64,000 nt of DNA from an uncultured Clostridia bacterium (GTDB lineage Bacteria > Bacillota > Clostridia > Christensenellales > Aristaeellaceae): NCBI GenBank assembly GCA_946414315.1, contig CAMKNZ010000003.1, positions 62,001-126,000 on the forward strand. The letters are read 5' to 3'. Positions 1-64,000 of the stretch are shown here, in pieces. A program made the translations under genes and the position numbers. How positions within the stretch are numbered: the stretch's first letter is position 1; every line of letters begins with the position of its first letter. Below the pieces are notes generated by a model, which saw only the letters and a program-made list of their open reading frames with translations, made no database searches and was not told where the DNA came from.

Positions 1-158
1 TTTTCGTTCACTTTCCTGTTGTTCAGTCCCATTCCGTCCGGGACGTCCTGATCCGGATACAATTATCTCATAAAACCCGGGGCTTTTCAACGGAAAAATA
101 CCGGTTTTTCCGCCTGCTCCGGCTGTTTCCACCCTTCCGGCCGGGTTCGTTCCCCGCA

Positions 159-187
159 TTGTTTTTCCGCCGGCAAAGGGTTATAAT
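159..187 (+). promoter_or_regulatory. Sigma-A promoter of the DUF2804 gene
   Basis: TTGTTT at 159-164 and TATAAT at 182-187 are separated by 17 nt and lie 38 nt upstream of the start codon. The -10 is perfect and the -35 weak. Confidence 0.55.
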
Positions 188-225
188 ATTCCCGGAAGAA
201 AAAACTGAACAAGGAGGCTGTCCCT

Positions 226-1257
226 ATGCAGCGCCGCATCGTCACCCCCGGCCCGCTTCATGATGAAAACGGCCGTCTCATCGAGACGGGTTATGCCACC
301 GAACTGATCAAAACCTACGACCGTTCCCGGATCGCCGCCCGGCCGTGGCGGATCAAGGAATGGGATTACTACGCCGTCTGCTGCGACCGTTTCGCCCTCG
401 CCCTGACCATCGACCACAACGGCTATATGACCATGGACAGCATTTCCCTGCTGGACTTTGAAACAAACAGCCAGGTCACCACTTCCCGGATCAACCTGCC
501 CGCCTTCGCGAAGCGATCCCTGCCGCCCACCAGCGTGAAGGGCGATATCCGCGTTTCCGGCAAGGACTACGAGCTCGCCTTCGAAAACGACGGCACCGTC
601 CGCCGTCTTTCCGGCCGGATGGACCGCTTTTCGGGCCAGGACATCATCGACTTCGACCTGACCCTGACCGACGCCCCGGCGGAATCCATGGTCATCGTCA
701 CGCCCTACAAGGATCATCCGGAAGCCTTCTACTACAACCAGAAGATCAACTGCATGCGGGCTTCCGGCAGCATAAAGTATAAAGGAAAAGAGTACGTCTG
801 CACTCCCGAGGACACCTTCGCCGTGCTGGACTGGGGCCGGGGCGTCTGGACCTATGACAACACCTGGTTCTGGGGTTCCGCCTCGGGCCTGGCGGACGGG
901 GTTCCCTTCGGGTTCAACATCGGCTACGGCTTCGGCGATACCTCCGCCGCCAGCGAGAACGTGCTCTTCTACGACGGAAAGATCCACAAGCTGGACCGGG
1001 TCACCTTCAACATTCCCGAAAAGGACGGGAAAGACGACTATATGTCCCCCTGGACCTTCACCAGCAACGACGGCCGGTTTGAGATGAACTTCACCCCGGT
1101 CATGGACCGCAGCGCGAAGATCGACCTGAAGCTGATCTGCTCCGACCAGCACCAGGTCTTCGGCCGCTTCTCCGGCACCGCCATCCTGGACGACGGCCGG
1201 AAGATTGAAATCAAAAACCTCATGGGCTTTGCCGAAAAAGTCCGGAACAAGTGGTGA
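226..1257 (+). CDS. DUF2804 domain-containing protein
   Basis: A 343-residue cytoplasmic-looking protein with no signal peptide or membrane segment. The whole chain resembles the DUF2804 family: an N-terminal opening on TPGPLHDENGRLIETGYA, a central tryptophan-rich block (LDWGRGVWTYDNTWFWGSA, about residue 205) and a C-terminal beta-rich half. The family has no established biochemical role; a lipocalin-like or hydroxysteroid-like beta-barrel fold has been suggested for relatives. The ATG follows AAGGAGG at 211-217. It is transcribed alone and ends at the base adjoining the stop of the convergent NTF2-fold gene, so the two transcripts must overlap or terminate inside each other. I see no frameshift. 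Confidence 0.85.
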   Translation: MQRRIVTPGPLHDENGRLIETGYATELIKTYDRSRIAARPWRIKEWDYYAVCCDRFALALTIDHNGYMTMDSISLLDFETNSQVTTSRINLPAFAKRSLPPTSVKGDIRVSGKDYELAFENDGTVRRLSGRMDRFSGQDIIDFDLTLTDAPAESMVIVTPYKDHPEAFYYNQKINCMRASGSIKYKGKEYVCTPEDTFAVLDWGRGVWTYDNTWFWGSASGLADGVPFGFNIGYGFGDTSAASENVLFYDGKIHKLDRVTFNIPEKDGKDDYMSPWTFTSNDGRFEMNFTPVMDRSAKIDLKLICSDQHQVFGRFSGTAILDDGRKIEIKNLMGFAEKVRNKW

Positions 1258-2247
1258 TCAGTTTCCCACTCCCGCCGGGAATTCATGCACCCGGTTGATG
1301 GCGCGGGCTTCCGCCTCAGAGATCGGGGTTTTGCTCCAGTCGATCGTCCGCTCGAAGCCCGCGTAGTCGCAGATACGGATGGAGCAGAGCCTGCCGTCCT
1401 TCCCGCGGGTATAGGCGGAGATGCCAGACATGCATACGCGTCCAGCTTCTTTTACGCCCAGGTCCGTCACGATATGCTGCCATTCGATGACCGCGGTGAT
1501 CCCGTTGTCGATCAGCGTTTCATAGCGCATGCCGACCCAGCGCGGGATGTGGCCGCTCATGTCCGTATAGATCCTCGTCAGCGTTTCCCGGTCCATGGGC
1601 GCGGGATCCTCCACCGGCTGCTCGTCCCCGATGACAGGTTCGTATCCGCCGAAGACGCAGTCGTCCCCCATGGAGTTGATGATCCGCTCCACGTCCACTT
1701 TCGGCACGTGGTGCAGCGCTTCATAGTATTCCTTAAAGGCTCCCGTCAGCAGGTTCGGGTCCCCCATTTCCAGATGGGCAGATCTGAAGATCGGCTTCCG
1801 GTAGGGTGTCAGCCCCGGCACCCGGGTAAAGTTGCAGTAGATCCGCACCTCGTCCAGCAGGCCGCCTTCCCGCAGGTCCCCCACCACGAACATGGGTACT
1901 TCCTCGATCATCCCGTCCGTGACAAAGGAGACGTTCATCTCCGTCACGCTCCGGCCGCCGGATTGGGTCTGGCAGACGGGATCAATGCTTGCCGATTCCG
2001 CGTTAAACCTTTTCAACCAGCCGGAAGCAAAGGCGGCCAGCTCCGCCTGTCCTTCAAAGCGGCCGTAGGGCGCGTCCACCGCCGGCAGCCCGCCGAACTG
2101 TTTGGTCTCCCCGAACAGGGCGCAGGCTTCTATCGTCTTCCCGGCGCAGATCAATTGCATCAGCAGGATCTCCGGGGAATCCTCCTGCATGGGGGACGTG
2201 AAATTGGCGCACATCTGTCTGAGTCTTGAACGGTGACGGATCTCCAT
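1258..2247 (-). CDS. Tandem NTF2-like (SnoaL-type) domain protein
   Basis: A 329-residue soluble protein built from two NTF2/SnoaL-like alpha+beta barrels. The first (about residues 25-150) contains the FVTDGMIEEVPMFVVGDL strand pair, and the second (about 165-320) ends in SGISAYTRGKDGRLCSIRICDY, typical of the fold. NTF2-like proteins are enzymes or ligand binders with varied roles, so no substrate can be named. The start lies after AAGGAG at about 2260. A separate promoter (2286-2315) and the terminator of the sigma-factor gene lie upstream, so it is probably monocistronic. It abuts the DUF2804 gene tail to tail without a spacer. Confidence 0.75.
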   Translation of the reverse strand: MEIRHRSRLRQMCANFTSPMQEDSPEILLMQLICAGKTIEACALFGETKQFGGLPAVDAPYGRFEGQAELAAFASGWLKRFNAESASIDPVCQTQSGGRSVTEMNVSFVTDGMIEEVPMFVVGDLREGGLLDEVRIYCNFTRVPGLTPYRKPIFRSAHLEMGDPNLLTGAFKEYYEALHHVPKVDVERIINSMGDDCVFGGYEPVIGDEQPVEDPAPMDRETLTRIYTDMSGHIPRWVGMRYETLIDNGITAVIEWQHIVTDLGVKEAGRVCMSGISAYTRGKDGRLCSIRICDYAGFERTIDWSKTPISEAEARAINRVHEFPAGVGN

Positions 2248-2285
2248 CTGTATAATCTCCTTTTTCTGTTTGTCCTTCTGGTCCC

Positions 2286-2315
2286 ATTATACAGACAGAT
2301 CCCCGGTCGATGCAA
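2286..2315 (-). promoter_or_regulatory. Promoter of the NTF2-like gene
   Basis: Reading the minus strand, TTGCAT (2315-2310), an 18-nt spacer and TATAAT (2291-2286) lie 39 nt before the start codon. Confidence 0.55.
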
Positions 2316-2350
2316 ACAAAAAGGAAACCGTGACCTGCGTCACGGTTTCC
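2314..2350 (-). terminator. Intrinsic terminator of the sigma-factor gene
   Basis: A perfect 12-bp stem GGAAACCGTGAC / GTCACGGTTTCC (2323-2334 with 2339-2350) and a 4-nt loop are followed on the minus strand by a T-rich run. It starts 5 nt after the sigma-factor stop. Confidence 0.85.
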
Positions 2351-2354
2351 CTGT

Positions 2355-2837
2355 TTATGCTGCAATCATTTTCTTGGCTTTCTCCAGCCGCCGGAAAGCG
2401 GTGGACTGGCTGGTGCGGATGCACTCCGCGGTCTCGCGGATCGTCATCCCGTACCAGAAGACCAGCAGGATCACCTGGCGGTATTTCTCCGGCAGGTTCA
2501 TTACATCCATAATCATCTCCCGGTCCTCGTCGGTGGATTGTCCCTGGCCCATCTTTTCCAGGTCCTCCGTCGTGATCCGGCTGTTCTCGTGCTTTCTCCA
2601 GGCCCTGCGCAGGTAATCCCGGCAGGTGTTGCCCGCGATCTTGATGATCCAGGTCTTCGGGGAGCATCCGTCCCGCGCCTCAAAGCGGTCGATGTTCCGC
2701 CAGGCTTTCAGAAAAGTTTCCTGTGTGGCGTCTTCCGCGTCCGGTCGGTTTCCGAGGAACATAAAGCAGTAACGGAGTACGTCCGTGCCATATTCATCGT
2801 ACCACGCGGAAAGGGTCGTTTCGTTGGCGATTCCCAT
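2355..2837 (-). CDS. ECF-type sigma-70 family RNA polymerase sigma factor
   Basis: A 160-residue protein with the two-domain ECF layout. Region 2 lies at about residues 10-70 (WYDEYGTDVLRYCFMFLGN, DAEDATQETFLKAW). Region 4 lies at about 105-155 (LPEKYRQVILLVFWYGMTIRETAECI, then a recognition helix with STAFRRLEKAKK). It should bind core RNA polymerase and direct a small regulon. The start follows GGAGGGATGAAGC. No anti-sigma gene is adjacent: the next gene on the strand is separated by a strong terminator and the upstream secreted-protein gene has its own start. Inverted and direct CGTAAG repeats in the upstream region (2875-2912) may be its regulatory site. Confidence 0.88.
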   Translation of the reverse strand: MGIANETTLSAWYDEYGTDVLRYCFMFLGNRPDAEDATQETFLKAWRNIDRFEARDGCSPKTWIIKIAGNTCRDYLRRAWRKHENSRITTEDLEKMGQGQSTDEDREMIMDVMNLPEKYRQVILLVFWYGMTIRETAECIRTSQSTAFRRLEKAKKMIAA

Positions 2838-2874
2838 GCTTCATCCCTCCTCGACCATATCATATCAGGCCTAC

Positions 2875-2912
2875 CTTACGTTCGGGTGACTTTCATCTTA
2901 CGATTTCGTAAG
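2875..2912. promoter_or_regulatory. CTTACG repeats upstream of the sigma-factor gene
   Basis: CTTACG occurs at 2875-2880 and again 22 nt later at 2897-2902. The second copy is half of a perfect inverted repeat CTTACGA-TT-TCGTAAG (2897-2912). Two half-sites on the same helix face plus a palindrome suggest a protein-binding site controlling the sigma-factor gene, whose start is at 2837. Confidence 0.4.
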
Positions 2913-2962
2913 GTATGTAAGGAGGATGTAAACCGGGCGTTAACGGGGTGTAAAAGCTGCTT

Positions 2963-3418
2963 TTATTCCGCTTCGTATGGGACCAGTTTCCAGGTTTCTT
3001 CCCCGTCGGGAACCAGTTTCAGATCGTAGGTTTTCCCCTGTTCAGGCGTGAAATCCAGCGTCAGCAGGCTGTGCTCCTCCAGGGTTTCGCCCATCATCAC
3101 CTTCAGGATCGCGTCTTCCGGCGCCAGATCGGAAACCCCGTAGGAACATTCGATCCTTATGTCCGCCAGCTCATCCGGAGACGATACGGAGAACGGGAAA
3201 CGGTAAAAGTCTTCCCCTTCATCCGGGCAGGAGCAGACCAGCCCCGCGTATTCCCCGCCGATATACACGTCAAAGCGAAGATAGGAAACGGGCAGGCCGC
3301 TCTCATCCCATATTTTCAGCAGAAAAGAGTCAGCGTCCGCTTCCTCCTCGGCAAACGCGGACATACAGCCCAGCAGGCACAGGCACAGGCACAGCAGTAC
3401 CGACAGCAGTTTTTTCAT
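2963..3418 (-). CDS. Secreted hypothetical protein
   Basis: A 151-residue protein with a clear Sec signal peptide (MKKLLSVLLCLCLCLLGCMSAFA, cleavage after AFA). The mature part is acidic and beta-rich, with motifs such as SYLRFDVYIGGEYAGLVC. It may be an Ig-like or carboxypeptidase-regulatory-like fold, but I do not recognise a family. I chose the ATG at 3418 because it starts directly at the signal peptide and has GGAG upstream; the longer frame starts with an unlikely arginine-rich extension. The hydrophobic stretch contains LLGC, but the following residues do not make a convincing lipobox. Confidence 0.65.
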   Translation of the reverse strand: MKKLLSVLLCLCLCLLGCMSAFAEEEADADSFLLKIWDESGLPVSYLRFDVYIGGEYAGLVCSCPDEGEDFYRFPFSVSSPDELADIRIECSYGVSDLAPEDAILKVMMGETLEEHSLLTLDFTPEQGKTYDLKLVPDGEETWKLVPYEAE

Positions 3419-3600
3419 TCTTCTTCTCCTTCTTTCCGCACCCGTCGGGGTGCTTTCCGGAGACGATTGTATCATGATAAGGATGAAGGATCATGAATGC
3501 GGGATGAACAGATTGTAAACTTATCCGATTAAAGAGCCATGCCTGCTTTGCTCATCTGTCTGTCCTTTCAGGCTCTTGTTTGTCCGGCGTTTGCTTGCGA

Positions 3601-3915
3601 TCACCTGAAATCAAACAATGCAATCAATGTGTCGGATATGTCCAGATATTCAGTCAGGACTAAGAATCCCAGTTTCGAAAACCTCCTCACGTTCAGGTCC
3701 ACATGGCGTACATGTTCGCAGGCAATCAGCCCTTTGATTTCTCCCGACGAGGAAGGAATGCAGATTGGGAGATGGACGGCATTCGGAGATATATTGTTCA
3801 GAATCGGACAAACAATAGCCTCCCCGATCTCGTTGAAATGATCGTTGCTTACGACAATTACCGGCCAGTTGATTCCACTGACGCGGAGAATACTTCCCTG
3901 TTCCGCCCTGAGCAT
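3601..3915 (-). CDS. mazF: MazF/PemK family endoribonuclease toxin
   Basis: A 104-residue protein matching the PemK/MazF SH3-like barrel: GSILRVSGINWPVIVVSND near the N-terminus and GEAIVCPILN, the strand preceding the RNA-binding groove. MazF toxins cleave mRNA at short specific sequences and are held inactive by the partner antitoxin. I start it at the ATG sharing one base with the antitoxin stop (TAATG), because GAGGTG sits 5 nt upstream; a GTG 6 nt earlier would leave almost no spacing. The arginine-rich loop usual after the first strand is shortened, so activity is not certain. Confidence 0.82.
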   Translation of the reverse strand: MLRAEQGSILRVSGINWPVIVVSNDHFNEIGEAIVCPILNNISPNAVHLPICIPSSSGEIKGLIACEHVRHVDLNVRRFSKLGFLVLTEYLDISDTLIALFDFR

Positions 3916-4157
3916 TACCACACCTCATTTCCCTGAGGTTCGCCCCAGTCCAGTTCCCCGATTCCGCTCAGTTCACATCCGGATTCCCGGATGCGTTCTT
4001 CCAGGGTTTTATGCCGGAAAGAAGGATATAGTACAATCTTCCCGTTTTCGACTTTTATATCCAATGTGTCGTTCACAGAGATTCCCGCTTCCTGCAGGAT
4101 CGTTTTCGGAAAACGGATCCCCTGGCTGTTTCCCCACTCTTTCACCTGAACTTCCAT
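3915..4157 (-). CDS. mazE: MazE/AbrB-type antitoxin
   Basis: An 80-residue protein with an N-terminal swapped-hairpin AbrB/MazE DNA-binding domain (MEVQVKEWGNSQGIRFPKTI, then NDTLDIKVENGKIVLYP). Its C-terminal acidic tail (CELSGIGELDWGEPQGNEVW) is the kind of segment that wraps the MazF groove. The ATG at 4157 follows AAGGTG; an upstream in-frame extension runs through the tRNA-linked repeat and is not coding. It overlaps mazF by one base, so toxin and antitoxin are translationally coupled. MazEF operons are usually autorepressed by the complex. Confidence 0.88.
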   Translation of the reverse strand: MEVQVKEWGNSQGIRFPKTILQEAGISVNDTLDIKVENGKIVLYPSFRHKTLEERIRESGCELSGIGELDWGEPQGNEVW

Positions 4158-4208
4158 AGCCGGCACCTTCTTTCTGTTGTTTATACATAGTATATACCGA
4201 TAAGAAAA

Positions 4209-4340
4209 GAGCGTCAAGGGTTCGAACTCCTGTTCCGCAATCTCAATCTTCGCATTGCTCGCTTGGAGCGCTTCGCACTGCTCGTTTCGATTGACTCGCT
4301 CACCTCGTTTTCGCCTTCGGCAAATGCCCCACTGGGGCAC
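4209..4340 (-). repeat. tRNA-linked structured element, copy 1, ending in a tRNA 3'-end remnant
   Basis: Read on the minus strand downstream of tRNA-Ala(GGC): hairpin 1 (TGCCCC-AGT-GGGGCA, 4339-4325), hairpin 2 (TTTGCC-GAA-GGCGAA, 4324-4310), then GAGTCAATCGAA, a GAA-rich spacer and GAGATTGCGGAACAGG. It finishes in a decayed tRNA T-arm/acceptor (CAGGAGTTCGAA at 4232-4221, with degenerate acceptor to 4209). The same order of hairpins and end motif occurs twice near tRNA-Ala(CGC) at 34226-34706. No ORF is credible here. Confidence 0.6.
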
Positions 4341-4413
4341 CACTCGGATTGCTCCCCCCTCCACTGCCACTGGCAGTGTTTTGATCGGGAAACCAAAGCT
4401 GCTTACGCAGCAC

Positions 4414-4449
4414 AAAAAAGCGGATCACCGTGAAGGTGATCCGTTTTTT
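4414..4449 (-). terminator. Terminator of tRNA-Ala(GGC)
   Basis: The stem CGGATCACC / GGTGATCCG (4421-4429 with 4435-4443) is flanked by an A-run and a T-run, so it can work on both strands. It starts directly after the tRNA 3' end. Confidence 0.85.
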
Positions 4450-4450
4450 G

Positions 4451-4523
4451 TGGAGCATAGGAGATTCGAACTCCTGACCCCAACACTGCCAGTGTTGTGC
4501 GCTACCAACTGCGCTAATGCCCC
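4451..4523 (-). tRNA. tRNA-Ala(GGC)
   Basis: A 73-nt complete cloverleaf: acceptor GGGGCAT/ATGCTCC, D-stem GCGC/GCGC, anticodon stem CAACA/TGTTG with loop CTGGCAG (anticodon GGC), and T-stem AGGAG/CTCCT with TTCGAAT. The G3:U70 wobble pair, the alanine identity element, is present. CCA is not encoded. It reads GCC/GCU codons. Its own promoter lies upstream at 4535-4563 and a strong terminator follows. Confidence 0.97.
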
Positions 4524-4534
4524 GAACAGCGGAT

Positions 4535-4563
4535 ATATTATCATAACTTCCGGGCTTTGTAAA
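4535..4563 (-). promoter_or_regulatory. Promoter of tRNA-Ala(GGC)
   Basis: On the minus strand, TTTACA (4563-4558), 17 nt and TAATAT (4540-4535) end 11 nt before the tRNA 5' end. Confidence 0.65.
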
Positions 4564-4601
4564 GCCTTTTTTTCTGTCCGGGTCCTGAACAGTGCGTACT
4601 C

Positions 4602-5075
4602 TTATTCCAAAGTGATTCCGGCAATAATCCTGTCAATCAGTTCCCGGTCGGTTTCCCGGTTTTCTCTGCGGCTGGCGAAGGTGACGGTGAAGATGGTCTT
4701 TTCCAGCTTGAACAGGATTGTTTCCGCTGACAGTTCCACATCGTCGATGCGATAGGAAAAGCGGTATCCTTCCGCCTTCTCTCCGTCCACGTTCGCGGAA
4801 AAGAAACCGCCGCATTCATAGCCGTTGCCCGCATATCCTTTGGCAGCCATGTGCTCGTTTTTCCGGCAGATTGCCTTCACGTCCGCCAGCATCATCAGCA
4901 GCCAGGAGTATTCCTTCCACATCACAGACACCATCACATGACGCTCCTGGTCCCACATTCCCCAGAGGTCGGGATTGTCATCCCGGTAAGCCTGCCGGAG
5001 TTCCTCCGCGCTCATTGTATGGAATCCTTCAGGGACCTCGATGGACATGAGGTCATTGACCGTTACTTTACTCAT
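4602..5075 (-). CDS. Hypothetical protein, cytoplasmic
   Basis: A 157-residue protein with no signal peptide or membrane segment. The N-terminal phrase VTVNDLMSIEVPEGFHTMSAEE and the later strand-turn pattern resemble small stress- or secretion-associated alpha/beta proteins of clostridia in which an 'EVPEGFH' entry precedes a PsbP-like fold. This is a loose impression and I do not assign a family. I start it at the ATG at 5075 with AGGA nearby, because the longer frame begins in low-quality, arginine-rich sequence. It is probably monocistronic. Confidence 0.6.
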   Translation of the reverse strand: MSKVTVNDLMSIEVPEGFHTMSAEELRQAYRDDNPDLWGMWDQERHVMVSVMWKEYSWLLMMLADVKAICRKNEHMAAKGYAGNGYECGGFFSANVDGEKAEGYRFSYRIDDVELSAETILFKLEKTIFTVTFASRRENRETDRELIDRIIAGITLE

Positions 5076-5283
5076 GAATCCTGCCGTCCTTTCAGCGGAT
5101 GTTCCGCGTACTGTGGAATCAATTCGTCGCAGGCAGGCCGGATTCCTGTAAACAGGACCTGAAAGAAGGCCTGGCAGCCCATCGTTTCCCGGAAGGAAGA
5201 TCGCCGGCAGATGCCTGCGGTACAGCGATAAATGATAAAACGCGCCAATGATTGCCGACTTTGTTTTGCCGCGCAGGCGCTTT

Positions 5284-5817
5284 TCACGCCTGCTTCGGGC
5301 TGACCTGCCCCTTCCGGTATCTTCCGAAGAGGATCCCGTCGTCCACATATTTCTCCGTTTCGGAAACCCACATGGGGAACTGGCCGGTGGCCAGGGCGGT
5401 CTGCCCGTTCAGCATGCCGGTGTGGAAGGAAATGTGGCGGAACTGCCTGAGGACCAGCTCCAGCCGGGTATAGCGGCAGCCTTCCGGCTTTTCATACAGC
5501 ATTTCATCCGTCTGGGTATCCAGGTAATCCATGGTCTTTTTTTCAACGGCGTCCAGATAATCCAGAAGCTGCTGATCCGTCAGGACCACCGACGTCGGGT
5601 TGTCCGGATTGTCCATGCCCTCCTCATGGAAGGACGGCTCTTCATATTGGCATGGATTGATGAACCATTTGTCCGCGGAATGCAGCGCGTGGTAGGCCCA
5701 TCTCCAGCAAGGCGCACCGCAGCACAGGGCGTCCCGGTCATAGGCGCGGATGGAAGTCCTGATATTCAGGAAATTCGGCTCCACGGTGTTTTTGATGATC
5801 ATGCACAGCTCGTTCAT
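5284..5817 (-). CDS. DinB-like four-helix protein
   Basis: A 177-residue protein of the DinB/YfiT-like superfamily, small four-helix bundles that usually bind a divalent metal through histidines. Conserved blocks are AYHALHSADKWF (about residues 41-52) and LRQFRHISFHTGMLNGQ (about 122-138), which carry the candidate metal ligands. Members include bacillithiol-dependent transferases and enzymes of unknown substrate, so the reaction is open. The start is 134 nt from the divergent LysR gene, and LysR-type regulators often control a divergent neighbour, so regulation by it is possible. Confidence 0.78.
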   Translation of the reverse strand: MNELCMIIKNTVEPNFLNIRTSIRAYDRDALCCGAPCWRWAYHALHSADKWFINPCQYEEPSFHEEGMDNPDNPTSVVLTDQQLLDYLDAVEKKTMDYLDTQTDEMLYEKPEGCRYTRLELVLRQFRHISFHTGMLNGQTALATGQFPMWVSETEKYVDDGILFGRYRKGQVSPKQA

Positions 5818-5845
5818 ATTTCTCTCCCCTGTTCTCTTTTTATAC

Positions 5846-5874
5846 TTGCATTCGCCCGGGTACGACAGTATAAT
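5846..5874 (+). promoter_or_regulatory. Promoter of the LysR-M32 operon
   Basis: TTGCAT (5846-5851), 17 nt and TATAAT (5869-5874). It lies about 75 nt before the LysR start codon. Confidence 0.65.
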
Positions 5875-5907
5875 AGCATCGGATGATCGATCGGTAAAAT
5901 TGAAATA

Positions 5908-5926
5908 ATTGATTTAATCGATCAAT
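5908..5926. promoter_or_regulatory. Candidate LysR-binding inverted repeat
   Basis: ATTGAT-N7-ATCAAT is a near-canonical LysR-family dyad (T-N11-A core). It lies downstream of the predicted transcription start and just ahead of the LysR ORF, which suits autorepression. Confidence 0.5.
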
Positions 5927-5950
5927 AAATATGAATGTGGAGATCTCCCC

Positions 5951-6832
5951 ATGAACACCACCCAGCTGGAAACCTTCCTGAAGATCACGGAGACGCAGAA
6001 CTTCACCGCGGCTGCGAATCTGCTGGGGTATGCCCAGTCCACGGTCACCATGCAGATCAAGCAGCTGGAAGAGGAACTGGGCTGCCTTCTGTTTGAGCGC
6101 CTGGGGAAAAAGGTGGTCCTGACCCCGGAAGGCAGAAAGCTTACCGCCTACGCCGAACGGATGATGCAGCTGGAACGGGAGATCATGCTGGAGGTACCCG
6201 AGGCCCGGGAACCCGCCGGCGTCATCCGGCTGGGCGTTTCCGAATCCCTGTGCTATCACGGGCTGCCCCAGATCCTGCTGGAATACAAAAAGAAGTTCCC
6301 GGGCGTGGACATCCGTCTTTCATTCATCATGCACGACACCTTCCCCGCCATGCTGAAAAGCGGCGCGCTGGACCTGGCCTATTCCCTGAACCCGGCGATG
6401 GATTATCCGGATCTGGAACTGCTGTATGAAAAACCGGAAACCCTGGGCTTCTATGCCGCCCCGGATCATTTTCTTTCCCGGCAGGAACAGATCGATGAAA
6501 AGGACCTGGCCCGGGTCCCGCTGCTGCTGACCTCCCATTCCTGCAGTTTCCGGCGGATGCTCCTGGAAGACCTTGCGGATCATTCCGTGACGCCCCAGAT
6601 CGCCCTGGAAACCAGCAGCAAAGAAATCCTGAAAGAGTTCGCGATCAATGAACTGGGCGTCGCTTTCATGCCGGACATGGTCATCCGGGACGAAACGGAC
6701 CGGCACCTTTTAACGCGGTTGAACTGGACCGGGCGGGCGTTCCCCGTCTTTGCCCGGATCTTTGTCCATAAAGACAAACATGTCAATAAAGCCATCCGGG
6801 AACTGGTGGATATGATCTCGAAAGGAGTATGA
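5951..6832 (+). CDS. LysR family transcriptional regulator
   Basis: A 293-residue protein with an N-terminal winged helix-turn-helix (MNTTQLETFLKITETQNFTA, AQSTVTMQIKQLEEELG, LTPEGRKLTAYAERM). A periplasmic-binding-protein-like effector domain follows (about residues 90-290; PAGVIRLGVSESLCYHGLP). It is expected to be a tetrameric regulator responding to a small molecule. It is cotranscribed with the M32 carboxypeptidase gene (overlap or 5-nt gap depending on start) and faces the DinB-like gene. An ATTGAT-N7-ATCAAT dyad just upstream is a probable self-binding site. The inducer cannot be predicted. Confidence 0.93.
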   Translation: MNTTQLETFLKITETQNFTAAANLLGYAQSTVTMQIKQLEEELGCLLFERLGKKVVLTPEGRKLTAYAERMMQLEREIMLEVPEAREPAGVIRLGVSESLCYHGLPQILLEYKKKFPGVDIRLSFIMHDTFPAMLKSGALDLAYSLNPAMDYPDLELLYEKPETLGFYAAPDHFLSRQEQIDEKDLARVPLLLTSHSCSFRRMLLEDLADHSVTPQIALETSSKEILKEFAINELGVAFMPDMVIRDETDRHLLTRLNWTGRAFPVFARIFVHKDKHVNKAIRELVDMISKGV

Positions 6833-6837
6833 AAACC

Positions 6838-8337
6838 ATGACACTGAACGAAGCCATTGAAAAACTGAACGAGCTTGAAAAAGCCTCCTATGCCCTGGGG
6901 CACGCCCAGAGCATCCTCTATACCGACGGCGACACTGTCGCTCCGAAGAATTCCTGGAAGGGCCGGGGCAAAGCCATGGCCTATCTGAGCGAACTGACCT
7001 ACAAACAGCTGGTGAAACCGGAGACCGGCGAGACACTGGAAACCATCCTGCAGCATAAAGACGAAACGGACGAGGTCACCTTCCGCCGGGCGGAGATCCT
7101 GAAGGAAAGCTACGACGAGCTCCATATGCTGCCCATGGAGGAGTATGTGGCGTACCAGGAACTGGTCAACGAGTCCATGACCGTCTGGAAGGACGCAAAG
7201 GACGGAAGCGACTGGAACCTGTTCGCTCCCTACCTGGAAAAGCTGATCACCGCCCGCCGCCGCTTCGCTTCCCTGAAGGCGCCGGACAAACCCGCCTACG
7301 ACGTATTGCTGGACCTGCATGAGAAGGACGCCACCATGGCGGAACTGGATCCTTTCTTCCGCGCCCTGCGGGAAGACCTGAGCCCGGTCATCAAAGAAGT
7401 GGCCGCCCGGGAAAAGCCCGTGCCCGCCTTCCTGAAAGGCCCCTGGCCCGTTGAAAAGCAGCGGATCTTCTCCCAAAAGGTCATGGCCCTGGAGGGCATC
7501 GATCCCCTGTGCTGTACCCTGGGCGAAACCGAGCACCCCTTCACCAGCGGCACGAACAAGTGGGACGTGCGCATCACCACCCACTACCATGAGGATGACG
7601 TCCTTTCCAGCCTCTACAGCGTGATCCACGAAGGCGGCCACGCCCTGTATGAGATGGACGTGCGGGACGACATGCAGTTCACCTGCCTGGCTGACGGCGT
7701 GACCATGGGCGTGCATGAAAGCCAGTCCCGGTTCTACGAGAACCTGATCGGCCGCAGCCGCGCCTTCTGCACGCCGCTGCTGAAGGTCATGAAGGAAGTC
7801 TTCCCGGAGCAGATGAAAGGCGTCACCGAAGACGAGCTCTATTCCGCGATCAATCTGTCCAAACCTTCCCTGATCCGTACGGAAGCGGACGAGCTGACCT
7901 ATTCCCTCCACGTCATGATCCGCTATGAACTGGAAAAGGCGATGATCGGCGGCGACCTGAAGGTGGCCGATATCCCCGGGGAATGGAACCGGCTGTATAA
8001 GGAAGTCCTCGGCGTGGACGTGCCGGACGACAAACACGGCTGCCTGCAGGACAGCCACTGGTCCTTCGGCGGCATGGGCTACTTCCCCAGCTACGCCCTG
8101 GGCAGCGCCTACGGCGTGCAGATGCTGCAGGAGATGGAGAAGGACATCGACGTATGGACCACCGTCGCCAAAGGCGATCTCTCCCCCGTCACCGCCTGGC
8201 TGACAGAGAAAGTCCATCAGTACGGCCACCTGAAAAAGCCCTGCGACCTGCTCCCCGCCGCCATGGGCGGACCCCTGGACGCGACAGTCTATACCGGATA
8301 CCTGAAGAAGAAATTCACGGAATTATATAAACTGTAA
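6838..8337 (+). CDS. Family M32 metallocarboxypeptidase
   Basis: A 499-residue cytoplasmic zinc carboxypeptidase of the Taq-carboxypeptidase family. The zinc motif HEGGH is at about residue 264. The family signatures GVHESQSRFYEN (about 300) and IRTEADELTYSLHVMIRYE (about 345) are intact, and the length is typical. It removes C-terminal residues from peptides, probably in peptide turnover. I prefer the ATG at 6838, 10 nt after GGAG, over the ATG at 6829 that overlaps the LysR stop but leaves only 1 nt. It is in an operon with the LysR gene. A new promoter begins 10 nt after its stop. Confidence 0.93.
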   Translation: MTLNEAIEKLNELEKASYALGHAQSILYTDGDTVAPKNSWKGRGKAMAYLSELTYKQLVKPETGETLETILQHKDETDEVTFRRAEILKESYDELHMLPMEEYVAYQELVNESMTVWKDAKDGSDWNLFAPYLEKLITARRRFASLKAPDKPAYDVLLDLHEKDATMAELDPFFRALREDLSPVIKEVAAREKPVPAFLKGPWPVEKQRIFSQKVMALEGIDPLCCTLGETEHPFTSGTNKWDVRITTHYHEDDVLSSLYSVIHEGGHALYEMDVRDDMQFTCLADGVTMGVHESQSRFYENLIGRSRAFCTPLLKVMKEVFPEQMKGVTEDELYSAINLSKPSLIRTEADELTYSLHVMIRYELEKAMIGGDLKVADIPGEWNRLYKEVLGVDVPDDKHGCLQDSHWSFGGMGYFPSYALGSAYGVQMLQEMEKDIDVWTTVAKGDLSPVTAWLTEKVHQYGHLKKPCDLLPAAMGGPLDATVYTGYLKKKFTELYKL

Positions 8338-8346
8338 ATCTTTTGC

Positions 8347-8376
8347 TTGACAAACGGGTGAATATTCAGTTATGAT
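8347..8376 (+). promoter_or_regulatory. Strong sigma-A promoter of helD
   Basis: TTGACA (8347-8352), an 18-nt spacer and TATGAT (8371-8376), placed directly after the M32 stop codon. Predicted +1 near 8383 gives a leader of about 90 nt. Confidence 0.75.
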
Positions 8377-8407
8377 GCACATCCACACGCTTGCGAGATA
8401 AAAAACG

Positions 8408-8446
8408 TAAGCCTCTGCGAGACTACACACGGCAGAGGCTTATTTT
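8408..8446 (+). terminator. Terminator/attenuator hairpin in the helD leader
   Basis: An 11-bp perfect stem TAAGCCTCTGC / GCAGAGGCTTA (8408-8418 with 8432-8442), a 13-nt loop and a trailing TTTTAT. It sits between the helD promoter and the helD ribosome site. It can therefore end the upstream M32 transcript and also attenuate helD. Confidence 0.65.
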
Positions 8447-8471
8447 ATCGTTTTGCCGGGAAAGGAAGAAA

Positions 8472-10658
8472 ATGACACAAGTCAGACTGCCGGATCATCC
8501 TGCGGCTGAAGAAGAGTATCTTCATCTTCAGCAGGCTGCCGACACCATCGACCGCGAGATCGCCGAAGTGGAAGCGCTCACCGGCGCCAAGGCCGGGGTC
8601 GTCATGGACGTGCAGATGAAGGAAGATCCGGACGAACAGGAACAGGTGACCATCCAGCGGTTCAAATACCAGCTGGACCGGCTGCGGCAGCTGAACATGG
8701 CCCGCGGCCAGGCGTACTTCGCCCGCCTGGACTTCATCCCCTCCGGGCGCCGGGAAGAAACCTGGTACCTGGGTCGCTGGGGCGTGCTGGATCCCGTTTC
8801 GCTGGTCCCCGTCGTGGTGGACTGGCGCTCCCCCGTGGCGAACCTCTACTACTCCGGCCAGATCGGAAAGATGGACTACGAGGCGCCGGACGGCCGCGTG
8901 GAGGGCGAGCTGACCCTGAAGCGGATGCTGACCGTGAAGGAGCGGGAGCTGATCAGCCTCTTCGACAGCGGCATCGTCTCCCAGGAAGCTTATCTCCAGG
9001 GTGTGCTGGGCAGCGTCTCCACAGACCGCCTGCGGGAGATCGTGACCACCATCCAGGCGGAACAGAACATCGTCATCCGCCATCCCCTGAACGCCAATCT
9101 CATGGTGCAGGGCGCCGCCGGAAGCGGCAAGACCACCATCGCGCTGCACCGGATCGCCTACCTGCTCTATACCTTCCAGAAGACGCTCAGGCCGGAGAAC
9201 ATGATGATCCTGGCCCCCAACCCGCTGTTCCTCTCCTATATCTCCCAGGTCCTTCCCGACCTGGGCGTGGAACGGGTCGTCCAGACTACCTTCGAGGGCT
9301 GGAGCCGGGAGAGCATGGGCAGGCATATGCCGAAGATCCTCCGGGAAAGCCGGCTGGAAAAAAACCTGGTCCTGACCGGTGCGGAGCGGGAAAAGACCGG
9401 CCGCGTCCTCCGGGCAAAGGGTTCCCTGGCCCTGATGAAAAAGCTGGAAACCTGGCTGGATCATCTGCAGGAAACGGTCCTTCCGCCGGTCGGCATGAAG
9501 ATGGCCGGCGTCGCCCTGATGGAACGGGAGGAACTGGAAACCGTCTTCCTGAAGGATCTGCGCTTCTTCCCCCTGGAGCAGCGCATCGCCGAACTGAAAA
9601 AGATCGTCCGCAAGCGGGTCCAGTCCGCCGCGGCCCTCCTGAAGGACCGCTACGCGGACAGTGCGGAGCAGATGGCCAACCGCCTCCGCTCCGGTATGCG
9701 CGAAGGCCCCGCCCGGCAGCAGAAGCTCAAGGAGCTGTACGCCATCCGGGACCAGCGGTATAAGGAGATCGACGCCCGGGCCGAGGCATATATGGCCGCC
9801 TACCGGGACAAGTTCCCTCTGCCGGACCTGCCCGGGCTGTACCGGGCCTTCCTGGAGGAATGCGCGCCGGAGCTGATCTCCGACGACGGCAGCCTCCGGC
9901 AGGAGGACCTGCCGATGCTGGTCATGATCTGCCGGACCGTCTTCGGCCTGAAGACCAAACCCATGAAACATATCGTCATCGACGAGTGCCAGGACTTCTC
10001 CCCCTTCCAGATCGAGCTGCTGAAAAAGACCAATCCCGCCGCCACCTTTACCCTGGTGGGCGACCTGTACCAGGGAATCCGCGCGGACGAGGGCATCCGC
10101 AGCTGGGACGAATGGAAAGGCCCGGTCTTTGACGACCGGGCGGACCTGAAACAGCTGACCGTCAGCTACCGGAACACGGTGGAGATCATGGACCTGGCGC
10201 AGCAGGTTTCAGCCCGCTATCCCATCGAGGGAATCTGCGAAACAAAGCCGGTGCTGCGCCACGGCGAAGCGCCGAAGATTCACCGGGCGGGAAGCGAAAA
10301 GGAACGCCTGGACATGATCCGGGAGCAGGTCCGCGCCTGGCGGGCGGAAGGCTACCACAGCATCGCCCTGATCGAGAAGACCGCGGAGCAGGCCAAAAAG
10401 CTCTTTAAGCAGATCGGCGCGGAGCTGGACGCGCATCTCCTCTCGGAGACGGACGCGGAATACCGGGGCGGCGTGATGATCCTGCCGGCCAGCATCGCCA
10501 AGGGCATGGAGTTCGACTGCGTCGGCGTCTGCGACGCTTCCGCGGAAAACTTCCCGGACGAAGCCTTCCTCTGCCGCATCCTCTACGTCATGATGACCCG
10601 TCCCCTGCACCGGCTGCGCATCTGGCACAAGGGCGATCCCTCACCCCTGCTGCCGTGA
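8472..10658 (+). CDS. helD: HelD-like RNA polymerase recycling ATPase (UvrD-family helicase)
   Basis: A 728-residue protein with HelD architecture. The long N-terminal coiled coil (residues 1-80) would reach into the polymerase secondary channel. The GRWGVLD and VVVDWRSPVANLYY signature lies near residues 100-125. Walker A (GAAGSGKTT) is at about 213-221, a Walker B-like block (HIVIDECQDFSPFQ) at about 500, and the 2A helicase motifs follow. HelD removes stalled polymerase from DNA, and some relatives protect from rifamycins. I start at the ATG at 8472 with AAAGGAAG upstream; a longer TTG-initiated frame would include the leader hairpin. Its own promoter and leader terminator suggest control by attenuation. 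Confidence 0.85.
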   Translation: MTQVRLPDHPAAEEEYLHLQQAADTIDREIAEVEALTGAKAGVVMDVQMKEDPDEQEQVTIQRFKYQLDRLRQLNMARGQAYFARLDFIPSGRREETWYLGRWGVLDPVSLVPVVVDWRSPVANLYYSGQIGKMDYEAPDGRVEGELTLKRMLTVKERELISLFDSGIVSQEAYLQGVLGSVSTDRLREIVTTIQAEQNIVIRHPLNANLMVQGAAGSGKTTIALHRIAYLLYTFQKTLRPENMMILAPNPLFLSYISQVLPDLGVERVVQTTFEGWSRESMGRHMPKILRESRLEKNLVLTGAEREKTGRVLRAKGSLALMKKLETWLDHLQETVLPPVGMKMAGVALMEREELETVFLKDLRFFPLEQRIAELKKIVRKRVQSAAALLKDRYADSAEQMANRLRSGMREGPARQQKLKELYAIRDQRYKEIDARAEAYMAAYRDKFPLPDLPGLYRAFLEECAPELISDDGSLRQEDLPMLVMICRTVFGLKTKPMKHIVIDECQDFSPFQIELLKKTNPAATFTLVGDLYQGIRADEGIRSWDEWKGPVFDDRADLKQLTVSYRNTVEIMDLAQQVSARYPIEGICETKPVLRHGEAPKIHRAGSEKERLDMIREQVRAWRAEGYHSIALIEKTAEQAKKLFKQIGAELDAHLLSETDAEYRGGVMILPASIAKGMEFDCVGVCDASAENFPDEAFLCRILYVMMTRPLHRLRIWHKGDPSPLLP

Positions 10659-10678
10659 CAAGGACCGGCGAGCCTCCA

Positions 10679-10707
10679 TTGACAAAAACATACTGATACA
10701 ATAATAT
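10679..10707 (+). promoter_or_regulatory. Promoter of the secreted SH3-like gene
   Basis: TTGACA (10679-10684), 17 nt and TAATAT (10702-10707), 57 nt before the start codon. Confidence 0.6.
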
Positions 10708-10764
10708 GATTTCATAAGAAACTGCCAACCCACAAAACCGATAATTGATGAACGGAGGTCCGCT

Positions 10765-11394
10765 ATGAAGAAGCTTCCTGGCATGATCACAGTGATCAGC
10801 ATCCTTCTGTGTGTACTGTTAGTATCTCCCGCATATGCAGGCCGTTCTACCGGCTCTTCAGGAAGTTCGGGCAATTCACAGCAGCTGAACGATCTTCCCC
10901 CTTTCAAATTCGAAATTCATAAGAACGGTATCGGATATGGCAGCTGTCCTGTCTATACAGCCCCGTCAGAAGATTCCTATCGTTGCGCCGACGGAAAGGC
11001 TACCTGCCAGACAAATGCGAAAATGGATGATGCCGGTTTTGTTTCCGGCTGGCTGCTTGTGCGATACGAAACCAATAACGGCAATGTTCGTGTCGGATAT
11101 ATTCCGCCAAGGTATGTTAAGGGGTTCAAGTCCAGTATGTACCCCCACTTTGGTTTTATCCAGGCTACAGCAAATGACACAATCCTGGTTACAGATAATC
11201 CGATGAGCCATACGGATTCATTTGCCATACTGGACCCGGGTGAGGAATTCTACATCCTCAGCAAATATGATTATTACAAGAAAAACGGTCTTGAATGGTG
11301 GTATATTCAGTGTACGGTAGACGGGAAAGTCGCCTGTGGTTTTATTGATTGCAGTACTTCTGATTTCTATCTTGGAAGCAGCACGGGACATTAA
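10765..11394 (+). CDS. Secreted SH3-like domain protein
   Basis: A 209-residue exported protein: a Sec signal (residues 1-25, ...VSPAYA), a low-complexity Gly/Ser linker (GRSTGSSGSSGNSQQ), then probably two SH3b-like modules. The first contains CPVYTAPSEDSYRCADGKA and VSGWLLVRYETNNGNVRVGYIPPRYVKG, the usual 'price of entry / GYIP' ending of SH3b repeats. The second ends in WWYIQCTVDGKVACGFID. Such modules bind peptidoglycan or other envelope ligands. The ATG follows GGAGG. It has its own promoter and shares a bidirectional terminator with the convergent DUF4867 gene. Its base composition is slightly more AT-rich than its neighbours. Confidence 0.75.
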   Translation: MKKLPGMITVISILLCVLLVSPAYAGRSTGSSGSSGNSQQLNDLPPFKFEIHKNGIGYGSCPVYTAPSEDSYRCADGKATCQTNAKMDDAGFVSGWLLVRYETNNGNVRVGYIPPRYVKGFKSSMYPHFGFIQATANDTILVTDNPMSHTDSFAILDPGEEFYILSKYDYYKKNGLEWWYIQCTVDGKVACGFIDCSTSDFYLGSSTGH

Positions 11395-11437
11395 ACCACA
11401 GAAGATCCCTTCCGGTCCGTCCCCTGGTCCGATTGAA

Positions 11438-11466
11438 AAAGGACGCTACGATTTGCAGCGTCCTTT
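11438..11466. terminator. Bidirectional terminator
   Basis: AAAGGACGCT / AGCGTCCTTT (11438-11447 with 11457-11466) with A-run and T-run on the two sides. It closes the SH3-like gene and the deoC-to-DUF4867 operon. Confidence 0.85.
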
Positions 11467-11477
11467 GTTTATGGTTT

Positions 11478-12113
11478 TCAGATCAGATCCGCGATGTCAG
11501 GGTTGACGCCCTTGATGCAGACCTTGGCGCCGGAAGCGGCTTCGGCGGAATCCGCGTGGGCCAGCAGCCACTTGTTGGCGGCGGTCATCAGCTCATCCTC
11601 GGCGTTCTTCGCTTCGTACTCGGGCTTGGCCAGGTTCGTTCCCTTGGGCAGCACGATCACGACCTTGAAGCCCTGGCCCTTCTTCGCGCTGCAGGGCGCG
11701 TAGTGCAGGGTCGTGGCATACACTTCAACCATGGTGCCGGCGGGGCAGTAGTACGCGACCACCTTGTCGGAATCCAGGATGCCGTCCACCAGGTCTTCGC
11801 GCTTGGCCAGCAGCAGGATGAAGTCCTCTACGCCGACGTTCAGCTCGCTGTCCCGGTGATACTCCAGGCAGTTCATCTTCGTGTTGTGGCCGTTGCACCA
11901 GCCGATCTGGATGGGCATGCCGCCGTAGGCACGGTTGCGCAGTTCCTTCTCGATGGGCAGGGCCTGCAGTTCAGCCTGTTCCGGCACATAGTCCACGCCG
12001 TCCGGGCAGGGGGTGACCTTGTCCAGGGTCGCCAGCAGCTCGGTGAGGTCGTAGCCGGTCAGTACCTGGCCGTAGTTCTGGAATGACGGGTCGCTTACGG
12101 GTAAGATCTTCAT
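11478..12113 (-). CDS. DUF4867 family protein
   Basis: A 211-residue cytoplasmic protein matching DUF4867, a cupin-like family of gut Firmicutes. The blocks GMPIQIGWCNGHNTKMNCLEYH (in parts) and AYYCPAGTMVEVYATTLHYAPC supply histidines and glutamates placed as in a metal-binding cupin. That fits a sugar isomerase or lyase-like role, but no reaction is established. RBS AAAGGAGG precedes the ATG. It is the last gene of the operon, 25 nt after tgt. Confidence 0.85.
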   Translation of the reverse strand: MKILPVSDPSFQNYGQVLTGYDLTELLATLDKVTPCPDGVDYVPEQAELQALPIEKELRNRAYGGMPIQIGWCNGHNTKMNCLEYHRDSELNVGVEDFILLLAKREDLVDGILDSDKVVAYYCPAGTMVEVYATTLHYAPCSAKKGQGFKVVIVLPKGTNLAKPEYEAKNAEDELMTAANKWLLAHADSAEAASGAKVCIKGVNPDIADLI

Positions 12114-12138
12114 ATGGGGTCCTCCTTTATTTAATTCA

Positions 12139-14052
<1,914 letters not shown>

Positions 14053-14060
<8 letters not shown>

Positions 14061-14916
14061 GCTGCCACCTCCCGCTGGCGCCGCAGGGCAGCACGCCGCC
14101 CGTGGTCACGGGCAGGCACAGCTCCTGGCTGTCCACCTTGCCGCCGAAGCGGCTCACCACGCACTTTTCCAGCATATTGCTCAGCACGCTGGCCTGGAAG
14201 CCCGTGGTATAGCTGTTGATCAGGAAGAACAGGGGCTCTTTGCTCAGCGCCTGGGCGCAGGTGTCGATCAGCCCGTACAGTTCGTTTTCCAGTTTCCATA
14301 CCTCGCCGGAGGGTCCCCGGCCGTAGCTGGGCGGATCCATCAGGATGCCGTCGTAGCTGTTGCCCCGGCGCAGCTCCCGCTGCACAAAGCGCAGGGCGTC
14401 CTCCACGATCCAGCGGAACCGGTCTTCCGGCAGCCTGCTCAGTTCCCGGTTTTCCTTGGCCCAGAGCACCATGCCCTTCGCCGCGTCCACATGGGTCACA
14501 TGGGCTCCCGCGGCGGCGCAGGCCAGCGTGGCTCCGCCGGTATAGCCGAACAGGTTCAGCACTTTGATGTCCTTCCGGCCGTCCTTCCGGATCAGGTCGC
14601 TCATCCAGATCCAGTTCGCCGCCTGTTCCGGAAACAGCCCGGTGTGCTTGAATCCCGTGGGCCGCACGTAGAAGTTCAGGCCTTCATGGCTCACCGTCCA
14701 GCGTTCCGGCAGCTTCTTCAGGAATTCCCATTCCCCGCCGCCCCGCTCGCTGCGGTGGTAATGCGCCTGGGCGCTCTTCCACAGCTTCTCCTGGGCCTTG
14801 GGCCAGATCGTCTGGGGATCCGGCCGGCGCAGGATAATATCGCCCCAGCGCTCCAGCTTCTCGCCGTCGCCTGTATCAAGAACTTCATAGTCAGTCCAGC
14901 TGTCCGCTAAGAACAT
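14053..14916 (-). CDS. RlmI-like class I SAM-dependent rRNA methyltransferase
   Basis: A 287-residue Rossmann methyltransferase of the Methyltrans_SAM (RlmI/RlmK) type. Visible motifs are GFKHTGLFPEQAANW (residues about 88-102), the SAM-binding VLNLFGYTGGATLACAAAGA (about 119-138), HVDAAKGMVLWAKEN, and the catalytic-loop DGILMDPPSYGRGP. RlmI-type enzymes make 5-methylcytosine in 23S rRNA, but this protein lacks the N-terminal PUA domain and is shorter, so the target may differ. It starts 24 nt after the GH4-like gene and overlaps the pseudouridine synthase gene. Confidence 0.88.
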
Positions 14917-14940
14917 AGGGGCTCCTTTCCGATTTCAGGA

Positions 14941-16242
14941 TTATTGGTAATGCTTCAGCACGTCCGCGTGCATTTCGATCAGCGCGTTGACCACGTCCAG
15001 GCAGTACAGCCTGTCCAGTCCGTCCAGGGCGGGATCGGTTTCCACATATTCCCGCAGGGCTTCCCGGTCCCCGAAGGCGGCCTTCGCGGCCAGCCGGTTC
15101 GCGCTGTCCACCTCGCAGAGGATATCCGCCAGGGCTTCCGGCACCCGGACCGCCGGCGTCTGATCCTCCCCGTCCTTCAGGACCAGGGCGGTCTCGACGA
15201 CCGCCTCCTTCGGGAGCTGGGGCAGGACGCCGTTGTTCTTCCGCGTCACGGCGGGAATCTCCGCCGTCTCTTTGCGCAGCAGCGCCAGGGCCAGTTTCAT
15301 CGGCCGCACCGGCGGCACTTTGGACAGGAGCAGCAGCTGGGCCATGGCGCCCTCGCGGCTGTCCGCCCCCTGTTCCCGCACGGTGTTCATATACAGGATG
15401 CGTTCCTTGCGCTTTTCCACGGTTTCCCCGAACTCGGGGCGTTCCTCCGGGATAAAGCCTTCCTGGGCGGGCAGGAACTCCGCGTGGTCCGTCACTTCCC
15501 CTGCCGGGACCGCGTCCCACCAGCCCAGCCAGCGCTTGGCCAGGCTGCCCAGTTCGCCGTTCTCCGCGGCTTTTTTCAGTTTCTTCAGCAGGTCCTTGCC
15601 CTCGTCCTTCATTTCCGCCAGGAAGGCGAAGCCGGGCAGGCCCGCCGTTACCGCCTGTACGTTTTCCGGGCGGATCTGCAGGCGTTTGGCGTAGGTATCC
15701 ACACCGTTGGCGCCGCGCATGGGCGTCCGGCCCAGGCCATACGTCCGGTATCCGCGCTTTTCGAACACTTCCGTAGTCCGCGCCACCGGCTGGCCCAGGT
15801 TAATGATGATTGCCTCAGGACAGGCTTCGTCCATGGCGTCGCACAGTTCCAGCACCGCTTCGCCGGCACGCAGCGCGTGCAGCAGGCCTTCGATGCCGCC
15901 GTTCACCCGTGCCTGGTCCGTCAGGCCCGGATCCTCCTCCTCGTCGGAGCCCAGGGCGCTGCGGTCCTGGAAGTAGCGGCTGGCGGCCTGGGGATCGCCG
16001 GCGTAGATCACGCATCCGGCGTCCTTCAGGACCTCCGCACGGTCGGCGGAGACCCGGAAGGTCCCGCCTTTGCCGGCCTTGGCAAAGATCTTCTCCCCGT
16101 AGCCCTGCAGCAGTTCCTGCATGGCCGGGTTCCCCTCTTCCACGGTAACGTCGGCGTCCGCCCCGTTTCCCGCGAAGAGCAGGTCAGTTAAAAGGGCGGG
16201 CAGGAGCGTGGGTACGTCCTGCCCGATCATCGCGATCCTCAT
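14941..16242 (-). CDS. Degenerate glycoside hydrolase family 4-like protein
   Basis: A 433-residue protein with the overall plan of GH4 (NAD/Mn-dependent alpha-glucosidases): an N-terminal Rossmann start (MRIAMIGQD), a central NLGQPVARTTEVF equivalent of the NxxNP segment, and a helical C-terminal half (LYCLDVVNALIEMHADVLKHY). Key metal ligands appear lost. The usual GLCHS is GLGRT (about residues 169-173) and the usual GxNH block is AGLPGF (about 200-205). The glycine-rich NAD loop is also atypical. It may not be an active glycosidase. The ATG at 16242 overlaps the ileS stop (ATGA), fixing the start and placing it in a translation operon. Confidence 0.6.
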   Translation of the reverse strand: MRIAMIGQDVPTLLPALLTDLLFAGNGADADVTVEEGNPAMQELLQGYGEKIFAKAGKGGTFRVSADRAEVLKDAGCVIYAGDPQAASRYFQDRSALGSDEEEDPGLTDQARVNGGIEGLLHALRAGEAVLELCDAMDEACPEAIIINLGQPVARTTEVFEKRGYRTYGLGRTPMRGANGVDTYAKRLQIRPENVQAVTAGLPGFAFLAEMKDEGKDLLKKLKKAAENGELGSLAKRWLGWWDAVPAGEVTDHAEFLPAQEGFIPEERPEFGETVEKRKERILYMNTVREQGADSREGAMAQLLLLSKVPPVRPMKLALALLRKETAEIPAVTRKNNGVLPQLPKEAVVETALVLKDGEDQTPAVRVPEALADILCEVDSANRLAAKAAFGDREALREYVETDPALDGLDRLYCLDVVNALIEMHADVLKHYQ

Positions 16243-19200
16243 GCCTTCGCGATCCCCAGTTCTGCTTTCTTGCCGTTGATATCCCACTGCTGGCTCACAA
16301 AGCCTTCCGGCGCCTTTCCGCGCGCGATGGCGGTGGCCAGGGTGGTCCGGCCGATCATGTCCCTGAACGCGTCCAGCGCGGCGGCCAGTTCGTCGTCGCC
16401 CTCGTAGTACAGGCTGATGCGGTCCGTCACCTCAAAACCGGCGTCCTTGCGCATGGTCTGCACCTTCGAGATCACCTCGCGGGCATAGCCTTCGCGGATC
16501 AGTTCTTCGCTCAGGTTCGTATCCAGCACCACGGTCACGCCGCGGTCTTCCGCCGCGATGAAGCCGGGTTTGTTCATGGGCGTGGTCAGCACGTCGTCCT
16601 TCACCAGCTTCACTTCCGTATCGTCGATCATGAAGGAGACTTCTTCGCCCTTTTCAAAGGCGTCCACCACGTCGTTGCCGTCCATTTCGGACAGCTTCTG
16701 GCCGATTTTGCCCAGGAGCTTGCCGTACTTCGGTCCCAGGGTCCGCATCTGCGGCTTGAGCTGGTAGGTGGTAAAGGCTCGGGCGTCGTCGGTGAAGACC
16801 ACTTCCTTCACGTTCAGTTCGTCCTCGCACAGTTCCTGGTAGGCCTTTTCAAACTTCGCGCCCTTGACATACAGCTTCTGCACGGGCTGGCGGACCTTCA
16901 GGTTCGCGGTGTTGCGGCAGGCGCGGCCCAGCTGGATGGCTTCCACCAGGGCGTCCATCTGCTCTTCCACGTCGGCGTCCACTTTGCTCCTGTCCGCCGC
17001 CGGGAAATCGCACAGGTGCACGCTTTCCGGCGCGCCGGGCACGTTGTTCACCACCAGGTTCTGGTAGATTTCTTCCGCCAGGAACGGGATGAAGGGCGCG
17101 CACAGCTTCGACAGGGTCACCAGCACGTGATACAGCGTGGCGAAGGCGGCTTCCTTGTCTCCGCCCATGCCCTTGCCCCAGAACCGTTCGCGGCCCCGGC
17201 GCACGTACCAGTTGCTCAGCTCGTCCACGAAGGCGGCCAGCTTGTTGGCGCTTTCGGTGATCCGGTAGTTGGCCAGGTCGTCGTCCACCTGGTCGATCAG
17301 GGTGTTCAGCTTGGACAGGATCCAGCGGTCCATCAGGGTCAGTTCGGTCTTGTCCAGCGGGTGCGCCAGCGGATCGAATCCGTCGATCTGGGCGTACATG
17401 GCAAAGAAGGCGTAGGTGTTCTGCAGGGTGGCCATGAATTTCCGCTGGCCTTCCTGCACGGCTTCCTCGCTGAAGCGCTTGGGCAGCCACGGGGCGGAAG
17501 TGGTGTAGTAATACCACCGGACCGCGTCCGCGCCGAATTTCTCCAGCACTTCAAAGGGATCCACCACGTTGCCCAGGTGCTTGGACATCTTGCGGCCTTC
17601 GGCGTCCTGGGTGTGGCCCAGCACGATGCAGTTTTTGAAAGGTGCCTGGTCAAACAGCAGGGTGGAGATAGCCTCCAGGGTATAGAACCATCCGCGGGTC
17701 TGGTCGATGGCTTCGGAGATGAAGTCCGCGGGGAAGTTGTTTTCAAACATTTCCTTGTTTTCAAAGGGATAGTGCCACTGCGCGAAAGGCATGCTGCCGG
17801 AGTCGTACCAGCAGTCGATGACTTCCTTCACCCGGTGCATTTCCTTTCCGCACTCGGGGCAGCGGATCGTCACCGCGTCGATGAAGGGGCGGTGCAGCTC
17901 GATATCCGCGCCGGGATCGGTGACGGCCATCTCCCGCAGCTCAGCGATGGAGCCGATCACGTGCAGGTGGCCTTCCTCGCACTTCCATACCGGCAGGGGC
18001 GTGCCCCAGTAGCGTTCGCGGCTCAGGCCCCAGTCGATGACGTTCTCCAGGAAGTTGCCCATGCGGCCGTCCTTGATGTTGTCCGGCAGCCAGTTGATGG
18101 TCCGGTTGTTCCGCACCAGGTTGTCCCGCAGCTTGGTCATCTGGATGAACCAGGTGGGCCGTGCGTAATACAGCAGGGGCGTGTCGCAGCGCCAGCAGAA
18201 GGGATAGTCATGGGCGAAGGGCACGGCCGCGAACAGCAGGCCCCGGTCCTTCAGGTCCTGCAGGATCAGGGGATCGGCGTCCTTCACGAAGGTGCCGGTC
18301 CAGGGGGTGCCTTCCACAAATTTTCCCTGGGTGTCCACCAGGTTCACGAAGGGCATGTTGTTCTCCCGGCAGACGCGGTTGTCGTCCTCACCGAAAGCGG
18401 GAGCGATATGGACGATGCCCGTGCCGTCCTCCATGGTGACGTAGTCGTCGCACAGCACGATCCAGGCGCCCTTGATGTCTCCGGCGCAGTCGAACAGGGG
18501 CACATATTCCATGCCCTTCAGGCTCTCGCCGGTGAACTCGCCTTCAAAGGCCAGTTCCTGTCCGTCGAAAACCTTGTCGGTCAGGGCCTTGGCCATGATG
18601 TATTTCTTTCCGTCCGGCGCGGTGAATTTGCAGTAGGTGTCGCGGGGGTTCACGCACAGCGCCAGGTTGCTCGGCAGCGTCCAGGGTGTGGTGGTCCAGG
18701 CCAGCAGGTAGGTGTTCTCCTCGCCCTTCACCTGGAAGCGGACAAAGGCGGAAGTTTCCTTCACGTTCTTGTAGCCCTGGGCCACTTCGTGGCTGGACAG
18801 GGCGGTTCCGCAGCGGGGGCAGTAGGGTACGATCTTGTGGCCCTGGTACAGCAGGCCCTTTTCGAAGATCTGCTTCAGGCTCCACCATTCGGATTCGATA
18901 TAGTAGTTTTCATAGGTGACGTAGGGATGCTCCATGTCCACCCAGAAAGCCACCTGGTCGGACATCTTTTCCCACTCGTGCAGGTATTTCCACACGCTCT
19001 TCTTGCACTCGGCGATGAACGGCTCGATGCCGTACTGCTCGATCTGGGGCTTGCCGTCCAGGCCCAGGAACTTTTCAACTTCCAGCTCCACCGGCAGGCC
19101 GTGGGTATCCCAGCCGGCCTTGCGCAGCACGCTCTTGCCCTTCATGGTCTGGTAGCGCGGGATCAGGTCCTTGATGGCCCGGGTCTCCACATGGCCGATA

Positions 19201-19364
19201 TGGGGCTTGCCGTTGGCCGTGGGCGGTCCGTCAAAGAAGGTGAAGCGTTCGCATCCGTCCCGGTGATGAAAACTCTTGCGGATGATGTCCTTCTTTTTCC
19301 ACATCTCCGCGATGGCTTTTTCCCGGGAAACAAAATTCATATCTGTCGCAACTTTGTTATACAT
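16239..19364 (-). CDS. ileS: Isoleucine--tRNA ligase
   Basis: A 1041-residue class I synthetase charging tRNA-Ile. HIGH is at residues 55-58 (ANGKPHIGHVETRA) and the KMSK signature (GRKMSKHLGN) at about 591. The editing (CP1) domain contains LLAWTTTPWTLPSNLAL, and the anticodon-binding helical domain is C-terminal. Length and the motif GWDTHGLPVELEVEKFLGL place it with the longer 'eukaryotic-like' IleRS2 type, often associated with mupirocin resistance. There is no T-box leader in the 34 nt after deoC, which is notable for a Bacillota ileS. RBS AAGAGG precedes the ATG. Confidence 0.97.
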   Translation of the reverse strand: MYNKVATDMNFVSREKAIAEMWKKKDIIRKSFHHRDGCERFTFFDGPPTANGKPHIGHVETRAIKDLIPRYQTMKGKSVLRKAGWDTHGLPVELEVEKFLGLDGKPQIEQYGIEPFIAECKKSVWKYLHEWEKMSDQVAFWVDMEHPYVTYENYYIESEWWSLKQIFEKGLLYQGHKIVPYCPRCGTALSSHEVAQGYKNVKETSAFVRFQVKGEENTYLLAWTTTPWTLPSNLALCVNPRDTYCKFTAPDGKKYIMAKALTDKVFDGQELAFEGEFTGESLKGMEYVPLFDCAGDIKGAWIVLCDDYVTMEDGTGIVHIAPAFGEDDNRVCRENNMPFVNLVDTQGKFVEGTPWTGTFVKDADPLILQDLKDRGLLFAAVPFAHDYPFCWRCDTPLLYYARPTWFIQMTKLRDNLVRNNRTINWLPDNIKDGRMGNFLENVIDWGLSRERYWGTPLPVWKCEEGHLHVIGSIAELREMAVTDPGADIELHRPFIDAVTIRCPECGKEMHRVKEVIDCWYDSGSMPFAQWHYPFENKEMFENNFPADFISEAIDQTRGWFYTLEAISTLLFDQAPFKNCIVLGHTQDAEGRKMSKHLGNVVDPFEVLEKFGADAVRWYYYTTSAPWLPKRFSEEAVQEGQRKFMATLQNTYAFFAMYAQIDGFDPLAHPLDKTELTLMDRWILSKLNTLIDQVDDDLANYRITESANKLAAFVDELSNWYVRRGRERFWGKGMGGDKEAAFATLYHVLVTLSKLCAPFIPFLAEEIYQNLVVNNVPGAPESVHLCDFPAADRSKVDADVEEQMDALVEAIQLGRACRNTANLKVRQPVQKLYVKGAKFEKAYQELCEDELNVKEVVFTDDARAFTTYQLKPQMRTLGPKYGKLLGKIGQKLSEMDGNDVVDAFEKGEEVSFMIDDTEVKLVKDDVLTTPMNKPGFIAAEDRGVTVVLDTNLSEELIREGYAREVISKVQTMRKDAGFEVTDRISLYYEGDDELAAALDAFRDMIGRTTLATAIARGKAPEGFVSQQWDINGKKAELGIAKA

Positions 19365-19398
19365 AACCGTTAACCTCTTACTCTTATGATGAATTCTC

Positions 19399-20130
19399 TT
19401 AATATCCGCCGCTCATATCCTTGAGCGTGTCGATTTCTTTCAGTGTGCCTTCCGCGAACCGCTTCTCGGCTTCCGCCATGATCTTCTCCGTGGCGCTCAC
19501 CCCGCAGCGGCTTGCTCCGACGGCCCGCGCGGACAGGACCGTATCCAGGTCCCGGATGCCGCCGGAGCCCTTAATTCGCATCGTCTCCGGCGTGTTCGCC
19601 CGCATCAGCTTCAGGTCCTCGATCGTGCAGCCTGCGCTGCCGTAGCCCGTGCTGGTCTTGACGAAATCCGCCCCGGCCTTTGTGCTCAGCCGGCAGGCCA
19701 GGATCTTCTCCTCCTCCGTCAGGTAGCAGGTCTCCAGGATCACCTTCAGGATGGCGCCGGCCCCGTGGGCGGTCTCCGCCAGCTGCCGGATCTCGTTTTC
19801 CACATAATCGGCGTCGCCGTGCTTGAGCTTGCCGATGTTGATCACCATGTCCAGCTCCTCGCAGCCCTCCGCCAGCGCCTGCTTCGCTTCGGCCACCTTG
19901 ACGGCGGTCTGGTGGGCGCCGTGGGGGAACCCGATCACCGTGCAGACCTTCACAGGGCTGCCTTTGAGCATTTCCGCCAGGATCGGCACGTCGCAGGGGC
20001 GGGCGCAGACGCTCGCCGTCTGATACTTCAGGGCGACTTCGCATCCGTGCCGTATATCGTCTTCCGTCAGCCAGGGCTGAAGGGTTGAATGATCCAGCAT
20101 CGCAGCAACATCTTTCGGGGTCAGGGCCAT
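19399..20130 (-). CDS. deoC: Deoxyribose-phosphate aldolase
   Basis: A 243-residue TIM-barrel class I aldolase splitting 2-deoxyribose 5-phosphate to glyceraldehyde 3-phosphate and acetaldehyde in deoxynucleoside catabolism. The Schiff-base lysine lies in FVKTSTGYG (about residue 157), with VILETCYLTEEEK before it and MRIKGSGGIRDLDT after it. I start at the ATG at 20130 with a perfect AAGGAGG. The longer frame would cover the promoter. It is the first gene of the minus-strand operon continuing into ileS with a 34-nt gap. Confidence 0.96.
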   Translation of the reverse strand: MALTPKDVAAMLDHSTLQPWLTEDDIRHGCEVALKYQTASVCARPCDVPILAEMLKGSPVKVCTVIGFPHGAHQTAVKVAEAKQALAEGCEELDMVINIGKLKHGDADYVENEIRQLAETAHGAGAILKVILETCYLTEEEKILACRLSTKAGADFVKTSTGYGSAGCTIEDLKLMRANTPETMRIKGSGGIRDLDTVLSARAVGASRCGVSATEKIMAEAEKRFAEGTLKEIDTLKDMSGGY

Positions 20131-20167
20131 GGATCCGTCCTCCTTAAAGCGGCAAAAACCGCATAAA

Positions 20168-20195
20168 ATACTAAATAAGTTTATTTCTCCGTCAA
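20168..20195 (-). promoter_or_regulatory. Promoter of the deoC-ileS-tgt operon
   Basis: On the minus strand TTGACG (20195-20190), 16 nt and TAGTAT (20173-20168), 37 nt before the deoC start codon. Confidence 0.55.
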
Positions 20196-20263
20196 AACCT
20201 TTTTTTCCTTTATTTATGGAACAGGCAAAAAAATTCTCCGGAACATTGCCTTCCGGGCCATGG

Positions 20264-20292
20264 AAAAACGGCAGGCCCGTCAAAGCCTGCCG
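20264..20292 (-). terminator. Terminator of the secreted-protein gene
   Basis: The stem CGGCAGGC / GCCTGCCG (20269-20276 with 20285-20292) is followed on the minus strand by TTTTT. It separates this gene from deoC. Confidence 0.8.
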
Positions 20293-20313
20293 CGTTCTTC
20301 CCTTCCGGCGGAT

Positions 20314-20889
20314 TTATTCGGGATCGGCCGTAAAAACCAGCCGGCCGTCCTCCACTTTCACGGTTCCGTAGGTTTTCGTGATCGGGTCGTTGTACCCGTG
20401 GGGCCCTTCCATCACGATCACGAGCCGGTCTTCCTCCACCCGGTCGATCAGGTAATCGTAATTGTATCCGTCAAGGATATAGGTTTCGTCGCTGAGCGGG
20501 TCGTAGACCACCAGGTCCGTCCGGACCATGCCGCTTCCCCAGGTGACGCAGGTGCACAGGTCCACGCAGCCGTCTCCCGTGACGTCGAACAGTCTGATCA
20601 GTTTCCTGGCCCAGTCCGGAACGGGAGAAGCCAGCCTCGCGCTGGCGGGAAGCTTTGACCCGGCGCCTCCGTACAGTTTCTCCATGGCGTCCTGCAGGTC
20701 GATGCCGTGTTCGGAAAGGTTCTCCGCCCCGGCCGTGTCTTCTTCGGTTTCCAGCGGAACCCGTTCCACACCCGTCCCTGTCAGGACATAGATGTAAGTC
20801 TCCTGCTCCGTCTCTTCGCCGCCGGCGCTGAAGGCGCAGCAGAGCAGGGCCGCGGAAAGCAGTATGCAGCTGATTCTCCTGAGATTCAC
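20314..20889 (-). CDS. Secreted hypothetical protein
   Basis: A 191-residue exported protein with a Sec signal (MNLRRISCILLSAALLCCAF, cleavage near FSA-GG). LLCCAF could be read as a lipobox variant, so it may be a lipoprotein, but this is not clear. The mature chain has a 'DVTGDGCVDL' phrase (about residue 100), a dockerin/EF-hand-like DxxxDGxxD loop that may bind calcium, followed by a short beta-rich region about pathway output (TDLVVYDPLSDETYILDGYN). No family is recognised. A terminator follows directly and the EamA-like gene lies 40 nt upstream, so the two may be cotranscribed. Confidence 0.65.
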   Translation of the reverse strand: MNLRRISCILLSAALLCCAFSAGGEETEQETYIYVLTGTGVERVPLETEEDTAGAENLSEHGIDLQDAMEKLYGGAGSKLPASARLASPVPDWARKLIRLFDVTGDGCVDLCTCVTWGSGMVRTDLVVYDPLSDETYILDGYNYDYLIDRVEEDRLVIVMEGPHGYNDPITKTYGTVKVEDGRLVFTADPE

Positions 20890-20929
20890 CGTCTCATTCT
20901 CCTCGTCTTCCGGTTCCCTGTTTTCCGGT

Positions 20930-21358
20930 TCATTTCCAGTTGATCAGCACCAGGCCGGCCAGGCAGATGATGATCCCGGCGATCTTGTTCCAGGTGATCG
21001 CCTCCCGGTACAGCAGGTGTCCCACAAAGATCAGGATCACGGCCACCAGGGCGGACGTCACGATCTGGGTCATACTCACCTGCCATCCGGCGCGGAAGGC
21101 GTAGATGAACCCGACCTCCAGCCCCACGACCACGACGCCCAGCACGACCGGCGCCCAGTTCGTCAGCCGGATCTCCCGGAACAGGTTTGCGTCCCGGTTC
21201 AGCAGGTAGTACATCACGCAGGACACCACTGCCCCGATCAGGTATGTGACGGTCAGGGACGCCAGCGGGTTCATTCCCTCCGGAACGGATTTGGCGCAAA
21301 CCTGGTAAAGCGTGTTGGAAATGACCACCAGCGCGATCGGCCAGATGTAGGAAAACAT
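20930..21358 (-). CDS. EamA/DMT-type small membrane transporter (half-length)
   Basis: A 142-residue integral membrane protein with about five hydrophobic helices. It is one EamA-type repeat: ISNTLYQVCAKSVPEG, SLTVTYLIGAVVSCVMYYLL, GLEVGFIYAFRAGWQVSMTQI, IVTSALVAVILIFVGHLLYRE and IAGIIICLAGLVLINWK. DMT transporters normally have two such repeats, and the half-size members work as dimers. The substrate is unknown. It lies upstream of a secreted-protein gene. Confidence 0.82.
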   Translation of the reverse strand: MFSYIWPIALVVISNTLYQVCAKSVPEGMNPLASLTVTYLIGAVVSCVMYYLLNRDANLFREIRLTNWAPVVLGVVVVGLEVGFIYAFRAGWQVSMTQIVTSALVAVILIFVGHLLYREAITWNKIAGIIICLAGLVLINWK

Positions 21359-21422
21359 ATCGGTATCCTCCCTGTTTCGTTTTGGCCTGATCGTCGGCAG
21401 GTGCCCACCTCGTTTTTCTGTG

Positions 21423-22820
21423 TCAGTCGTCCAGGATAATGACCCGCGTATGATACGGCAGGTGCGCCCAGAGCCAGTAGATATTGAACTTGCAGCCTTC
21501 CTGCAGCATCACGCTGACGCGGGTGCAGCCGTGGGAGGCCTTCTGCCCCAGCAGCTTCTGGTTTTCCGAATAATCCCTGACCCGGCTGGTCCGGGAATAA
21601 CCGACGCCGTGGATGTAGTTCCCGCCGTCGTAGCGCAGCGGGTATTCGTACCGGTATCCTTCCTGGGCGAAGCTGGCGCCGGTGTGCACATCCGTCAGGA
21701 ACGCGCCGGCCGGCGTCTCCCGGTAGGTTTCGATTCCCTCGATCAGGCCCGTGGAGACCGGCACCGACCCGACGGCATGTCCGTCCTCATACAGGGTCAG
21801 CGTCTGGTCCCGTTTGTCGATCAGGATGCCGTAATGGGCCGACGGTTTCACCACCATCAGCTTTTTCTGCATGTAATAGCCTTCCACCGGCTTACCGTCC
21901 TCATGCCGCCATGCCCGCACATACGCCCAGGTGCCGTCCGTATCCAGCACTTCCAGCCCCTGCAGCGCGCACCGGAGGGTGCCCACCGTCCGCGTCCGCA
22001 GGGCGTTCTTCGTGGAATACAGGTCGAAGCGGCGGAAGGTTCCGTTGTCGTCGATGACCACGGAGGGCTTCATCATGATCTCCCAGATCTCTTCCTCGCT
22101 CATGCCCCGCTCCGGCACCACCGGGCCGGTGGGCCCCACCGTCAGTTTCTCCGGCGCCTCGTTCTTCACCGTCAGCGGGAAGGACCGGACGTAATCCGGG
22201 TTCAGCTTGCTCCACATCCGGACCGTATACTCCCCCGCGGGGATCTTTTTCCTGTTGTCCAGCGCGCCGGACCAGTTCAGGCAGATTCCGTCCGGATCTT
22301 TGATTTTTTCTTCCTTCACATACACGACGCTGCCGTCTTTGTCCGTCACTTCCATCCGCACCAGGCATTCCGCGGATACGAAGCACTCCACGAACCACTT
22401 TTCGCCCTTTTCCGTATACAGGGTTTCCGAGGACGGCAGCGCGTAGACCAGCGTCGGGGTCGTGCCGCTGATCTCAAACTTCGCCTCGGCCGACTGTTCC
22501 GTTCCGTCCGTTCCGGTCACCTTCACCAGGAACCGGTACGGCCCGGCGAACATCCGGTCGCCGAACTCGCCCAGCCCGTCCCAGGGCAGGACGTTCTCCC
22601 CTTCCTGGATCTGTTCCTTCCGGGTCAGCCACACGTTCCGGATCGGGTCCAGCAGCTTCAGCTCCGCCTCCCCCGCCACGGGAGAGGCAATCACGATTTC
22701 GCAGGGTGTATATCCCTTCACCTTTTCCGGCAGGGAGACTGTCAGTTCCTCCGCGCCCGCCGCGGCGAAAACGCAGACCAGGAGGAAGATCAGCAGAAAA
22801 GCCGGTATCTTTCGGGCCAT
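21423..22820 (-). CDS. L,D-transpeptidase (YkuD) exported protein
   Basis: A 465-residue secreted protein. The signal peptide (residues 1-24) is followed by two Ig/FlgD-like beta domains (about 30-235; GLGEFGDRMFAGPYRFLVKVTG, in parts) and a SH3-like segment. The C-terminal YkuD catalytic domain (about 330-465) has HGVGYS and the active-site SHGCTRVS, with Cys near residue 432. L,D-transpeptidases cross-link peptidoglycan stem peptides (3-3 links) or attach proteins to the wall outside the membrane. It is monocistronic on the minus strand. The catalytic His and Cys are both visible. Confidence 0.92.
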   Translation of the reverse strand: MARKIPAFLLIFLLVCVFAAAGAEELTVSLPEKVKGYTPCEIVIASPVAGEAELKLLDPIRNVWLTRKEQIQEGENVLPWDGLGEFGDRMFAGPYRFLVKVTGTDGTEQSAEAKFEISGTTPTLVYALPSSETLYTEKGEKWFVECFVSAECLVRMEVTDKDGSVVYVKEEKIKDPDGICLNWSGALDNRKKIPAGEYTVRMWSKLNPDYVRSFPLTVKNEAPEKLTVGPTGPVVPERGMSEEEIWEIMMKPSVVIDDNGTFRRFDLYSTKNALRTRTVGTLRCALQGLEVLDTDGTWAYVRAWRHEDGKPVEGYYMQKKLMVVKPSAHYGILIDKRDQTLTLYEDGHAVGSVPVSTGLIEGIETYRETPAGAFLTDVHTGASFAQEGYRYEYPLRYDGGNYIHGVGYSRTSRVRDYSENQKLLGQKASHGCTRVSVMLQEGCKFNIYWLWAHLPYHTRVIILDD

Positions 22821-22960
22821 CCGGATCCCCTCCTTCCTTTTGTCATGTCTGCTGTATTTTACTATACAAGGGAAAAAGGCACAAGCAAAAACAGGGATAC
22901 GCCCGCCGGCCAGCGAAATAAACAGAAAAGACGTTTGAACTGAACACAGGAGGGTCTCGC

Positions 22961-25033
22961 GTGCGACGGATCGATACTTTTCCGACCCACCGGACCGGCG
23001 GCCTGGAATACCGCGCCGGCCAGGTGTTTCCCTTCGGCGCCTCGCTGGTGGACGGCGGGGTGAATTTCAGCGTCTATTCCAAGGACGCCACGGGATGCAC
23101 CCTGGTGCTGTATCACCACAGCCAGCCGGAACCCTTCGCGGAGATCCCGTTCCCGGACAGCTTCCGCATCGGGAACGTGTTCGCGATGCTGGTCTTCGGC
23201 CTGAACATCGACACCGTGGAATACGGCTACCGCTTCGACGGCCCCTGGGCGCCGGAGAAAGGCTACCGCTTCGATCCCTCGAAGGTCCTGCTGGATCCCT
23301 ATGCCAAGTCCGTTTCCGGCCGCAGCGTCTGGGGCCGGAAGGAGGAGAACGGGCCGGACTTCGTCCACCGGGGCCAGATCATCCGGGAGGATTACGACTG
23401 GGAGGGCGACACGCCCCTGGGGCTTCCCCTTTCCGACCTGGTCATCTATGAGATGCACGTCCGCTCCTTTACCGCCCATCCCTCCTCCGGCGTCCGCCAT
23501 CCGGGCACTTTTGCGGGCATCACGGAAAAGATCCCCTACCTGAAAAAGCTGGGGATCAACTGCGTGGAGCTCATGCCCGTCTTCGAGTTCGACGAGTTTG
23601 AGAACGAACGGGAATACGGCGGCAGGCGGCTGCTGAACTACTGGGGCTATTCCACCGTCGGCTTTTTCGCCCCCAAGGCCGGCTACGCCGCCTCCGCGCC
23701 CTTCGGCATGGAAGCGGACGAGCTGAAGCACACCGTCCGCCTGCTCCATCAGAACGGGATCGAAGTGCTCCTGGACGTGGTCTTCAACCATACGGCGGAA
23801 GGCAACGAGCAGGGCCCGGCGATCTCCTTCCGCGGCATCGACAACCGCACCTACTACCTGCTGACCCCCGACGGCGGATACTACAATTTCAGCGGCTGCG
23901 GCAATACGATGAACTGCAACAACGCCGTTGTGCGCAGCATGATCCGGGACTGCCTCCGCTACTGGGTTTCGGCCTTCCATGTGGACGGCTTCCGCTTTGA
24001 CCTGGCCTCCATCATGACCCGGGACGAATCCGGCGTCCCCATGGTCGCCCCGCCGCTGCTGGAATCCCTGGCCCGGGATCCGGTGCTGGGCCGTTCCAAG
24101 CTGATCGCCGAGGCCTGGGACGCCGGCGGGCTGTACCAGGTGGGCTGTTTTCCCTCCTGGCGCCGCTGGTCGGAATGGAACGGGCGCTACCGGGACTGCG
24201 TACGCCGGTTCATCAAGGGCGACTACCGGGCGGCGCCGGAGCTCCTGCAGCGGATCTCCGGATCCCCGGACCTGTACGAGGGCCGCGTTCCCGCCTCCTC
24301 GGTCAATTTCATCACCTGCCACGACGGGTTCACCCTCCGGGACCTGGTCTCCTACAACGACAAGCACAACGAAGCCAACGGCGAAGGAAACAGGGACGGC
24401 AGCAATGACAACTGTTCCTGGAACTGCGGGCAGGAGGGCGAGACCCGGGATCCGGAAGTGCTGGACCTGCGCCTCCGCCAGATGAAGAATATGCTGACCG
24501 TGCTCCTGACCAGCCGGGGCGTGCCCATGCTGCTTTCCGGGGACGAGTTCGCCAACACCCAGTACGGCAACAACAACGCTTACTGCCAGGACAACGAGGT
24601 TTCCTGGCTGGACTGGGACCAGCTGGACAAAAACAAAGACCTGTTCACCTTCGTCCGGAAACTCATCGCCTTCCGGATGGAGCACCCGGTGCTCCGGGCC
24701 CGGGAATTCAGCTTCGGGTACAACGGCACCGGCTATCCGGACCTGTCCTTCCACGGGCTGACCCCCTGGGAGCACGACTGGAACTCGGAAACCCTGACCG
24801 TCGCCTGCCTCTGGGCGGAAGACCATGAGAAATACAAAACAAAACAGGACGCTTTCCTCTACCTGGCCGTCAACGCCCACTGGGAGGATCACGTCTTCCG
24901 CCTGCCGGTCATCCCCGCCGGCTTCGCCTGGCATACGGAAGCCGCCTCCTCCGGATACGGCCGCCTCACCGACACCGGCAACGCCTTCGTTCCGGCCCGT
25001 TCCGTCCTGCTCCTGACCGGAAAGAAACGGTAA
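22961..25033 (+). CDS. glgX: Glycogen debranching enzyme / isoamylase-type GH13
   Basis: A 690-residue alpha-amylase-family protein. The N-terminal CBM48-like domain (about 20-120) contains FPFGASLVDGGVNFSVYSKDA. The catalytic barrel contains LLDVVFNHTAEGN, the nucleophile in DGFRFDLAS (D347), the general acid in IAEAWDAGG (E384) and the third acidic residue in TCHDG (D455). Motifs fit GlgX/isoamylase subfamily 11, which cleaves alpha-1,6 branches of glycogen or limit dextrins. No signal peptide, so it acts on intracellular glycogen. The start is a GTG with AGGAGG at 22948. No other glycogen gene is close. Confidence 0.93.
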   Translation: MRRIDTFPTHRTGGLEYRAGQVFPFGASLVDGGVNFSVYSKDATGCTLVLYHHSQPEPFAEIPFPDSFRIGNVFAMLVFGLNIDTVEYGYRFDGPWAPEKGYRFDPSKVLLDPYAKSVSGRSVWGRKEENGPDFVHRGQIIREDYDWEGDTPLGLPLSDLVIYEMHVRSFTAHPSSGVRHPGTFAGITEKIPYLKKLGINCVELMPVFEFDEFENEREYGGRRLLNYWGYSTVGFFAPKAGYAASAPFGMEADELKHTVRLLHQNGIEVLLDVVFNHTAEGNEQGPAISFRGIDNRTYYLLTPDGGYYNFSGCGNTMNCNNAVVRSMIRDCLRYWVSAFHVDGFRFDLASIMTRDESGVPMVAPPLLESLARDPVLGRSKLIAEAWDAGGLYQVGCFPSWRRWSEWNGRYRDCVRRFIKGDYRAAPELLQRISGSPDLYEGRVPASSVNFITCHDGFTLRDLVSYNDKHNEANGEGNRDGSNDNCSWNCGQEGETRDPEVLDLRLRQMKNMLTVLLTSRGVPMLLSGDEFANTQYGNNNAYCQDNEVSWLDWDQLDKNKDLFTFVRKLIAFRMEHPVLRAREFSFGYNGTGYPDLSFHGLTPWEHDWNSETLTVACLWAEDHEKYKTKQDAFLYLAVNAHWEDHVFRLPVIPAGFAWHTEAASSGYGRLTDTGNAFVPARSVLLLTGKKR

Positions 25034-25055
25034 TCCCTTTCATAATCCGACAGAA

Positions 25056-25084
25056 AAAAGGCGGATGACTGCTCATCCGCCTTT
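25056..25084. terminator. Bidirectional terminator
   Basis: AAGGCGGATGA / TCATCCGCCTT (25059-25069 with 25073-25083) with A- and T-runs. It is shared by glgX and the convergent DUF6273 gene. Confidence 0.85.
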
Positions 25085-25099
25085 TATGTTCCGTCTGTT

Positions 25100-25822
25100 T
25101 TATTCTTCCTTCGGGAGCTTGCTGATGTCCACCCACATCATGGGACGGACGCCGACGAAATCCCTGGTGAAATACGTATACCGCATCGTTCCCGGTGCAT
25201 AGGCCATGGACGCGCGCCAGGGATGGGGACCGATGGACCGGAGCCACCAGAAACCGCAGCCGCGGCCGTTGATCTTGTAGCCCGTATCCGCGATGGCCCC
25301 GTTGGCGATCGCGTGATCCGTCGGCGCCGACCGCCGGGTGGGCGTATCAGGGAAGTAGGTCACGCATTCCTTGTAGCTGATCAGGAAGATATAGTCGTCC
25401 GTGTCGTTGCCGCTGTTGGTGTCCTGGTACGCCGGGTTGTCCTGTTCCTTGCTGTTGTCCACGTGGGTCAGCAGGATGGCCGCCCGCTCTTCCTCCGTGA
25501 AGGCCGCCTCCATGAACTCGTTGTTCAGCCAGGCGCGCAGGGTGCAGCCTTCCCAGTTGTTGTTCCCGTAGGTTTCGTTGAAGCGTTTCTGTTCCAGCAG
25601 GTCCCTGGAAAACAGCAGGCGTTTCCCGTCCCGCTCTTCCAGCACCATCCACTCGATCGGTTCCGGTTCGGTCTCCGGGTCGTTGTCCTGGTCATACCGG
25701 CCGAACTGCACCGTCTCCACTTCCATTTCAAACCGGAAGGGTCCCACATACTCCTTCGGGGTGCCGGCAAACGCCGCGGCCGGGATCAGGAGCGCCAGCA
25801 GTAAAGCAAAAATCCGTTTCAT
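25100..25822 (-). CDS. Secreted DUF6273 domain protein
   Basis: A 240-residue exported protein with a Sec signal (...IPAAAFA). The mature part follows the DUF6273 pattern: VQFGRYDQDND early, PIEWMVLEERDGKRLLFSRDLLEQKRFN, CTLRAWLNNEFMEAAFTEEE, then a C-terminal GFWWLRSIGP ... FVGVRPMMWVD. The family resembles the formylglycine-generating/C-type-lectin fold and is abundant in gut clostridia, with no known activity. It is monocistronic, convergent with glgX. Confidence 0.85.
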   Translation of the reverse strand: MKRIFALLLALLIPAAAFAGTPKEYVGPFRFEMEVETVQFGRYDQDNDPETEPEPIEWMVLEERDGKRLLFSRDLLEQKRFNETYGNNNWEGCTLRAWLNNEFMEAAFTEEERAAILLTHVDNSKEQDNPAYQDTNSGNDTDDYIFLISYKECVTYFPDTPTRRSAPTDHAIANGAIADTGYKINGRGCGFWWLRSIGPHPWRASMAYAPGTMRYTYFTRDFVGVRPMMWVDISKLPKEE

Positions 25823-26023
25823 TCTCTGTTCCGTCCTGTCTGTTTTTTTCTGTTCGCAGGAGGGGCCGTATGCCCCTGCTGCCGGATATTTTCTGTATTA
25901 TAGCACAAAAGCTGGAAAAGAAAAGTACTTCTCCCGGCCGGAAAGCAGCGATAATCCTTTTGGTTTTTCCGGATTCGTGGTAGGATTACAGACGATCAGA
26001 ACGAGAGTGAAAGGGATTTCCGG

Positions 26024-27397
26024 ATGACGGCACGTAAAGGCGATTTTTCCCAGGGAAAAGTATCGCGGAACATTCTCCGACTCGGCCTGCCGATGATGCT
26101 GGCCGAGCTTGTTCATGTGCTTTACAACATCGTGGATCGGATGTACATCGGCCATATGCCGGGCAGCGGCACCGTCGCGCTGACGGGGCTTGGCATCTGT
26201 TTCCCGCTGATCACCCTGATCGGGGCCTTTGCCAACCTGTTCAGCACCGGCGGCGCCACGCTGGCGACCATCGCCCGGGGCGAGAACAGGGACGACGAAG
26301 CGGAGCGGATCATGGGCACTTCCTTTACCATGCTCCTGCTCGTGGGCGCGGTCCTGACCGTCGGCATGTACCTTTCCGCCCCCGCAGTGCTCCGCCTGCT
26401 GGGCGGCGACGATACGACCCTGCCCGCCGCGCTGGGCTATTTCCGGATCTATGTCATCGGCACCATCCCGGTGCTCATCAGCCTGGGCATGAACCCGTTC
26501 ATCAACGCCCAGGGCTTCCCCCGCATCGGCATGATGACCGTGATCATCGGGGCGGTGCTGAACATCATCCTGGATCCGGTGTTCATCTACGCCTGCGGCA
26601 TGGGCGTGGAAGGCGCCGCCCTGGCGACGGTGCTTTCCCAGACCGCCAGCGCCGCCTGGGTGCTGTTCTTCCTGCGCTGCCGGCGGGCGGCCCTGCGGCT
26701 GACGCGGCTGACCGTGGATACAAAGCACCTGAAGGGCATCGTCAAGCTGGGCCTCACCGGCTTCACCTTCCGGGTGACCAACAGCCTGACCCAGGCCATC
26801 GTGAACATCATGCTCAAGGCCTGGGGCGGCGCCCTGAGCACCCTCTACGTCGGCGCCATGAGCCTGATCAACTCCGTCCGGGAGATCGTCAGCCTGCCCA
26901 ACAACGGCATCGTGGGCGGCGGCCAGAGCGTCATGAGCTACAACTACGGCGCGAAGGAATACCGCCGGGTGTCCGAGAGCATCCGTTTCATCTTCCTCTG
27001 CAGCCTGTCCGTCAATATCCTCATGTGGGCCATGCTCCTGTTCGTGCCCCGTCCGCTGATCAGCCTCTTCACCTCGGACGAACAGCTCATTCAGAAAACC
27101 ATCGAATGCGGCCGGATCTATTTCGGCGCCTTCCCCTTCATGGCCCTGCAGCAGGCCGGCCAGTCCACCTTCGTGGCCCTGAACCGCCCCGCTCACGCCC
27201 TGATCTTCTCCATGCTGCGCAAGGTGGTGCTGGTGGCGCCCCTGACCCTGCTCCTCCCGGGCCTGGGCCTGGGCGTCCACGGCGTCTTCTGGGCGGAGTT
27301 CATCAGCCAGGTGGTCGGCGCCTCCGCCTGCTTTATCACGATGTACCTGCTGGTCTGGCGAAGGATGAAAGCCAACCGGGGCCTGGAGAAAGCATAA
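26024..27397 (+). CDS. MATE family efflux transporter
   Basis: A 457-residue integral membrane protein with twelve predicted helices in two MatE halves. The N-terminal half includes MLAELVHVLYNIVDRMYIGHM and the second half GLTGFTFRVTNSLTQAIVNIML (both in parts). It should export drugs or cationic metabolites using a Na+ or H+ gradient across the cytoplasmic membrane. GNxxN-type loop residues such as LPNNGIVGGGQSVMSYNYGA are present. It is monocistronic, with AAAGGG upstream of the ATG and a terminator directly after the stop shared with the convergent gene. Confidence 0.94.
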   Translation: MTARKGDFSQGKVSRNILRLGLPMMLAELVHVLYNIVDRMYIGHMPGSGTVALTGLGICFPLITLIGAFANLFSTGGATLATIARGENRDDEAERIMGTSFTMLLLVGAVLTVGMYLSAPAVLRLLGGDDTTLPAALGYFRIYVIGTIPVLISLGMNPFINAQGFPRIGMMTVIIGAVLNIILDPVFIYACGMGVEGAALATVLSQTASAAWVLFFLRCRRAALRLTRLTVDTKHLKGIVKLGLTGFTFRVTNSLTQAIVNIMLKAWGGALSTLYVGAMSLINSVREIVSLPNNGIVGGGQSVMSYNYGAKEYRRVSESIRFIFLCSLSVNILMWAMLLFVPRPLISLFTSDEQLIQKTIECGRIYFGAFPFMALQQAGQSTFVALNRPAHALIFSMLRKVVLVAPLTLLLPGLGLGVHGVFWAEFISQVVGASACFITMYLLVWRRMKANRGLEKA

Positions 27398-27400
27398 AAC

Positions 27401-27428
27401 AAAGCCGTGACGTTCTGTCACGGCTTTT
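27401..27428. terminator. Bidirectional terminator
   Basis: AAAGCCGTGAC / GTCACGGCTTTT around 27401-27428 with a 5-nt loop. It is shared by the MATE gene and the convergent Lgt-like gene. Confidence 0.85.
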
Positions 27429-27445
27429 CCGCTGCCCGGAGCCGG

Positions 27446-28405
27446 TCAGCCTTTCTCCTCCTGCCGCGATTCCAGCATCCGCCGGTACCCGATATGCTCC
27501 ATGACGGCCAGCAAAGCCAGCAGCACGACATAGATGCCGTAGATCAGCTGGTTGGGAATCTCCTCTTCCCCGAAGTCGATCTTCCCGTCCAGGGCGAATT
27601 CGCCGGCGATCAGCAGGCCGCAGACCACCAGGCCGGTAATCGCCGGAACCCAGTTCCTGAAGCGGTTCGGCCGGGTTTTCAGCGCGTACCAGACCAGCAC
27701 GCCGAAGCAGAAGACGAAGCACAGCAGCTGCTCCACCCGCACAAACAGCCAGACGATGCTCTGGGTTCGCATGCTTTCAAACAGGACCTGCGGAAGGCAA
27801 AGGTAGAACAGGGTCCGCAGGAAGCGGTGCTCTTCCTTTCCGTGGCACAGGCTGATCACGCAGGCGACCAGGGAAAAGATCCCTTCAAAAATAAAGACCG
27901 CCAGGTAATACTCGAACCATTCCCCGTCCCAGGTAAAGCGGACGGCCAGGGGGAAAGGCGGTTCGCCGTCCAGGTACATGCCGACCCCCGCGTATCCAAG
28001 GAAAGCCTCCGCGAAACGGGCCATGGCGGCCAGGAAGGCGCCCATCGGGGCAAAGGCGTTCAGCACTTTGCCGGGGGCCTGCCGGGCGATCTTCGCCGCG
28101 AGGAACACGCCGAAGCATACGCCGATCACCCCGCCGTAGTAGGTCACGTTTTCCACATGGAGTGTGAACCATTCCGACAGCCGGGCAAACGAGAACATGT
28201 TGATCCGGAACAGGATAAAAATCAGCTTTGCGCCCAGCGCGCCGCAGACTGTTCCCAGCAGCAGCACCAGGACGCTGAGCAGAACCGTGTTGTTTTCTTT
28301 ATTCCGCCTTTTCCAGGCGATCGCAAACCAGAGACAGGCCAGCAGCATACTGATTCCGATCCACAGAAGCCACAGGCCTTCCTGGCGTTCCTGACTGAGG
28401 GTCAA
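27446..28405 (-). CDS. Lgt-like polytopic membrane protein
   Basis: A 319-residue membrane protein with about eight hydrophobic segments. It resembles prolipoprotein diacylglyceryl transferase in order and spacing: a TM with GTVCGALGAKLIFILF, then VTYYGGVIGVCFGVFLAA (Lgt signature region HxGG replaced by YYGG) and MARFAEAFLGYAGVGMYLD in place of the GRxGNFxNGE block. The catalytic His and the Asn of that block are not seen, so lipoprotein modification is doubtful. It may be a divergent Lgt-fold enzyme of unknown lipid substrate. It lies 33 nt upstream of no further gene and is preceded by the phosphodiester glycosidase gene on the same strand only at a distance. Confidence 0.6.
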   Translation of the reverse strand: MTLSQERQEGLWLLWIGISMLLACLWFAIAWKRRNKENNTVLLSVLVLLLGTVCGALGAKLIFILFRINMFSFARLSEWFTLHVENVTYYGGVIGVCFGVFLAAKIARQAPGKVLNAFAPMGAFLAAMARFAEAFLGYAGVGMYLDGEPPFPLAVRFTWDGEWFEYYLAVFIFEGIFSLVACVISLCHGKEEHRFLRTLFYLCLPQVLFESMRTQSIVWLFVRVEQLLCFVFCFGVLVWYALKTRPNRFRNWVPAITGLVVCGLLIAGEFALDGKIDFGEEEIPNQLIYGIYVVLLALLAVMEHIGYRRMLESRQEEKG

Positions 28406-28438
28406 AAGGATTCCTCCTCCTTCTTTTCCGTTCCCGGG

Positions 28439-29353
28439 TTATTGTTCGCCGGCCGTTTCGTCGTCATCTTCAAACCAGGCGCTCGCGAAATAGATGATAT
28501 CCGTGATCGGACGGGGTTTGGAGGTACTCTTGTTGACCAGGGTGCCGAGGAACACCATCTGGCTGGACTCGCCGCCGTCAAGGATGTAGGCGGTCTTCAC
28601 GTCGGCCAGCGACATGACCAGGTCCCTCATCTTGACCAGGTGGGACCGGATCGTGCTCAGAACCAGGTACTGCAGCGGCCCGATCTGGGCGATGCACATC
28701 CGCTGCTCGTTGCCCTGGGGCCTGGAGTTGGTCGGTGAATGGGTCTTGTCCAGCAGTTCCTCGTCCGATACCGGTTCCCCGTCGATGACCAGGGCCGGGC
28801 CGAACTGGAACGCGTTGATGATCTTCTTGCCGTCGATCTCCGTCAGGTTCGCTTCCGCCAGGTTTTCATCCCGGGTCAGGATGTGGAAATCCCCGTCCTC
28901 GTCGATCAGCAGCATGTCCAGGGAGGGTTCCACGGTATCCTGGTAAATCGTTCCCTGCCGGAGCACATAGTTGTCTTTCTTGTTTCCGCTGAAAGCGGTG
29001 CAGAAATCGCCGTTGATCGCCAGCACCGCGTTCACGCGTTTTGCGATGACCTGGACCGGCACCCTGACGTTGGAAGTGAAGGACGATCCGTCCGCCGGCG
29101 CGGTCCGCAGCTGGGACGGATCCTTGATCGTGATAATGGCATAGGAGAACGACGTGACCCACTTGGACTGGATCACGTGGAAGCGTTCCACCCGGATGGT
29201 CGGATCCTCATAGACAGTAACATTTTTCTTGAATGTGGCGCCGGGTTTGGCGCCGCCGCTCAGGTCGATGGGAAGCGGACGGAAAGTCCCCGCTTCCGCG
29301 ACGGAACAAAAGCAGACCAGCACACACAGCATACAGACCAGGCATTTCTTCAT
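28439..29353 (-). CDS. Secreted phosphodiester glycosidase (NAGPA) family protein
   Basis: A 304-residue exported protein. After a Sec signal (MKKCLVCMLCVLVCFCSVAEA) a NAGPA domain fills the chain: VNAVLAINGDFCTAFSG (about 118), KKIINAFQFGPALVIDGEPV (about 180), QRMCIAQIGPLQYLVLS and the closing AYILDGGESSQMVFLG with a conserved acidic pair. The family includes the enzyme that uncovers mannose 6-phosphate and many bacterial envelope proteins acting on phosphodiester-linked sugars. I chose the ATG at 29353 because it opens the signal peptide with AAAGGAG upstream. The same domain also occurs in exopolysaccharide loci. Confidence 0.86.
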   Translation of the reverse strand: MKKCLVCMLCVLVCFCSVAEAGTFRPLPIDLSGGAKPGATFKKNVTVYEDPTIRVERFHVIQSKWVTSFSYAIITIKDPSQLRTAPADGSSFTSNVRVPVQVIAKRVNAVLAINGDFCTAFSGNKKDNYVLRQGTIYQDTVEPSLDMLLIDEDGDFHILTRDENLAEANLTEIDGKKIINAFQFGPALVIDGEPVSDEELLDKTHSPTNSRPQGNEQRMCIAQIGPLQYLVLSTIRSHLVKMRDLVMSLADVKTAYILDGGESSQMVFLGTLVNKSTSKPRPITDIIYFASAWFEDDDETAGEQ

Positions 29354-29427
29354 CGTCACGATAGCTCCTTTGCTGTACTCGGCAAAAACACTCTTATTAT
29401 ACACACCGCCGGCCGGAAAACAATGGA

Positions 29428-30333
29428 TTATTCATCCGGCCAGGAATCTTCAAAGGGAATATAGGTACGGGTTTTGAACATCTGTTTCAGCACTTTGTAG
29501 TGCGGATGGTCCCGCCAGTGATTGCCGACGGAGGACTTGGCCGTGGAGTCGATCTGGGTGTCCGGCAGGGCCGCGCGGACCTCTTCCACCGCCGCGGGGT
29601 CCGGTTTGATCATGGGATTGCGGTCGTTGTACTGGCTCATCCACAGCCGCTTGAGCCAGGTCATTTCTTTCAGGACGGAGACGTCCGTGATCCGGTTCCA
29701 GCAGATATTCAGGTCCAGCAGTTTATCCAGGCCCTTCAGGGGCGTGATGTCCCGGACATTGTTGTAGAAGATCTCCAGGTACTCCAGTTTCTTCAGCGAC
29801 CCGATGGGGGTGATGTCCTCGAATTTGTTGTCCACCACGATCAGCACCCTCAGTTCGGGCAGGTCATACAGGAAGGAAAGATCCGTGACGGCGCTGTGGC
29901 CGATGTCCAGGGCTTTCAGGTTTTTGCAGTATTTCAGCACGGAAAAATCGGCGTTGCTGTGCCGCGGGGACTGGTCGCTGTGCAGCGTCGAGAAGGCGGT
30001 CTGGTCTGTCCTGACCAGATGGTCCCCCACCTTCATGGTCCAGCCGAACTCGATCTGCGGGAACTTCTCCACCAGCTCGGCAATCCGTTCGCGGGTGATC
30101 TTTGTATTGAACATGTCCACCCGCTTCAGGTTCGGCAGCTGCTCCAGGAACTGATAAAACTGCTGGTATTCCTTGGCGCCCACGGAGATCTTGCCCAGGT
30201 CGATTTCCTCCGCGTCCGCCGGCACAACCAGGTCCCTGAATTTCACCGTGCCGGTTCCCTCCGCGGCCGCGCAGATCTGAACGCACAGCATAAGTCCCGC
30301 CAGCAGGAGCAGTAACAGCCTTTTCTTTCGCAT
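29428..30333 (-). CDS. Secreted leucine-rich repeat protein
   Basis: A 301-residue exported protein: signal peptide (MRKKRLLLLLLAGLMLCVQIC, ends near AAA), then a leucine-rich repeat run over about residues 100-240. Units include LKALDIGHSAVTDLSFLYDL, LRVLIVVDNKFEDITPIGSL, LEYLEIFYNNVRDITPLKGL and LLDLNICWNRITDVSVLKEM, about 22 residues each as in the internalin type. LRRs bind proteins, so it may mediate host or cell contact. There is no sorting signal. The start is the ATG at 30333, with AAAGGA upstream. It is 74 nt upstream of the NAGPA gene on the same strand, so cotranscription is plausible. Confidence 0.85.
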   Translation of the reverse strand: MRKKRLLLLLLAGLMLCVQICAAAEGTGTVKFRDLVVPADAEEIDLGKISVGAKEYQQFYQFLEQLPNLKRVDMFNTKITRERIAELVEKFPQIEFGWTMKVGDHLVRTDQTAFSTLHSDQSPRHSNADFSVLKYCKNLKALDIGHSAVTDLSFLYDLPELRVLIVVDNKFEDITPIGSLKKLEYLEIFYNNVRDITPLKGLDKLLDLNICWNRITDVSVLKEMTWLKRLWMSQYNDRNPMIKPDPAAVEEVRAALPDTQIDSTAKSSVGNHWRDHPHYKVLKQMFKTRTYIPFEDSWPDE

Positions 30334-30468
30334 GGTGCCGATTCCTTTCTTCGTTTCCAGATTCTTCCAGTCTCGGTTGCCGGACTGATACACCTGCAAC
30401 AGTATATCATAAACACTTTTCCATGGGAACACCTGCTCCGCGCCCTCCGCCGGTGGAAAAACAAGAAA

Positions 30469-30501
30469 CACCGGGAAGCGGCTGCTTCCCGGTGCTTTTT
30501 T
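30469..30501 (-). terminator. Terminator
   Basis: The stem CACCGGGAAGC / GCTTCCCGGTG (30469-30479 with 30484-30494) is flanked by a T-run on the plus side and a T-rich stretch on the minus side. It ends the methyltransferase/57-residue gene transcript. Confidence 0.75.
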
Positions 30502-30514
30502 GCCGTTTTTCCGA

Positions 30515-30688
30515 TTATTCACTGCTCTTCCTGGATTCCCGGACATATGTGCAGACTCCGAACCCAATCGCTGCGGCAGCCATGATTCCATGGTGGATCG
30601 GGTTGCCAAGGTTGATCCTCAGTATCCCGCCCTCCGGGTCGAACAGTAAGACCAGGCCGGCCAGGGCTTCAGCCTGACTCCTTTTCAT
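30515..30688 (-). CDS. Small 57-residue protein coupled to the methyltransferase gene
   Basis: The ATG at 30688 shares one base with the stop of the upstream methyltransferase gene (TGATG) and AAAGGA lies 9 nt before it, so translational coupling is likely. The product opens MKRSQAEALAGLVLLFDPEG, with a second hydrophobic stretch HHGIMAAAAIGFGVCTYV near the C-terminus that could be one membrane helix. A terminator follows. I recognise no family and cannot exclude that this is a chance ORF. Confidence 0.5.
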   Translation of the reverse strand: MKRSQAEALAGLVLLFDPEGGILRINLGNPIHHGIMAAAAIGFGVCTYVRESRKSSE

Positions 30689-31305
30689 CAGGATGTCCTT
30701 TTCCGGGCCACCAGCTTGTTGACAGCATGCTGATGCTTTGGAACACCGGGATGTTCATCATCAAATACATATGTCCTGAACTGCAGGACTTCCCAGTCTG
30801 AATACAAATCCAGTATTTCACCTTCATCCGCCAATCCGACCGCGAAAGGCGCGATGTCAGGAGAAGCAGGAACCGTATTCGTAAAAGTATGAATAATGTG
30901 TATTCCATCCGGCTTTGTATGTTCTTTGGCGTCTTCGATAAAGTGCCTCCACTTATCCTTTTCGACAAAGCAAAGTGTGGCAAATGTCATAACCAGATCA
31001 TATGATTTGGTAAAACGATACTTTGTAAGATCATCTGCAAAAGCATTAATCCTTAATCCTTCTCTTTCGCATAACCACTTAAGCTTTGAGATTCCGGCCT
31101 CCGACAGATCAAAAGCGTCTATATCAGAGTACCCGTTTTTTGCCAGATATCTGACATTCTGACCTTCTCCGCATCCGGCTTCAAGGATAGCCGAATCTTT
31201 GCTCAGGAGATGTTCAAATTCCAGAATCGTTCCATTTGGTTCTGCCGGAAAAGTATTGATTTCACGCTTTCTGTATGTCTCTTCCCAAAATGGTGTTTTA
31301 TCCAT
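30688..31305 (-). CDS. Class I SAM-dependent methyltransferase (TehB-like)
   Basis: A 205-residue methyltransferase with DKTPFWEETYRKREINTFP at the N-terminus, SAM motif I AILEAGCGEGQNVRYLAKNGY (in parts) and motif II IDAFDLSEAGI. Similar small enzymes are annotated as tellurite/selenite methyltransferases (TehB), but general thiol or metabolite methylation is as likely. The ATG at 31305 has GGAGGGG upstream and overlaps the 3' end of the GGDEF gene by 8 nt. It is followed by a coupled small ORF. It is AT-richer than the flanking genes, a possible sign of transfer. Confidence 0.82.
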   Translation of the reverse strand: MDKTPFWEETYRKREINTFPAEPNGTILEFEHLLSKDSAILEAGCGEGQNVRYLAKNGYSDIDAFDLSEAGISKLKWLCEREGLRINAFADDLTKYRFTKSYDLVMTFATLCFVEKDKWRHFIEDAKEHTKPDGIHIIHTFTNTVPASPDIAPFAVGLADEGEILDLYSDWEVLQFRTYVFDDEHPGVPKHQHAVNKLVARKRTS

Positions 31306-32407
31306 TTTCCCCTCCGGCACCGTCACGGGATCTCCGGCGTCTGTCCTTTCCCGACGTTTGATAATACCGGGCTTTTTCCGCGTACATCATCCGATCTGAT
31401 TCCCTGAGCATCCTTTCAATGTCCTTGTTCTTTTCTTCAGCAATGCAGTATCCGAGGGAACAGCTGTATGCTGTTTCATTGACATTCTGTCTGACGCGGT
31501 CAACAAGGGAAAGGATATCCTCCTGGGAGGCGGATCTGCAGACGATGACAAATTCGTCTCCGCCGATCCTGTAGACGGACTGTCCGTGCTTTTCCGCCTC
31601 CAGCAGACAGAGGGCAAGGGTCGTCAACGCTTCATCTCCGGCCGCATGCCCCTGACTGTCGTTGATCTCTTTCAGGCCGTTCATATCCACGGTTACAAGG
31701 CCTGTGATCCGTTCCGGATTGATTTCCGTATCGGCGAAATAGGCCTGACGGTTCAGAACGCCGGTCAGCGGATCTTTTTTTGTGCCCTGCAGAAGCAGGA
31801 ACTGATAGTAAACAAACAGGCCGATCGCGATCGTGATACAGAACATATGGGAATAGCCCGCGCCGAAGATGAAAGGGAGAATCAGGCCCGACGCAAATGA
31901 AAACGCGAGGAAGGCGATCGGGACGACTTCCGTGTACAGTTTATTGCTGCGTGTATAGAGAACATAAACAAGATAGACGCCGTATAACCCGGCCACGATA
32001 TACGGAAGCAGCCCGAGGGGTCCGCGGTGCAGCCGGCCGCCTTCATCCAGGCTGAAGACGATACCGGTAAAGATTGACAGGATATTGAGCCCCGTCAGGA
32101 CCATCGCGGGAATAAAGATATACCACCGCACTTTCCTGACCAGGGTATAGAGGATCATGGCGACGATAATCGGCGTCGCGCTGTACCGGACCGCCATCAG
32201 AACCGTTCGCGCCGCCGCGTATCCGCCCCTGTCATTCAGGGCAAATTCCAGGAAAACAACCACGGACAGGAGAAAGATTCCGGCAAGCAGGATATAAAAC
32301 CGTTTTACAGTTGTTTTGTCCAGAAACAGCGTCGTTTTGAGCGAGATTGCAAATGCCGGCAATATCAGAATCAGCGCCCAGTTCTGCACAATATAGTCTT
32401 TCAGCAT
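31298..32407 (-). CDS. Membrane diguanylate cyclase (GGDEF), first copy
   Basis: A 369-residue protein. An N-terminal membrane domain with about seven helices (residues 5-205) is followed by a GGDEF domain (about 210-355) with DPLTGVLNRQAYF, DMNGLKEINDSQGHAAGD and the intact active-site YRIGGDEF. The I-site RxxD is absent, so product inhibition is not expected. It should make cyclic di-GMP in response to a membrane or small-molecule signal. The start ATG at 32407 follows AAGGAG. It overlaps the methyltransferase gene. A second cyclase and a double-glycine peptide gene lie directly upstream on the same strand. Confidence 0.9.
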   Translation of the reverse strand: MLKDYIVQNWALILILPAFAISLKTTLFLDKTTVKRFYILLAGIFLLSVVVFLEFALNDRGGYAAARTVLMAVRYSATPIIVAMILYTLVRKVRWYIFIPAMVLTGLNILSIFTGIVFSLDEGGRLHRGPLGLLPYIVAGLYGVYLVYVLYTRSNKLYTEVVPIAFLAFSFASGLILPFIFGAGYSHMFCITIAIGLFVYYQFLLLQGTKKDPLTGVLNRQAYFADTEINPERITGLVTVDMNGLKEINDSQGHAAGDEALTTLALCLLEAEKHGQSVYRIGGDEFVIVCRSASQEDILSLVDRVRQNVNETAYSCSLGYCIAEEKNKDIERMLRESDRMMYAEKARYYQTSGKDRRRRSRDGAGGENG

Positions 32408-32539
32408 ATTCCTGTCTCCTTGCTGAGAACAATTGATCAATATGATTATATATTTCGGCGTCCGGCGGAGGATTCCTGTCAGCAGGATCTGTATATGAAA
32501 ATCCCGCGGATCGGGGCGGGACGAACCGTGCACAAATAT

Positions 32540-32568
32540 AAACGGCAGAACATGATGTTCTGCCGTTT
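32540..32568. terminator. Palindromic terminator, GGCAGAACAT type
   Basis: AAACGGCAGAACAT-G-ATGTTCTGCCGTTT is a 29-bp near-perfect palindrome following the peptide gene. Two nearly identical palindromes lie at 34445-34473 and 37936-37964. Confidence 0.7.
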
Positions 32569-32582
32569 AAGTTGCTTTTTTC

Positions 32583-32744
32583 TCAGTCTTCAAAGAATCC
32601 GACGACAACTCCGAAAGTAAATCCCACAGCGGTACCGACCAGCGCGCCGCCCTTGCTGAGCATATTGTCAGTCGTTTTGTCGCCGCCGTTGATCATTTCC
32701 ATTTCGTTGAGGTTCAGTTCCTTTGTGTTGGTGTTGGTGTTCAT
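32583..32744 (-). CDS. Double-glycine leader peptide (bacteriocin- or pheromone-like)
   Basis: A 53-residue peptide with a ComC/bacteriocin-type leader: the hydrophilic opening MNTNTNTK is followed by ELNLNEMEMINGG, the pattern cut after Gly-Gly by C39 peptidase transporters. The predicted mature part is 32 residues: DKTTDNMLSKGGALVGTAVG and a C-terminal FGVVVGFFED stretch, small, hydrophobic and glycine-rich. The ATG at 32744 has AAGGAG 7 nt upstream. No C39 transporter or immunity gene is visible in the window. It may act as antimicrobial, pheromone or intercellular signal. The flanking GGDEF genes hint at a regulatory link, by position only. Confidence 0.8.
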   Translation of the reverse strand: MNTNTNTKELNLNEMEMINGGDKTTDNMLSKGGALVGTAVGFTFGVVVGFFED

Positions 32745-32944
32745 TGTCTTATTCTCCTTCATTTTTTCTTTATTCGGCCGGCCTGTTTTACCGGACCCGC
32801 ATATAGATAAGCAGCCAATGGACAGGGTGGCAGTAAACGTTTGCAAAAAAGTTATATTTTTTTAATTGAAGCTCCCTGCGGCCCGAACAAAAAACAGGAG
32901 CATCCCTGGAGGACGCTCCTGTTCTGTCATATGATTCAGCGTGA

Positions 32945-34039
32945 TTACCTTCTGCGGCGGTCTATGCCGTTATTGATATAATAATTTCTCTTGGCTTCGT
33001 ACATTGCCTTGTCTGCTTCCTTCGTAAGGGAATCCAGATCGGTGAAATCCCCGGTCCGGGCGATGCCGCAGGAAACGGATATGCTTCTGACGTATTGTCC
33101 CTTCCATCCGGCACAGAGCTCATTCGTCCGTGCGACGCACTGCCCGGCGTCGATCTTCGGGTCTGTCAGGATCGCGCAGAATTCGTCGCCGCCGATCCGG
33201 TAGACCGTATCGATCCCTTCAAAGCCCCGGCGGATGCATTCCGCCGCGCCGGCAATCAGTTCGTCGCCGGCCTCATGTCCGAGGATATCGTTGGTTTTTT
33301 TCAGGCCGTTGATGTCCATCATGACCACACAGCAGTAAGCAGGCTTGTTCGTGGTGAGCTGATCCAACATTTCGGAATAGGCCCGCCGGTTGTGGAGGCC
33401 TGTCATCGGATCGTTGTATGCGTACTTGGTCTGCAGTTCGGCCAGCTTCACGGCGGACTCGGCGAAGAGATAACGCTCAAACCGGGTCCTGTTGACAAAA
33501 TAGCCAAGGATAAGCCCGATGGAGGAGAAGATGATCAGGTTGGTCCGGACCCAGTCATATATCGACGGTTCCATCGTATGCTTTCCGGCAAGGGAGAACA
33601 CGATAAAATTGGTGATCAGCAGAACAATCGTTGAAATGATGTCGGAGATGAAAAATACAGGCACCACCAGGACCGAAGCAAAAATAATAATCGTCTTGGG
33701 GGCCATCAGCTGGGCGACGCCGACACCCGCCCCGAGGAGCGCGATGTCCACCAGAATGGTGGTGGGTATGATCAGCCAGCGAACCCTGGGCGCGGCAAAA
33801 AGTGCCAGCAGCAGCGCAACCGCGCAGATTGAAAGCGCAACGATATAGACATGGCGGCACAGCCGGTAATCCGGATGATTTATGGACATAATCAGGCAGA
33901 AACCCCAGTACAGGATCTGGAAGATGGACCAGATGATGGCGAATTTCCGGTTCTCTTCCATAACCTGCGCATGGATGCTTTTCAGGTCACCGTTCCCGGC
34001 GGTCTGATACAGCAGGATTTCCTTCAGTTTCCGGATCAT
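32945..34039 (-). CDS. Membrane diguanylate cyclase (GGDEF), second copy
   Basis: A 364-residue protein with six or so membrane helices (residues about 30-190) and a C-terminal GGDEF domain with DPMTGLHNRRAYSEML, DINGLKKTNDILGHEAGD and the active-site YRIGGDEFCAIL. No RxxD I-site is seen. It shares the same layout as the GGDEF gene at 31298-32407, so the pair looks paralogous though divergent. Of the two ATGs, 34039 has GGAG at a workable distance; 34048 has GGAG only 1 nt away. It is 200 nt upstream of the double-glycine peptide gene. Confidence 0.9.
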   Translation of the reverse strand: MIRKLKEILLYQTAGNGDLKSIHAQVMEENRKFAIIWSIFQILYWGFCLIMSINHPDYRLCRHVYIVALSICAVALLLALFAAPRVRWLIIPTTILVDIALLGAGVGVAQLMAPKTIIIFASVLVVPVFFISDIISTIVLLITNFIVFSLAGKHTMEPSIYDWVRTNLIIFSSIGLILGYFVNRTRFERYLFAESAVKLAELQTKYAYNDPMTGLHNRRAYSEMLDQLTTNKPAYCCVVMMDINGLKKTNDILGHEAGDELIAGAAECIRRGFEGIDTVYRIGGDEFCAILTDPKIDAGQCVARTNELCAGWKGQYVRSISVSCGIARTGDFTDLDSLTKEADKAMYEAKRNYYINNGIDRRRR

Positions 34040-34140
34040 TTTGATCATGCTCCTGATTCTGAATACAGAATGATGGTAAAGTACTCTGTAACAATTATAG
34101 CAAAAAACTGGAAACCATGCCATAGTATCAATAATTTTTC

Positions 34141-34169
34141 TTGCTTTTTCCGCTCCTGTGTGTTATACT
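34141..34169 (+). promoter_or_regulatory. Promoter of the tRNA-Ala(CGC) region
   Basis: TTGCTT (34141-34146), 17 nt and TATACT (34164-34169). It lies 35 nt before the orphan tRNA 5' fragment, and 198 nt before the intact tRNA. Confidence 0.55.
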
Positions 34170-34204
34170 GCCGCTTGCGCAATGGGCTTTGGCTCAGCAG
34201 ATAC

Positions 34205-34223
34205 GGGGCATTAGCACAGTTGG
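34205..34223 (+). repeat. Orphan tRNA-Ala 5'-end fragment
   Basis: The 19 bases GGGGCATTAGCACAGTTGG are identical to the first 19 bases of tRNA-Ala(CGC) at 34368, then diverge. This fragment sits where the tRNA promoter would place the tRNA itself. Confidence 0.8.
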
Positions 34224-34225
34224 GG

Positions 34226-34361
34226 AACGAAGGAAGCGTTAGCCCGGTGGGCTATCCTGCGAAGCAGGAAGCGCCCTGAGTGAGTCAATCGAAGCAAGCA
34301 ACAGGCTGAAGCGACAGCAAGGCCGGTTGCGCCGACTGAGATTGCGGAAGCGCCAGTAATT
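34226..34361 (+). repeat. tRNA-linked structured element, copy 2 (element A)
   Basis: AACGAAGGAAGCG is followed by hairpin 1 AGCCC-GGT-GGGCT (34241-34253), hairpin 2 CCTGC-GAA-GCAGG (34256-34268), then CTGAGTGAGTCAATCGAAG and CTGAGATTGCGGAAG (34336-34350). It lies between the tRNA 5' fragment and the intact tRNA and, from the promoter position, is inside the primary transcript. Copy 3 shares its first 60 nt with about a dozen changes, and its hairpin 2 has T:A replaced by G:C. Confidence 0.6.
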
Positions 34362-34367
34362 GAATAT

Positions 34368-34440
34368 GGGGCATTAGCACAGTTGGTAGCGCGCGACATT
34401 CGCATTGTCGAGGTCAGGGGTTCGACTCCCCTATGCTCCA
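34368..34440 (+). tRNA. tRNA-Ala(CGC)
   Basis: A 73-nt cloverleaf: acceptor GGGGCAT/ATGCTCC with G3:U70, anticodon stem CGACA/TGTCG, loop TTCGCAT (anticodon CGC), and T-stem AGGGG/CCCCT with TTCGACT. The D-stem GCAC/GCGC has an A12xC23 mismatch. CCA is not encoded. It would read GCG. A terminator follows immediately. Confidence 0.92.
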
Positions 34441-34441
34441 C

Positions 34442-34475
34442 AAAAAATGGCAGGACATCATGTCCTGCCATATTT
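34442..34475. terminator. Terminator of tRNA-Ala(CGC)
   Basis: TGGCAGGACAT-C-ATGTCCTGCCA (34448-34470) with flanking A- and T-runs. It is almost the same palindrome as at 32540 and 37936. Confidence 0.85.
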
Positions 34476-34536
34476 TTGTGCTCGCACGGGGCGTCTCACC
34501 CCCTGACCGAAGACAATGCGAAGCATTGGAGAGGCA

Positions 34537-34706
34537 AACGAAGGAAGCGTCAGCCCAGTGGGCTGTCCGGCAAAGCCGGAAGCGATCTGAGTTTGTTAGC
34601 GCGAAAGGGAGAATGAAGCCCGCTCCAAGGGCTTCAGGCGACCATTGAGCGAACGGAACAGGGGTTCGAAGCGCCGCGAGACGGGGTTCGACTCTCCTAT
34701 GCTCCA
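34537..34706 (+). repeat. tRNA-linked structured element, copy 3 (element B), ending in a tRNA 3'-end fragment
   Basis: AACGAAGGAAGCG, hairpin 1 AGCCC-AGT-GGGCT (34552-34564), hairpin 2 CCGGC-AAA-GCCGG (34567-34579), then ATTGAGCGAACGGAACAGGG and GTTCGAA. It closes with a 25-nt copy of the tRNA T-arm plus acceptor (34682-34706) that differs from tRNA-Ala(CGC) at two bases. It lies beyond the tRNA terminator. Confidence 0.6.
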
Positions 34707-34780
34707 CTACATTACGAAGTGTCGAACTCGGATGTATTGGCAGCCGGTTCGCACTCCGGATCAGTTTAAAGGATGATCGT

Positions 34781-34824
34781 TACTGTATATAGTATTTTAA
34801 GAATATATTAAATACTGTATATTG
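34781..34824. promoter_or_regulatory. TACTGTATAT direct repeats at the -35 region
   Basis: TACTGTATATAG (34781-34792) and TACTGTATATTG (34813-34824) lie 32 nt apart, about three helical turns. The second ends 1 nt before the -35 of the surface-protein gene. This resembles an activator or response-regulator site. Confidence 0.5.
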
Positions 34825-34825
34825 C

Positions 34826-34854
34826 TTTACAGGCAAAAACAGATTTTGTATAAT
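34826..34854 (+). promoter_or_regulatory. Promoter of the InlB-repeat surface protein
   Basis: TTTACA (34826-34831), 17 nt and TATAAT (34849-34854), 55 nt before the TTG start codon, in an AT-rich block. Confidence 0.7.
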
Positions 34855-34908
34855 ATTTTATTGAATAATTGTTATCTGACCCGGTACGGAATCAGGAGGG
34901 GAACTTCC

Positions 34909-37893
34909 TTGAAAAGACGCATCATAACAGCGTTTCTGCTGAGTCTTTTGCTGGCCCTGGCCTTTGGCATTTCACAGGCCGGAGCGTCCACGATTGAGGA
35001 TTTCGTCAGGGCTGTGATAGACCATGACAGCACGGCAAATCTCACTACGCCGGCGAATGCGCAGGAAAAGCGGAGCGGTACCTGCATCCCGATTGTCACG
35101 GGCCGCCTGCTGCACTACCCGGATGAGCTTAGCAGCAATCCGGATGTCGTAGAAACATTCCCCCTCTCCAATGCCTTTGTCTGGCTGTTTAACGACGTCA
35201 CCGCCATCTGCGAGACGCCGGGCGGAAACATTGTCTGGAACGATCCCACCGTCAGCCTGGGAGCTGCCGGCAACTATACCCTTGCCGGACAGCAGACGGA
35301 TATCAGCAGCCTTGCCGGCCATAAGATTTTCCTTCTGATGCAGGACGGTACGATCCATACCTTTGTCTGTTCGGACGTCACCGGCAGTACGCTGACAGTG
35401 GGCGGCAACAGTTATACCAACAATATTGCCTGCTACGTTCAGGGGGCTGCTGTTGATTCTTCTGCCTCAAACGAATCCTGGAGCCATCATATCGATCATA
35501 TGGTCATTCCGCTCCCGGAGGGCAGCCAGGTGGAACTGGACGGAGATATAAAGGTTGAATGCAGCGGGGATGTTGACTTTGACTTCTGGACATGGACCGC
35601 ATCTGTCAGCATTGATCCCTTTAAATTTACCATGGATATGGACCAAATCACGCTGTCCGTGAAAGCGGCCATGGAGGTGGAAAAGGGTATCGGTCATTTC
35701 GCGCTGGAGATTGTCCCCGGGATCTTCGAGATCGATTTTACGCCGAGCGTCTTTGTCGAAGCCGCAGCGGAGGGGGAACTGACTTTTGCCCTCAAGGCTA
35801 CGGAAGGCTTCAATCTGGAAATGGTCGTTTCCATTTCGGACGCCTCCGGTATTAACTTTAACCGGATCAGTGAAGGCCCGGATCCGGAATTTGAAAATTT
35901 CACTGTAAAAGGAGAGATTTATACCGGTCTGGCCTGGGGCCCCGCTGTCGAAATTTTTGAAGGCATCGCAAAGCTTGCCGTGCGTTACAGGGGCGGAATA
36001 GTCCTTGAGGCCCAGATGCAGGTCGGCCCATGGGATGACGGGAACCATTACCGATGGCACGCCTGCGAGGACCTGGAATGCGTCCAGGGCGATGTCCATC
36101 CGCGCATCGGGCCTGTTACCGTCGACCTGATCATTGGCGACGTCTTCACGCAAAACCTTCTCTCCATCCCCGCGGGAAAGGATTTTGACCCGCTGTTCGA
36201 ATTCTATCATTCCTGGACCTTCGGAGACGGCAGCTGGGAGTCCATGTGCCCCCACTACGGCTACCGCGTGAATACAAACGTAGTGGGCAGCGACGGGAAT
36301 CAGCTGACAGACGCTTTGGTCAGCTATCCCCTGGCGGAGGAGGACAAGGCACGCTTCGGCCAGTGGGCTGATGACGTTAAAATGGATTCTTCCGGCGTCT
36401 GGCTGGTCTACGTACCCCGCTCCAGCCCCAGCCGTACGACCGGCGGAAGCGGCAACAAGGTGACCCTGACCGCAAAGGTGAAGGATCCCCTGGATCCTTC
36501 CCAATACCTGACAGGCACTGCTGAGATTACCGAAAAGGGCCAGGAAGATAAGGAATCCCCGCCGGATCCCCAAAGCGCGACCATTACGGTTGATAACCGC
36601 ATCGTGACCATCCGCTTCCTGGATCCCGCTTCCGGCGTCACCAACCTGCCTGCGCCGATCCGGTATCATCCGTTTATCAGCAAAGGCGCCCACCTGCCGG
36701 ACACCATACCTGTCAAAGGCGGCAACGCGTTTGTCGGCTGGAATACAAGTCCGGACGGCTCCGGAAAGTGGTACGCGCCGGGCGCATATATGGAGTCGGA
36801 TATCGATGTGGACCTTTATGCCCAGTTCAAAATCATCTCCAACCAGTATGTTGTCGTTTACAACGCCAACGGCGGCGTTTCCGCGCCCGAACCCCAGCTG
36901 GGAATCATCGGCAAATCGATAACACTTACGCCGAAAGGCGCGGTCGGCAAGGACGGCATGGCCTTCCTCGGCTGGTCCCTTACGGAGGATGGCAGTTCAA
37001 TCGATTACAAACCCGGCGATATCTTTACCTGCCCGGAAGGAAAGACCGTTGTCACCCTCTATGCTGTCTGGACCTTTGAACCCCTGAAGGTGGTGAAGAT
37101 CCATTACGACCTGAACGGCGGCACCATTGAAAAGGCGATTCCGGACCGGTGGGTACAAAAGCACGCATCCTTCCAGATCACGGAGGACTTACCGGAAAAG
37201 CTGGGGAGCGTCTTCCTCGGCTGGGCTCTGGAGAAGGATGCCGCGGAGGCGGACTACATCCCCGGCCGGTCCTACCATTTCAGCCAGGATACCGTCCTCT
37301 ACGCAGTTTATCAGCCCGAATCCCCGCAGAACGTGACAGTGACCTTTGACCTGAACGGCGCACCGCCGCAGGATATTCCCGCGCCGGTTCAGGTCCGGAA
37401 GGCGCTGTGGTTCCGGATTCCGGATGTACGGCTTTCCTGGGATCAGTTCCACCGTTTTGAAGGCTGGAGCACAGACCCGAAGGCGCTGAAAGCGGATTAT
37501 TTCCCCGACCGTCCGGCCAACTTCATGGAAGACACCACGCTCTACGCGGTCTGGGTTCCGTACTATACGATTACGTTTGACCCGAACGGCGGCGAACTCG
37601 ACGGCAGCCGCCTGAAAAGCACCATGCTTGTCCGCCGGGGCACGATCATTACAATCCCGAAGGCGCCCCTCCGCTATGGGTACCAGTTCCTGTACTGGCG
37701 CGGATCCCAGTACAACCCGGGGGACCGTTATGCCGTATGGGGAGACCATACCTTCACTGCCGAGTGGACCAAGAAACCGCCGAAGACCGGCGATGACGCG
37801 CCTCTGCTCCTCTGGGGCGGCCTTCTGCTCCTGGGCATCCTCGGCATGGGCGGCCTGGCTGCTTCCCGGCGCCTGCGGAAACACATGAAATAA
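34909..37893 (+). CDS. Large cell-surface protein with InlB-type repeats and sorting signal
   Basis: A 994-residue exported protein starting at TTG (34909) with AGGAGGGG upstream; the nearby ATG at 34822 would add a non-signal extension. The signal peptide covers residues 1-26. A long unassigned beta-rich domain (about 30-560) is followed by four to five InlB/Listeria-Bacteroides repeats, recognisable by 'F-x-G-W-S/A' and 'LYAVW' endings. The C-terminus KPPKTGDD, a hydrophobic helix and RRLRKHMK form a sortase-like anchor (variant of LPXTG). It probably sits on the wall and mediates adhesion. Sortase is not in the window. Confidence 0.85.
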   Translation: MKRRIITAFLLSLLLALAFGISQAGASTIEDFVRAVIDHDSTANLTTPANAQEKRSGTCIPIVTGRLLHYPDELSSNPDVVETFPLSNAFVWLFNDVTAICETPGGNIVWNDPTVSLGAAGNYTLAGQQTDISSLAGHKIFLLMQDGTIHTFVCSDVTGSTLTVGGNSYTNNIACYVQGAAVDSSASNESWSHHIDHMVIPLPEGSQVELDGDIKVECSGDVDFDFWTWTASVSIDPFKFTMDMDQITLSVKAAMEVEKGIGHFALEIVPGIFEIDFTPSVFVEAAAEGELTFALKATEGFNLEMVVSISDASGINFNRISEGPDPEFENFTVKGEIYTGLAWGPAVEIFEGIAKLAVRYRGGIVLEAQMQVGPWDDGNHYRWHACEDLECVQGDVHPRIGPVTVDLIIGDVFTQNLLSIPAGKDFDPLFEFYHSWTFGDGSWESMCPHYGYRVNTNVVGSDGNQLTDALVSYPLAEEDKARFGQWADDVKMDSSGVWLVYVPRSSPSRTTGGSGNKVTLTAKVKDPLDPSQYLTGTAEITEKGQEDKESPPDPQSATITVDNRIVTIRFLDPASGVTNLPAPIRYHPFISKGAHLPDTIPVKGGNAFVGWNTSPDGSGKWYAPGAYMESDIDVDLYAQFKIISNQYVVVYNANGGVSAPEPQLGIIGKSITLTPKGAVGKDGMAFLGWSLTEDGSSIDYKPGDIFTCPEGKTVVTLYAVWTFEPLKVVKIHYDLNGGTIEKAIPDRWVQKHASFQITEDLPEKLGSVFLGWALEKDAAEADYIPGRSYHFSQDTVLYAVYQPESPQNVTVTFDLNGAPPQDIPAPVQVRKALWFRIPDVRLSWDQFHRFEGWSTDPKALKADYFPDRPANFMEDTTLYAVWVPYYTITFDPNGGELDGSRLKSTMLVRRGTIITIPKAPLRYGYQFLYWRGSQYNPGDRYAVWGDHTFTAEWTKKPPKTGDDAPLLLWGGLLLLGILGMGGLAASRRLRKHMK

Positions 37894-37935
37894 CCAAAAG
37901 GGCGAAGAACCGGCTGCCGGATAAACAGGCAGCAA

Positions 37936-37964
37936 AAACGGCAGGACATCATGTCCTGCCGTTT
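37936..37964. terminator. Palindromic terminator, GGCAGGACAT type
   Basis: AAACGGCAGGACAT-C-ATGTCCTGCCGTTT follows the surface-protein gene and is shared with the convergent small membrane-protein gene. It nearly repeats the palindromes at 32540 and 34445. Confidence 0.75.
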
Positions 37965-37985
37965 ATTGTGTACACGGGTCGTTCT

Positions 37986-38201
37986 TTATTCTTTTTTTCC
38001 GCCCTGGTTGTCCTTCTTCCACAGGGAGAAAGCGCAGGAACTGCCGAATACGACGCCCAGGAACCAGTCGAAGATGCTTGTCAGGCCTCTCTCAAACGTC
38101 CTGTCCGGATGGATCAGCGTGTCGATGAACGCCCAGGCCACGACAAACCCGACGCAGCCCAGAACACCGATGAGGATATATTTTACCATTTTGTTTTTCA
38201 T
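37986..38201 (-). CDS. Small membrane protein with two predicted helices
   Basis: A 71-residue protein. The start is the ATG at 38201, with AAGGAGG upstream, giving MKNKMVKYILIGVLGCVGFV as the first helix and a second helix at SIFDWFLGVVFGSSCAFSLW, both short. Between them is a basic/polar loop (HPDRTFERG). Ends are basic (KKDNQGGKKE), suggesting N-in/C-in. Function unknown. Has its own promoter at 38244-38273. Confidence 0.7.
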   Translation of the reverse strand: MKNKMVKYILIGVLGCVGFVVAWAFIDTLIHPDRTFERGLTSIFDWFLGVVFGSSCAFSLWKKDNQGGKKE

Positions 38202-38243
38202 GAAACAGCCTCCTTGCAGATATGATCCTTTTTTTCTGAACAT

Positions 38244-38273
38244 AGTATATCATATGACAGCAGTTCTTCACAA
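38244..38273 (-). promoter_or_regulatory. Promoter of the small membrane-protein gene
   Basis: On the minus strand TTGTGA (38273-38268), 18 nt and TATACT (38249-38244), 42 nt before the start codon. Confidence 0.5.
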
Positions 38274-38526
38274 GGCTGAATCCCAGACTTTCTTCACCGC
38301 CGCGGAAAGCTTCTTCATTTCGTCCTTATCATAAAACATCTTATTTTCAACGTTTTGGGGCTTTCTTCCAAAAGTTTTCATGAAAAAACGGATTTTCGCA
38401 AGTGAAAATCCGTTGCATTTTGGCGTTTTTGACAAATTCTGTGCTTATGTGTCTGTATTTATTTCCAATTTTTTCTTGCTCTACGGGCCGCTGTTTTTCC
38501 GCCGAAGCGTTGCAGGTATTAGGGGT
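38274..38526. other. Intergenic region with no convincing gene
   Basis: This lies between the promoter of the small membrane-protein gene and the tlpA-like gene. It holds the terminator at 38383-38414. I see no further gene: a 23-codon minus-strand frame (MFYDKDEMKKLSAAVKKVWD at its start) exists near 38270-38340 but has no supporting context. Confidence 0.5.
38383..38414 (-). terminator. Terminator of the serine hydrolase-mnmM-tlpA operon
   Basis: AACGGATTTTC / GAAAATCCGTT (38387-38397 with 38404-38414) followed on the minus strand by TTTTTT. It lies about 110 nt after the tlpA-like stop. Confidence 0.8.
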
Positions 38527-39483
38527 TTATTGATCGGGATACAGCGTGACCGTCAGGTCAAACCCGTCTCCTTCGATCCGAAGCCGGGTCCAGGGCGCCC
38601 GGTATCCCTCCGGCACCCGGAGCAGACTGATCTCGTATGTCTCCCGGCTCTCGTCAAAGGTCACGGCTCCGCTGCCGTCCGATTCCGCTGCGGCGGTTTC
38701 GCCGAAGCTGACCTGCACGCCGGGGACGGGATCGCCGGAAGCATTCCGGAAGCGCAGCACGCACCGGGCTGCCTGTTCCTGCTGCGGGGACTGCTGCCCC
38801 TGGGCCGGCTCCTGCTGGTCCCGGGCATGCTGCAGGAACTGGGCCAGCTGGTCCAGCTTATCGGAAGGTTCGGTCTGGGGCTGTTCCTGGGGCTGCTGAG
38901 GTTCCTCATGGGGTTCCTCCTGGGGTACCTCATGGGGTGTTTCCCGGGGTTCCTCATGAGGTTCCTCATGGGGTTCCTCCGGCAGCAGGCTGTCGAACAG
39001 GTCCGTGAATTCCCGCACGGACTGCTTGCATCCGACCTCCATCGCGACCACATGCATATTCCTGTCCAGGATCACGGTGGTGGGGATCCCCATGCCCCCC
39101 GTCTTGTCATACATGTTCTTTTCATCCCGGCCCATGGGGAACTTCAGGCCGTTCTCAGCGGCAAATTTCCTGATGGTCTGGTCTGTATCCCGCTCCTCCA
39201 CACTCAGGGCAATGACGTCCACCCGGTCGGCGTACCGCTCCCAGGCTTCCTCCAGGAAGGGGAACTCATAGCTGCAGGGCCCGCACCAGCTCGCCCAGAA
39301 ATTGATCACCACCAGGTCGTGGGTCTTCAGGGATTCGGAAAGGGTAAAAGTCCCGCCGTCCACGGTCTTCACGCTGAAATCGGACCAGGTCTTCCCCCTC
39401 ATCACTTTCACGTCCGCCAGGGCGCCGGCCAGGCACAGCGCCGCCAGCGCCAGCGCAAGGAAAAGCGCAGTCAGCCTTTTCAT
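38527..39483 (-). CDS. TlpA-like thioredoxin fused to a Pro/Glu-rich linker and a C-terminal beta domain
   Basis: A 318-residue exported protein. Signal peptide (1-23), a thioredoxin-fold domain (about 30-165) with active-site WCGPC (about 66-70) and cis-Pro region MGIPTTVILD. It then has a repetitive linker of PEEPHEEP/PHEVPQEEP units (about 168-215) and a glutamine-rich stretch. The C-terminal Ig-like or carboxypeptidase-regulatory-like beta domain (about 240-318) contains GDPVPGVQVSFGET. TlpA-type proteins reduce or oxidise cysteines outside the membrane. It is the last gene of an operon with mnmM (4-nt gap). Confidence 0.88.
   Translation of the reverse strand: MKRLTALFLALALAALCLAGALADVKVMRGKTWSDFSVKTVDGGTFTLSESLKTHDLVVINFWASWCGPCSYEFPFLEEAWERYADRVDVIALSVEERDTDQTIRKFAAENGLKFPMGRDEKNMYDKTGGMGIPTTVILDRNMHVVAMEVGCKQSVREFTDLFDSLLPEEPHEEPHEEPRETPHEVPQEEPHEEPQQPQEQPQTEPSDKLDQLAQFLQHARDQQEPAQGQQSPQQEQAARCVLRFRNASGDPVPGVQVSFGETAAAESDGSGAVTFDESRETYEISLLRVPEGYRAPWTRLRIEGDGFDLTVTLYPDQ
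38905..38985 (-). repeat. 12-nt tandem repeats coding the TlpA linker
   Basis: About seven imperfect copies of GAGGAACCCCAT (minus strand) encode the repeated E-E-P-H unit of the linker. In-frame length change through slippage is likely. Confidence 0.7.
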
Positions 39484-39487
39484 CCGG

Positions 39488-40066
39488 TCAGTCCCCTCCG
39501 TTCTGCTTCTGGATCACAAAGCACTCCGGCGCGCCGAGGCCGGCGTTCAGGAAACGCTGGTGCAGCACGTTGTACCGCCGGTTGTCCAGGCCGCCCAGGA
39601 AGGCGGTCAGTTCCTGTTTTTCCCGTTCGCCCTCCGCGTGGCCGGGATAGGCGCAGATCACCAGCACGCCCATGGGAGCGAGCAGGTCCAGGGCGCTTTC
39701 CACGGCGGTGCGGGTGGTCTCCCACCGGGTGGTCACCTCATGGTCGCCCCCGGGCAGCCAGCCCAGGTTGAACATCACGGCCTTCACCGGGCCCTTCACA
39801 TATTCCGCCATGTGCTCGTGGCCGGAAAGGATCAGTTCCGCCCGGCTGTCCAGCCCCTGCTCCCGCAGGCGCTTCCGGGTTTCCTCCACAGCCTGCGCCT
39901 GCACGTCGAAGGCAAAGACACGGCCCTCCGGCCCCACGGTTTCGCAGAGCATCTGCGTATCGTGGCCGTTGCCCATCGTGGCGTCCACGACGGTATCCCC
40001 GGGCTCCACCGCCCGCAGGATCACTTCCCGGGCCAGATACCGGGCAGACTTCAGTTCATAGCTCAT
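39488..40066 (-). CDS. mnmM: MnmM/YtqB-type tRNA methyltransferase
   Basis: A 192-residue class I SAM methyltransferase matching YtqB, renamed MnmM in Bacillus subtilis, which forms the 5-methylaminomethyl-2-thiouridine modification at position 34 of some tRNAs. Motif I is VVDATMGNGHDTQML, followed by VFAFDVQAQAVEETRKRL, and the catalytic NLGWLPGGDHEVTT is present (about residue 100). The start is ATG 40066, with AGGG upstream; the longer frame covers the end of the serine hydrolase gene. It sits 14 nt after that gene and 4 nt before the tlpA-like gene, in one operon. Confidence 0.88.
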   Translation of the reverse strand: MSYELKSARYLAREVILRAVEPGDTVVDATMGNGHDTQMLCETVGPEGRVFAFDVQAQAVEETRKRLREQGLDSRAELILSGHEHMAEYVKGPVKAVMFNLGWLPGGDHEVTTRWETTRTAVESALDLLAPMGVLVICAYPGHAEGEREKQELTAFLGGLDNRRYNVLHQRFLNAGLGAPECFVIQKQNGGD

Positions 40067-40080
40067 ATTGTTTCCCTGTT

Positions 40081-41229
40081 TCAGTCCAGCGAGGCATACA
40101 TGGACGCCATCAGCTTCGGAACGAAGCGGTAATGGTCGCCGGGCAGGTTCGTCGTGAAATAGACGCAGGTCAGGTTTTCCTTCGGGTCCACGCAGAACCA
40201 GTTGCCGAAGGCGCCGTCCCAGCCCCATTCGCCCACGGAGCCGTTGATGCCCGCCAGTTCCGGATTGGTCATCACGCGGACGCCCAGGCCGTAGCCGTAG
40301 CCCCGCTGGGTATCCCAGCTGTCGCCCTTGCGCTGTTCCGGGGTCAGGTGGTCCGTGGAGATCAGGTCCACCGTCTTCCGGCCCAGGATCCGCACGCCGT
40401 CCAGCGTGCCGCCGTGGAGCAGCATCTGGGCAAAGCGGGAATAGTCGTGCAGGCTGGAATACAGGCCGCCTCCGCCGCTCTCAAAGCTCGGCTTCTCCGT
40501 GCAGAACCAGCGTTCCTCCGGTTTCAGGCCCTCGTTGATATGGTAGAGGGTGGCGATCCGGTCAAACTTTTCCTGGGGTACATAAAATCCGGTGTCCTTC
40601 ATGCCCAGCGGATCGAAGATGTTTTCCTTCAGGTATTCGCCCAGGGTTTTACCGGTGAGCGCCTCCAGCACCGCGCCCAGAATATCGATGGAGAAGCCGT
40701 ACATCCACCTTTCGCCCGGCTCAAAGGCCAGGGGCAGCTGGCCCACCAGGTTGGCATATTCCACGGCGCCCGGTTCGGGCTTGCCGGACTCCATCCATTC
40801 CTTTTCCTTCTCGATCCGGATGCGGCCCGCGGCCGTGTCGGCCCAGCCGTAGGGCACGCCGCTGGTCATGGTGAACAGCTGGCGCATGGTCACTTCGCCC
40901 CTGGCGTCCGTAATCTCATAGCCGCCGTCTTCCTTTTCCACGGCGATCTTCGGGTTTTTGAACCCCGGCAGGTATTTGCTCACCGGGTCCCACATCTTGA
41001 ACAGGCCCTGCTCATACAGCTGCATGACGGCGGCCACGGTGACCACCTTGCTCATGGAGGCGATGGCGAAAATCGTATTGTCCGGGGACATCTTTGTTTT
41101 TTTCTCAATATCCGCATAGCCGAAGCCGCCCTCGAAGGCAACCTTGTCGTCCTTCATGACCCGCACGACGCAGCCGGCGATCTCGCCGGAATCCACGAAG
41201 CGGCTCAGGGTGTTCTGAAGCAGTTCCAT
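40081..41229 (-). CDS. Serine hydrolase (beta-lactamase class C/esterase family)
   Basis: A 382-residue protein of the beta-lactamase/transpeptidase fold. The catalytic SxxK motif is at IASMSKVVT (S58, K61). An RWMYGFSIDILGAVLEA segment is where the YxN would be, and GYGLGVRV is in the C-terminal strand. There is no signal peptide, so it acts in the cytoplasm and is more likely an esterase or D-amino-acid-peptidase than a resistance enzyme. The ATG follows AAAGGAGG. It heads the operon with mnmM and the tlpA-like gene; a 12-bp hairpin separates it from the upstream MscS gene. Confidence 0.85.
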   Translation of the reverse strand: MELLQNTLSRFVDSGEIAGCVVRVMKDDKVAFEGGFGYADIEKKTKMSPDNTIFAIASMSKVVTVAAVMQLYEQGLFKMWDPVSKYLPGFKNPKIAVEKEDGGYEITDARGEVTMRQLFTMTSGVPYGWADTAAGRIRIEKEKEWMESGKPEPGAVEYANLVGQLPLAFEPGERWMYGFSIDILGAVLEALTGKTLGEYLKENIFDPLGMKDTGFYVPQEKFDRIATLYHINEGLKPEERWFCTEKPSFESGGGGLYSSLHDYSRFAQMLLHGGTLDGVRILGRKTVDLISTDHLTPEQRKGDSWDTQRGYGYGLGVRVMTNPELAGINGSVGEWGWDGAFGNWFCVDPKENLTCVYFTTNLPGDHYRFVPKLMASMYASLD

Positions 41230-41257
41230 ATTTTTCCTCCTTTATGCTTTCATTGAA

Positions 41258-41284
41258 CAGGACCCGTGATACTCACGGGTCCTG
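41258..41284 (-). terminator. Hairpin between mscS and the serine hydrolase operon
   Basis: CAGGACCCGTGA / TCACGGGTCCTG (41258-41269 with 41273-41284) is a 12-bp perfect stem with a 3-nt loop. The minus-strand T-run after it is weak, so it may be a terminator or a processing site. Confidence 0.55.
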
Positions 41285-41308
41285 CAGATACTGTCCGGTT
41301 GACCGCTG

Positions 41309-42109
41309 TTATGCTTTTTCGTTCAGCACGCGCAGCGCAGGCGCCTGGACGCCCTTGGCGCCGAAGGCTTCCACGATGATCTGGTTCAGTTCGAAATACA
41401 GATCCCAGTAGTCTTCCGTCTTGCACCATACCCGGACGGTGAACTCCATCGATTCGTTGGTGCCGCCGCTGATGCGGGCGAAGGGCGCCGGATCCGTCAG
41501 GGCATACTTGCTGCCGGCCACGGCGTCCAGGATGCACTGCTGGATTTCCGCGGGCTTCTCGCTCTTGGCGCAGGCGAACACCAGGTCCACCCGGCGCTTG
41601 TCCTCGGCGGTATAGTTCGTCACGTTGGCGTTCATCAGGTTACCGTTGGGCACGGTGACGCGCTTGTTGTCAATGGTCAGGATCACGGTATAGAACAGGT
41701 TGATGGACTGCACGAAGCCGCCGGCTCCGCCCGCTTCCACATAGTCGCCGACCTTGAAGGGCCGCAGGATCATCAGCAGGATACCGCCGGCCAGGTTGCT
41801 CAGCGCGCCCTGCAGGGCCAGGCCCACCGCTACGCCGGCGGAAGCCAGCACCGCGATCACTTCAGCCATCGGGACGCCCAGCATGCCGATCACGGCGATG
41901 ATCAGCAGCACATACAGCAGCCACTTGACAAAGTTCAGAATGAAGCGGGTGGTCGTCTGGTCCAGCTTTTCAAAGCTCTTGAGCTTGCGCAGGGCCTTCA
42001 TGACGCCCTTGATGACGAAAAAGCCGACGATCAGTACCAGCAGCGCCCCGACGATGTTCCCGGCTGTGCCGCCCAGCATGTCCCGGATCTTGTCCATAAA
42101 TTTCTCCAT
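41309..42109 (-). CDS. mscS: Small-conductance mechanosensitive ion channel (MscS family)
   Basis: A 266-residue protein of standard MscS length. Three N-terminal helices include NIVGALLVLIVGFFVIKGVM and the pore-lining TM3 with AEVIAVLASAGVAVGLALQGALSNL, whose Ala/Gly packing pattern is typical. The middle beta domain (RPFKVGDYVEAGGAGGFVQSI, in parts) and the C-terminal cage domain complete it. It should open under membrane tension to release solutes during hypo-osmotic shock. The start has AGGAGGAGG. It is monocistronic. Confidence 0.93.
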   Translation of the reverse strand: MEKFMDKIRDMLGGTAGNIVGALLVLIVGFFVIKGVMKALRKLKSFEKLDQTTTRFILNFVKWLLYVLLIIAVIGMLGVPMAEVIAVLASAGVAVGLALQGALSNLAGGILLMILRPFKVGDYVEAGGAGGFVQSINLFYTVILTIDNKRVTVPNGNLMNANVTNYTAEDKRRVDLVFACAKSEKPAEIQQCILDAVAGSKYALTDPAPFARISGGTNESMEFTVRVWCKTEDYWDLYFELNQIIVEAFGAKGVQAPALRVLNEKA

Positions 42110-42198
42110 GGTTCTTCCTCCTCCTGTATATTCAGATGTGCTTTTTCACATATCCTTTTCTATTCTCTTTTTTCCCGCCGTTTTCCTTCATCCGGCAG

Positions 42199-43509
42199 TC
42201 ATTTTTCGGCAACTTTGTTCAGCGGCCCGTACCAGGCCAGCTCCGTGCAGTCCTCCAGCCGGAATACCAGCAGCGGCTGCCCGTCGGTGATGTTGTACCA
42301 GCCGAAGTGTTTGCCCCAGAAAGTGTTCACGCTGTGGGGCGCGTCCCTGTCCGTCTCCTGGATCACGGAGACCGTCACCCCGCCGTCCGGCGGCATGGTA
42401 TTCCGGTAATGCATCTCCTGGATATAGGTCTTGTACCGTTCATAATAGAAGGGATCGCCGCCGCAGTGAATCACCAGCGGCTCGTCCAGCAGGCCGGCCG
42501 CCTCCCCGGCGTTTGCCTCCGTCCAGCCGAACATCCGCATCGTCCCCAGGTACATCATCACATGGAAGGTGCCGTGCTTCACGCAGACCAGGTCCCCAGG
42601 CTGCAGCAGCATATGCCAGCGGGAGGGGTCGTTGTTCGCCAGCGCGCTGTGGCCCACGTTCCGGAACAGGATGTCCGAGATGGAGGGATGCCGCTCCAGT
42701 CCGCACTTTTCATACACCAGCCGGCTCATACCCACGCAGTCCAGCCCGCACAGATACATATGGCTCTCCAGGTAATAATGGGTCGTGGTGGAGGGATAAT
42801 ACCGGTTCAAGAACTTTTCCTCCGTGCCTCCGGCGTAGTAATACGGCACGCCCAGCGGCAGGCTGACCTCCATCAGGCTGTCCGCCGTATCGTCGTAGTA
42901 TTCCACAAAAAGGCTGCCCTCGTTGAGCATGGACAGGCTGTTTTCATACAGCGGGCTGTAGCGGACCCGGTCCATCGGGAAAAGGGACGTCTTCGCGGAC
43001 GTGGAAAAGGTCAGCTGCAGGCTGATGGAGCCCTCTCCGATCCGTATGCCCCAGCCCGCCTGGTCGTACATCGGCGCGATCTTCAGCGGCGTCTCCGGCG
43101 CTTCCGCCCATATCTTCAGCGGTTCCGTCACGTCCCACAGGTTCCGCCCCGTTCGGACGCACTGGGGTTTGCACCCGGTCGTTCCGCAGGTCAGCGCGTA
43201 CCACAGGTCCGTTCCCTGCACGCTTTCGGCGGTAAAGCGCAGTGCCGCTCCTTCCAGGCGGAAGTCGGGCAGGGCCAGCAGCTCTTCCAGCGTCCAGTCC
43301 CGGCTTTCCGTTCCGATTTCGGTTTCCGGTACCGCGGTGATCTCGGTCCGCTGCCCGGAGGCGGGGCGGCCCACAAAGCCCCCGCCTGAGCACTGCAGCA
43401 CAAAGGTGTGGGTTTCCTCCGCCGCGGCGGTTCCCGCAAGCAGCAGCAGGAGCGCCGTCAGAAAAAGAACCGCGGCAGAAAGGAAGCGGCAGCTTTTCGT
43501 CCGTTCCAT
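42199..43509 (-). CDS. Secreted NlpC/P60-like cysteine peptidase
   Basis: A 436-residue exported protein with a signal peptide (1-30, ends AAAE). An Ig/SH3-like N-terminal half (about 35-170) precedes a C-terminal papain-like NlpC/P60 domain. It carries the catalytic Cys region GLDCVGMSRLVYEKCG (about 255) and His region LQPGDLVCVKHGTFHVMMYLG (in parts, about 305-325), followed by HSVNTFWGKHFGWYNI. NlpC/P60 enzymes cut peptidoglycan stem peptides. The third polar residue is not certain. RBS GGGAGGG precedes the ATG. Confidence 0.8.
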   Translation of the reverse strand: MERTKSCRFLSAAVLFLTALLLLLAGTAAAEETHTFVLQCSGGGFVGRPASGQRTEITAVPETEIGTESRDWTLEELLALPDFRLEGAALRFTAESVQGTDLWYALTCGTTGCKPQCVRTGRNLWDVTEPLKIWAEAPETPLKIAPMYDQAGWGIRIGEGSISLQLTFSTSAKTSLFPMDRVRYSPLYENSLSMLNEGSLFVEYYDDTADSLMEVSLPLGVPYYYAGGTEEKFLNRYYPSTTTHYYLESHMYLCGLDCVGMSRLVYEKCGLERHPSISDILFRNVGHSALANNDPSRWHMLLQPGDLVCVKHGTFHVMMYLGTMRMFGWTEANAGEAAGLLDEPLVIHCGGDPFYYERYKTYIQEMHYRNTMPPDGGVTVSVIQETDRDAPHSVNTFWGKHFGWYNITDGQPLLVFRLEDCTELAWYGPLNKVAEK

Positions 43510-43649
43510 GGCGCGTCCCTCCCTCTTTGTGCTTCTGATTTTGCATCATTGTACCATACCGCGGGCGAATTGCACAGATGCGAAACCTGCGATAAAATAT
43601 GGAAGGCACACCGTGCCGAAAATTTTTTTGAAATTTTTTTATTTTTTTC

Positions 43650-43675
43650 TGTAACGAAATCCGGGTTTGTCCGTC
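43650..43675 (+). promoter_or_regulatory. ECF sigma-dependent promoter (TGTAAC-N16-CGTC)
   Basis: TGTAAC (43650-43655), a 16-nt spacer and CGTC (43672-43675) match the -35/-10 pattern of ECF sigma factors of the SigM/SigX/SigV type. It lies 37 nt before the sigma-factor start, indicating autoregulation. Confidence 0.75.
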
Positions 43676-43712
43676 TAACCCATGACTGAACCGGGAGAGG
43701 AGGTGATGATGT

Positions 43713-44201
43713 GTGAACAGCGAAACCTGTGAGCGGCTCTACAACGCGTACTACATGCGGGTTTTCTCCTATGTGATGACCATGGCCGGCGACCGGCAGA
43801 CCTCCGAGGAGATCACCCAGGAAGCTTTCTTCCGCGCCTTCTCCAAATCCGCTGAGTTCCGGAACGAGTCGGACGAGGTTACCTGGCTGTGCGCGATCGC
43901 GAAAAACTGTTTCGTGGACGAAACGCGCCGCCGGAACAAAACCGGCCCGATCCCGGAAGAACTCCCCGCCTCCGGCAGGAGCATCGAGCAGCAGGTCACG
44001 GACAAGGATTCCTCCTTCCGGATCCACGCCGCGCTCCATACCATGGACGAGCCCTACCGGGAGGTCTTCGAGCTGAGGATCTTCGGTGAACTGTCTTTCA
44101 GCCAGATCGGTACCATCTTCGGAAAGACAGAAAACTGGGCGCGGGTCACATATCATCGGGCCCGGTTGAAACTGCAAGAAAGGATGGACGAACATGAATA
44201 A
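43713..44201 (+). CDS. ECF sigma factor with adjacent anti-sigma factor
   Basis: A 162-residue ECF sigma factor. Region 2 (about 5-75; LYNAYYMRVFSYVMTMAGDR, EEITQEAFFRAF) and region 4 (about 105-155; YREVFELRIFGELSFSQIGTIFGKTENWARV, in parts) are present. Starts at GTG 43713, fixed by a perfect AGGAGGTGAT. It overlaps the anti-sigma gene by 8 nt. A TGTAAC-N16-CGTC element upstream suggests that it drives its own operon, with the anti-sigma factor as brake. It is likely an envelope-stress or antimicrobial-response switch. Confidence 0.93.
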   Translation: MNSETCERLYNAYYMRVFSYVMTMAGDRQTSEEITQEAFFRAFSKSAEFRNESDEVTWLCAIAKNCFVDETRRRNKTGPIPEELPASGRSIEQQVTDKDSSFRIHAALHTMDEPYREVFELRIFGELSFSQIGTIFGKTENWARVTYHRARLKLQERMDEHE

Positions 44202-44934
44202 AGAATGCGAAGTGATCCGCGATCTGCTTCCGCTTTACGCGGACGACGTCTGCAGCGAAACCAGCCGCGGGCTGGTCGAGGAACACCTTCAGGAATGCCC
44301 GGACTGTTCCGCCATGCTGGAAAAGCTCCGGTCCCATGAAATAGAAACCGACCTGCAGGAGGAAAAGGAGCAGGTCATCGAATACCAGGCGAAGCGCTTC
44401 AGGCGCCGCAGCGCCACGGTCGGTTCCGTGATCTCCGGCATCTTCATGATCCCCGTGGTCGTGTGCCTGATCGTGAACCTGGTCTCCGGCAGCCCCCTGG
44501 GCTGGTTCTTCATCGTGCTGGCCGCTCTGGGCGTCGCCGCTTCCCTGGTCATCGTCCCGCTGATGATGACGGAGAACAGGCTCTTCTGGACCTTCTGCTG
44601 CTTCACGATGAGCCTGCTGCTGCTCCTGGGCGTCACCTGCTTCTACAGCCACGGCAGCTGGTTCTTCACCGCGGCCTCCGCCGTGCTCTTCGGGCTGGCG
44701 GTCATCTTCGGGCCCTTCCTGGTCCGTGCCAAGCCCGTCCGTGAACGGATCGGCTCCTTCAGCCGCCCGCTGCTGGTGATCTCCGTGGACGTGATCCTGT
44801 TTGCCAACATGATGAACATGATCAGCCTGTGGACCAAGAGTATCTTTACAACGATCCTGGTCCTGCTGCTGTGCGCCGCCGGCGGCTGGCTGCTTTACAA
44901 CGCGATTGAAGAGAAAAGAGGAGAAACCAAATGA
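44194..44934 (+). CDS. Anti-sigma factor with zinc finger and membrane domain
   Basis: A 246-residue membrane protein. The N-terminal cytoplasmic zf-HC2-type anti-sigma domain (residues 1-45; CEVIRDLLPLYADDVCSETS, HLQECPDCSAML with His-Cys-Cys ligands) precedes about five hydrophobic helices (residues 75-235). It should bind and sequester the ECF sigma factor at the membrane and release it on an envelope signal. It overlaps the sigma gene (8 nt) and the DUF4097 gene (4 nt), so the three are coupled. The number of helices is larger than in classic one-pass anti-sigmas. Confidence 0.88.
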   Translation: MNKECEVIRDLLPLYADDVCSETSRGLVEEHLQECPDCSAMLEKLRSHEIETDLQEEKEQVIEYQAKRFRRRSATVGSVISGIFMIPVVVCLIVNLVSGSPLGWFFIVLAALGVAASLVIVPLMMTENRLFWTFCCFTMSLLLLLGVTCFYSHGSWFFTAASAVLFGLAVIFGPFLVRAKPVRERIGSFSRPLLVISVDVILFANMMNMISLWTKSIFTTILVLLLCAAGGWLLYNAIEEKRGETK

Positions 44935-45932
44935 CCAAGTCTAAGACCTTTACCGTGGCCCTGATTGTCGTCCTGATCCTGCTGGCCGCTTCCGCCTGGC
45001 TGATGTTCGGCCGGACCGCCGCCGGCATGAGCTATCCGGACGCGGATAAATATACCGTCGGCAATACCACCGTCACCAGGCCCGTCAACAACCTGTACGT
45101 GGACTGGACCTCCGGCCAGGTGAACATCGAATATCACGACGGCACCGGCGTCATCGTGTCCGAGACCGCCAACCGCGAACTGTCCGAAGACGACAGACTG
45201 CGCTGGTGGCTGGACGGGGATACCCTGCGCATCCGCTTCGCCAAGCCCGGCTTCCGCATCTCCGTGAACCTGGACAAGCACCTGACCGTTTCCCTGCCGA
45301 AGGGCACGGTCCTGAAGAGCGCCGACATCGGCAGCACCTCCGGCGATCTGTTCATTCCGGCCCTGGCCGCCGACGATATCCGCCTGGGCTCCACCTCCGG
45401 CAGCATCGACGCCGTCACCGACACCCGGAAGCTGTATGCCGTCTCCACCTCCGGCGACGTGAAGGTCCGGCAGGACAGCGATATCAATACCGTGGATCTC
45501 GGCTCCACCTCCGGCAGCGTCTCCTGCACCCTGGGCGGCAGCGTGAAGAACCTTGAGGCAAATTCCACCTCCGGTTCCGTCAGCCTGAAGGTGGCCGGCG
45601 CCGCCGAAGAAGTGAAGGCCGGTTCCACCTCCGGCAGCATTTATCCGGACCTGGCCTCCGTGAACAAGGCGGAGTTCGGTTCCACCAGCGGCTGCTTCAG
45701 CGGTTCCGTCCGCGCCTTCAGGGAACTGAAGATCCACACCACCTCCGGCAAAGTGGACGTGAAACTGCCCACCGACCCCGGCTTCACCTGCAAGGTGGAT
45801 TCCGCCAGCGGCGACCTGACCACCGCCCTGTCCCTGACCAAAGACGGCAACAGGTACACCTGCGGCGACGGCAGCGCCCGGTGCAGCATCGACACCACCT
45901 CCGGCGACATCACCCTGGGCAGAATCGACTGA
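44931..45932 (+). CDS. DUF4097 beta-helix protein with membrane anchor
   Basis: A 333-residue protein with one N-terminal hydrophobic segment (residues 8-25) and an external or cytoplasmic right-handed beta-helix of the DUF4097 (putative adhesin) type. It has at least eight ladder rungs ending in TSG, e.g. DIGSTSGDL, RLGSTSGSI, DLGSTSGSV, EANSTSGSV and KAGSTSGSI. The family often occurs with sigma/anti-sigma pairs in Bacillota and may sense or sequester envelope stress signals. It is the third gene of the operon by 4-nt overlap. Confidence 0.9.
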   Translation: MTKSKTFTVALIVVLILLAASAWLMFGRTAAGMSYPDADKYTVGNTTVTRPVNNLYVDWTSGQVNIEYHDGTGVIVSETANRELSEDDRLRWWLDGDTLRIRFAKPGFRISVNLDKHLTVSLPKGTVLKSADIGSTSGDLFIPALAADDIRLGSTSGSIDAVTDTRKLYAVSTSGDVKVRQDSDINTVDLGSTSGSVSCTLGGSVKNLEANSTSGSVSLKVAGAAEEVKAGSTSGSIYPDLASVNKAEFGSTSGCFSGSVRAFRELKIHTTSGKVDVKLPTDPGFTCKVDSASGDLTTALSLTKDGNRYTCGDGSARCSIDTTSGDITLGRID

Positions 45933-46094
45933 CATTCCGTCAAGCAACGGGAACGGCGGACGCCGTTACCGTTTTCTGTTGTTCTCAGCCATCTTTCAAC
46001 CGAAAAATAGATTGGCTTCACCGGGTATTCACGGTCTTTTCACACAGCGGGGATAGGATACAGTTGACAGATCAGAATGAAAGGACGGAGGATC

Positions 46095-46349
46095 ATGACG
46101 AAACGGGAACTGGTCAACAAGATTGAAATGGCGCTGGATATGGTGATCGCCGTCGGCGGGAGGATGTTCCGCATCGTCCGGGACGAGGAAGACTGGCTCA
46201 CCATCACGGAACGCCAGCACAAAGAATCGGAGAAGCACTACTCCGATACCAATCAGCTGATCTCCCGCTTCAGGATCGACGGAAAACCGCTCCGGGACTG
46301 CCTGGAAGCGATCACCATCGTGAAATACACCGCTCTGCTGGACGCCTGA
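46095..46349 (+). CDS. Hypothetical protein, 84 residues
   Basis: A small cytoplasmic protein starting at the ATG after GGAGG (46086). It begins MTKRELVNKIEMALDMVIAV and contains RHKESEKHYSDTNQLISRFR-like helical polar sequence. No family recognised. The stop codon lies inside a 7-bp hairpin (GGACGCC/GGCGTCC) which should be its terminator. Confidence 0.6.
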   Translation: MTKRELVNKIEMALDMVIAVGGRMFRIVRDEEDWLTITERQHKESEKHYSDTNQLISRFRIDGKPLRDCLEAITIVKYTALLDA

Positions 46350-46359
46350 AAAGGCGTCC
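46340..46359 (+). terminator. Short terminator hairpin
   Basis: GGACGCC / GGCGTCC (46340-46346 with 46353-46359), followed by CTCTTGCTTT. The stem overlaps the stop codon of the 84-residue gene. Confidence 0.55.
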
Positions 46360-46362
46360 CTC

Positions 46363-46392
46363 TTGCTTTACGCGGGAAAAACGGGCTATAAT
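46363..46392 (+). promoter_or_regulatory. Promoter of the pyridoxamine 5'-phosphate oxidase-like gene
   Basis: TTGCTT (46363-46368), 18 nt and TATAAT (46387-46392), 31 nt before the start codon. Confidence 0.55.
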
Positions 46393-46423
46393 CTAAACAC
46401 CAATTCACAGGAGGAAAATGAAT

Positions 46424-46816
46424 ATGAACGAAGTGTATGAGTTTCTGAAGAAGTGCGGAACCTATTACCTGGCCACCGTGGAAGGAGACCAGCCCCGGGT
46501 GCGCCCCTTCGGCACCGTGGACATCTTTGAGGGCAAACTGTACATCCAGACCGGCAAGGTCAAGGCCGTGTCGAAGCAGCTGCAGGCCAATCCGAAGGCG
46601 GAGATCTGCGCCTTCGCGGAAGGCACCTGGGTGCGCGTGGCCTGCGAACTGATCCGCGACGACCGCGTCGAAGCGAAAAAGCACATGCTGGACCAGTACC
46701 CCGCCCTGCAGGCCATGTACTCCGCCGAGGATGACAACACCGAGGTCATGTATTTCAAAAATGCGACGGCTACCTTCGCCTCCTTCGGCGGCGCTCCCCG
46801 CACCGTCACCTTCTGA
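46424..46816 (+). CDS. Pyridoxamine 5'-phosphate oxidase family (FMN-binding split barrel) protein
   Basis: A 130-residue protein with the split-barrel FMN-binding fold: TYYLATVEGDQPRVRPFGTV (strand-turn, about 13-32), KLYIQTGKVKAVSKQL, EICAFAEGTWVRVACELI and the C-terminal EVMYFKNATATFASFGG. Members are flavin-binding reductases or oxidases of small substrates and the family is often annotated PNPOx-like. ATG at 46424 is chosen because AGGAGG lies 9 nt upstream; ATG 46418 leaves only 3 nt. Monocistronic. Confidence 0.88.
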   Translation: MNEVYEFLKKCGTYYLATVEGDQPRVRPFGTVDIFEGKLYIQTGKVKAVSKQLQANPKAEICAFAEGTWVRVACELIRDDRVEAKKHMLDQYPALQAMYSAEDDNTEVMYFKNATATFASFGGAPRTVTF

Positions 46817-46863
46817 TCACCGGATATATGACTCGGAAACCCTTGATATACCATATGTGGCGG

Positions 46864-46892
46864 TTGACAGAAATATTACAGATTTGTAAAAT
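46864..46892 (+). promoter_or_regulatory. Promoter of the secreted SH3 gene
   Basis: TTGACA (46864-46869), 17 nt and TAAAAT (46887-46892), 44 nt before the start codon. Confidence 0.7.
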
Positions 46893-46936
46893 ATAGGAAG
46901 GACCTGTATGAAAAATCTGCATTGGAGACGATGAGC

Positions 46937-47623
46937 ATGAAGTCAACCCGCATCATCCTGATCCTGGCTGTTGTTATGATTGCCGCAGCCGTCCTGCCTG
47001 CCGCCGCCCTGTCGGACGACTATACCCAGCCCGATCCGGCCAGCGTCGCCGGCGCCTGGTGGGATTGCTGCCCGCCGGTCAAGATCATCAAGCAGACCCG
47101 CGTGGTCTACCGCCAGTCCGAGACCCTGATCGAGTCCATCCCGGCGGAAGGCTACTGCTACACCGCGATCAAGCGCGTCAACGTCCGCTCGCAGCCGAGC
47201 ATCTACGCGACGAAGGTCATGACGATCAAGTCCGCCGGAACGGAATTCATCGTCACCGCCCGGGCCAAGAATTCCGCCGGCGAAATCTGGTACGCCGTGG
47301 AGCTGGCCAACGGCACCCTGGGATATATCCGTTCCGACCTGCTCAACACGGATCACGTGATCCTCATGGGCGATCCCTACGCCTATGAAAGCTGGGTCGG
47401 CAACCGGGACACCGCCGCCTCCGAATCCGGATCCGATGTGCTCAAGATCGCGACCCCGGCGGAAGCCCCCGCGGCCGCGCCCAAGGTCATCTGGGTCACC
47501 GCTGCGCCCGAACCGACGCCCACCCCGATCTATGTGTATGTGACGCCTGAACCCCAGGTCCAGGAACAGGTCACGCCCCAGATCGTCTACGTCACCCCCG
47601 AACCTTCCAAGGACGAAGGCTGA
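46937..47623 (+). CDS. Secreted SH3b-domain protein with proline-rich tail
   Basis: A 228-residue exported protein. Sec signal (MKSTRIILILAVVMIAAAVL...), then one bacterial SH3 domain (about 75-130; AIKRVNVRSQPSIYATKVMT, AGEIWYAVELANGTLGYIRSDLL). The tail is low in complexity and proline/threonine-rich (VTAAPEPTPTPIYVYVTPEP units). SH3b domains bind peptidoglycan stems, so it is likely a wall-associated protein. I prefer the ATG at 46937 over 46931, because GGAG sits 9 nt upstream. It has its own promoter and terminator. Confidence 0.82.
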   Translation: MKSTRIILILAVVMIAAAVLPAAALSDDYTQPDPASVAGAWWDCCPPVKIIKQTRVVYRQSETLIESIPAEGYCYTAIKRVNVRSQPSIYATKVMTIKSAGTEFIVTARAKNSAGEIWYAVELANGTLGYIRSDLLNTDHVILMGDPYAYESWVGNRDTAASESGSDVLKIATPAEAPAAAPKVIWVTAAPEPTPTPIYVYVTPEPQVQEQVTPQIVYVTPEPSKDEG

Positions 47624-47637
47624 TAAGCGGTAAAACA

Positions 47638-47669
47638 AAACTGAGGAGCTCATCTGAGCCCCTCAGTTT
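47638..47669. terminator. Bidirectional terminator
   Basis: AAACTGAGG / CCTCAGTTT (47638-47646 with 47661-47669), followed by further T residues. Shared by the SH3 gene and the convergent esterase gene. Confidence 0.8.
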
Positions 47670-47680
47670 TTTAGTTTCTC

Positions 47681-48760
47681 TCAGAAGATCCGCGGCAGGA
47701 AGGAGCGGATGCAGCGGCGCCACACCGTCCAGTCGTGCCCGCCCGGGAAGGTTTCCCGGATCATGTCCAGGTTCTTGTCCTCCAGGTATTTGTCGTCCTT
47801 GTCGAAGGCGTCCCAGTAGGTATCCTCCGTGCCCATGGCCCGGTAGAACACTTTGAAGGCTTCTTTGAACTTCTCCGGCTCGTGGAGCAGTTTCATATAG
47901 GGCAGCTCGTCGTCCGGGTTCCAGGGTGCCCGCAGGAAGCCGCTGAACAGGCCCGCGTAGCCGAACATGTCCGGATTGGACAGCGTGGTGATGCTGGTAT
48001 GGAAGCTGCCCATGCTCAGCCCGGCCATGGCCCGGTTCCACTTGTCCGTCAGCACGTTGTAATGCTTTTCGATATAGGGCACCAGGTCCTTCACCAGGAT
48101 GTTCGGGAACAGGTAGGGATCCCGGGGCTGTTCCTCTTTCGTTTTCGCCATGCCGTTGCCCATGACGATGATCATTTCCTTCATTTTGCCTTCCGCCAGC
48201 AGCCGGTCGGCAATCCGGCCCACATGGCCCTGGAAGACCCAGCCGGTCTCGTTCTCGCCGTAGCCGTGCTGCAGGTACAGCACCGGGTACTTTTTCGCCG
48301 GGTCGTATGCCGGGGGCGTCCACACCAGGCAGATCTCCGTCTTTCCGGTCACGGAGGACTCAAAATACCGCCGGGTCACCGCGCCGTGTTCCACGCCTTC
48401 CAGGTCGTCCCAGCCTTCCATGTCCTTCACGGGCACATCCACGAAGTTCATCGGGCGGCAGCAGCCGTAACCGATCGGCAGATACGGGCAGAGCACGTCC
48501 GCGCCGTCCACCTTCAGGAAGAAATACAGGAAGCCCCCTCCCATGTCAAAGGTTCCTTCCCACGCGCCGTCCCCTGCGGGTTCCAGCGGGAAGACCGTTC
48601 CGAACCGGTCGATAACGACCTCTTTGGCGTCCTTTGCAATGATCCGGAAATGCACCTTTCCGTCCGGCAGGACTTCCGCGCCCTGTATGCCGTCCCGGCC
48701 CGGTTCCCCGAAATACGGGTCAAAGGAAACCGTTACATCCAGCGGCCATTTCTGCTGCAT
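47681..48760 (-). CDS. Esterase of the CE1-like alpha/beta hydrolase family with N-terminal E-set domain
   Basis: A 359-residue cytoplasmic or unsignalled esterase. The N-terminal carbohydrate-binding-like E-set domain (about 10-100; DGKVHFRIIAKDAKEVVIDR) precedes an esterase domain (about 125-359). It shows VLYLQHGYGENETGW (oxyanion loop), the nucleophile elbow MAGLSMGSFHT and the His near FPGGHDWTVWR. Such enzymes (feruloyl or acetyl xylan esterase type) deacylate plant cell-wall oligosaccharides. A promoter and an inverted repeat GTCCG-N7-CGGAC lie in the upstream leader. Has CAGCAG-rich start, ATG preceded by GGAGGAATC. Confidence 0.86.
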   Translation of the reverse strand: MQQKWPLDVTVSFDPYFGEPGRDGIQGAEVLPDGKVHFRIIAKDAKEVVIDRFGTVFPLEPAGDGAWEGTFDMGGGFLYFFLKVDGADVLCPYLPIGYGCCRPMNFVDVPVKDMEGWDDLEGVEHGAVTRRYFESSVTGKTEICLVWTPPAYDPAKKYPVLYLQHGYGENETGWVFQGHVGRIADRLLAEGKMKEMIIVMGNGMAKTKEEQPRDPYLFPNILVKDLVPYIEKHYNVLTDKWNRAMAGLSMGSFHTSITTLSNPDMFGYAGLFSGFLRAPWNPDDELPYMKLLHEPEKFKEAFKVFYRAMGTEDTYWDAFDKDDKYLEDKNLDMIRETFPGGHDWTVWRRCIRSFLPRIF

Positions 48761-48799
48761 TGTGATTCCTCCTCTGCGCCTGTTGTTTCTGTTTTTCCC

Positions 48800-48816
48800 G
48801 TCCGATAAGTACGGAC
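48800..48816. promoter_or_regulatory. Inverted repeat in the esterase leader
   Basis: GTCCG-ATAAGTA-CGGAC lies between the predicted esterase -10 and its start codon, about 16-32 nt after the -10. It is placed like an operator for a repressor. Confidence 0.45.
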
Positions 48817-48831
48817 AATTTATCTGCCTTT

Positions 48832-48860
48832 ACTTTAGCCCAACCGCCCGTGATTGTCAA
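48832..48860 (-). promoter_or_regulatory. Promoter of the esterase gene
   Basis: On the minus strand TTGACA (48860-48855), 17 nt and TAAAGT (48837-48832). Confidence 0.65.
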
Positions 48861-48975
48861 TGAAAACCGGCGCCGTTTATTTTTTTCAACGCCCGGGAAG
48901 AAACCTCGCATGCCCGGCGTTTTTTTGGTATAATCGGTACAAACCGGACAGGCAGGAATAAGGAGGGTGTTTTCA

Positions 48976-49632
48976 ATGGCCAAAAAAGTCTTTTCCTTTT
49001 CTCTCGTGCTGGCGCTGCTGCTCCTGTGCGTAACGCCCGTGTTCGCCAACACGACCATGTATGTTTACACGGATAACCGGAAGCCCCTGAACATACGTTC
49101 CGCGCCATACGTGGGAGATAACCTCATCGCCACGGCTCCCTACGGCGCTGCGGTCAGCGTTATCCAGTTACAGGACGACGGCTGGGCCAAGATCCAATGG
49201 ACGCCAAGTGTTGTCGGCTACGTCCAGAGCCGTTACCTCCAGTGGACCCGTCCCGACCTCACCACCCCCGTCCCGGTCACACCTGTTCCCACGGCGGTAC
49301 CGACGGCGGTGCCCTACTATCCCACCGCCGCGCCGTACTATCCGACGGCCGATCCCTATCCCTACTACACCGACTCGCTGATCACCCTGAACGCCGAGTT
49401 CCGGACCGCCCGGATCGTCACGCCCTTCACGATCATCGTCCGGCCGGCCCGTTCCAGCGGATGGGTCAACCTGCGCTGGGCGCCCAGCAAGGACGTGGAG
49501 CTGATCACCACCTACCGCAAAGGCGCGCGGCTGACCGTCATCGCCGAGACCCAGAGCTGGTACCAGGTCGTCGATCCGGACACGGACGCCACCGGCTTCA
49601 TGATGAAGGCCTATACGACCCGGGCCTACTGA
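48976..49632 (+). CDS. Secreted protein with two SH3-like domains
   Basis: A 218-residue exported protein. Signal peptide (MAKKVFSFSLVLALLLLCVTP..., ends VFA), an N-terminal SH3b domain (about 25-80; PLNIRSAPYVGDNLIATAP, DDGWAKIQWTPSVVGYVQSRYL), then a proline/tyrosine/threonine-rich linker and a second SH3b-like domain (about 140-218; NLRWAPSKDVELITTYRKGA, SWYQVVDPDTDATGFMMKAY). A candidate peptidoglycan-binding protein. The ATG at 48976 has AAGGAGG upstream. It is followed by another secreted-protein gene after 29 nt, likely cotranscribed. Confidence 0.85.
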   Translation: MAKKVFSFSLVLALLLLCVTPVFANTTMYVYTDNRKPLNIRSAPYVGDNLIATAPYGAAVSVIQLQDDGWAKIQWTPSVVGYVQSRYLQWTRPDLTTPVPVTPVPTAVPTAVPYYPTAAPYYPTADPYPYYTDSLITLNAEFRTARIVTPFTIIVRPARSSGWVNLRWAPSKDVELITTYRKGARLTVIAETQSWYQVVDPDTDATGFMMKAYTTRAY

Positions 49633-49661
49633 TCCCACCGTGATTCAAGGAGGATACTGAT

Positions 49662-50192
49662 ATGAAGAGAATCATCGCCCTGTTATGCGCCCTTCTGCTG
49701 CTGACCGTTTCCTGCGCGTCCGCGGCAGGCACCGTCGTGGAGTTTCACGACAAGCTCCTGCTCAACGGCACCCTGCCCGAAGGCTACACCTATTCCCGGA
49801 CCAGCCTGGATGACAATACGCTGATCGGGAGCATCACCTCCGACGATCCCGCCGGGGCGTCCTTTGAAATCTGCATCAGCCTCGCTGACAACGCCAGCTA
49901 TATCGAAGCCGAAAGCCCCAAGGACCTGAGCGAGGAAGAACTGAACCTGATCAAGCAGCTTTTCCTGAACGAGAGCAACGTGGACTTCGACACGCTGGTC
50001 ACCGCCTCCGGCGACAACCTGCTGGTCGTCCGCGAAACCAGCGGCCAGTTCCTGGACTTCTATACCGTCTGCCTGGGCTATGAGATCGAACTGACCCTCT
50101 TCCCCGGAGACGGCAAGCTCCTTACCGAGGACCAGGTCAGCAAATGCATGGAATTCATCAAAAGCCTGGACATCGTGCCGATCCGCGGATAA
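49662..50192 (+). CDS. Secreted hypothetical protein
   Basis: A 176-residue exported protein: Sec signal (MKRIIALLCALLLLTVSCASA) and a mature alpha/beta domain with TYSRTSLDDNTLIGSITSDD and EIELTLFPGDGKLLTEDQVS. The motif VSC-ASA could be read as a lipobox but AxA cleavage is as good. No family assigned; the chain is of the size of small DUF-type envelope stress proteins. RBS AAGGAGG. It lies 29 nt after the SH3 protein gene. Confidence 0.7.
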   Translation: MKRIIALLCALLLLTVSCASAAGTVVEFHDKLLLNGTLPEGYTYSRTSLDDNTLIGSITSDDPAGASFEICISLADNASYIEAESPKDLSEEELNLIKQLFLNESNVDFDTLVTASGDNLLVVRETSGQFLDFYTVCLGYEIELTLFPGDGKLLTEDQVSKCMEFIKSLDIVPIRG

Positions 50193-50201
50193 AAAAAGAT
50201 C

Positions 50202-50230
50202 TTGACATTATTTCGGTACCGAACTATAAT
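50202..50230 (+). promoter_or_regulatory. Promoter of the MarR gene
   Basis: Perfect TTGACA (50202-50207), 17 nt and TATAAT (50225-50230), 55 nt before the start codon. Confidence 0.85.
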
Positions 50231-50249
50231 ACAATCGTTCGGTACCGAA
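50212..50249. promoter_or_regulatory. Two identical MarR operator palindromes
   Basis: The 12-bp perfect palindrome TTCGGTACCGAA occurs twice: 50212-50223, within the -35/-10 spacer, and 50238-50249, over the predicted start site. Their centres are 26 bp apart. This is ideal for cooperative autorepression. Confidence 0.8.
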
Positions 50250-50285
50250 TTTTTATGTTCATGACGCTGAAAGGAGCGATGCTGT

Positions 50286-50834
50286 ATGAATAACCTCAAT
50301 CACGACGTGATCCTTGCCTCCCTGAAGCTGGCCCGCGCCATGCGGCGCTGCCCGCCGGAGCGCGGAGAAGCGCCCTTCCCGCCGGCCGTCGGCCGCCTGC
50401 TGGCCTGCGCGGCGGAAAACCCGGGGGTCTCCTCCCGGGAGCTGTGCGAACTGCTGGACGTCCGTCCTTCCTCCCTGAGCGAGATGCTTGCCCGGGCCGA
50501 AGCGGACGGCCTGCTCACCCGCGCCGCGGACGAGGCGGACAAACGGGTCCAGCGGATCACCCTGACCGAAAAGGGCAGCCGCCTGATCGCTGATCTGAAG
50601 ACCGCCCGGGACGAAGACGCGCGCAAAAAAACCTCCTGCCTGACGGAGGAGGAAAAGAAACAGTTCTGTGAGCTGTGCAACAGGCTCAGCGAGCATATTG
50701 AGCGCCTTGCCCTGGACCTGCCGGAAGACCGCAGGATGCCTCCGCCGCCTCCCGGACCCGGCTTCCCGCATCCGGGACCCGGGCCGGACGAACCCCGTCC
50801 GTTCCCGCCCCGCGGGCCGAGATTCAGGTGCTGA
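50286..50834 (+). CDS. MarR family transcriptional regulator
   Basis: A 182-residue winged-helix regulator. The DNA-binding core (about 35-105) contains LLACAAENPGVSSRELCELLDVRPSSLSEMLARAE and the wing DKRVQRITLTEKG (both in parts). An unusual proline/glycine-rich tail (PPPPPGPGFPHPGPGPDEPR) follows from residue 150, beyond the usual MarR end. Two perfect TTCGGTACCGAA operators sit at its own promoter, so it should repress itself. The ATG follows AAAGGAG. It is followed by a terminator, and no downstream gene is cotranscribed, so other targets must lie elsewhere. Confidence 0.88.
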   Translation: MNNLNHDVILASLKLARAMRRCPPERGEAPFPPAVGRLLACAAENPGVSSRELCELLDVRPSSLSEMLARAEADGLLTRAADEADKRVQRITLTEKGSRLIADLKTARDEDARKKTSCLTEEEKKQFCELCNRLSEHIERLALDLPEDRRMPPPPPGPGFPHPGPGPDEPRPFPPRGPRFRC

Positions 50835-50843
50835 TTCCCGTTA

Positions 50844-50872
50844 CCGGGCTGTTCTGACGGCCCGGCCTTTTT
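50844..50872 (+). terminator. Terminator of the MarR gene
   Basis: CCGGGC / GCCCGG (50844-50849 with 50860-50865), followed by CCTTTTTC. Confidence 0.75.
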
Positions 50873-50897
50873 CATTTGCCCGTTCCGCCCGGAACGG

Positions 50898-52202
50898 TTA
50901 TTCTTCCTTCTTCTCTTCTTCTTTTTCTTCGTCTTTTACTTCTTTCGTTTCCGGTTCCTCCGGCTCTTCTTCCGGCAGTTCGGTGACCTGCATCCGGGTC
51001 ACGCGGAAGCCGTCCATCTCCGTCACCGTGAACTGGTGGCGGCCCAGGGTGAAGCTGTCGCCCACCTCCGGCACCTTTTCCAGCATTTCCGCAGCCCAGC
51101 CGCCCACGGTGTCCGTGTCGTATTCGTTTTCCGCTTCCAGTTTGTCCAGCAGTTCCTGCAGCTGCATGTTGCCGTCGATGATCAGGGTGCCGTCGTCCTG
51201 CTCCACGACCTCTTCGTTCACTTCGTCGTGCTCGTCGTAGATCTCGCCCACCAGTTCTTCCAGCACGTCTTCCATCGTCACGATGCCTTCGGTGCCGCCG
51301 AATTCGTCCAGCAGGATGATCAGGTGGGTCTGGGAAGAACGGAACTGCTTGAGCAGGTTGCCGATGGGCAGGCTCGCCGGGGCGAACACCGGCTCTTTCA
51401 TGATCTGTGTGATATCGGTCACGCCCTCATGGGTCATCTTGTAGAAGTCTTTTTCATGCAGGATGCCGACGATATGGTCCAGGTCCTCGTGATACACGGG
51501 CACCCGGGAGAACCAGGTATCCCGGAACACGTCCGCCGCTTCGTCAACGGTGGCGGTGTCCTCAATGGCGGTCACGTCCACCCGGGGCGTCATGATGTCC
51601 GCCGCGTCCTGGTCGTTGAAGACGATGGCGGAACGGATCAGCTCCACCTCTTCCTCTTCGATGTCGCCCTCGGTCTGGGCCTCGTCGATCATGGTCATCA
51701 GTTCGTCTTCGATCTGGGTCTCTTCCGGTTCCGGCCTGATCAGCTTGCCCAGCAGCTTCCGCCACAGGCCGAACAGCAGGTCCAGCGGGCGCAGGATCAT
51801 CATCAGGAAGCTGATCACCGGGCTCACCGCCATGGCGAAGCGCTCCGGCTGCTGTTTGGCCAGGGTCTTGGGACCGACCTCGCCGATGAACAGCACCAGC
51901 ACCGTCATCACCACGGAAGCCAGCGTGGTCGCCAGGTCTTCCTTCCCGGGCAGGATCCGCGTGGTGAACAGCAGGGTCGCGATGGCCGTGCCCACGATGT
52001 TCACCAGGTTATTCCCGATCAGGACGGTTGTAATGAGACTGTCGTATTTTTCAAGCAGCGCCAGCGCGATCTGGGCCTTTCCCTTCCGGGGACCGTCCAC
52101 GGTCTTGAGCTTAACCCGGTTACAGGCGGAATAGGCCGTCTCCGTTGCGGAGAAAAATGCTGAAAGCAGGATACACAGGATCAGGGCAAGCCATAAGCCC
52201 AT
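50898..52202 (-). CDS. CNNM/CorC-type CBS-domain membrane protein (hemolysin family)
   Basis: A 434-residue membrane protein. The DUF21/CNNM domain with about four helices (residues 1-180; LLSAFFSATETAYSACNRVKL) precedes two CBS domains (about 200-325; DIMTPRVDVTAIEDTATVDEA, IVGILHEKDFYKM) and a C-terminal CorC/HlyC domain (about 335-420; TDTVGGWAAEMLEKVPEVGD). It ends in a highly charged acidic tail. The family moves or senses Mg2+ or related metals. I prefer the ATG at 52202 because it opens the first helix; a GTG 51 nt upstream is weaker. Start remains uncertain. Confidence 0.88.
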   Translation of the reverse strand: MGLWLALILCILLSAFFSATETAYSACNRVKLKTVDGPRKGKAQIALALLEKYDSLITTVLIGNNLVNIVGTAIATLLFTTRILPGKEDLATTLASVVMTVLVLFIGEVGPKTLAKQQPERFAMAVSPVISFLMMILRPLDLLFGLWRKLLGKLIRPEPEETQIEDELMTMIDEAQTEGDIEEEEVELIRSAIVFNDQDAADIMTPRVDVTAIEDTATVDEAADVFRDTWFSRVPVYHEDLDHIVGILHEKDFYKMTHEGVTDITQIMKEPVFAPASLPIGNLLKQFRSSQTHLIILLDEFGGTEGIVTMEDVLEELVGEIYDEHDEVNEEVVEQDDGTLIIDGNMQLQELLDKLEAENEYDTDTVGGWAAEMLEKVPEVGDSFTLGRHQFTVTEMDGFRVTRMQVTELPEEEPEEPETKEVKDEEKEEEKKEE

Positions 52203-52309
52203 GAAAACAATCAACCCTTTCAAAATAAAAAACCGTACTTGTCTGTTCCGCACCTGCGAAACAAAGGGATTATAACACGGAAGCCCTTGATTTGCAATAA
52301 CGGCGGCGG

Positions 52310-52338
52310 TTGTATATTCACCCCGGATGTGGTATCAT
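52310..52338 (+). promoter_or_regulatory. Promoter of the HD-GYP gene
   Basis: TTGTAT (52310-52315), 17 nt and TATCAT (52333-52338), about 75 nt before the TTG start. Confidence 0.5.
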
Positions 52339-52413
52339 ATGGCATGTATGGGCACAGGTCTGTAACCGTTCCGCCTGCCGCGGAACCTGACGAGAAAAAA
52401 AGAAGGTGTAGCC

Positions 52414-54558
52414 TTGACTCCAGTCCTGAAGGGCACCGCCGGGAAAAAGAATCATTTTCTCGCCTGCCTGGTCTTTTCCGTCTGCTGTATTGTCCTGAAC
52501 TTTGCGCTGCGGAACCTAGCGGCGCTCATCGGCATTCCCCTGTACCTGGACAGCGTCGGCACGATCCTGGCCGGCGCCCTGGGCGGCTACCTGCCGGGCG
52601 TGCTGGTGGGCTATTTCTCCAACCTGCTCCTGAACCTCACCAGCGATACGGCGCAGTTCTACGCCGTCATCAGCATCCTGATCGGCGCCCTGGCCGCCTT
52701 CCTCCACAGGAAGGGCTGGTTCCGTTCCTTCCCCCGGGCGCTCTGTTCCGTCCCGCTCTTCGCCCTGATCGGCGGCGGGCTCGGTTCCGTCCTGACCTAC
52801 TGCCTCTACGGCCGGGGTGAAGGCGCGGAGCTGAGCATGTCCCTCGTCAGATTCTTTGAGCAGCAGGGACTGCAGGACGTCTTCCTGCGCCAGCTCTCCG
52901 CGGACTTTCTGCTCGACCTGGCGGACAAGCTGGTCACCGTGGTCCTTGCCTTCCTGATCATCCGCCGCCTGCCGGACAGCCTGCGCTACAGCCTGTACCT
53001 GCGCATCTGGCAGCAGAACCCCATGGAACGGGAGGAACGGCGGGCGTCCCGCTCCTTCAAGGCAAGGCTCCTTTCCCTCCGGCCGAAGTTCATGATCCTC
53101 ATCACGGCGGCCATGCTGATCGTTGCCGTCATCACCACCGCCATCGGATACAGGCTGTATAAAAACAGCATCTTCGAAAACGAGGCGAAGATGGGTGCCG
53201 GCGTCACCCGGACCCTCGCCTCCTTCATGGATCCGGACCGGGTGGACGAATACCTGGCCCTGGGGGACGCCGCCCCGGGGTATCAGGAAGCTGAACAGGC
53301 CATGGCCCAGGTCCGGGACAGTTCGGAAGACATCAAATACGTTTATGTCTACCAGATCCGGCCGGACGGCTGCCATGTGGTCTTCGACCCGGATACCGCG
53401 GACGAACCCGGTTCCGACCCGGGTACAGTCATGGAATTCGATCCGGCCTTCGCCGGCGAGCTGGAGAACCTGCTGGCCGGCCGGGAGATCAAACCGGTCA
53501 ACAGCAACACGGAGGAGTGGGGCTGGCTCTACACGATCTACACCCCCGTGCGGGACAGCTCCGGCAAAACCGTCTGCTACGCCTGCGTGGACATCTCCAT
53601 GGATAAGATCATGAACGACATGGCGTCGTACCTGACCAAGGTGCTCAGCCTCTTTGCCGGCTTCATCGCGATCCTGCTGGCCGCCTTCCTGCTGCTGGCG
53701 GATTCCGGCATCATCCAGCCGATCAACTCCATGGCCCTGGCCTCCAACCGCTTCGCCTTCGACAGCGCAGCCCGGCGGGAGGAAGGCCTGCATCAGCTGC
53801 AGGCCCTGGATATCCACACCGGCGACGAGATCGAAAACCTCTACGACGCCATCACCCAGACCACCGAGGAATCCGTCCGCTATATCGCCGAGTCCCAGGA
53901 GAAGAACGCCACCATCGCCCGCATGCAGGAGAACCTGATCCTGGTCCTGGCGGATATGGTGGAAAGCCGGGACCAGTTCACCGGCGACCATGTGAAGAAC
54001 ACGTCCGAATATACCCTCATCATCATGAACCAGCTGAAGAAGGAAGGCATCTATACCGACCAGCTGACCGATGAGTTCGTCCGGAACGTGTACCATTCCG
54101 CGCCGCTGCACGACATCGGCAAGATCCGCGTTTCCGACACGATCCTGAACAAGCCCGGCAAGCTGACCGACGAGGAGTTCGAGACCATGAAGCTCCACAC
54201 CGTCTACGGCCGGGACGTCATCGAGAACGCGAAGAAAGCCACCCCCGACGTTTCCTATCTGAACGAGGCGGAGAACCTTTCCCTCTATCACCATGAGAAG
54301 TGGAACGGCAAGGGTTATCCCCAGGGCCTTTCCGGCGAGGATATTCCGCTCTCGGCCCGCATCATGGCCGTGGCGGACGTGTTCGACGCCCTGGTCTCCA
54401 AGCGCAGCTACAAGGATCCCTTCCCCTTTGAGAAGGCCATGGACATCATCCGCGAAGGCGCGGGCAGCCACTTCGACCCCTATGTGGCCGGCGCCTTTGA
54501 GCACGCAGAGGCGGAAGTCCGCAAGGTGCTCTCCGGCCGCCAGGGAGAAGAAAAATAA
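52414..54558 (+). CDS. Membrane HD-GYP phosphodiesterase with transporter-like N-terminus
   Basis: A 714-residue protein. The N-terminal membrane domain (about 15-180; five to six helices, IGIPLYLDSVGTILAGALGGYLPG, in parts) resembles ECF-transporter S components or similar. A TM (about 225-245), an external sensor segment (about 250-405), a second TM (about 410-430) and a linker (HAMP-like) follow. The C-terminal HD-GYP domain has HDIGKIRVSDTILNKPGKL and HHEKWNGKGYPQGL, both catalytic signatures. It should hydrolyse cyclic di-GMP in response to an external signal. The start is TTG with AAGGTG upstream. Confidence 0.9.
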   Translation: MTPVLKGTAGKKNHFLACLVFSVCCIVLNFALRNLAALIGIPLYLDSVGTILAGALGGYLPGVLVGYFSNLLLNLTSDTAQFYAVISILIGALAAFLHRKGWFRSFPRALCSVPLFALIGGGLGSVLTYCLYGRGEGAELSMSLVRFFEQQGLQDVFLRQLSADFLLDLADKLVTVVLAFLIIRRLPDSLRYSLYLRIWQQNPMEREERRASRSFKARLLSLRPKFMILITAAMLIVAVITTAIGYRLYKNSIFENEAKMGAGVTRTLASFMDPDRVDEYLALGDAAPGYQEAEQAMAQVRDSSEDIKYVYVYQIRPDGCHVVFDPDTADEPGSDPGTVMEFDPAFAGELENLLAGREIKPVNSNTEEWGWLYTIYTPVRDSSGKTVCYACVDISMDKIMNDMASYLTKVLSLFAGFIAILLAAFLLLADSGIIQPINSMALASNRFAFDSAARREEGLHQLQALDIHTGDEIENLYDAITQTTEESVRYIAESQEKNATIARMQENLILVLADMVESRDQFTGDHVKNTSEYTLIIMNQLKKEGIYTDQLTDEFVRNVYHSAPLHDIGKIRVSDTILNKPGKLTDEEFETMKLHTVYGRDVIENAKKATPDVSYLNEAENLSLYHHEKWNGKGYPQGLSGEDIPLSARIMAVADVFDALVSKRSYKDPFPFEKAMDIIREGAGSHFDPYVAGAFEHAEAEVRKVLSGRQGEEK

Positions 54559-54570
54559 CCGCGGTTATTT
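54553..54570 (+). terminator. Terminator overlapping the HD-GYP stop
   Basis: AAATAACC-GCGG-TTATTT-type perfect palindrome (54553-54570), followed by CTCTCTTTTC. Confidence 0.65.
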
Positions 54571-54689
54571 CTCTCTTTTCGTGATTTATTCCGCTTTGGG
54601 TTTTACGCTACAATATCCTTGACCAGAACCATCGGCCGATCAGAATCCATCATTATGAATCCTGCATTGGCCTGAAAGGAGGAAACCGT

Positions 54690-55172
54690 ATGGATCCGTT
54701 CACACTGAACCTGATCATGATCATCGGCTTTGTGATCGGCTCCGGTCTCATCATCGTTGAGGCTTTCATCCCCGGTTTCGGCGTTGCCGGCATTTGCGGC
54801 GTCGTACTGGAGATCGTCGCCCTGCGCTGCTGCTGGCTGCTGCACGGCACCGTTCCGACGCTGCTTGCCCTCGCGGGCATCCTGCTGCTGATCGGCCTGG
54901 CCGTGTTCCTTTCCTACCGCAGCGCCATGAACGGCAGGCTCAGCAAAAGCCACCTGGTGCTGAAAGACACCGAGACCGCCGCCGATGAGACGAGGCCGGA
55001 TCACTGGATCGGCATGGAAGGCGTCGCGGTCACCGCGCTGCGCCCCGCCGGCCAGATCGAGATCGACGGCACCCGCCTGAACGCGGCCAGCACCGGGGAC
55101 TTTATCGAAAAAGGCTCCCCCGTCCTGGTCACCGGCCGGGAAGGCGACCACTACGTTATCAAAAGAAAGTAA
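54690..55172 (+). CDS. NfeD family membrane protein
   Basis: A 160-residue protein with two N-terminal helices (about 8-30, 45-75) and a C-terminal OB-fold (about 100-160; WIGMEGVAVTALRPAGQIEI, GDFIEKGSPVLVTGREGDHYVI). The short NfeD type pairs with flotillin (FloA/YqfA) to organise membrane microdomains. It lies 22 nt upstream of floA. The ATG has AAAGGAGG. A weak promoter (TACAAT at 54609-54614) precedes it. Confidence 0.92.
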   Translation: MDPFTLNLIMIIGFVIGSGLIIVEAFIPGFGVAGICGVVLEIVALRCCWLLHGTVPTLLALAGILLLIGLAVFLSYRSAMNGRLSKSHLVLKDTETAADETRPDHWIGMEGVAVTALRPAGQIEIDGTRLNAASTGDFIEKGSPVLVTGREGDHYVIKRK

Positions 55173-55194
55173 GTAATTTGGAGGAGGAAAGAAT

Positions 55195-56202
55195 ATGGAA
55201 TCCACTATCCTGATCCCGATCATTGTCGTGATCGTCCTGATCGCCCTGGCGATCTTCCTGCACTTCGTGCCCATGGGCCTGTGGATCTCTGCCCTGGCCA
55301 GCGGCGTGCACATCCCGATCAGCGCCCTCGTGGGCATGCGGATCCGCCGCATCCAGCCCCAGCGCCTGGTCTACCCCCTGATCAAGGCCAACAAGGCCGG
55401 CCTGAACCTGACCATCAGCCAGCTGGAAACCCACTACCTGGCCGGCGGTAATGTGGACCGCGTCATCAACGCCCTGATCGCCGCCCAGCGCGCGAACATC
55501 GACATGGCCTTTGAAAAAGCCTGCGCCATCGACCTGGCCGGCCGCGACGTGTTCCAGGCTGTCCAGATGAGCGTTACCCCGAAGGTCATCGAGACCCCCG
55601 TGGTCGCCGCCATCGCCAAGGACGGTATCGAACTGCGCGCCAAGGCCCGTGTGACCGTGCGCACCAACATTGAACGCCTGGTCGGCGGCGCCGGTGAGGA
55701 AACCGTCATCGCCCGTGTCGGCGAAGGCATCGTCACCACCGTCGGTTCCGCCGAAACCCACAAGCAGGTGCTTGAGAATCCTGACCTGATCAGCCGTACC
55801 GTGCTGGACAAGGGCCTGGACGCCGGCACCGCCTATGAAATCCTCTCCATCGACATCGCGGATGTGGACGTGGGCCGCAACGTCGGCGCCCAGCTGCAGA
55901 TGGACCAGGCCGAGGCCGACCGCCGCATCGCCCAGGCGAAGGCGGAAGAGCGCCGCGCCATGGCTGTCGCCCGCGAGCAGGAAATGAAGGCTTCCGTGCA
56001 GGAGATGCGCGCGAAGGTGGTCGAGGCCGAGGCCGAAGTGCCGCGGGCCATGGCGACCGCGCTGCGTGACGGCAAGCTTGGCGTCCTGGACTACTATCAG
56101 ATGAAGAACACCATCGCGGATACCGAGATGCGTGAATCCATCGCCAAGGCCAGCGCCCCGCAGACCGCTCCCACCGAAGCGAACCCCCGCAGCAAGAAAT
56201 AA
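55195..56202 (+). CDS. floA: Flotillin-like protein FloA
   Basis: A 335-residue SPFH-domain protein. A short N-terminal hydrophobic hairpin (about 5-30) and the SPFH/PHB domain (about 40-230; [21 protein letters not shown]) precede a long helical coiled-coil domain (about 230-310; [20 protein letters not shown]). FloA oligomerises in functional membrane microdomains and influences membrane fluidity, protein secretion and kinases. Length matches the family. RBS GGAGG. Operon nfeD-floA-accessory. Confidence 0.96.
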
Positions 56203-56241
56203 GAACTGTTTGAATTAAAGTAAAGGAGGTGTCAGCATCCG

Positions 56242-56670
56242 ATGGAATTCCCACCCATTCTTATCCTCGCGATCATCTGGCTCCTCATAGCCCCGGTCCT
56301 GTCTGCGGCCAAAAAGCAGCAGGCCAAAAACGCGAAGACCGGCGCGGCGAAGCAGTCCGGTGCCAGGGTGCCCAAAAAGCAGCCTGAAACCGGCAACAGC
56401 ACCCATGTGACGCCCGAGCCCGCCCGGCCCACCGTCATGCAGCCCTCGATCACCTTCACCGAACACGATGATTCCGTGTACCAGGGCAGCATGAACGCCG
56501 TCACCGGCGAAGGCTACGACCCCTGCCACGACGAGCAGCTTGCGCCCCTCACCCAGGCCGAAACCGCGGTTCCCGCGGCGGCGGAAGGAACCCCGGGACT
56601 GCAGCTCAGCTTCACCGGCAACGAGGTCGTCCGCGGCTTCGTTATGAGTGAGATCTTAACGAGAAAGTAA
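56242..56670 (+). CDS. Hypothetical FloA-operon accessory protein
   Basis: A 142-residue protein with one N-terminal membrane helix (PPILILAIIWLLIAPVLSAA) followed by a basic, low-complexity segment (KKQQAKNAKTGAAKQSG) and a polar stretch. The C-terminus, LSFTGNEVVRGFVMSEILTRK, is compact and may be a helix-forming partner motif. Given the 39-nt gap, it is probably the third gene of the nfeD-floA operon. It may link FloA to another protein. RBS AAAGGAGG. A terminator follows. Confidence 0.7.
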   Translation: MEFPPILILAIIWLLIAPVLSAAKKQQAKNAKTGAAKQSGARVPKKQPETGNSTHVTPEPARPTVMQPSITFTEHDDSVYQGSMNAVTGEGYDPCHDEQLAPLTQAETAVPAAAEGTPGLQLSFTGNEVVRGFVMSEILTRK

Positions 56671-56686
56671 ACCCAAAACAAAAACG

Positions 56687-56716
56687 GACCAGGGGGATGT
56701 TTCCCCCTGGTCTTTC
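56687..56716. terminator. Bidirectional terminator
   Basis: GACCAGGGGGA / TCCCCCTGGTC (56687-56697 with 56702-56712), followed by TTTC. It is shared by the floA operon and the convergent Gfo/Idh genes. Confidence 0.8.
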
Positions 56717-56728
56717 TGTTGCGTAAGT

Positions 56729-57877
56729 TCAGCTGTGGTCCGTTTCATAGGTCAGGTCCCGGGTTTTCCGGACCTGGCTTTTTTGAATCCGCTTTTCCAG
56801 CTCTTTGTTGAACTCCGCCGGATCCGCCGGAATCTCCACCCGCCTGCCGGTCCAGCCGGACAGGTGGATCGCGTTGGACAGCTGCAGGGCCCGCAGGCCA
56901 TCCTCCTTCTCCGCAATCAGCTTTTCTCCCCGCAGCAGGTGCGCCGCGAAGGCGTTGATCACGCCGCAATGCTGGGGATTCTCCCCGTCGGTTTCCAGGT
57001 CGTACACTTCCGGCTGTCCCCGGTACCAGGGATCGTCGCTGGTGAAGCAGATCTCCCGCTCGTTCTCCGCCAGGCGCCAGACCCGCACCCGGCCGTCCTC
57101 GCAGACCAGCTTGCCCTTTTCGCAGTCGATCTCCAGCCGGTTCGTCCCCGGCAGGTCCCCGGTGGAAGCCACGAACACGCCCGTGGCGCCGTTTTCAAAC
57201 TCCAGCAGGGCGCTGACGTCGTCCTCCACCTCGATATGGTGCCATTTTCCTTCGCAGCACCGGGCCGTCACCGCTTTCGGCAGGCCGCACAGCCAGATCA
57301 GCAGATCCAGCTGGTGGGGACACTGGTTCAGCAGCACGCCGCCGCCTTCCCCGGCCCAGGTCGCCCGCCAGGAACCGGAATCATAATACTGCTGGGTCCG
57401 GTACCAGTCGGTGATGATCCAGTTCATCCGTTTGACAGCGCCCATTTCACCGCTGTCCAGCAGGCCTTTCATGGCCCGGTAGACGCAGTTGGTCCGCTGG
57501 TTGAACATGAAGGTCAGGGTCTTCCCGGCCTTTTCCGCCGCGCGGATCATCTTCTCCGCCCGGTCCGCCTGCACCGCCGCCGGCTTCTCGCACAGCACGT
57601 GCAGCCCGGCTTCCAGCGCGGCCGCCGCCAGCGGCTCATGCTGGTAATGGGGCGCGGCGATCAGCACGGCTTCGCAGCAGCCGCTGCCGATCAGTTCCTG
57701 CCCGTCCCGGAACACCTGCGCGCCCGGCAGCGTCTTTTCCGCCCAGGCCCGGCGTTCCGGCCGGGGGTCTGCCACCGCCGCCAGAGTGATCTCCGGGCAT
57801 TTTCCGCCCAGGATCAGCCGGCAGTGCTCGCTGCCCATGTTCCCGATGCCGATGATGCCTAAACGGATCGTCTTCAT
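56729..57877 (-). CDS. Gfo/Idh/MocA family oxidoreductase, first (third in operon)
   Basis: A 382-residue NAD(P)-dependent dehydrogenase. N-terminal Rossmann fold with GIIGIGNMGSEHC (residues 7-19) and the LCEKPAAVQADRAEKMI motif (lysine as general base, about 95), then the C-terminal substrate domain with GGVLLNQCPHQLDLLIWLCG (in parts). Members oxidise sugars, inositols or their derivatives. It is 19 nt after the second Gfo/Idh gene, in one operon divergent from an AraC regulator. Substrate cannot be told. Confidence 0.92.
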   Translation of the reverse strand: MKTIRLGIIGIGNMGSEHCRLILGGKCPEITLAAVADPRPERRAWAEKTLPGAQVFRDGQELIGSGCCEAVLIAAPHYQHEPLAAAALEAGLHVLCEKPAAVQADRAEKMIRAAEKAGKTLTFMFNQRTNCVYRAMKGLLDSGEMGAVKRMNWIITDWYRTQQYYDSGSWRATWAGEGGGVLLNQCPHQLDLLIWLCGLPKAVTARCCEGKWHHIEVEDDVSALLEFENGATGVFVASTGDLPGTNRLEIDCEKGKLVCEDGRVRVWRLAENEREICFTSDDPWYRGQPEVYDLETDGENPQHCGVINAFAAHLLRGEKLIAEKEDGLRALQLSNAIHLSGWTGRRVEIPADPAEFNKELEKRIQKSQVRKTRDLTYETDHS

Positions 57878-57896
57878 CTTGTTGTACGTCCTTTGT

Positions 57897-58973
57897 TTAT
57901 TTGATCCGGATCGCTTTTTCCTGTGCCAGCAGGCTCAGCTCCGCCGCCTTGAAGGCGTGCTCCTGGGTCATGGCCTTCTCCGTCCGGTTCAGGCAGTCCA
58001 GGATCAGCTCCCCGAAGAAGGGATAGCCCGTGGCGCCCACGGCATTCAGGTACTTCTCCCCGCTGTCGTTGACCACGAACACATGCCCGCCGCCATCCTT
58101 TTCGGAGGCCAGGTTCACATATTTCCGGATCTCGATGAACCCCTTCGTTCCCTGGATGAACATCCGTCCGTCGCCCCAGGTCCGCAGGCCGTCCGGCGTG
58201 AACCAGTCCAGCTTGAAGTATCCCGCGGAGCCGTTCTTCCCGGTCAGCATCGCGTCGCCGAAATCCTCCAGCTCCGGATATTCCGGATGAGCGAAGTTCC
58301 CGATCCGGCTGCCGGTCACCACGGCGTCCTCTTCCTCCGCGTAGTAGAGGAACTGTTCAAACTGGTGACTGCCGATGTCGCAGAGGATGCCGCCGTACTT
58401 TTCCCGCTCAAAGAACCAGGCGGGCCGTCCCGGCGCGCCCAGGCGGTGGGGGCCGAAACCGGTCACGCTGATCACCTTGCCGATGTCCCCGCTCTTCGCG
58501 ATATACCCGGCCAGGATCGATCCCTCGTCGTGCAGGCGCTCGGCGTAGTAGACCATGTATTTCTTTCCGGTCTCCTTCACCTTCTGCTTCGCGGACGCCA
58601 GCTGCTCCAGCGTCGTGAAGGGCGCCTTGTCCGTGAAATAGTCCTTGCCGGCGTCCATGGCCCGCAGGCCCAGGGCGCAGCGCTCGCTGGTCACCGCGGC
58701 GCCGGCGATCATATGGGTCTCCGGGTCGTTCAGGGCTTCTTCCTCGCTGTTGGCCGCCCGGGCCTGGGGGAAGGCCTTGAGGAAGGCCGCCACCTTTTTC
58801 TTGTCCGGGTCATAGACGTATTTCAGCGTGCCGCCGGCTTCCGTCAGCCCGTTGCACATGCCGTAGATATGGCCGTGGTCCAGCCGCACGGCGGAAAAGA
58901 CAAACTCCCTGTCCTTCACCACCGGCTGCGGTTTGCCCTTCGGCGCGTAATTCATTCCGTCCGAAACGTTCAT
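57897..58973 (-). CDS. Gfo/Idh/MocA-like oxidoreductase with degenerate NAD site
   Basis: A 358-residue protein with the two-domain plan of the family but an atypical N-terminus. The usual GxGxxG is replaced by FSAVRLDHGHIYGM (about residues 28-40), and the EKP signature is replaced by TDKAPFTTLEQL (about 118). The C-terminal half retains GGILCDIGSHQFEQFLYYA and an HPEYPELEDFGD segment. It may bind a different cofactor or a sugar acid, or be structural. The ATG directly follows the stop of the third gene, so translation is coupled. Confidence 0.82.
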   Translation of the reverse strand: MNVSDGMNYAPKGKPQPVVKDREFVFSAVRLDHGHIYGMCNGLTEAGGTLKYVYDPDKKKVAAFLKAFPQARAANSEEEALNDPETHMIAGAAVTSERCALGLRAMDAGKDYFTDKAPFTTLEQLASAKQKVKETGKKYMVYYAERLHDEGSILAGYIAKSGDIGKVISVTGFGPHRLGAPGRPAWFFEREKYGGILCDIGSHQFEQFLYYAEEEDAVVTGSRIGNFAHPEYPELEDFGDAMLTGKNGSAGYFKLDWFTPDGLRTWGDGRMFIQGTKGFIEIRKYVNLASEKDGGGHVFVVNDSGEKYLNAVGATGYPFFGELILDCLNRTEKAMTQEHAFKAAELSLLAQEKAIRIK

Positions 58974-60137
58974 TTATTTTTCCCCTTTCCGGAAATTCCC
59001 GAAGCTGAGATCTCCGTCCAGATCCTCCACCGAGGCGCTCTTCTCATAGAAATGCGGAACCGCCTCCCGGATGCCCTCCACCGTATAGAAGGGATCCTCC
59101 GGGGACAGGGGCAGCGTCACGGTCTGCCGCGTCGATCCCGCCTTGTAGATCGAAGTAATCAGCTCAATCGTCCGCCGGCCGTCCTCGCCGGTGATGGCCA
59201 CGTCCCCGCCGGTCTCCAGGGCCGTCAGCACGTTCTCCAGCTGGCCCACATGCATTTCGTATTCCAGCGGCGGCAGCGAAGCCAGGAACTGCTCCGCTTC
59301 CTTCGCGAAGCCTTCGTCCGGCTCCGCCAGCGGGAAGCCGTTGGGCTGGGGCTGGGAGCAGAACACGCTGTAGGGGAAGGAGATCTTCGCCTTCTCGCAC
59401 TGGAAGATCAGGGCCTGGTCCTCCCCGTGGTCCACCACGGAGGCGGTCACCACCGCCAGGGCGCCCGGATATTCCGCGATGGAAACCGACAGGTCCTCCA
59501 CCTCGGCGTTGTCATGGCCGGTGTTGGCCAGCACGCTGGTCATCTTCTCCGGCGTGCCCATCATCCAGCCCAGCATGTCGATATGGTGCACCGCGTGGTT
59601 CAGCGTGCATCCGCCGCCTTCCTTCTCCCAGGTGCCCCGCCACCACAGGTCGTAATAGCTGTGGCCCCGGAACCAGAGGCTGTTCACCGTCACATGCCGC
59701 ACCTTGCCCGCCATGCCGTTGTCCAGCAGGGCCTTCAGGTTCCGCACCGGCAGGCGGAAACGATTCTGGGCGATGATCGAAAGCTTCTTTCCGCTCTCGT
59801 CCCGGGCCTTCAGCATGGCGTCGCATTCCTCCAGGGAGGCGGCCATGGGTTTTTCGCATACTGCGTTCTTCCCGCTCTTCAGCGCGTTGATCGTGACCTC
59901 CGCGTGGGCGAAGGGCGGCGTGCAGACGTCCACCAGGTCGATATCATCCCGGCCCAGGATGTCGTGGTGGTCCAGGTACACCTCCGCGTCCAGCCCGTAC
60001 TGTTCCTTGACTTTCTGCGCTTTTCCGGGGATAATATCCACAAGAGCAACGATCCGGCAGCGATCCGGAAACTGAAGATAAGCCTTGATATGGGCGTGGG
60101 AAATCCCGCCCGTACCGACGATTGCGACGTTGATCAT
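58974..60137 (-). CDS. Gfo/Idh/MocA family oxidoreductase, promoter-proximal
   Basis: A 387-residue dehydrogenase with intact Rossmann motif VAIVGTGGISHAHIKAYL (residues 4-21), NAVCEKPMAASLEECDAML (about 95), and the C-terminal domain with GGGCTLNHAVHHIDMLGW. It is the first gene of the three-gene oxidoreductase operon and is divergent from the AraC gene with only 32 nt between start codons, so promoters must overlap coding sequence. Together the three may carry out successive sugar oxidation, as in keto-sugar pathways (inference). Confidence 0.92.
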   Translation of the reverse strand: MINVAIVGTGGISHAHIKAYLQFPDRCRIVALVDIIPGKAQKVKEQYGLDAEVYLDHHDILGRDDIDLVDVCTPPFAHAEVTINALKSGKNAVCEKPMAASLEECDAMLKARDESGKKLSIIAQNRFRLPVRNLKALLDNGMAGKVRHVTVNSLWFRGHSYYDLWWRGTWEKEGGGCTLNHAVHHIDMLGWMMGTPEKMTSVLANTGHDNAEVEDLSVSIAEYPGALAVVTASVVDHGEDQALIFQCEKAKISFPYSVFCSQPQPNGFPLAEPDEGFAKEAEQFLASLPPLEYEMHVGQLENVLTALETGGDVAITGEDGRRTIELITSIYKAGSTRQTVTLPLSPEDPFYTVEGIREAVPHFYEKSASVEDLDGDLSFGNFRKGEK

Positions 60138-60169
60138 ATTCTGTCCCCTCTTTTCTCCGGAGGCTTTTT

Positions 60170-61078
60170 ATGCACACTGAAACAAACCAGGTGCCTTTCC
60201 TGCCCATGGGGCAGCCCGGCAACCAGGGCTATGAGGCGCATCATAATTTCGATGAAACCATGGAAGTCACGCAGTTCCACTGCCATGACTATTTTGAGTT
60301 TTACCTGCATATCCGCGGAGGCGAATTCATGGGCGTCGAAAACCGCCTGTTCCAGCTCATGCCCAATCAGCTGTTCGTTCTCCCGCCCTTCAGCATGCAC
60401 GGGCTTTCCTGCACCACTGAGATGCGGAACTACGAGCGGGCCTATCTGAATCTCGCGCCGGAAGTGCTGCGGGTGCTGGGCTGCGGCCAGATCGATCCGG
60501 AAAACCTTTTCCGCCAGCACACTTCGGGAAATGTATGCACCTATCAGCTCAGCGGCGATGACGCGGGGACCTTTGTTTCCTGCGTCAACCGGATCCGGGA
60601 AAATCAGTCCCGAAAGAGCGACCCTTATGAGCGCTACGGGGATTACTCGCTCATGATCAGTCTGCTGAACGTTGTCTGCCGTACAATGCGCCGGACGGAT
60701 CCCGTGGAGGGTGAAGTCTTCGGCAGCAGCATCATCCAGGAGATTCTGGACTACATCAACAACCACTATACCCAGCCGATCCGCATGGAAAACCTGGCCC
60801 GCTCCTTCGGCGTCAGCGTGTCCTGGCTGTCCCACGAATTCACCCGGTTCACCAACCGCAGCGTCTATGACTATGTCCTCTACCGCCGGGTGATGCTTGC
60901 CCGCCAGCAGATCATGGGAACTGCCTCCCTGAATGATATTGCCTATCAGTGCGGCTTCAATGACTATTCGAATTTTCTCCGTTCCTTCACGAAGGTCATC
61001 GGCATGTCACCCAGCAGATACCGGAAACAACTCCGCCAGTATTCGAAGAAGGAACTGGATATTCACATGAAATTGTAA
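60170..61078 (+). CDS. AraC family transcriptional regulator
   Basis: A 302-residue regulator: N-terminal cupin-like sensor domain (about 15-120; QFHCHDYFEFYLHIRGGEF, NQLFVLPPFSMHGLSC) and C-terminal AraC double helix-turn-helix (about 200-295; LARSFGVSVSWLSHEFTRFT, IAYQCGFNDYSNFLRSFTKVIGMSPSRYR, in parts). It should sense a sugar-related ligand and control the divergent Gfo/Idh operon and possibly the sugar ABC genes. The ATG has GGAGG upstream. It ends at a strong terminator shared with the convergent ABC operon. Confidence 0.93.
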   Translation: MHTETNQVPFLPMGQPGNQGYEAHHNFDETMEVTQFHCHDYFEFYLHIRGGEFMGVENRLFQLMPNQLFVLPPFSMHGLSCTTEMRNYERAYLNLAPEVLRVLGCGQIDPENLFRQHTSGNVCTYQLSGDDAGTFVSCVNRIRENQSRKSDPYERYGDYSLMISLLNVVCRTMRRTDPVEGEVFGSSIIQEILDYINNHYTQPIRMENLARSFGVSVSWLSHEFTRFTNRSVYDYVLYRRVMLARQQIMGTASLNDIAYQCGFNDYSNFLRSFTKVIGMSPSRYRKQLRQYSKKELDIHMKL

Positions 61079-61096
61079 ACCATGATCTTTGAGAAA

Positions 61097-61129
61097 GCGG
61101 GCGCCGGACTGGATCCGGCGCCCGCCGTT
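61097..61129. terminator. Bidirectional terminator
   Basis: GCGGGCGCCGG / CCGGCGCCCGC (61097-61107 with 61115-61125), followed by CGTTT. It separates the AraC gene and the ABC binding-protein gene. Confidence 0.75.
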
Positions 61130-61148
61130 TAGCATTCAGGTCCTGCGA

Positions 61149-62789
61149 TTATTCCGCGGTCCAGGTGATGCCGTATACTTCGGACAGTTTCTCGATGCGC
61201 TCGTCGATGATCTCCTGGCCGCCCATGTTCAGGTAGTCATTGAGATACTGATCGTACACGCTGTCGAAATCATCCACGGCGGCGGTCACGGCCTTGGTCA
61301 GCAGCTCGTCGCGCTTCTCGGTCAGGCTGGAGCCGACTTCGGTTTCAGACTCGATGGTGCCGACATTGTAGTGCGCCGGATAACGGCCGTTGTTCTTGCC
61401 GTATTCGTTCGCCTGGATGACGATCTCAGCGGGGATGCCCGGATAGCTCAGCGCGGTGGTCTTGCCGGTGGCTTCGCCCAGGTACAGGCCGTTGCAGGTC
61501 ATGGTGTAGTCGATGTTGTTGCCGGAGTTCTTGACCCACTCGCCGGTGGCGGGCAGGATCTGATAAGCGCCGTCTTCAGTCATTTCGAAGTTGGTGCCTT
61601 CCAGACCGGTCTGCAGGTACTTGATCGTCTCGGGATCGGAGATGAAGTTGACATACAGCAGGGAGGCCACGGGCTCTTTGTTGGTGCTGGGGAAGAAGAT
61701 CTTGCGGTCGGAACCGACAGCCGCGCCCATGAACTTACGGGTCACGCCGGCGTCGTCCTGGAAGCAGTCGATCGGAACGAACATCGCGTCTTCGCCCACA
61801 TTGCGCTGCAGGTTCAGGTTGATGCAGTCTTCACCGTTGCGGAAAGGATAGTCCCAGTTGTGCATGAAAGCGCCCACATAGCCAGCCTTCATGTTGTTGT
61901 CTTCCTGCTCGCTGTCGTTGTACAGGCCGAAATCTTTCCAGATCAGGCCTTCGTTGTACCACTTGTTCAGCACGCGGATGCCTTCTTTGTATCCGGGATA
62001 GAGCAGGTGACGATCGTCGTAGCCATATACGAACAGGGTCTCATCGTCGATGGCATCCGCAACCTTGCTGACGCTCAGCAGGTCGTTCCGCCAGCCGATG
62101 TCGGTGGAGGTGGTGTAGGGGATCATCTTGTCAGCGTCGGCGCCCAGCAGGGTTTCGGCGTTGTCACGGAAAGCAACCAGGCAGTTGTAGAACTCTTCTT
62201 CGGTGGTGGGCAGGGCCAGGCCCAGCTTGTCGCACCAGTCCTTGCGGATGAAGGTGGTGATACGGGAGGTGTCAGCGCGGACGCCTTCGATCATCCACAC
62301 AGCGCCGGTGGCGGGATCCTTGTCATAGTACAGGTTCTCTTCGCCGCCCAGCAGGCTGACGATGTTCTGGGTGTAGTCTTTGTACTCTTCCAGATAGGGA
62401 GCCAGGTCGATGACGCCGGGGTTGCCGTCGGCATCCTTCATGTTGGCATAGGTGATGATGGTGTTGTAGCCGTAGGTGTAGCTGACATCGGGGGCCTGGC
62501 CGTCGGCCAGCAGCTGCGCGATATCATCGGTCTCGGTCCAGCGGCCGACAGACACGAATTCGACTTCAACATTGTACTTCTCGAGCATACCCTTTTTGAT
62601 GTACTCGGTCCATACGTTGTTGGTGGGATCGGTGCCGCCGTCGTTGTTGCGGTTGTAGATCTCAACCGTGATCTTACGGGTCTCCGTGAACTTGCCGTCC
62701 ACAAAGCCGTCGTCCGCCGCGAAAGCGGAGGTGATGCCCAGCGTGGCAATCAGCGCCAGCGCCAGTACGAGAGCCAGGATCTTCTTCAT
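61149..62789 (-). CDS. Extracellular solute-binding protein of a sugar ABC transporter
   Basis: A 546-residue exported substrate-binding protein of the LplA/YtcQ type. The Sec signal is MKKILALVLALALIATLGIT, ending SAFA. There is no lipobox cysteine, so it is not a conventional lipoprotein. The mature chain has ITVEIYNRNNDGGTDPTNNVW and a C-terminal helical region (DDFDSVYDQYLNDYLNMGGQ). It should bind an oligosaccharide and hand it to the two permeases encoded upstream on the same strand. It is the last gene of the operon, after a small hairpin. No ATPase gene is present, as usual for this class. Confidence 0.9.
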   Translation of the reverse strand: MKKILALVLALALIATLGITSAFAADDGFVDGKFTETRKITVEIYNRNNDGGTDPTNNVWTEYIKKGMLEKYNVEVEFVSVGRWTETDDIAQLLADGQAPDVSYTYGYNTIITYANMKDADGNPGVIDLAPYLEEYKDYTQNIVSLLGGEENLYYDKDPATGAVWMIEGVRADTSRITTFIRKDWCDKLGLALPTTEEEFYNCLVAFRDNAETLLGADADKMIPYTTSTDIGWRNDLLSVSKVADAIDDETLFVYGYDDRHLLYPGYKEGIRVLNKWYNEGLIWKDFGLYNDSEQEDNNMKAGYVGAFMHNWDYPFRNGEDCINLNLQRNVGEDAMFVPIDCFQDDAGVTRKFMGAAVGSDRKIFFPSTNKEPVASLLYVNFISDPETIKYLQTGLEGTNFEMTEDGAYQILPATGEWVKNSGNNIDYTMTCNGLYLGEATGKTTALSYPGIPAEIVIQANEYGKNNGRYPAHYNVGTIESETEVGSSLTEKRDELLTKAVTAAVDDFDSVYDQYLNDYLNMGGQEIIDERIEKLSEVYGITWTAE

Positions 62790-62814
62790 GAGTTTCTCCT
62801 CCTTTTTTTATTTC

Positions 62815-62830
62815 AAGGACCTTGGTCCTT
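62815..62830. other. Short intergenic hairpin before the binding-protein gene
   Basis: AAGGACC-TT-GGTCCTT (62815-62830) lies between the second permease stop and the binding-protein RBS. Such hairpins may stabilise or process mRNA to favour the binding protein. Confidence 0.4.
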
Positions 62831-62862
62831 AAAACTACGTTGTCTGTGAGCTGTGAAGGGCG

Positions 62863-63795
62863 TCAGCCCTTCACGGCTCCGATGGTAACTCCGGTTACGA
62901 AGTACCGCTGCAGCCAGGGATAGACCAGCAGGATCGGCACGGTAGCGAACATAACTGTCGCCATCTGGATCGTCTTGCTGACGCCGTTCTGGAAGAATCC
63001 TTCCTGGGCTGCCTGTTCGCTCGTCTGCGTGGAGTTCTTGATGACATTGTACAGCAGCAGCTGAATCGGCCAGTAGGGTTCGGACTCGGACTTCTTCAGG
63101 TACATCAGTGCGTCGGAGAAGCCGTTCCAGCGGCCTACCGCGTAGAACAGGCTCAGCGTTGCAATGACCGGCAGGCTCAGCGGCAGGTACACCCGGATCA
63201 GCACCCGGATCGGGCCGGCGCCGTCGATCTCGGCGGCTTCCCGCAGGCTGTCCGGCACGCCGTAGAAGAAGCTCCGCATGATGATCACGTTGAACACGCT
63301 GATACAGTTCGGGAAGATCAGTGCGTAGGGCGTGTTCAGCATCCCCAGCCGGCTCAGCAGCAGGTAGTACGGAATCGTACCGGCGCTGAAGTACATCGTG
63401 AAGAGGATGATAAAGTTGATAAACTTTCCGCCCCGCAGGTTCGTGTAGGTCAGCGGGTAGGCGCAGCAGACCGTCAGCGTAATGGACAGCAGCGTGCAGA
63501 TCAGCGTCAGGATCGCCGTCCATCCCAGCGACCGGACGTATTTCTCGGTCGTCAGTACGGTCTTGTAGGCTTCGATATTCCAGCCCTTGGGCCAGATGAA
63601 CACTTCGTTCCTGACCAGCGCTTCCGGGGAAGACAGGCTGGCCGCCAGCACGTGCAGCATCGGCAGCAGGCACAGCAGCATCAGCAGCAGGCAGATGAAC
63701 GCGATGACCAGGTCGCCGATCCGGGTCTTCCGGGATTTGATCATACCGTCCCGAAGTTTGTGGGGCATGTTTTTCGTTTCATTCATCGTCGTCAT
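62863..63795 (-). CDS. Carbohydrate ABC transporter permease (YtcP/LplC type)
   Basis: A 310-residue permease with six helices. The EAA motif DSLREAAEIDGAGPIRVLIRVYLPL (in parts, about 185-210) lies in the cytoplasmic loop that contacts the shared ATPase. It partners with the second permease. The ATG at 63795 with AGGGGGG upstream is better than the GTG at 63804. It is 15 nt after the upstream permease and 74 nt before the binding-protein gene. Confidence 0.92.
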   Translation of the reverse strand: MTTMNETKNMPHKLRDGMIKSRKTRIGDLVIAFICLLLMLLCLLPMLHVLAASLSSPEALVRNEVFIWPKGWNIEAYKTVLTTEKYVRSLGWTAILTLICTLLSITLTVCCAYPLTYTNLRGGKFINFIILFTMYFSAGTIPYYLLLSRLGMLNTPYALIFPNCISVFNVIIMRSFFYGVPDSLREAAEIDGAGPIRVLIRVYLPLSLPVIATLSLFYAVGRWNGFSDALMYLKKSESEPYWPIQLLLYNVIKNSTQTSEQAAQEGFFQNGVSKTIQMATVMFATVPILLVYPWLQRYFVTGVTIGAVKG

Positions 63796-63809
63796 GATCC
63801 GCACCCCCC

Positions 63810-64000
63810 TTACCAGATCCCGCGCTCGCCGAACTTCTTTGCAAGCGTGTTCGACAGCAGCAGGAAGATGACGCAGATCACGCTCTGGAAGAGACCGACG
63901 GCGGTAGTCAGCGCGTATTGCTGGCCGTTGATGCCCTTCTCATACACATAGATCGATATTGTTTTGCTGGCTTCCGTGACCAACGGGTTGCTCAGGGTAA
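63810..64000 (-). CDS. Partial ABC transporter permease (YtcP/LplB type)
   Basis: Only the last 62 codons are inside the window (visible C-terminus: IYVYEKGINGQQYALTTAVG, then a helix SVICVIFLLLSNTLAKKFGE and RGIW). It belongs to the six-helix sugar permeases paired with the downstream gene. The 5' end, promoter and start lie beyond the window edge. Confidence 0.82.
   Translation of the reverse strand, partial: TLSNPLVTEASKTISIYVYEKGINGQQYALTTAVGLFQSVICVIFLLLSNTLAKKFGERGIW

Follow-up and report, generated by a model that had tools for sequence, protein, structure and literature searches.

A probable new family of short palindromic DNA repeats at tRNA genes and other hairpin-forming sites in one family of Clostridia

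The 64,000-nucleotide stretch of DNA analysed here (the window) comes from a draft genome of 2.24 Mb (54 contigs, 60% complete) and carries three similar, hairpin-rich elements beside its two tRNA-Ala genes, raising the question of whether these are RNAs tied to tRNA-Ala or elements of another kind. The first-pass annotation favoured a selected RNA structure, found only at the tRNA-Ala genes and of a family that it did not recognise. Our analysis points, with a probability of roughly 0.6, to a new family of short, non-autonomous, palindromic mobile DNA repeats. All three elements lie essentially where that annotation had placed them, both by sequence and by covariance-model bounds (Table 1), and the two hairpins that it described are present, as are their loops; hairpin 2 shows the T:A to G:C change. 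The copies are akin beyond chance; a DNA search with E2 matches another copy in the same genome at E = 5e-24. A CGGAA motif listed for the end of the elements is present and variable, being mostly CGGA and also CGGG, CGGT, or CGGC. Against Rfam (4227 models) the window gives only its two tRNAs at gathering score; at E ≤ 1 there is no match over the E1 and E2 cores and three bases of a sub-threshold match over the third.

Table 1. Features in and around the elements of the window
Feature	Position	Strand	Basis or remark
Element E1, core	34225-34351	+	covariance model R1, 117.2 bits; among the six model sequences
Element E2, core	34536-34660	+	covariance model R1, 118.5 bits; among the six model sequences
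Element at tRNA-Ala(GGC), core	4231-4354	-	covariance model R1, 131.2 bits; itself a model sequence
tRNA-Ala(CGC), intact	34368-34441	+	ARAGORN; Rfam 61 bits
tRNA-Ala(GGC), intact	4450-4523	-	ARAGORN
Direct copy of tRNA-Ala 5' end, 19 nt	34205-34223	+	identical to 34368-34386
Terminator-like hairpin T1	34441-34480	+	read from sequence
X', inverted copy of part of the tRNA 3' half	34481-34535	+	antisense score
Tight hairpin CAATGC-GAA-GCATTG, end of X'	34514-34528		
Direct copies of tRNA-Ala 3' end	34659-34707	+	two pieces, 34659-34669 and 34683-34707
Terminator-like hairpin and inverted tRNA copy	4376-4448	-	between tRNA-Ala(GGC) and its element
Candidate direct copy of tRNA-Ala(GGC) T-arm	4218-4232	-	past the element; from sequence
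MazE/MazF-like (PemK) toxin-antitoxin pair	3604-4157	-	begins just downstream of the tRNA-Ala(GGC) element

The order after both tRNA-Ala genes is the same: an intact tRNA, a terminator-like hairpin, an inverted part-copy of the tRNA, the core, and a direct part-copy of the tRNA 3' end. Each inverted copy is closest to its own tRNA, X' having an antisense score of 31 against 18 for the best other tRNA (locus L053) and the copy at tRNA-Ala(GGC) a score of 26 against 19 (L050). The longer direct copy past E2 covers 25 nt with one mismatch, its longest exact run being 12 nt. The piece past the other element is probably a copy of the T-arm, with a score that is not specific (20, versus 21 for another tRNA). 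E1 lies upstream of tRNA-Ala(CGC) and follows the 19-nt copy of that tRNA's 5' end, as if it had been inserted in a tRNA D-loop; past it the tRNA sequence resumes for a short AGCGC, and a longer resumption, AGCGCACAACACTG, occurs past the element at tRNA-Ala(GGC) in genome G063 (locus L135). Folded alone, E1 has a z-score of -1.50, and the regions of E2 (34470-34712) and of the element at tRNA-Ala(GGC) (4200-4415) have z-scores of -2.77 and -2.38. The stretch upstream of tRNA-Ala(CGC) has two stem-like parts that are alike in several genomes of the genus (L139, L147, L149, L151, and L159), most of these loci sharing the pattern ACCTC..GGAC..TAAAGTCGAGG..CCCCGG..CCGGG..CCATA. Short pseudo-tRNA-like units upstream correspond to the first ~22 nt of tRNA-Ala(CGC), some of them in tandem (L150, L152-L155, L140, and L162).

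The unit is about 123-125 nt long and consists of a stem, P1, holding two tight and nearly always perfect hairpins, H1 and H2, followed by a stem, P2, with a third hairpin. In E1, P1 surrounds AGCCC-GGT-GGGCT (H1) and TCCTGC-GAA-GCAGGA (H2), and the P2 domain follows. Judged from its length and hairpins, the unit contains no gene, being too short and hairpin-rich. When six copies from the window's genome were aligned by sequence, the 130 columns gave a consensus of 36 pairs, and two-sided changes were present at 22. Among 118 matches (109 distinct), 31 of the 36 pairs show two-sided changes, 92.0% of 3876 pair cells pair (32.8-38.4% when slid by 1-3 columns), and two-sided change cells number 851 against a shuffled mean of 280. 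This larger alignment leans towards the structure because it was fitted to it, but the six-copy alignment, made by sequence only, gives the same picture. The covariation reported by the first-pass annotation is real, and it is far stronger than could be seen from three copies.

Pairing reaches 98.9% of cells in H1 and 99.0% in H2. The H1 loop, among 140 copies, is AGT in 94, GGT in 18, TGT in 9, and GGC in 1, with 18 uncalled. The H2 loop is GAA in 65 of 140 (19 uncalled), and in 32 of these it lies within GCGAAGC, a heptamer that is exceptionally stable in DNA. Element types akin to this one, but with only one hairpin in P1, occur at L137 and, in L118 and L123, upstream of the copies there; they occupy the same kind of sites and have a TTGCGGA-like end, and the family looks wider than the covariance model.

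Outside the window, the claim that the elements are found only at tRNA-Ala genes fails. In the same genome, the E2 search finds further copies past tRNA-Ser(CGA) and in the purF-purM interval. An additional copy, past tRNA-Met, lies in the surroundings of the genome's 26 detected tRNAs, which were read for 340 bases downstream of 9 plus-strand tRNAs and for 60 or fewer at the other 17. A genome-wide search with the six-copy covariance model, which covers regions beyond these surroundings, gives 27 matches at E ≤ 1. Nine of these exceed 100 bits, and some at the weak end (24-40 bits) may be due to chance. The same kind of search in related genomes yields many further matches, all in one bacterial family: at E ≤ 0.01, 33 of 37 genomes of the genus match and none of 24 from other families (61 genomes, the window's own included). 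Copies per genus genome range from 0 to at least 55 at this threshold, with the best 58 candidates per genome scored. The single-contig, 3.39-Mb genome G035 has 60 matches at E ≤ 1e-4, of which 27 reach at least 88 bits.

A second covariance model, built from the 118 matches, was applied to 347 genomes from the order with strict filters and the best 10 candidates per genome. It matches 13 of them, all in one family (7 of 7 from the genus and 6 of 21 from other genera, or 13 of 28 within the family), and none of the 319 other genomes of the order, 314 of these being counted as a sum and their other-family status being inferred from list order. Exact-pattern scans of 84,980 species genomes and of viral contigs, sets that may omit near relatives, returned no match. 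Among the matches listed from BLAST of the locus against plasmids and phages (20 of 53 and 20 of 309 records), only the tRNA part matches. Among the matches listed from CC-licensed PMC papers, there is no description of the family.

The tRNAs that adjoin elements are Ala(GGC), Ala(CGC), Met, Ser, Asn, Arg, Pro, and Val, and 5S rRNA genes are neighbours at L117, L125, and L057, while the element of L108 lies past a 5S-tRNA-Asn pair. Matches without tRNA linkage, which the first-pass annotation had named as speaking against its reading, are found in part: 19 of the 27 strong G035 copies lie more than 400 bp from any tRNA, while the other 8, at 6 tRNA sites, compare with 0.23 expected within that distance. 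Based on this strong enrichment, we regard the tRNA link as a target preference and not as the identity of the element. No tRNA was found at other-genus loci, of which 20 of 28 were scanned, and copies there often lie inside other palindromes, as in CTTAAGGG-element-CCCTTAAG. Palindromic targets across the family include tRNA arms, terminators, 5S ends, REP-like hairpins, and other copies of the element. An exact target consensus suggested by the tRNA copies (GG before the element and T after it) is not claimed, as non-tRNA sites do not show it cleanly. Near neighbouring G035 copies there is a Gut-1 RNA (RF01706, 52 bits, cut-off 50; L119 2497-2583 and L122 2819-2905, both minus strand), and these overlapping loci contain one and the same Gut-1 gene. 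In another genus (G358; L304 and L322-L326), the elements are surrounded by further tight hairpin repeats such as GGGCGATC-GCA-GATCGCCC, which suggests a wider set of hairpin repeats.

Matching loci in related genomes are both filled and empty. At tRNA-Ala(CGC), an empty site in G010 (L157) and a site in G065 filled by a variant element (L137) have both flanks in common; the filled site adds a terminator, an inverted copy, and the element, 28 nt of the tRNA 3' end are repeated, and the old terminator then follows. At L137 the terminator of the empty site lies only past the element, and in the window T1 appears to have come in with the insertion. The empty counterpart of E2 is L151 (G011), in which the tRNA 3' end runs into sequence like that of the window from 34711 onwards. 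The tRNA 3'-end repeat is exact over 28 nt at L137, 24 nt at the tRNA-Ser of the window's genome, and 30 nt at L115 (Val), and at E2 it is the 25-nt copy already described. In the purF-purM interval, 30 loci include sites that are filled (by several subfamilies), empty, and scarred, and the flanking genes are identified by Pfam as AIR synthase-like (purM) and glutamine-amidotransferase-like (purF). A 245-bp unit at L106 in G035 is exactly absent from G022, without target duplication. At a REP-like palindrome, G022 has an element and G035 has none, the junctions differing on both sides.

The footprint is thus not uniform, with no duplication at the clean site L106 versus 24-30 nt at four tRNA sites, and where filled and empty sites differ, an old copy may in some cases have been deleted. 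Inverted repeats across the element occur in 19 of 140 copies versus 12 of 1390 control pairings, and direct repeats in 30 of 140 versus 2% in controls, some of both kinds stemming from tandem arrays and terminators. Targets with dyad symmetry (tRNA arms, the 5S end, the REP-like palindrome, and other elements) are observed, the inverted repeats showing such symmetry for a minority of the copies. The first-pass annotation had also named a known mobile or repeat family as an outcome that would count against it, and in their behaviour, with filled and empty sites, the elements do resemble mobile repeats.

These footprints bear on the possibility that the elements do not transpose and owe their spread solely to hairpins, at which replication switches template and segments are duplicated. 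Around terminator and element, target copies alternate between direct and inverted, tandem copies occur (L109/L127, L113/L120, and L237), and the arms change in concert, all of which would fit. However, the sites are unlinked and dispersed across whole genomes in several genera, so that local switching does not explain the spread, and we regard this explanation as unlikely.

Slightly harder to sustain is a tRNA-linked RNA, as the first-pass annotation had it, here taken to have a regulatory or processing role in the tRNA transcript, such as termination or maturation of the 3' end. Besides strong covariation and enrichment at tRNA genes, this proposal draws on the tRNA copies, which bring a terminator and a sequence antisense to their own tRNA: among 26 nearest-tRNA rows, the antisense copy scores best against its own tRNA in 18, in 13 of these by at least 5 points, and the direct copy does so in 17. 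Against it, the strong G035 copies mostly lie away from tRNAs, the same tRNA has no element in several relatives, and orientation is mixed, with 19 of 31 element-tRNA rows in the same direction as the tRNA and 12 opposite (where related genomes contribute rows at matching sites, these are not independent). Even at one tRNA-Ser both orientations occur, the element lying in the direction of the tRNA at L052 and against it at L129 and L188.

The covariation itself lacks the excess of G.U pairs that an RNA would lead one to expect. Selection on RNA only should tolerate G.U more than A.C. Of 1273 cells in H1 and H2, 1251 are Watson-Crick, 9 G.T, 7 A.C, and 6 others, while the acceptor and T stems of 45 tRNAs at the same loci (46 were taken and one was rejected) give 496 Watson-Crick, 37 G.U, 6 A.C, and 1 other among 540. 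A smaller control of 16 tRNAs (172 Watson-Crick, 14 G.U, and 5 A.C) was set aside for its biased filter. G.U is ten times rarer in H1 and H2 than in tRNA stems (P = 9e-13), and the G.U:A.C ratio also differs (P = 0.03); the ratios in P1 and P2, 12:5 and 9:6, are less clear. Because G.U is as rare as A.C in H1 and H2, DNA palindromes are favoured over RNA-only selection.

On a tree built without the H1 and H2 columns, two-sided Watson-Crick changes number 164, a count that a poorly resolved tree may inflate, against 18 one-sided departures and 3 changes of other kinds. Below 3% divergence there are only one-sided changes (5, versus 0 two-sided), so the two-sided changes need not have been simultaneous. 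The element strand folds better than its complement in 123 of 135 cases with RNA parameters, a point for the tRNA-linked RNA, and in 126 of 135 with DNA parameters; as both sets favour the element strand, folding energies do not separate RNA from DNA. What stands of the earlier proposal is a real, structured, covarying family, and what does not is the step from covariation by itself to a selected RNA. Strong covariation alone is no proof of a functional RNA: two-sided changes abound here, yet G.U and A.C pairs are equally rare, the pattern that perfect DNA palindromes would give. We rate an RNA acting with the tRNA as quite improbable.

Very unlikely in our estimate is a structured mRNA 3'-UTR element, involved in stability or termination and multiplied by duplication. 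Among 66 loci, 45 elements lie on the strand of the gene on their 5' side (P = 0.004), a modest bias that an RNA role could also give, and one third lie on the other strand. We quote only this bias from the gene-context count because the ORF picker was crude, 31 of 75 elements overlapping a picked ORF and many of these ORFs probably being spurious. At purF, the last codons and the stop come from the element, which related genomes lack.

As for a mobilising enzyme, none was identified among Y1 transposase and reverse transcriptase candidates. Y1 transposases were found in 28 of 45 genomes of the genus, and a REP-type repeat moved by a Y1 (RAYT/IS200) transposase, the least probable explanation of all, has in its favour intergenic, high-copy hairpin repeats and the RAYT-like genes of five high-copy genomes (G001, G002, G008, G022, and G035), but seven RAYT loci read by eye bear different repeats, the 215 kb around 20 RAYT loci have 5 element matches at E ≤ 0.01, about background by estimate, and a Y1 match is absent from the element-rich G184 and G376 (at least 10 matches each, 95% complete) and G031 (15 matches, 91% complete). 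The RAYT-like genes of the genus have their own flanking palindromes, for example of the GTGACAGTTGGTCTGTCCC type (L262, L263, L265, L267, L268, L272, and L274). Mobility by reverse transcriptase, as in group II introns or retrons, is not supported, as there is no RVT_1 match in these five high-copy genomes, which are near-complete (95-99%, with 48 to at least 55 element matches at E ≤ 0.01); three element-rich drafts, G005, G026, and G028 (35, 24, and 21 element matches), do have one. The ORFs between paired copies in G262 (L313) include no evident transposase by eye.

We return, then, to short, non-autonomous, palindromic mobile DNA repeats. The family is dispersed and high-copy, is present or absent at matching sites, and occurs in either orientation, often at palindromic sites. 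A trans-acting enzyme, of the host or of a mobile element, would recognise the hairpins as single-stranded or extruded DNA and would place new copies at hairpin-forming DNA. A tRNA gene hit in this way would keep its tRNA intact and would be followed in turn by a new terminator, an inverted copy from the tRNA, the element, and 24-30 nt repeated from the tRNA 3' end. The arms would stay complementary at the DNA level through palindrome recognition, hairpin-templated (template-switch) copying, or both, which would account for the striking covariation; an effect on tRNA termination, if any, would be secondary. More speculatively, and with a low probability, folded single-stranded DNA may move into DNA hairpins and copy its target on entry, leaving inverted and direct target copies, a new terminator, and the struck tRNA gene whole, with arms rewritten in concert by hairpin-templated copying. 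If so, target-copying entry would be a mode of transposition without reverse transcriptase and, in some genomes, without Y1 transposase.

The elements are best filed as a new family of short, non-autonomous palindromic repeats with an unusual tRNA-copying footprint, and not as a tRNA-Ala RNA. This adds a large repeat family, outside Rfam, from little-studied bacteria and accounts for the odd sequence past several tRNA genes in these genomes, and the natural filled/empty pairs are material for finding the mobilising enzyme.

Among known systems, the template switching proposed as a source of two-sided changes, in which multi-base changes keep RNA hairpin stems perfect (PMC8794818), shares with our family multi-base two-sided changes in stems that stay perfect. 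However, it is a mutation mechanism and not an element family, and loop inversion, one possible footprint of it, is not seen among the 122 of 140 H1 loops that were called. Rickettsia palindromic elements are described as 105-146-bp palindromic repeats that form long stem-loops, often fused in frame into proteins, with two in structural RNA genes (tmRNA and M1 RNA; PMC2229807), whereas the new family mostly adjoins intact RNA genes. The closest in behaviour are REPs and the Yersinia palindromic sequence YPAL/RU-2, likened here by description. REPs, of the GTAG and CGTC superfamilies and some nested in palindromes (PMC3733652), are likewise palindromic and high-copy, but they are 20-40 bp long with a GTAG or CGTC tag, whereas our unit has ~125 nt, three hairpins, and no RAYT partner found; by eye, no conserved tag of either kind is seen at the hairpin foot in the element copies. 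YPAL/RU-2 is described as a 168-bp mobile repeat, not A+T rich, with internal inverted repeats, target duplications of 3-26 bp, targets that span or adjoin dyad symmetry, and empty and filled sites (PMC2229807). Both families are thus short (<200 bp) and repeated, code for no protein, and have filled and empty sites and dyad-symmetry targets. They differ in that the new family belongs to other organisms, has three hairpins with changing arm sequence, and, at tRNA genes, leaves repeats of 24-30 nt along with both direct and inverted copies of the host tRNA.
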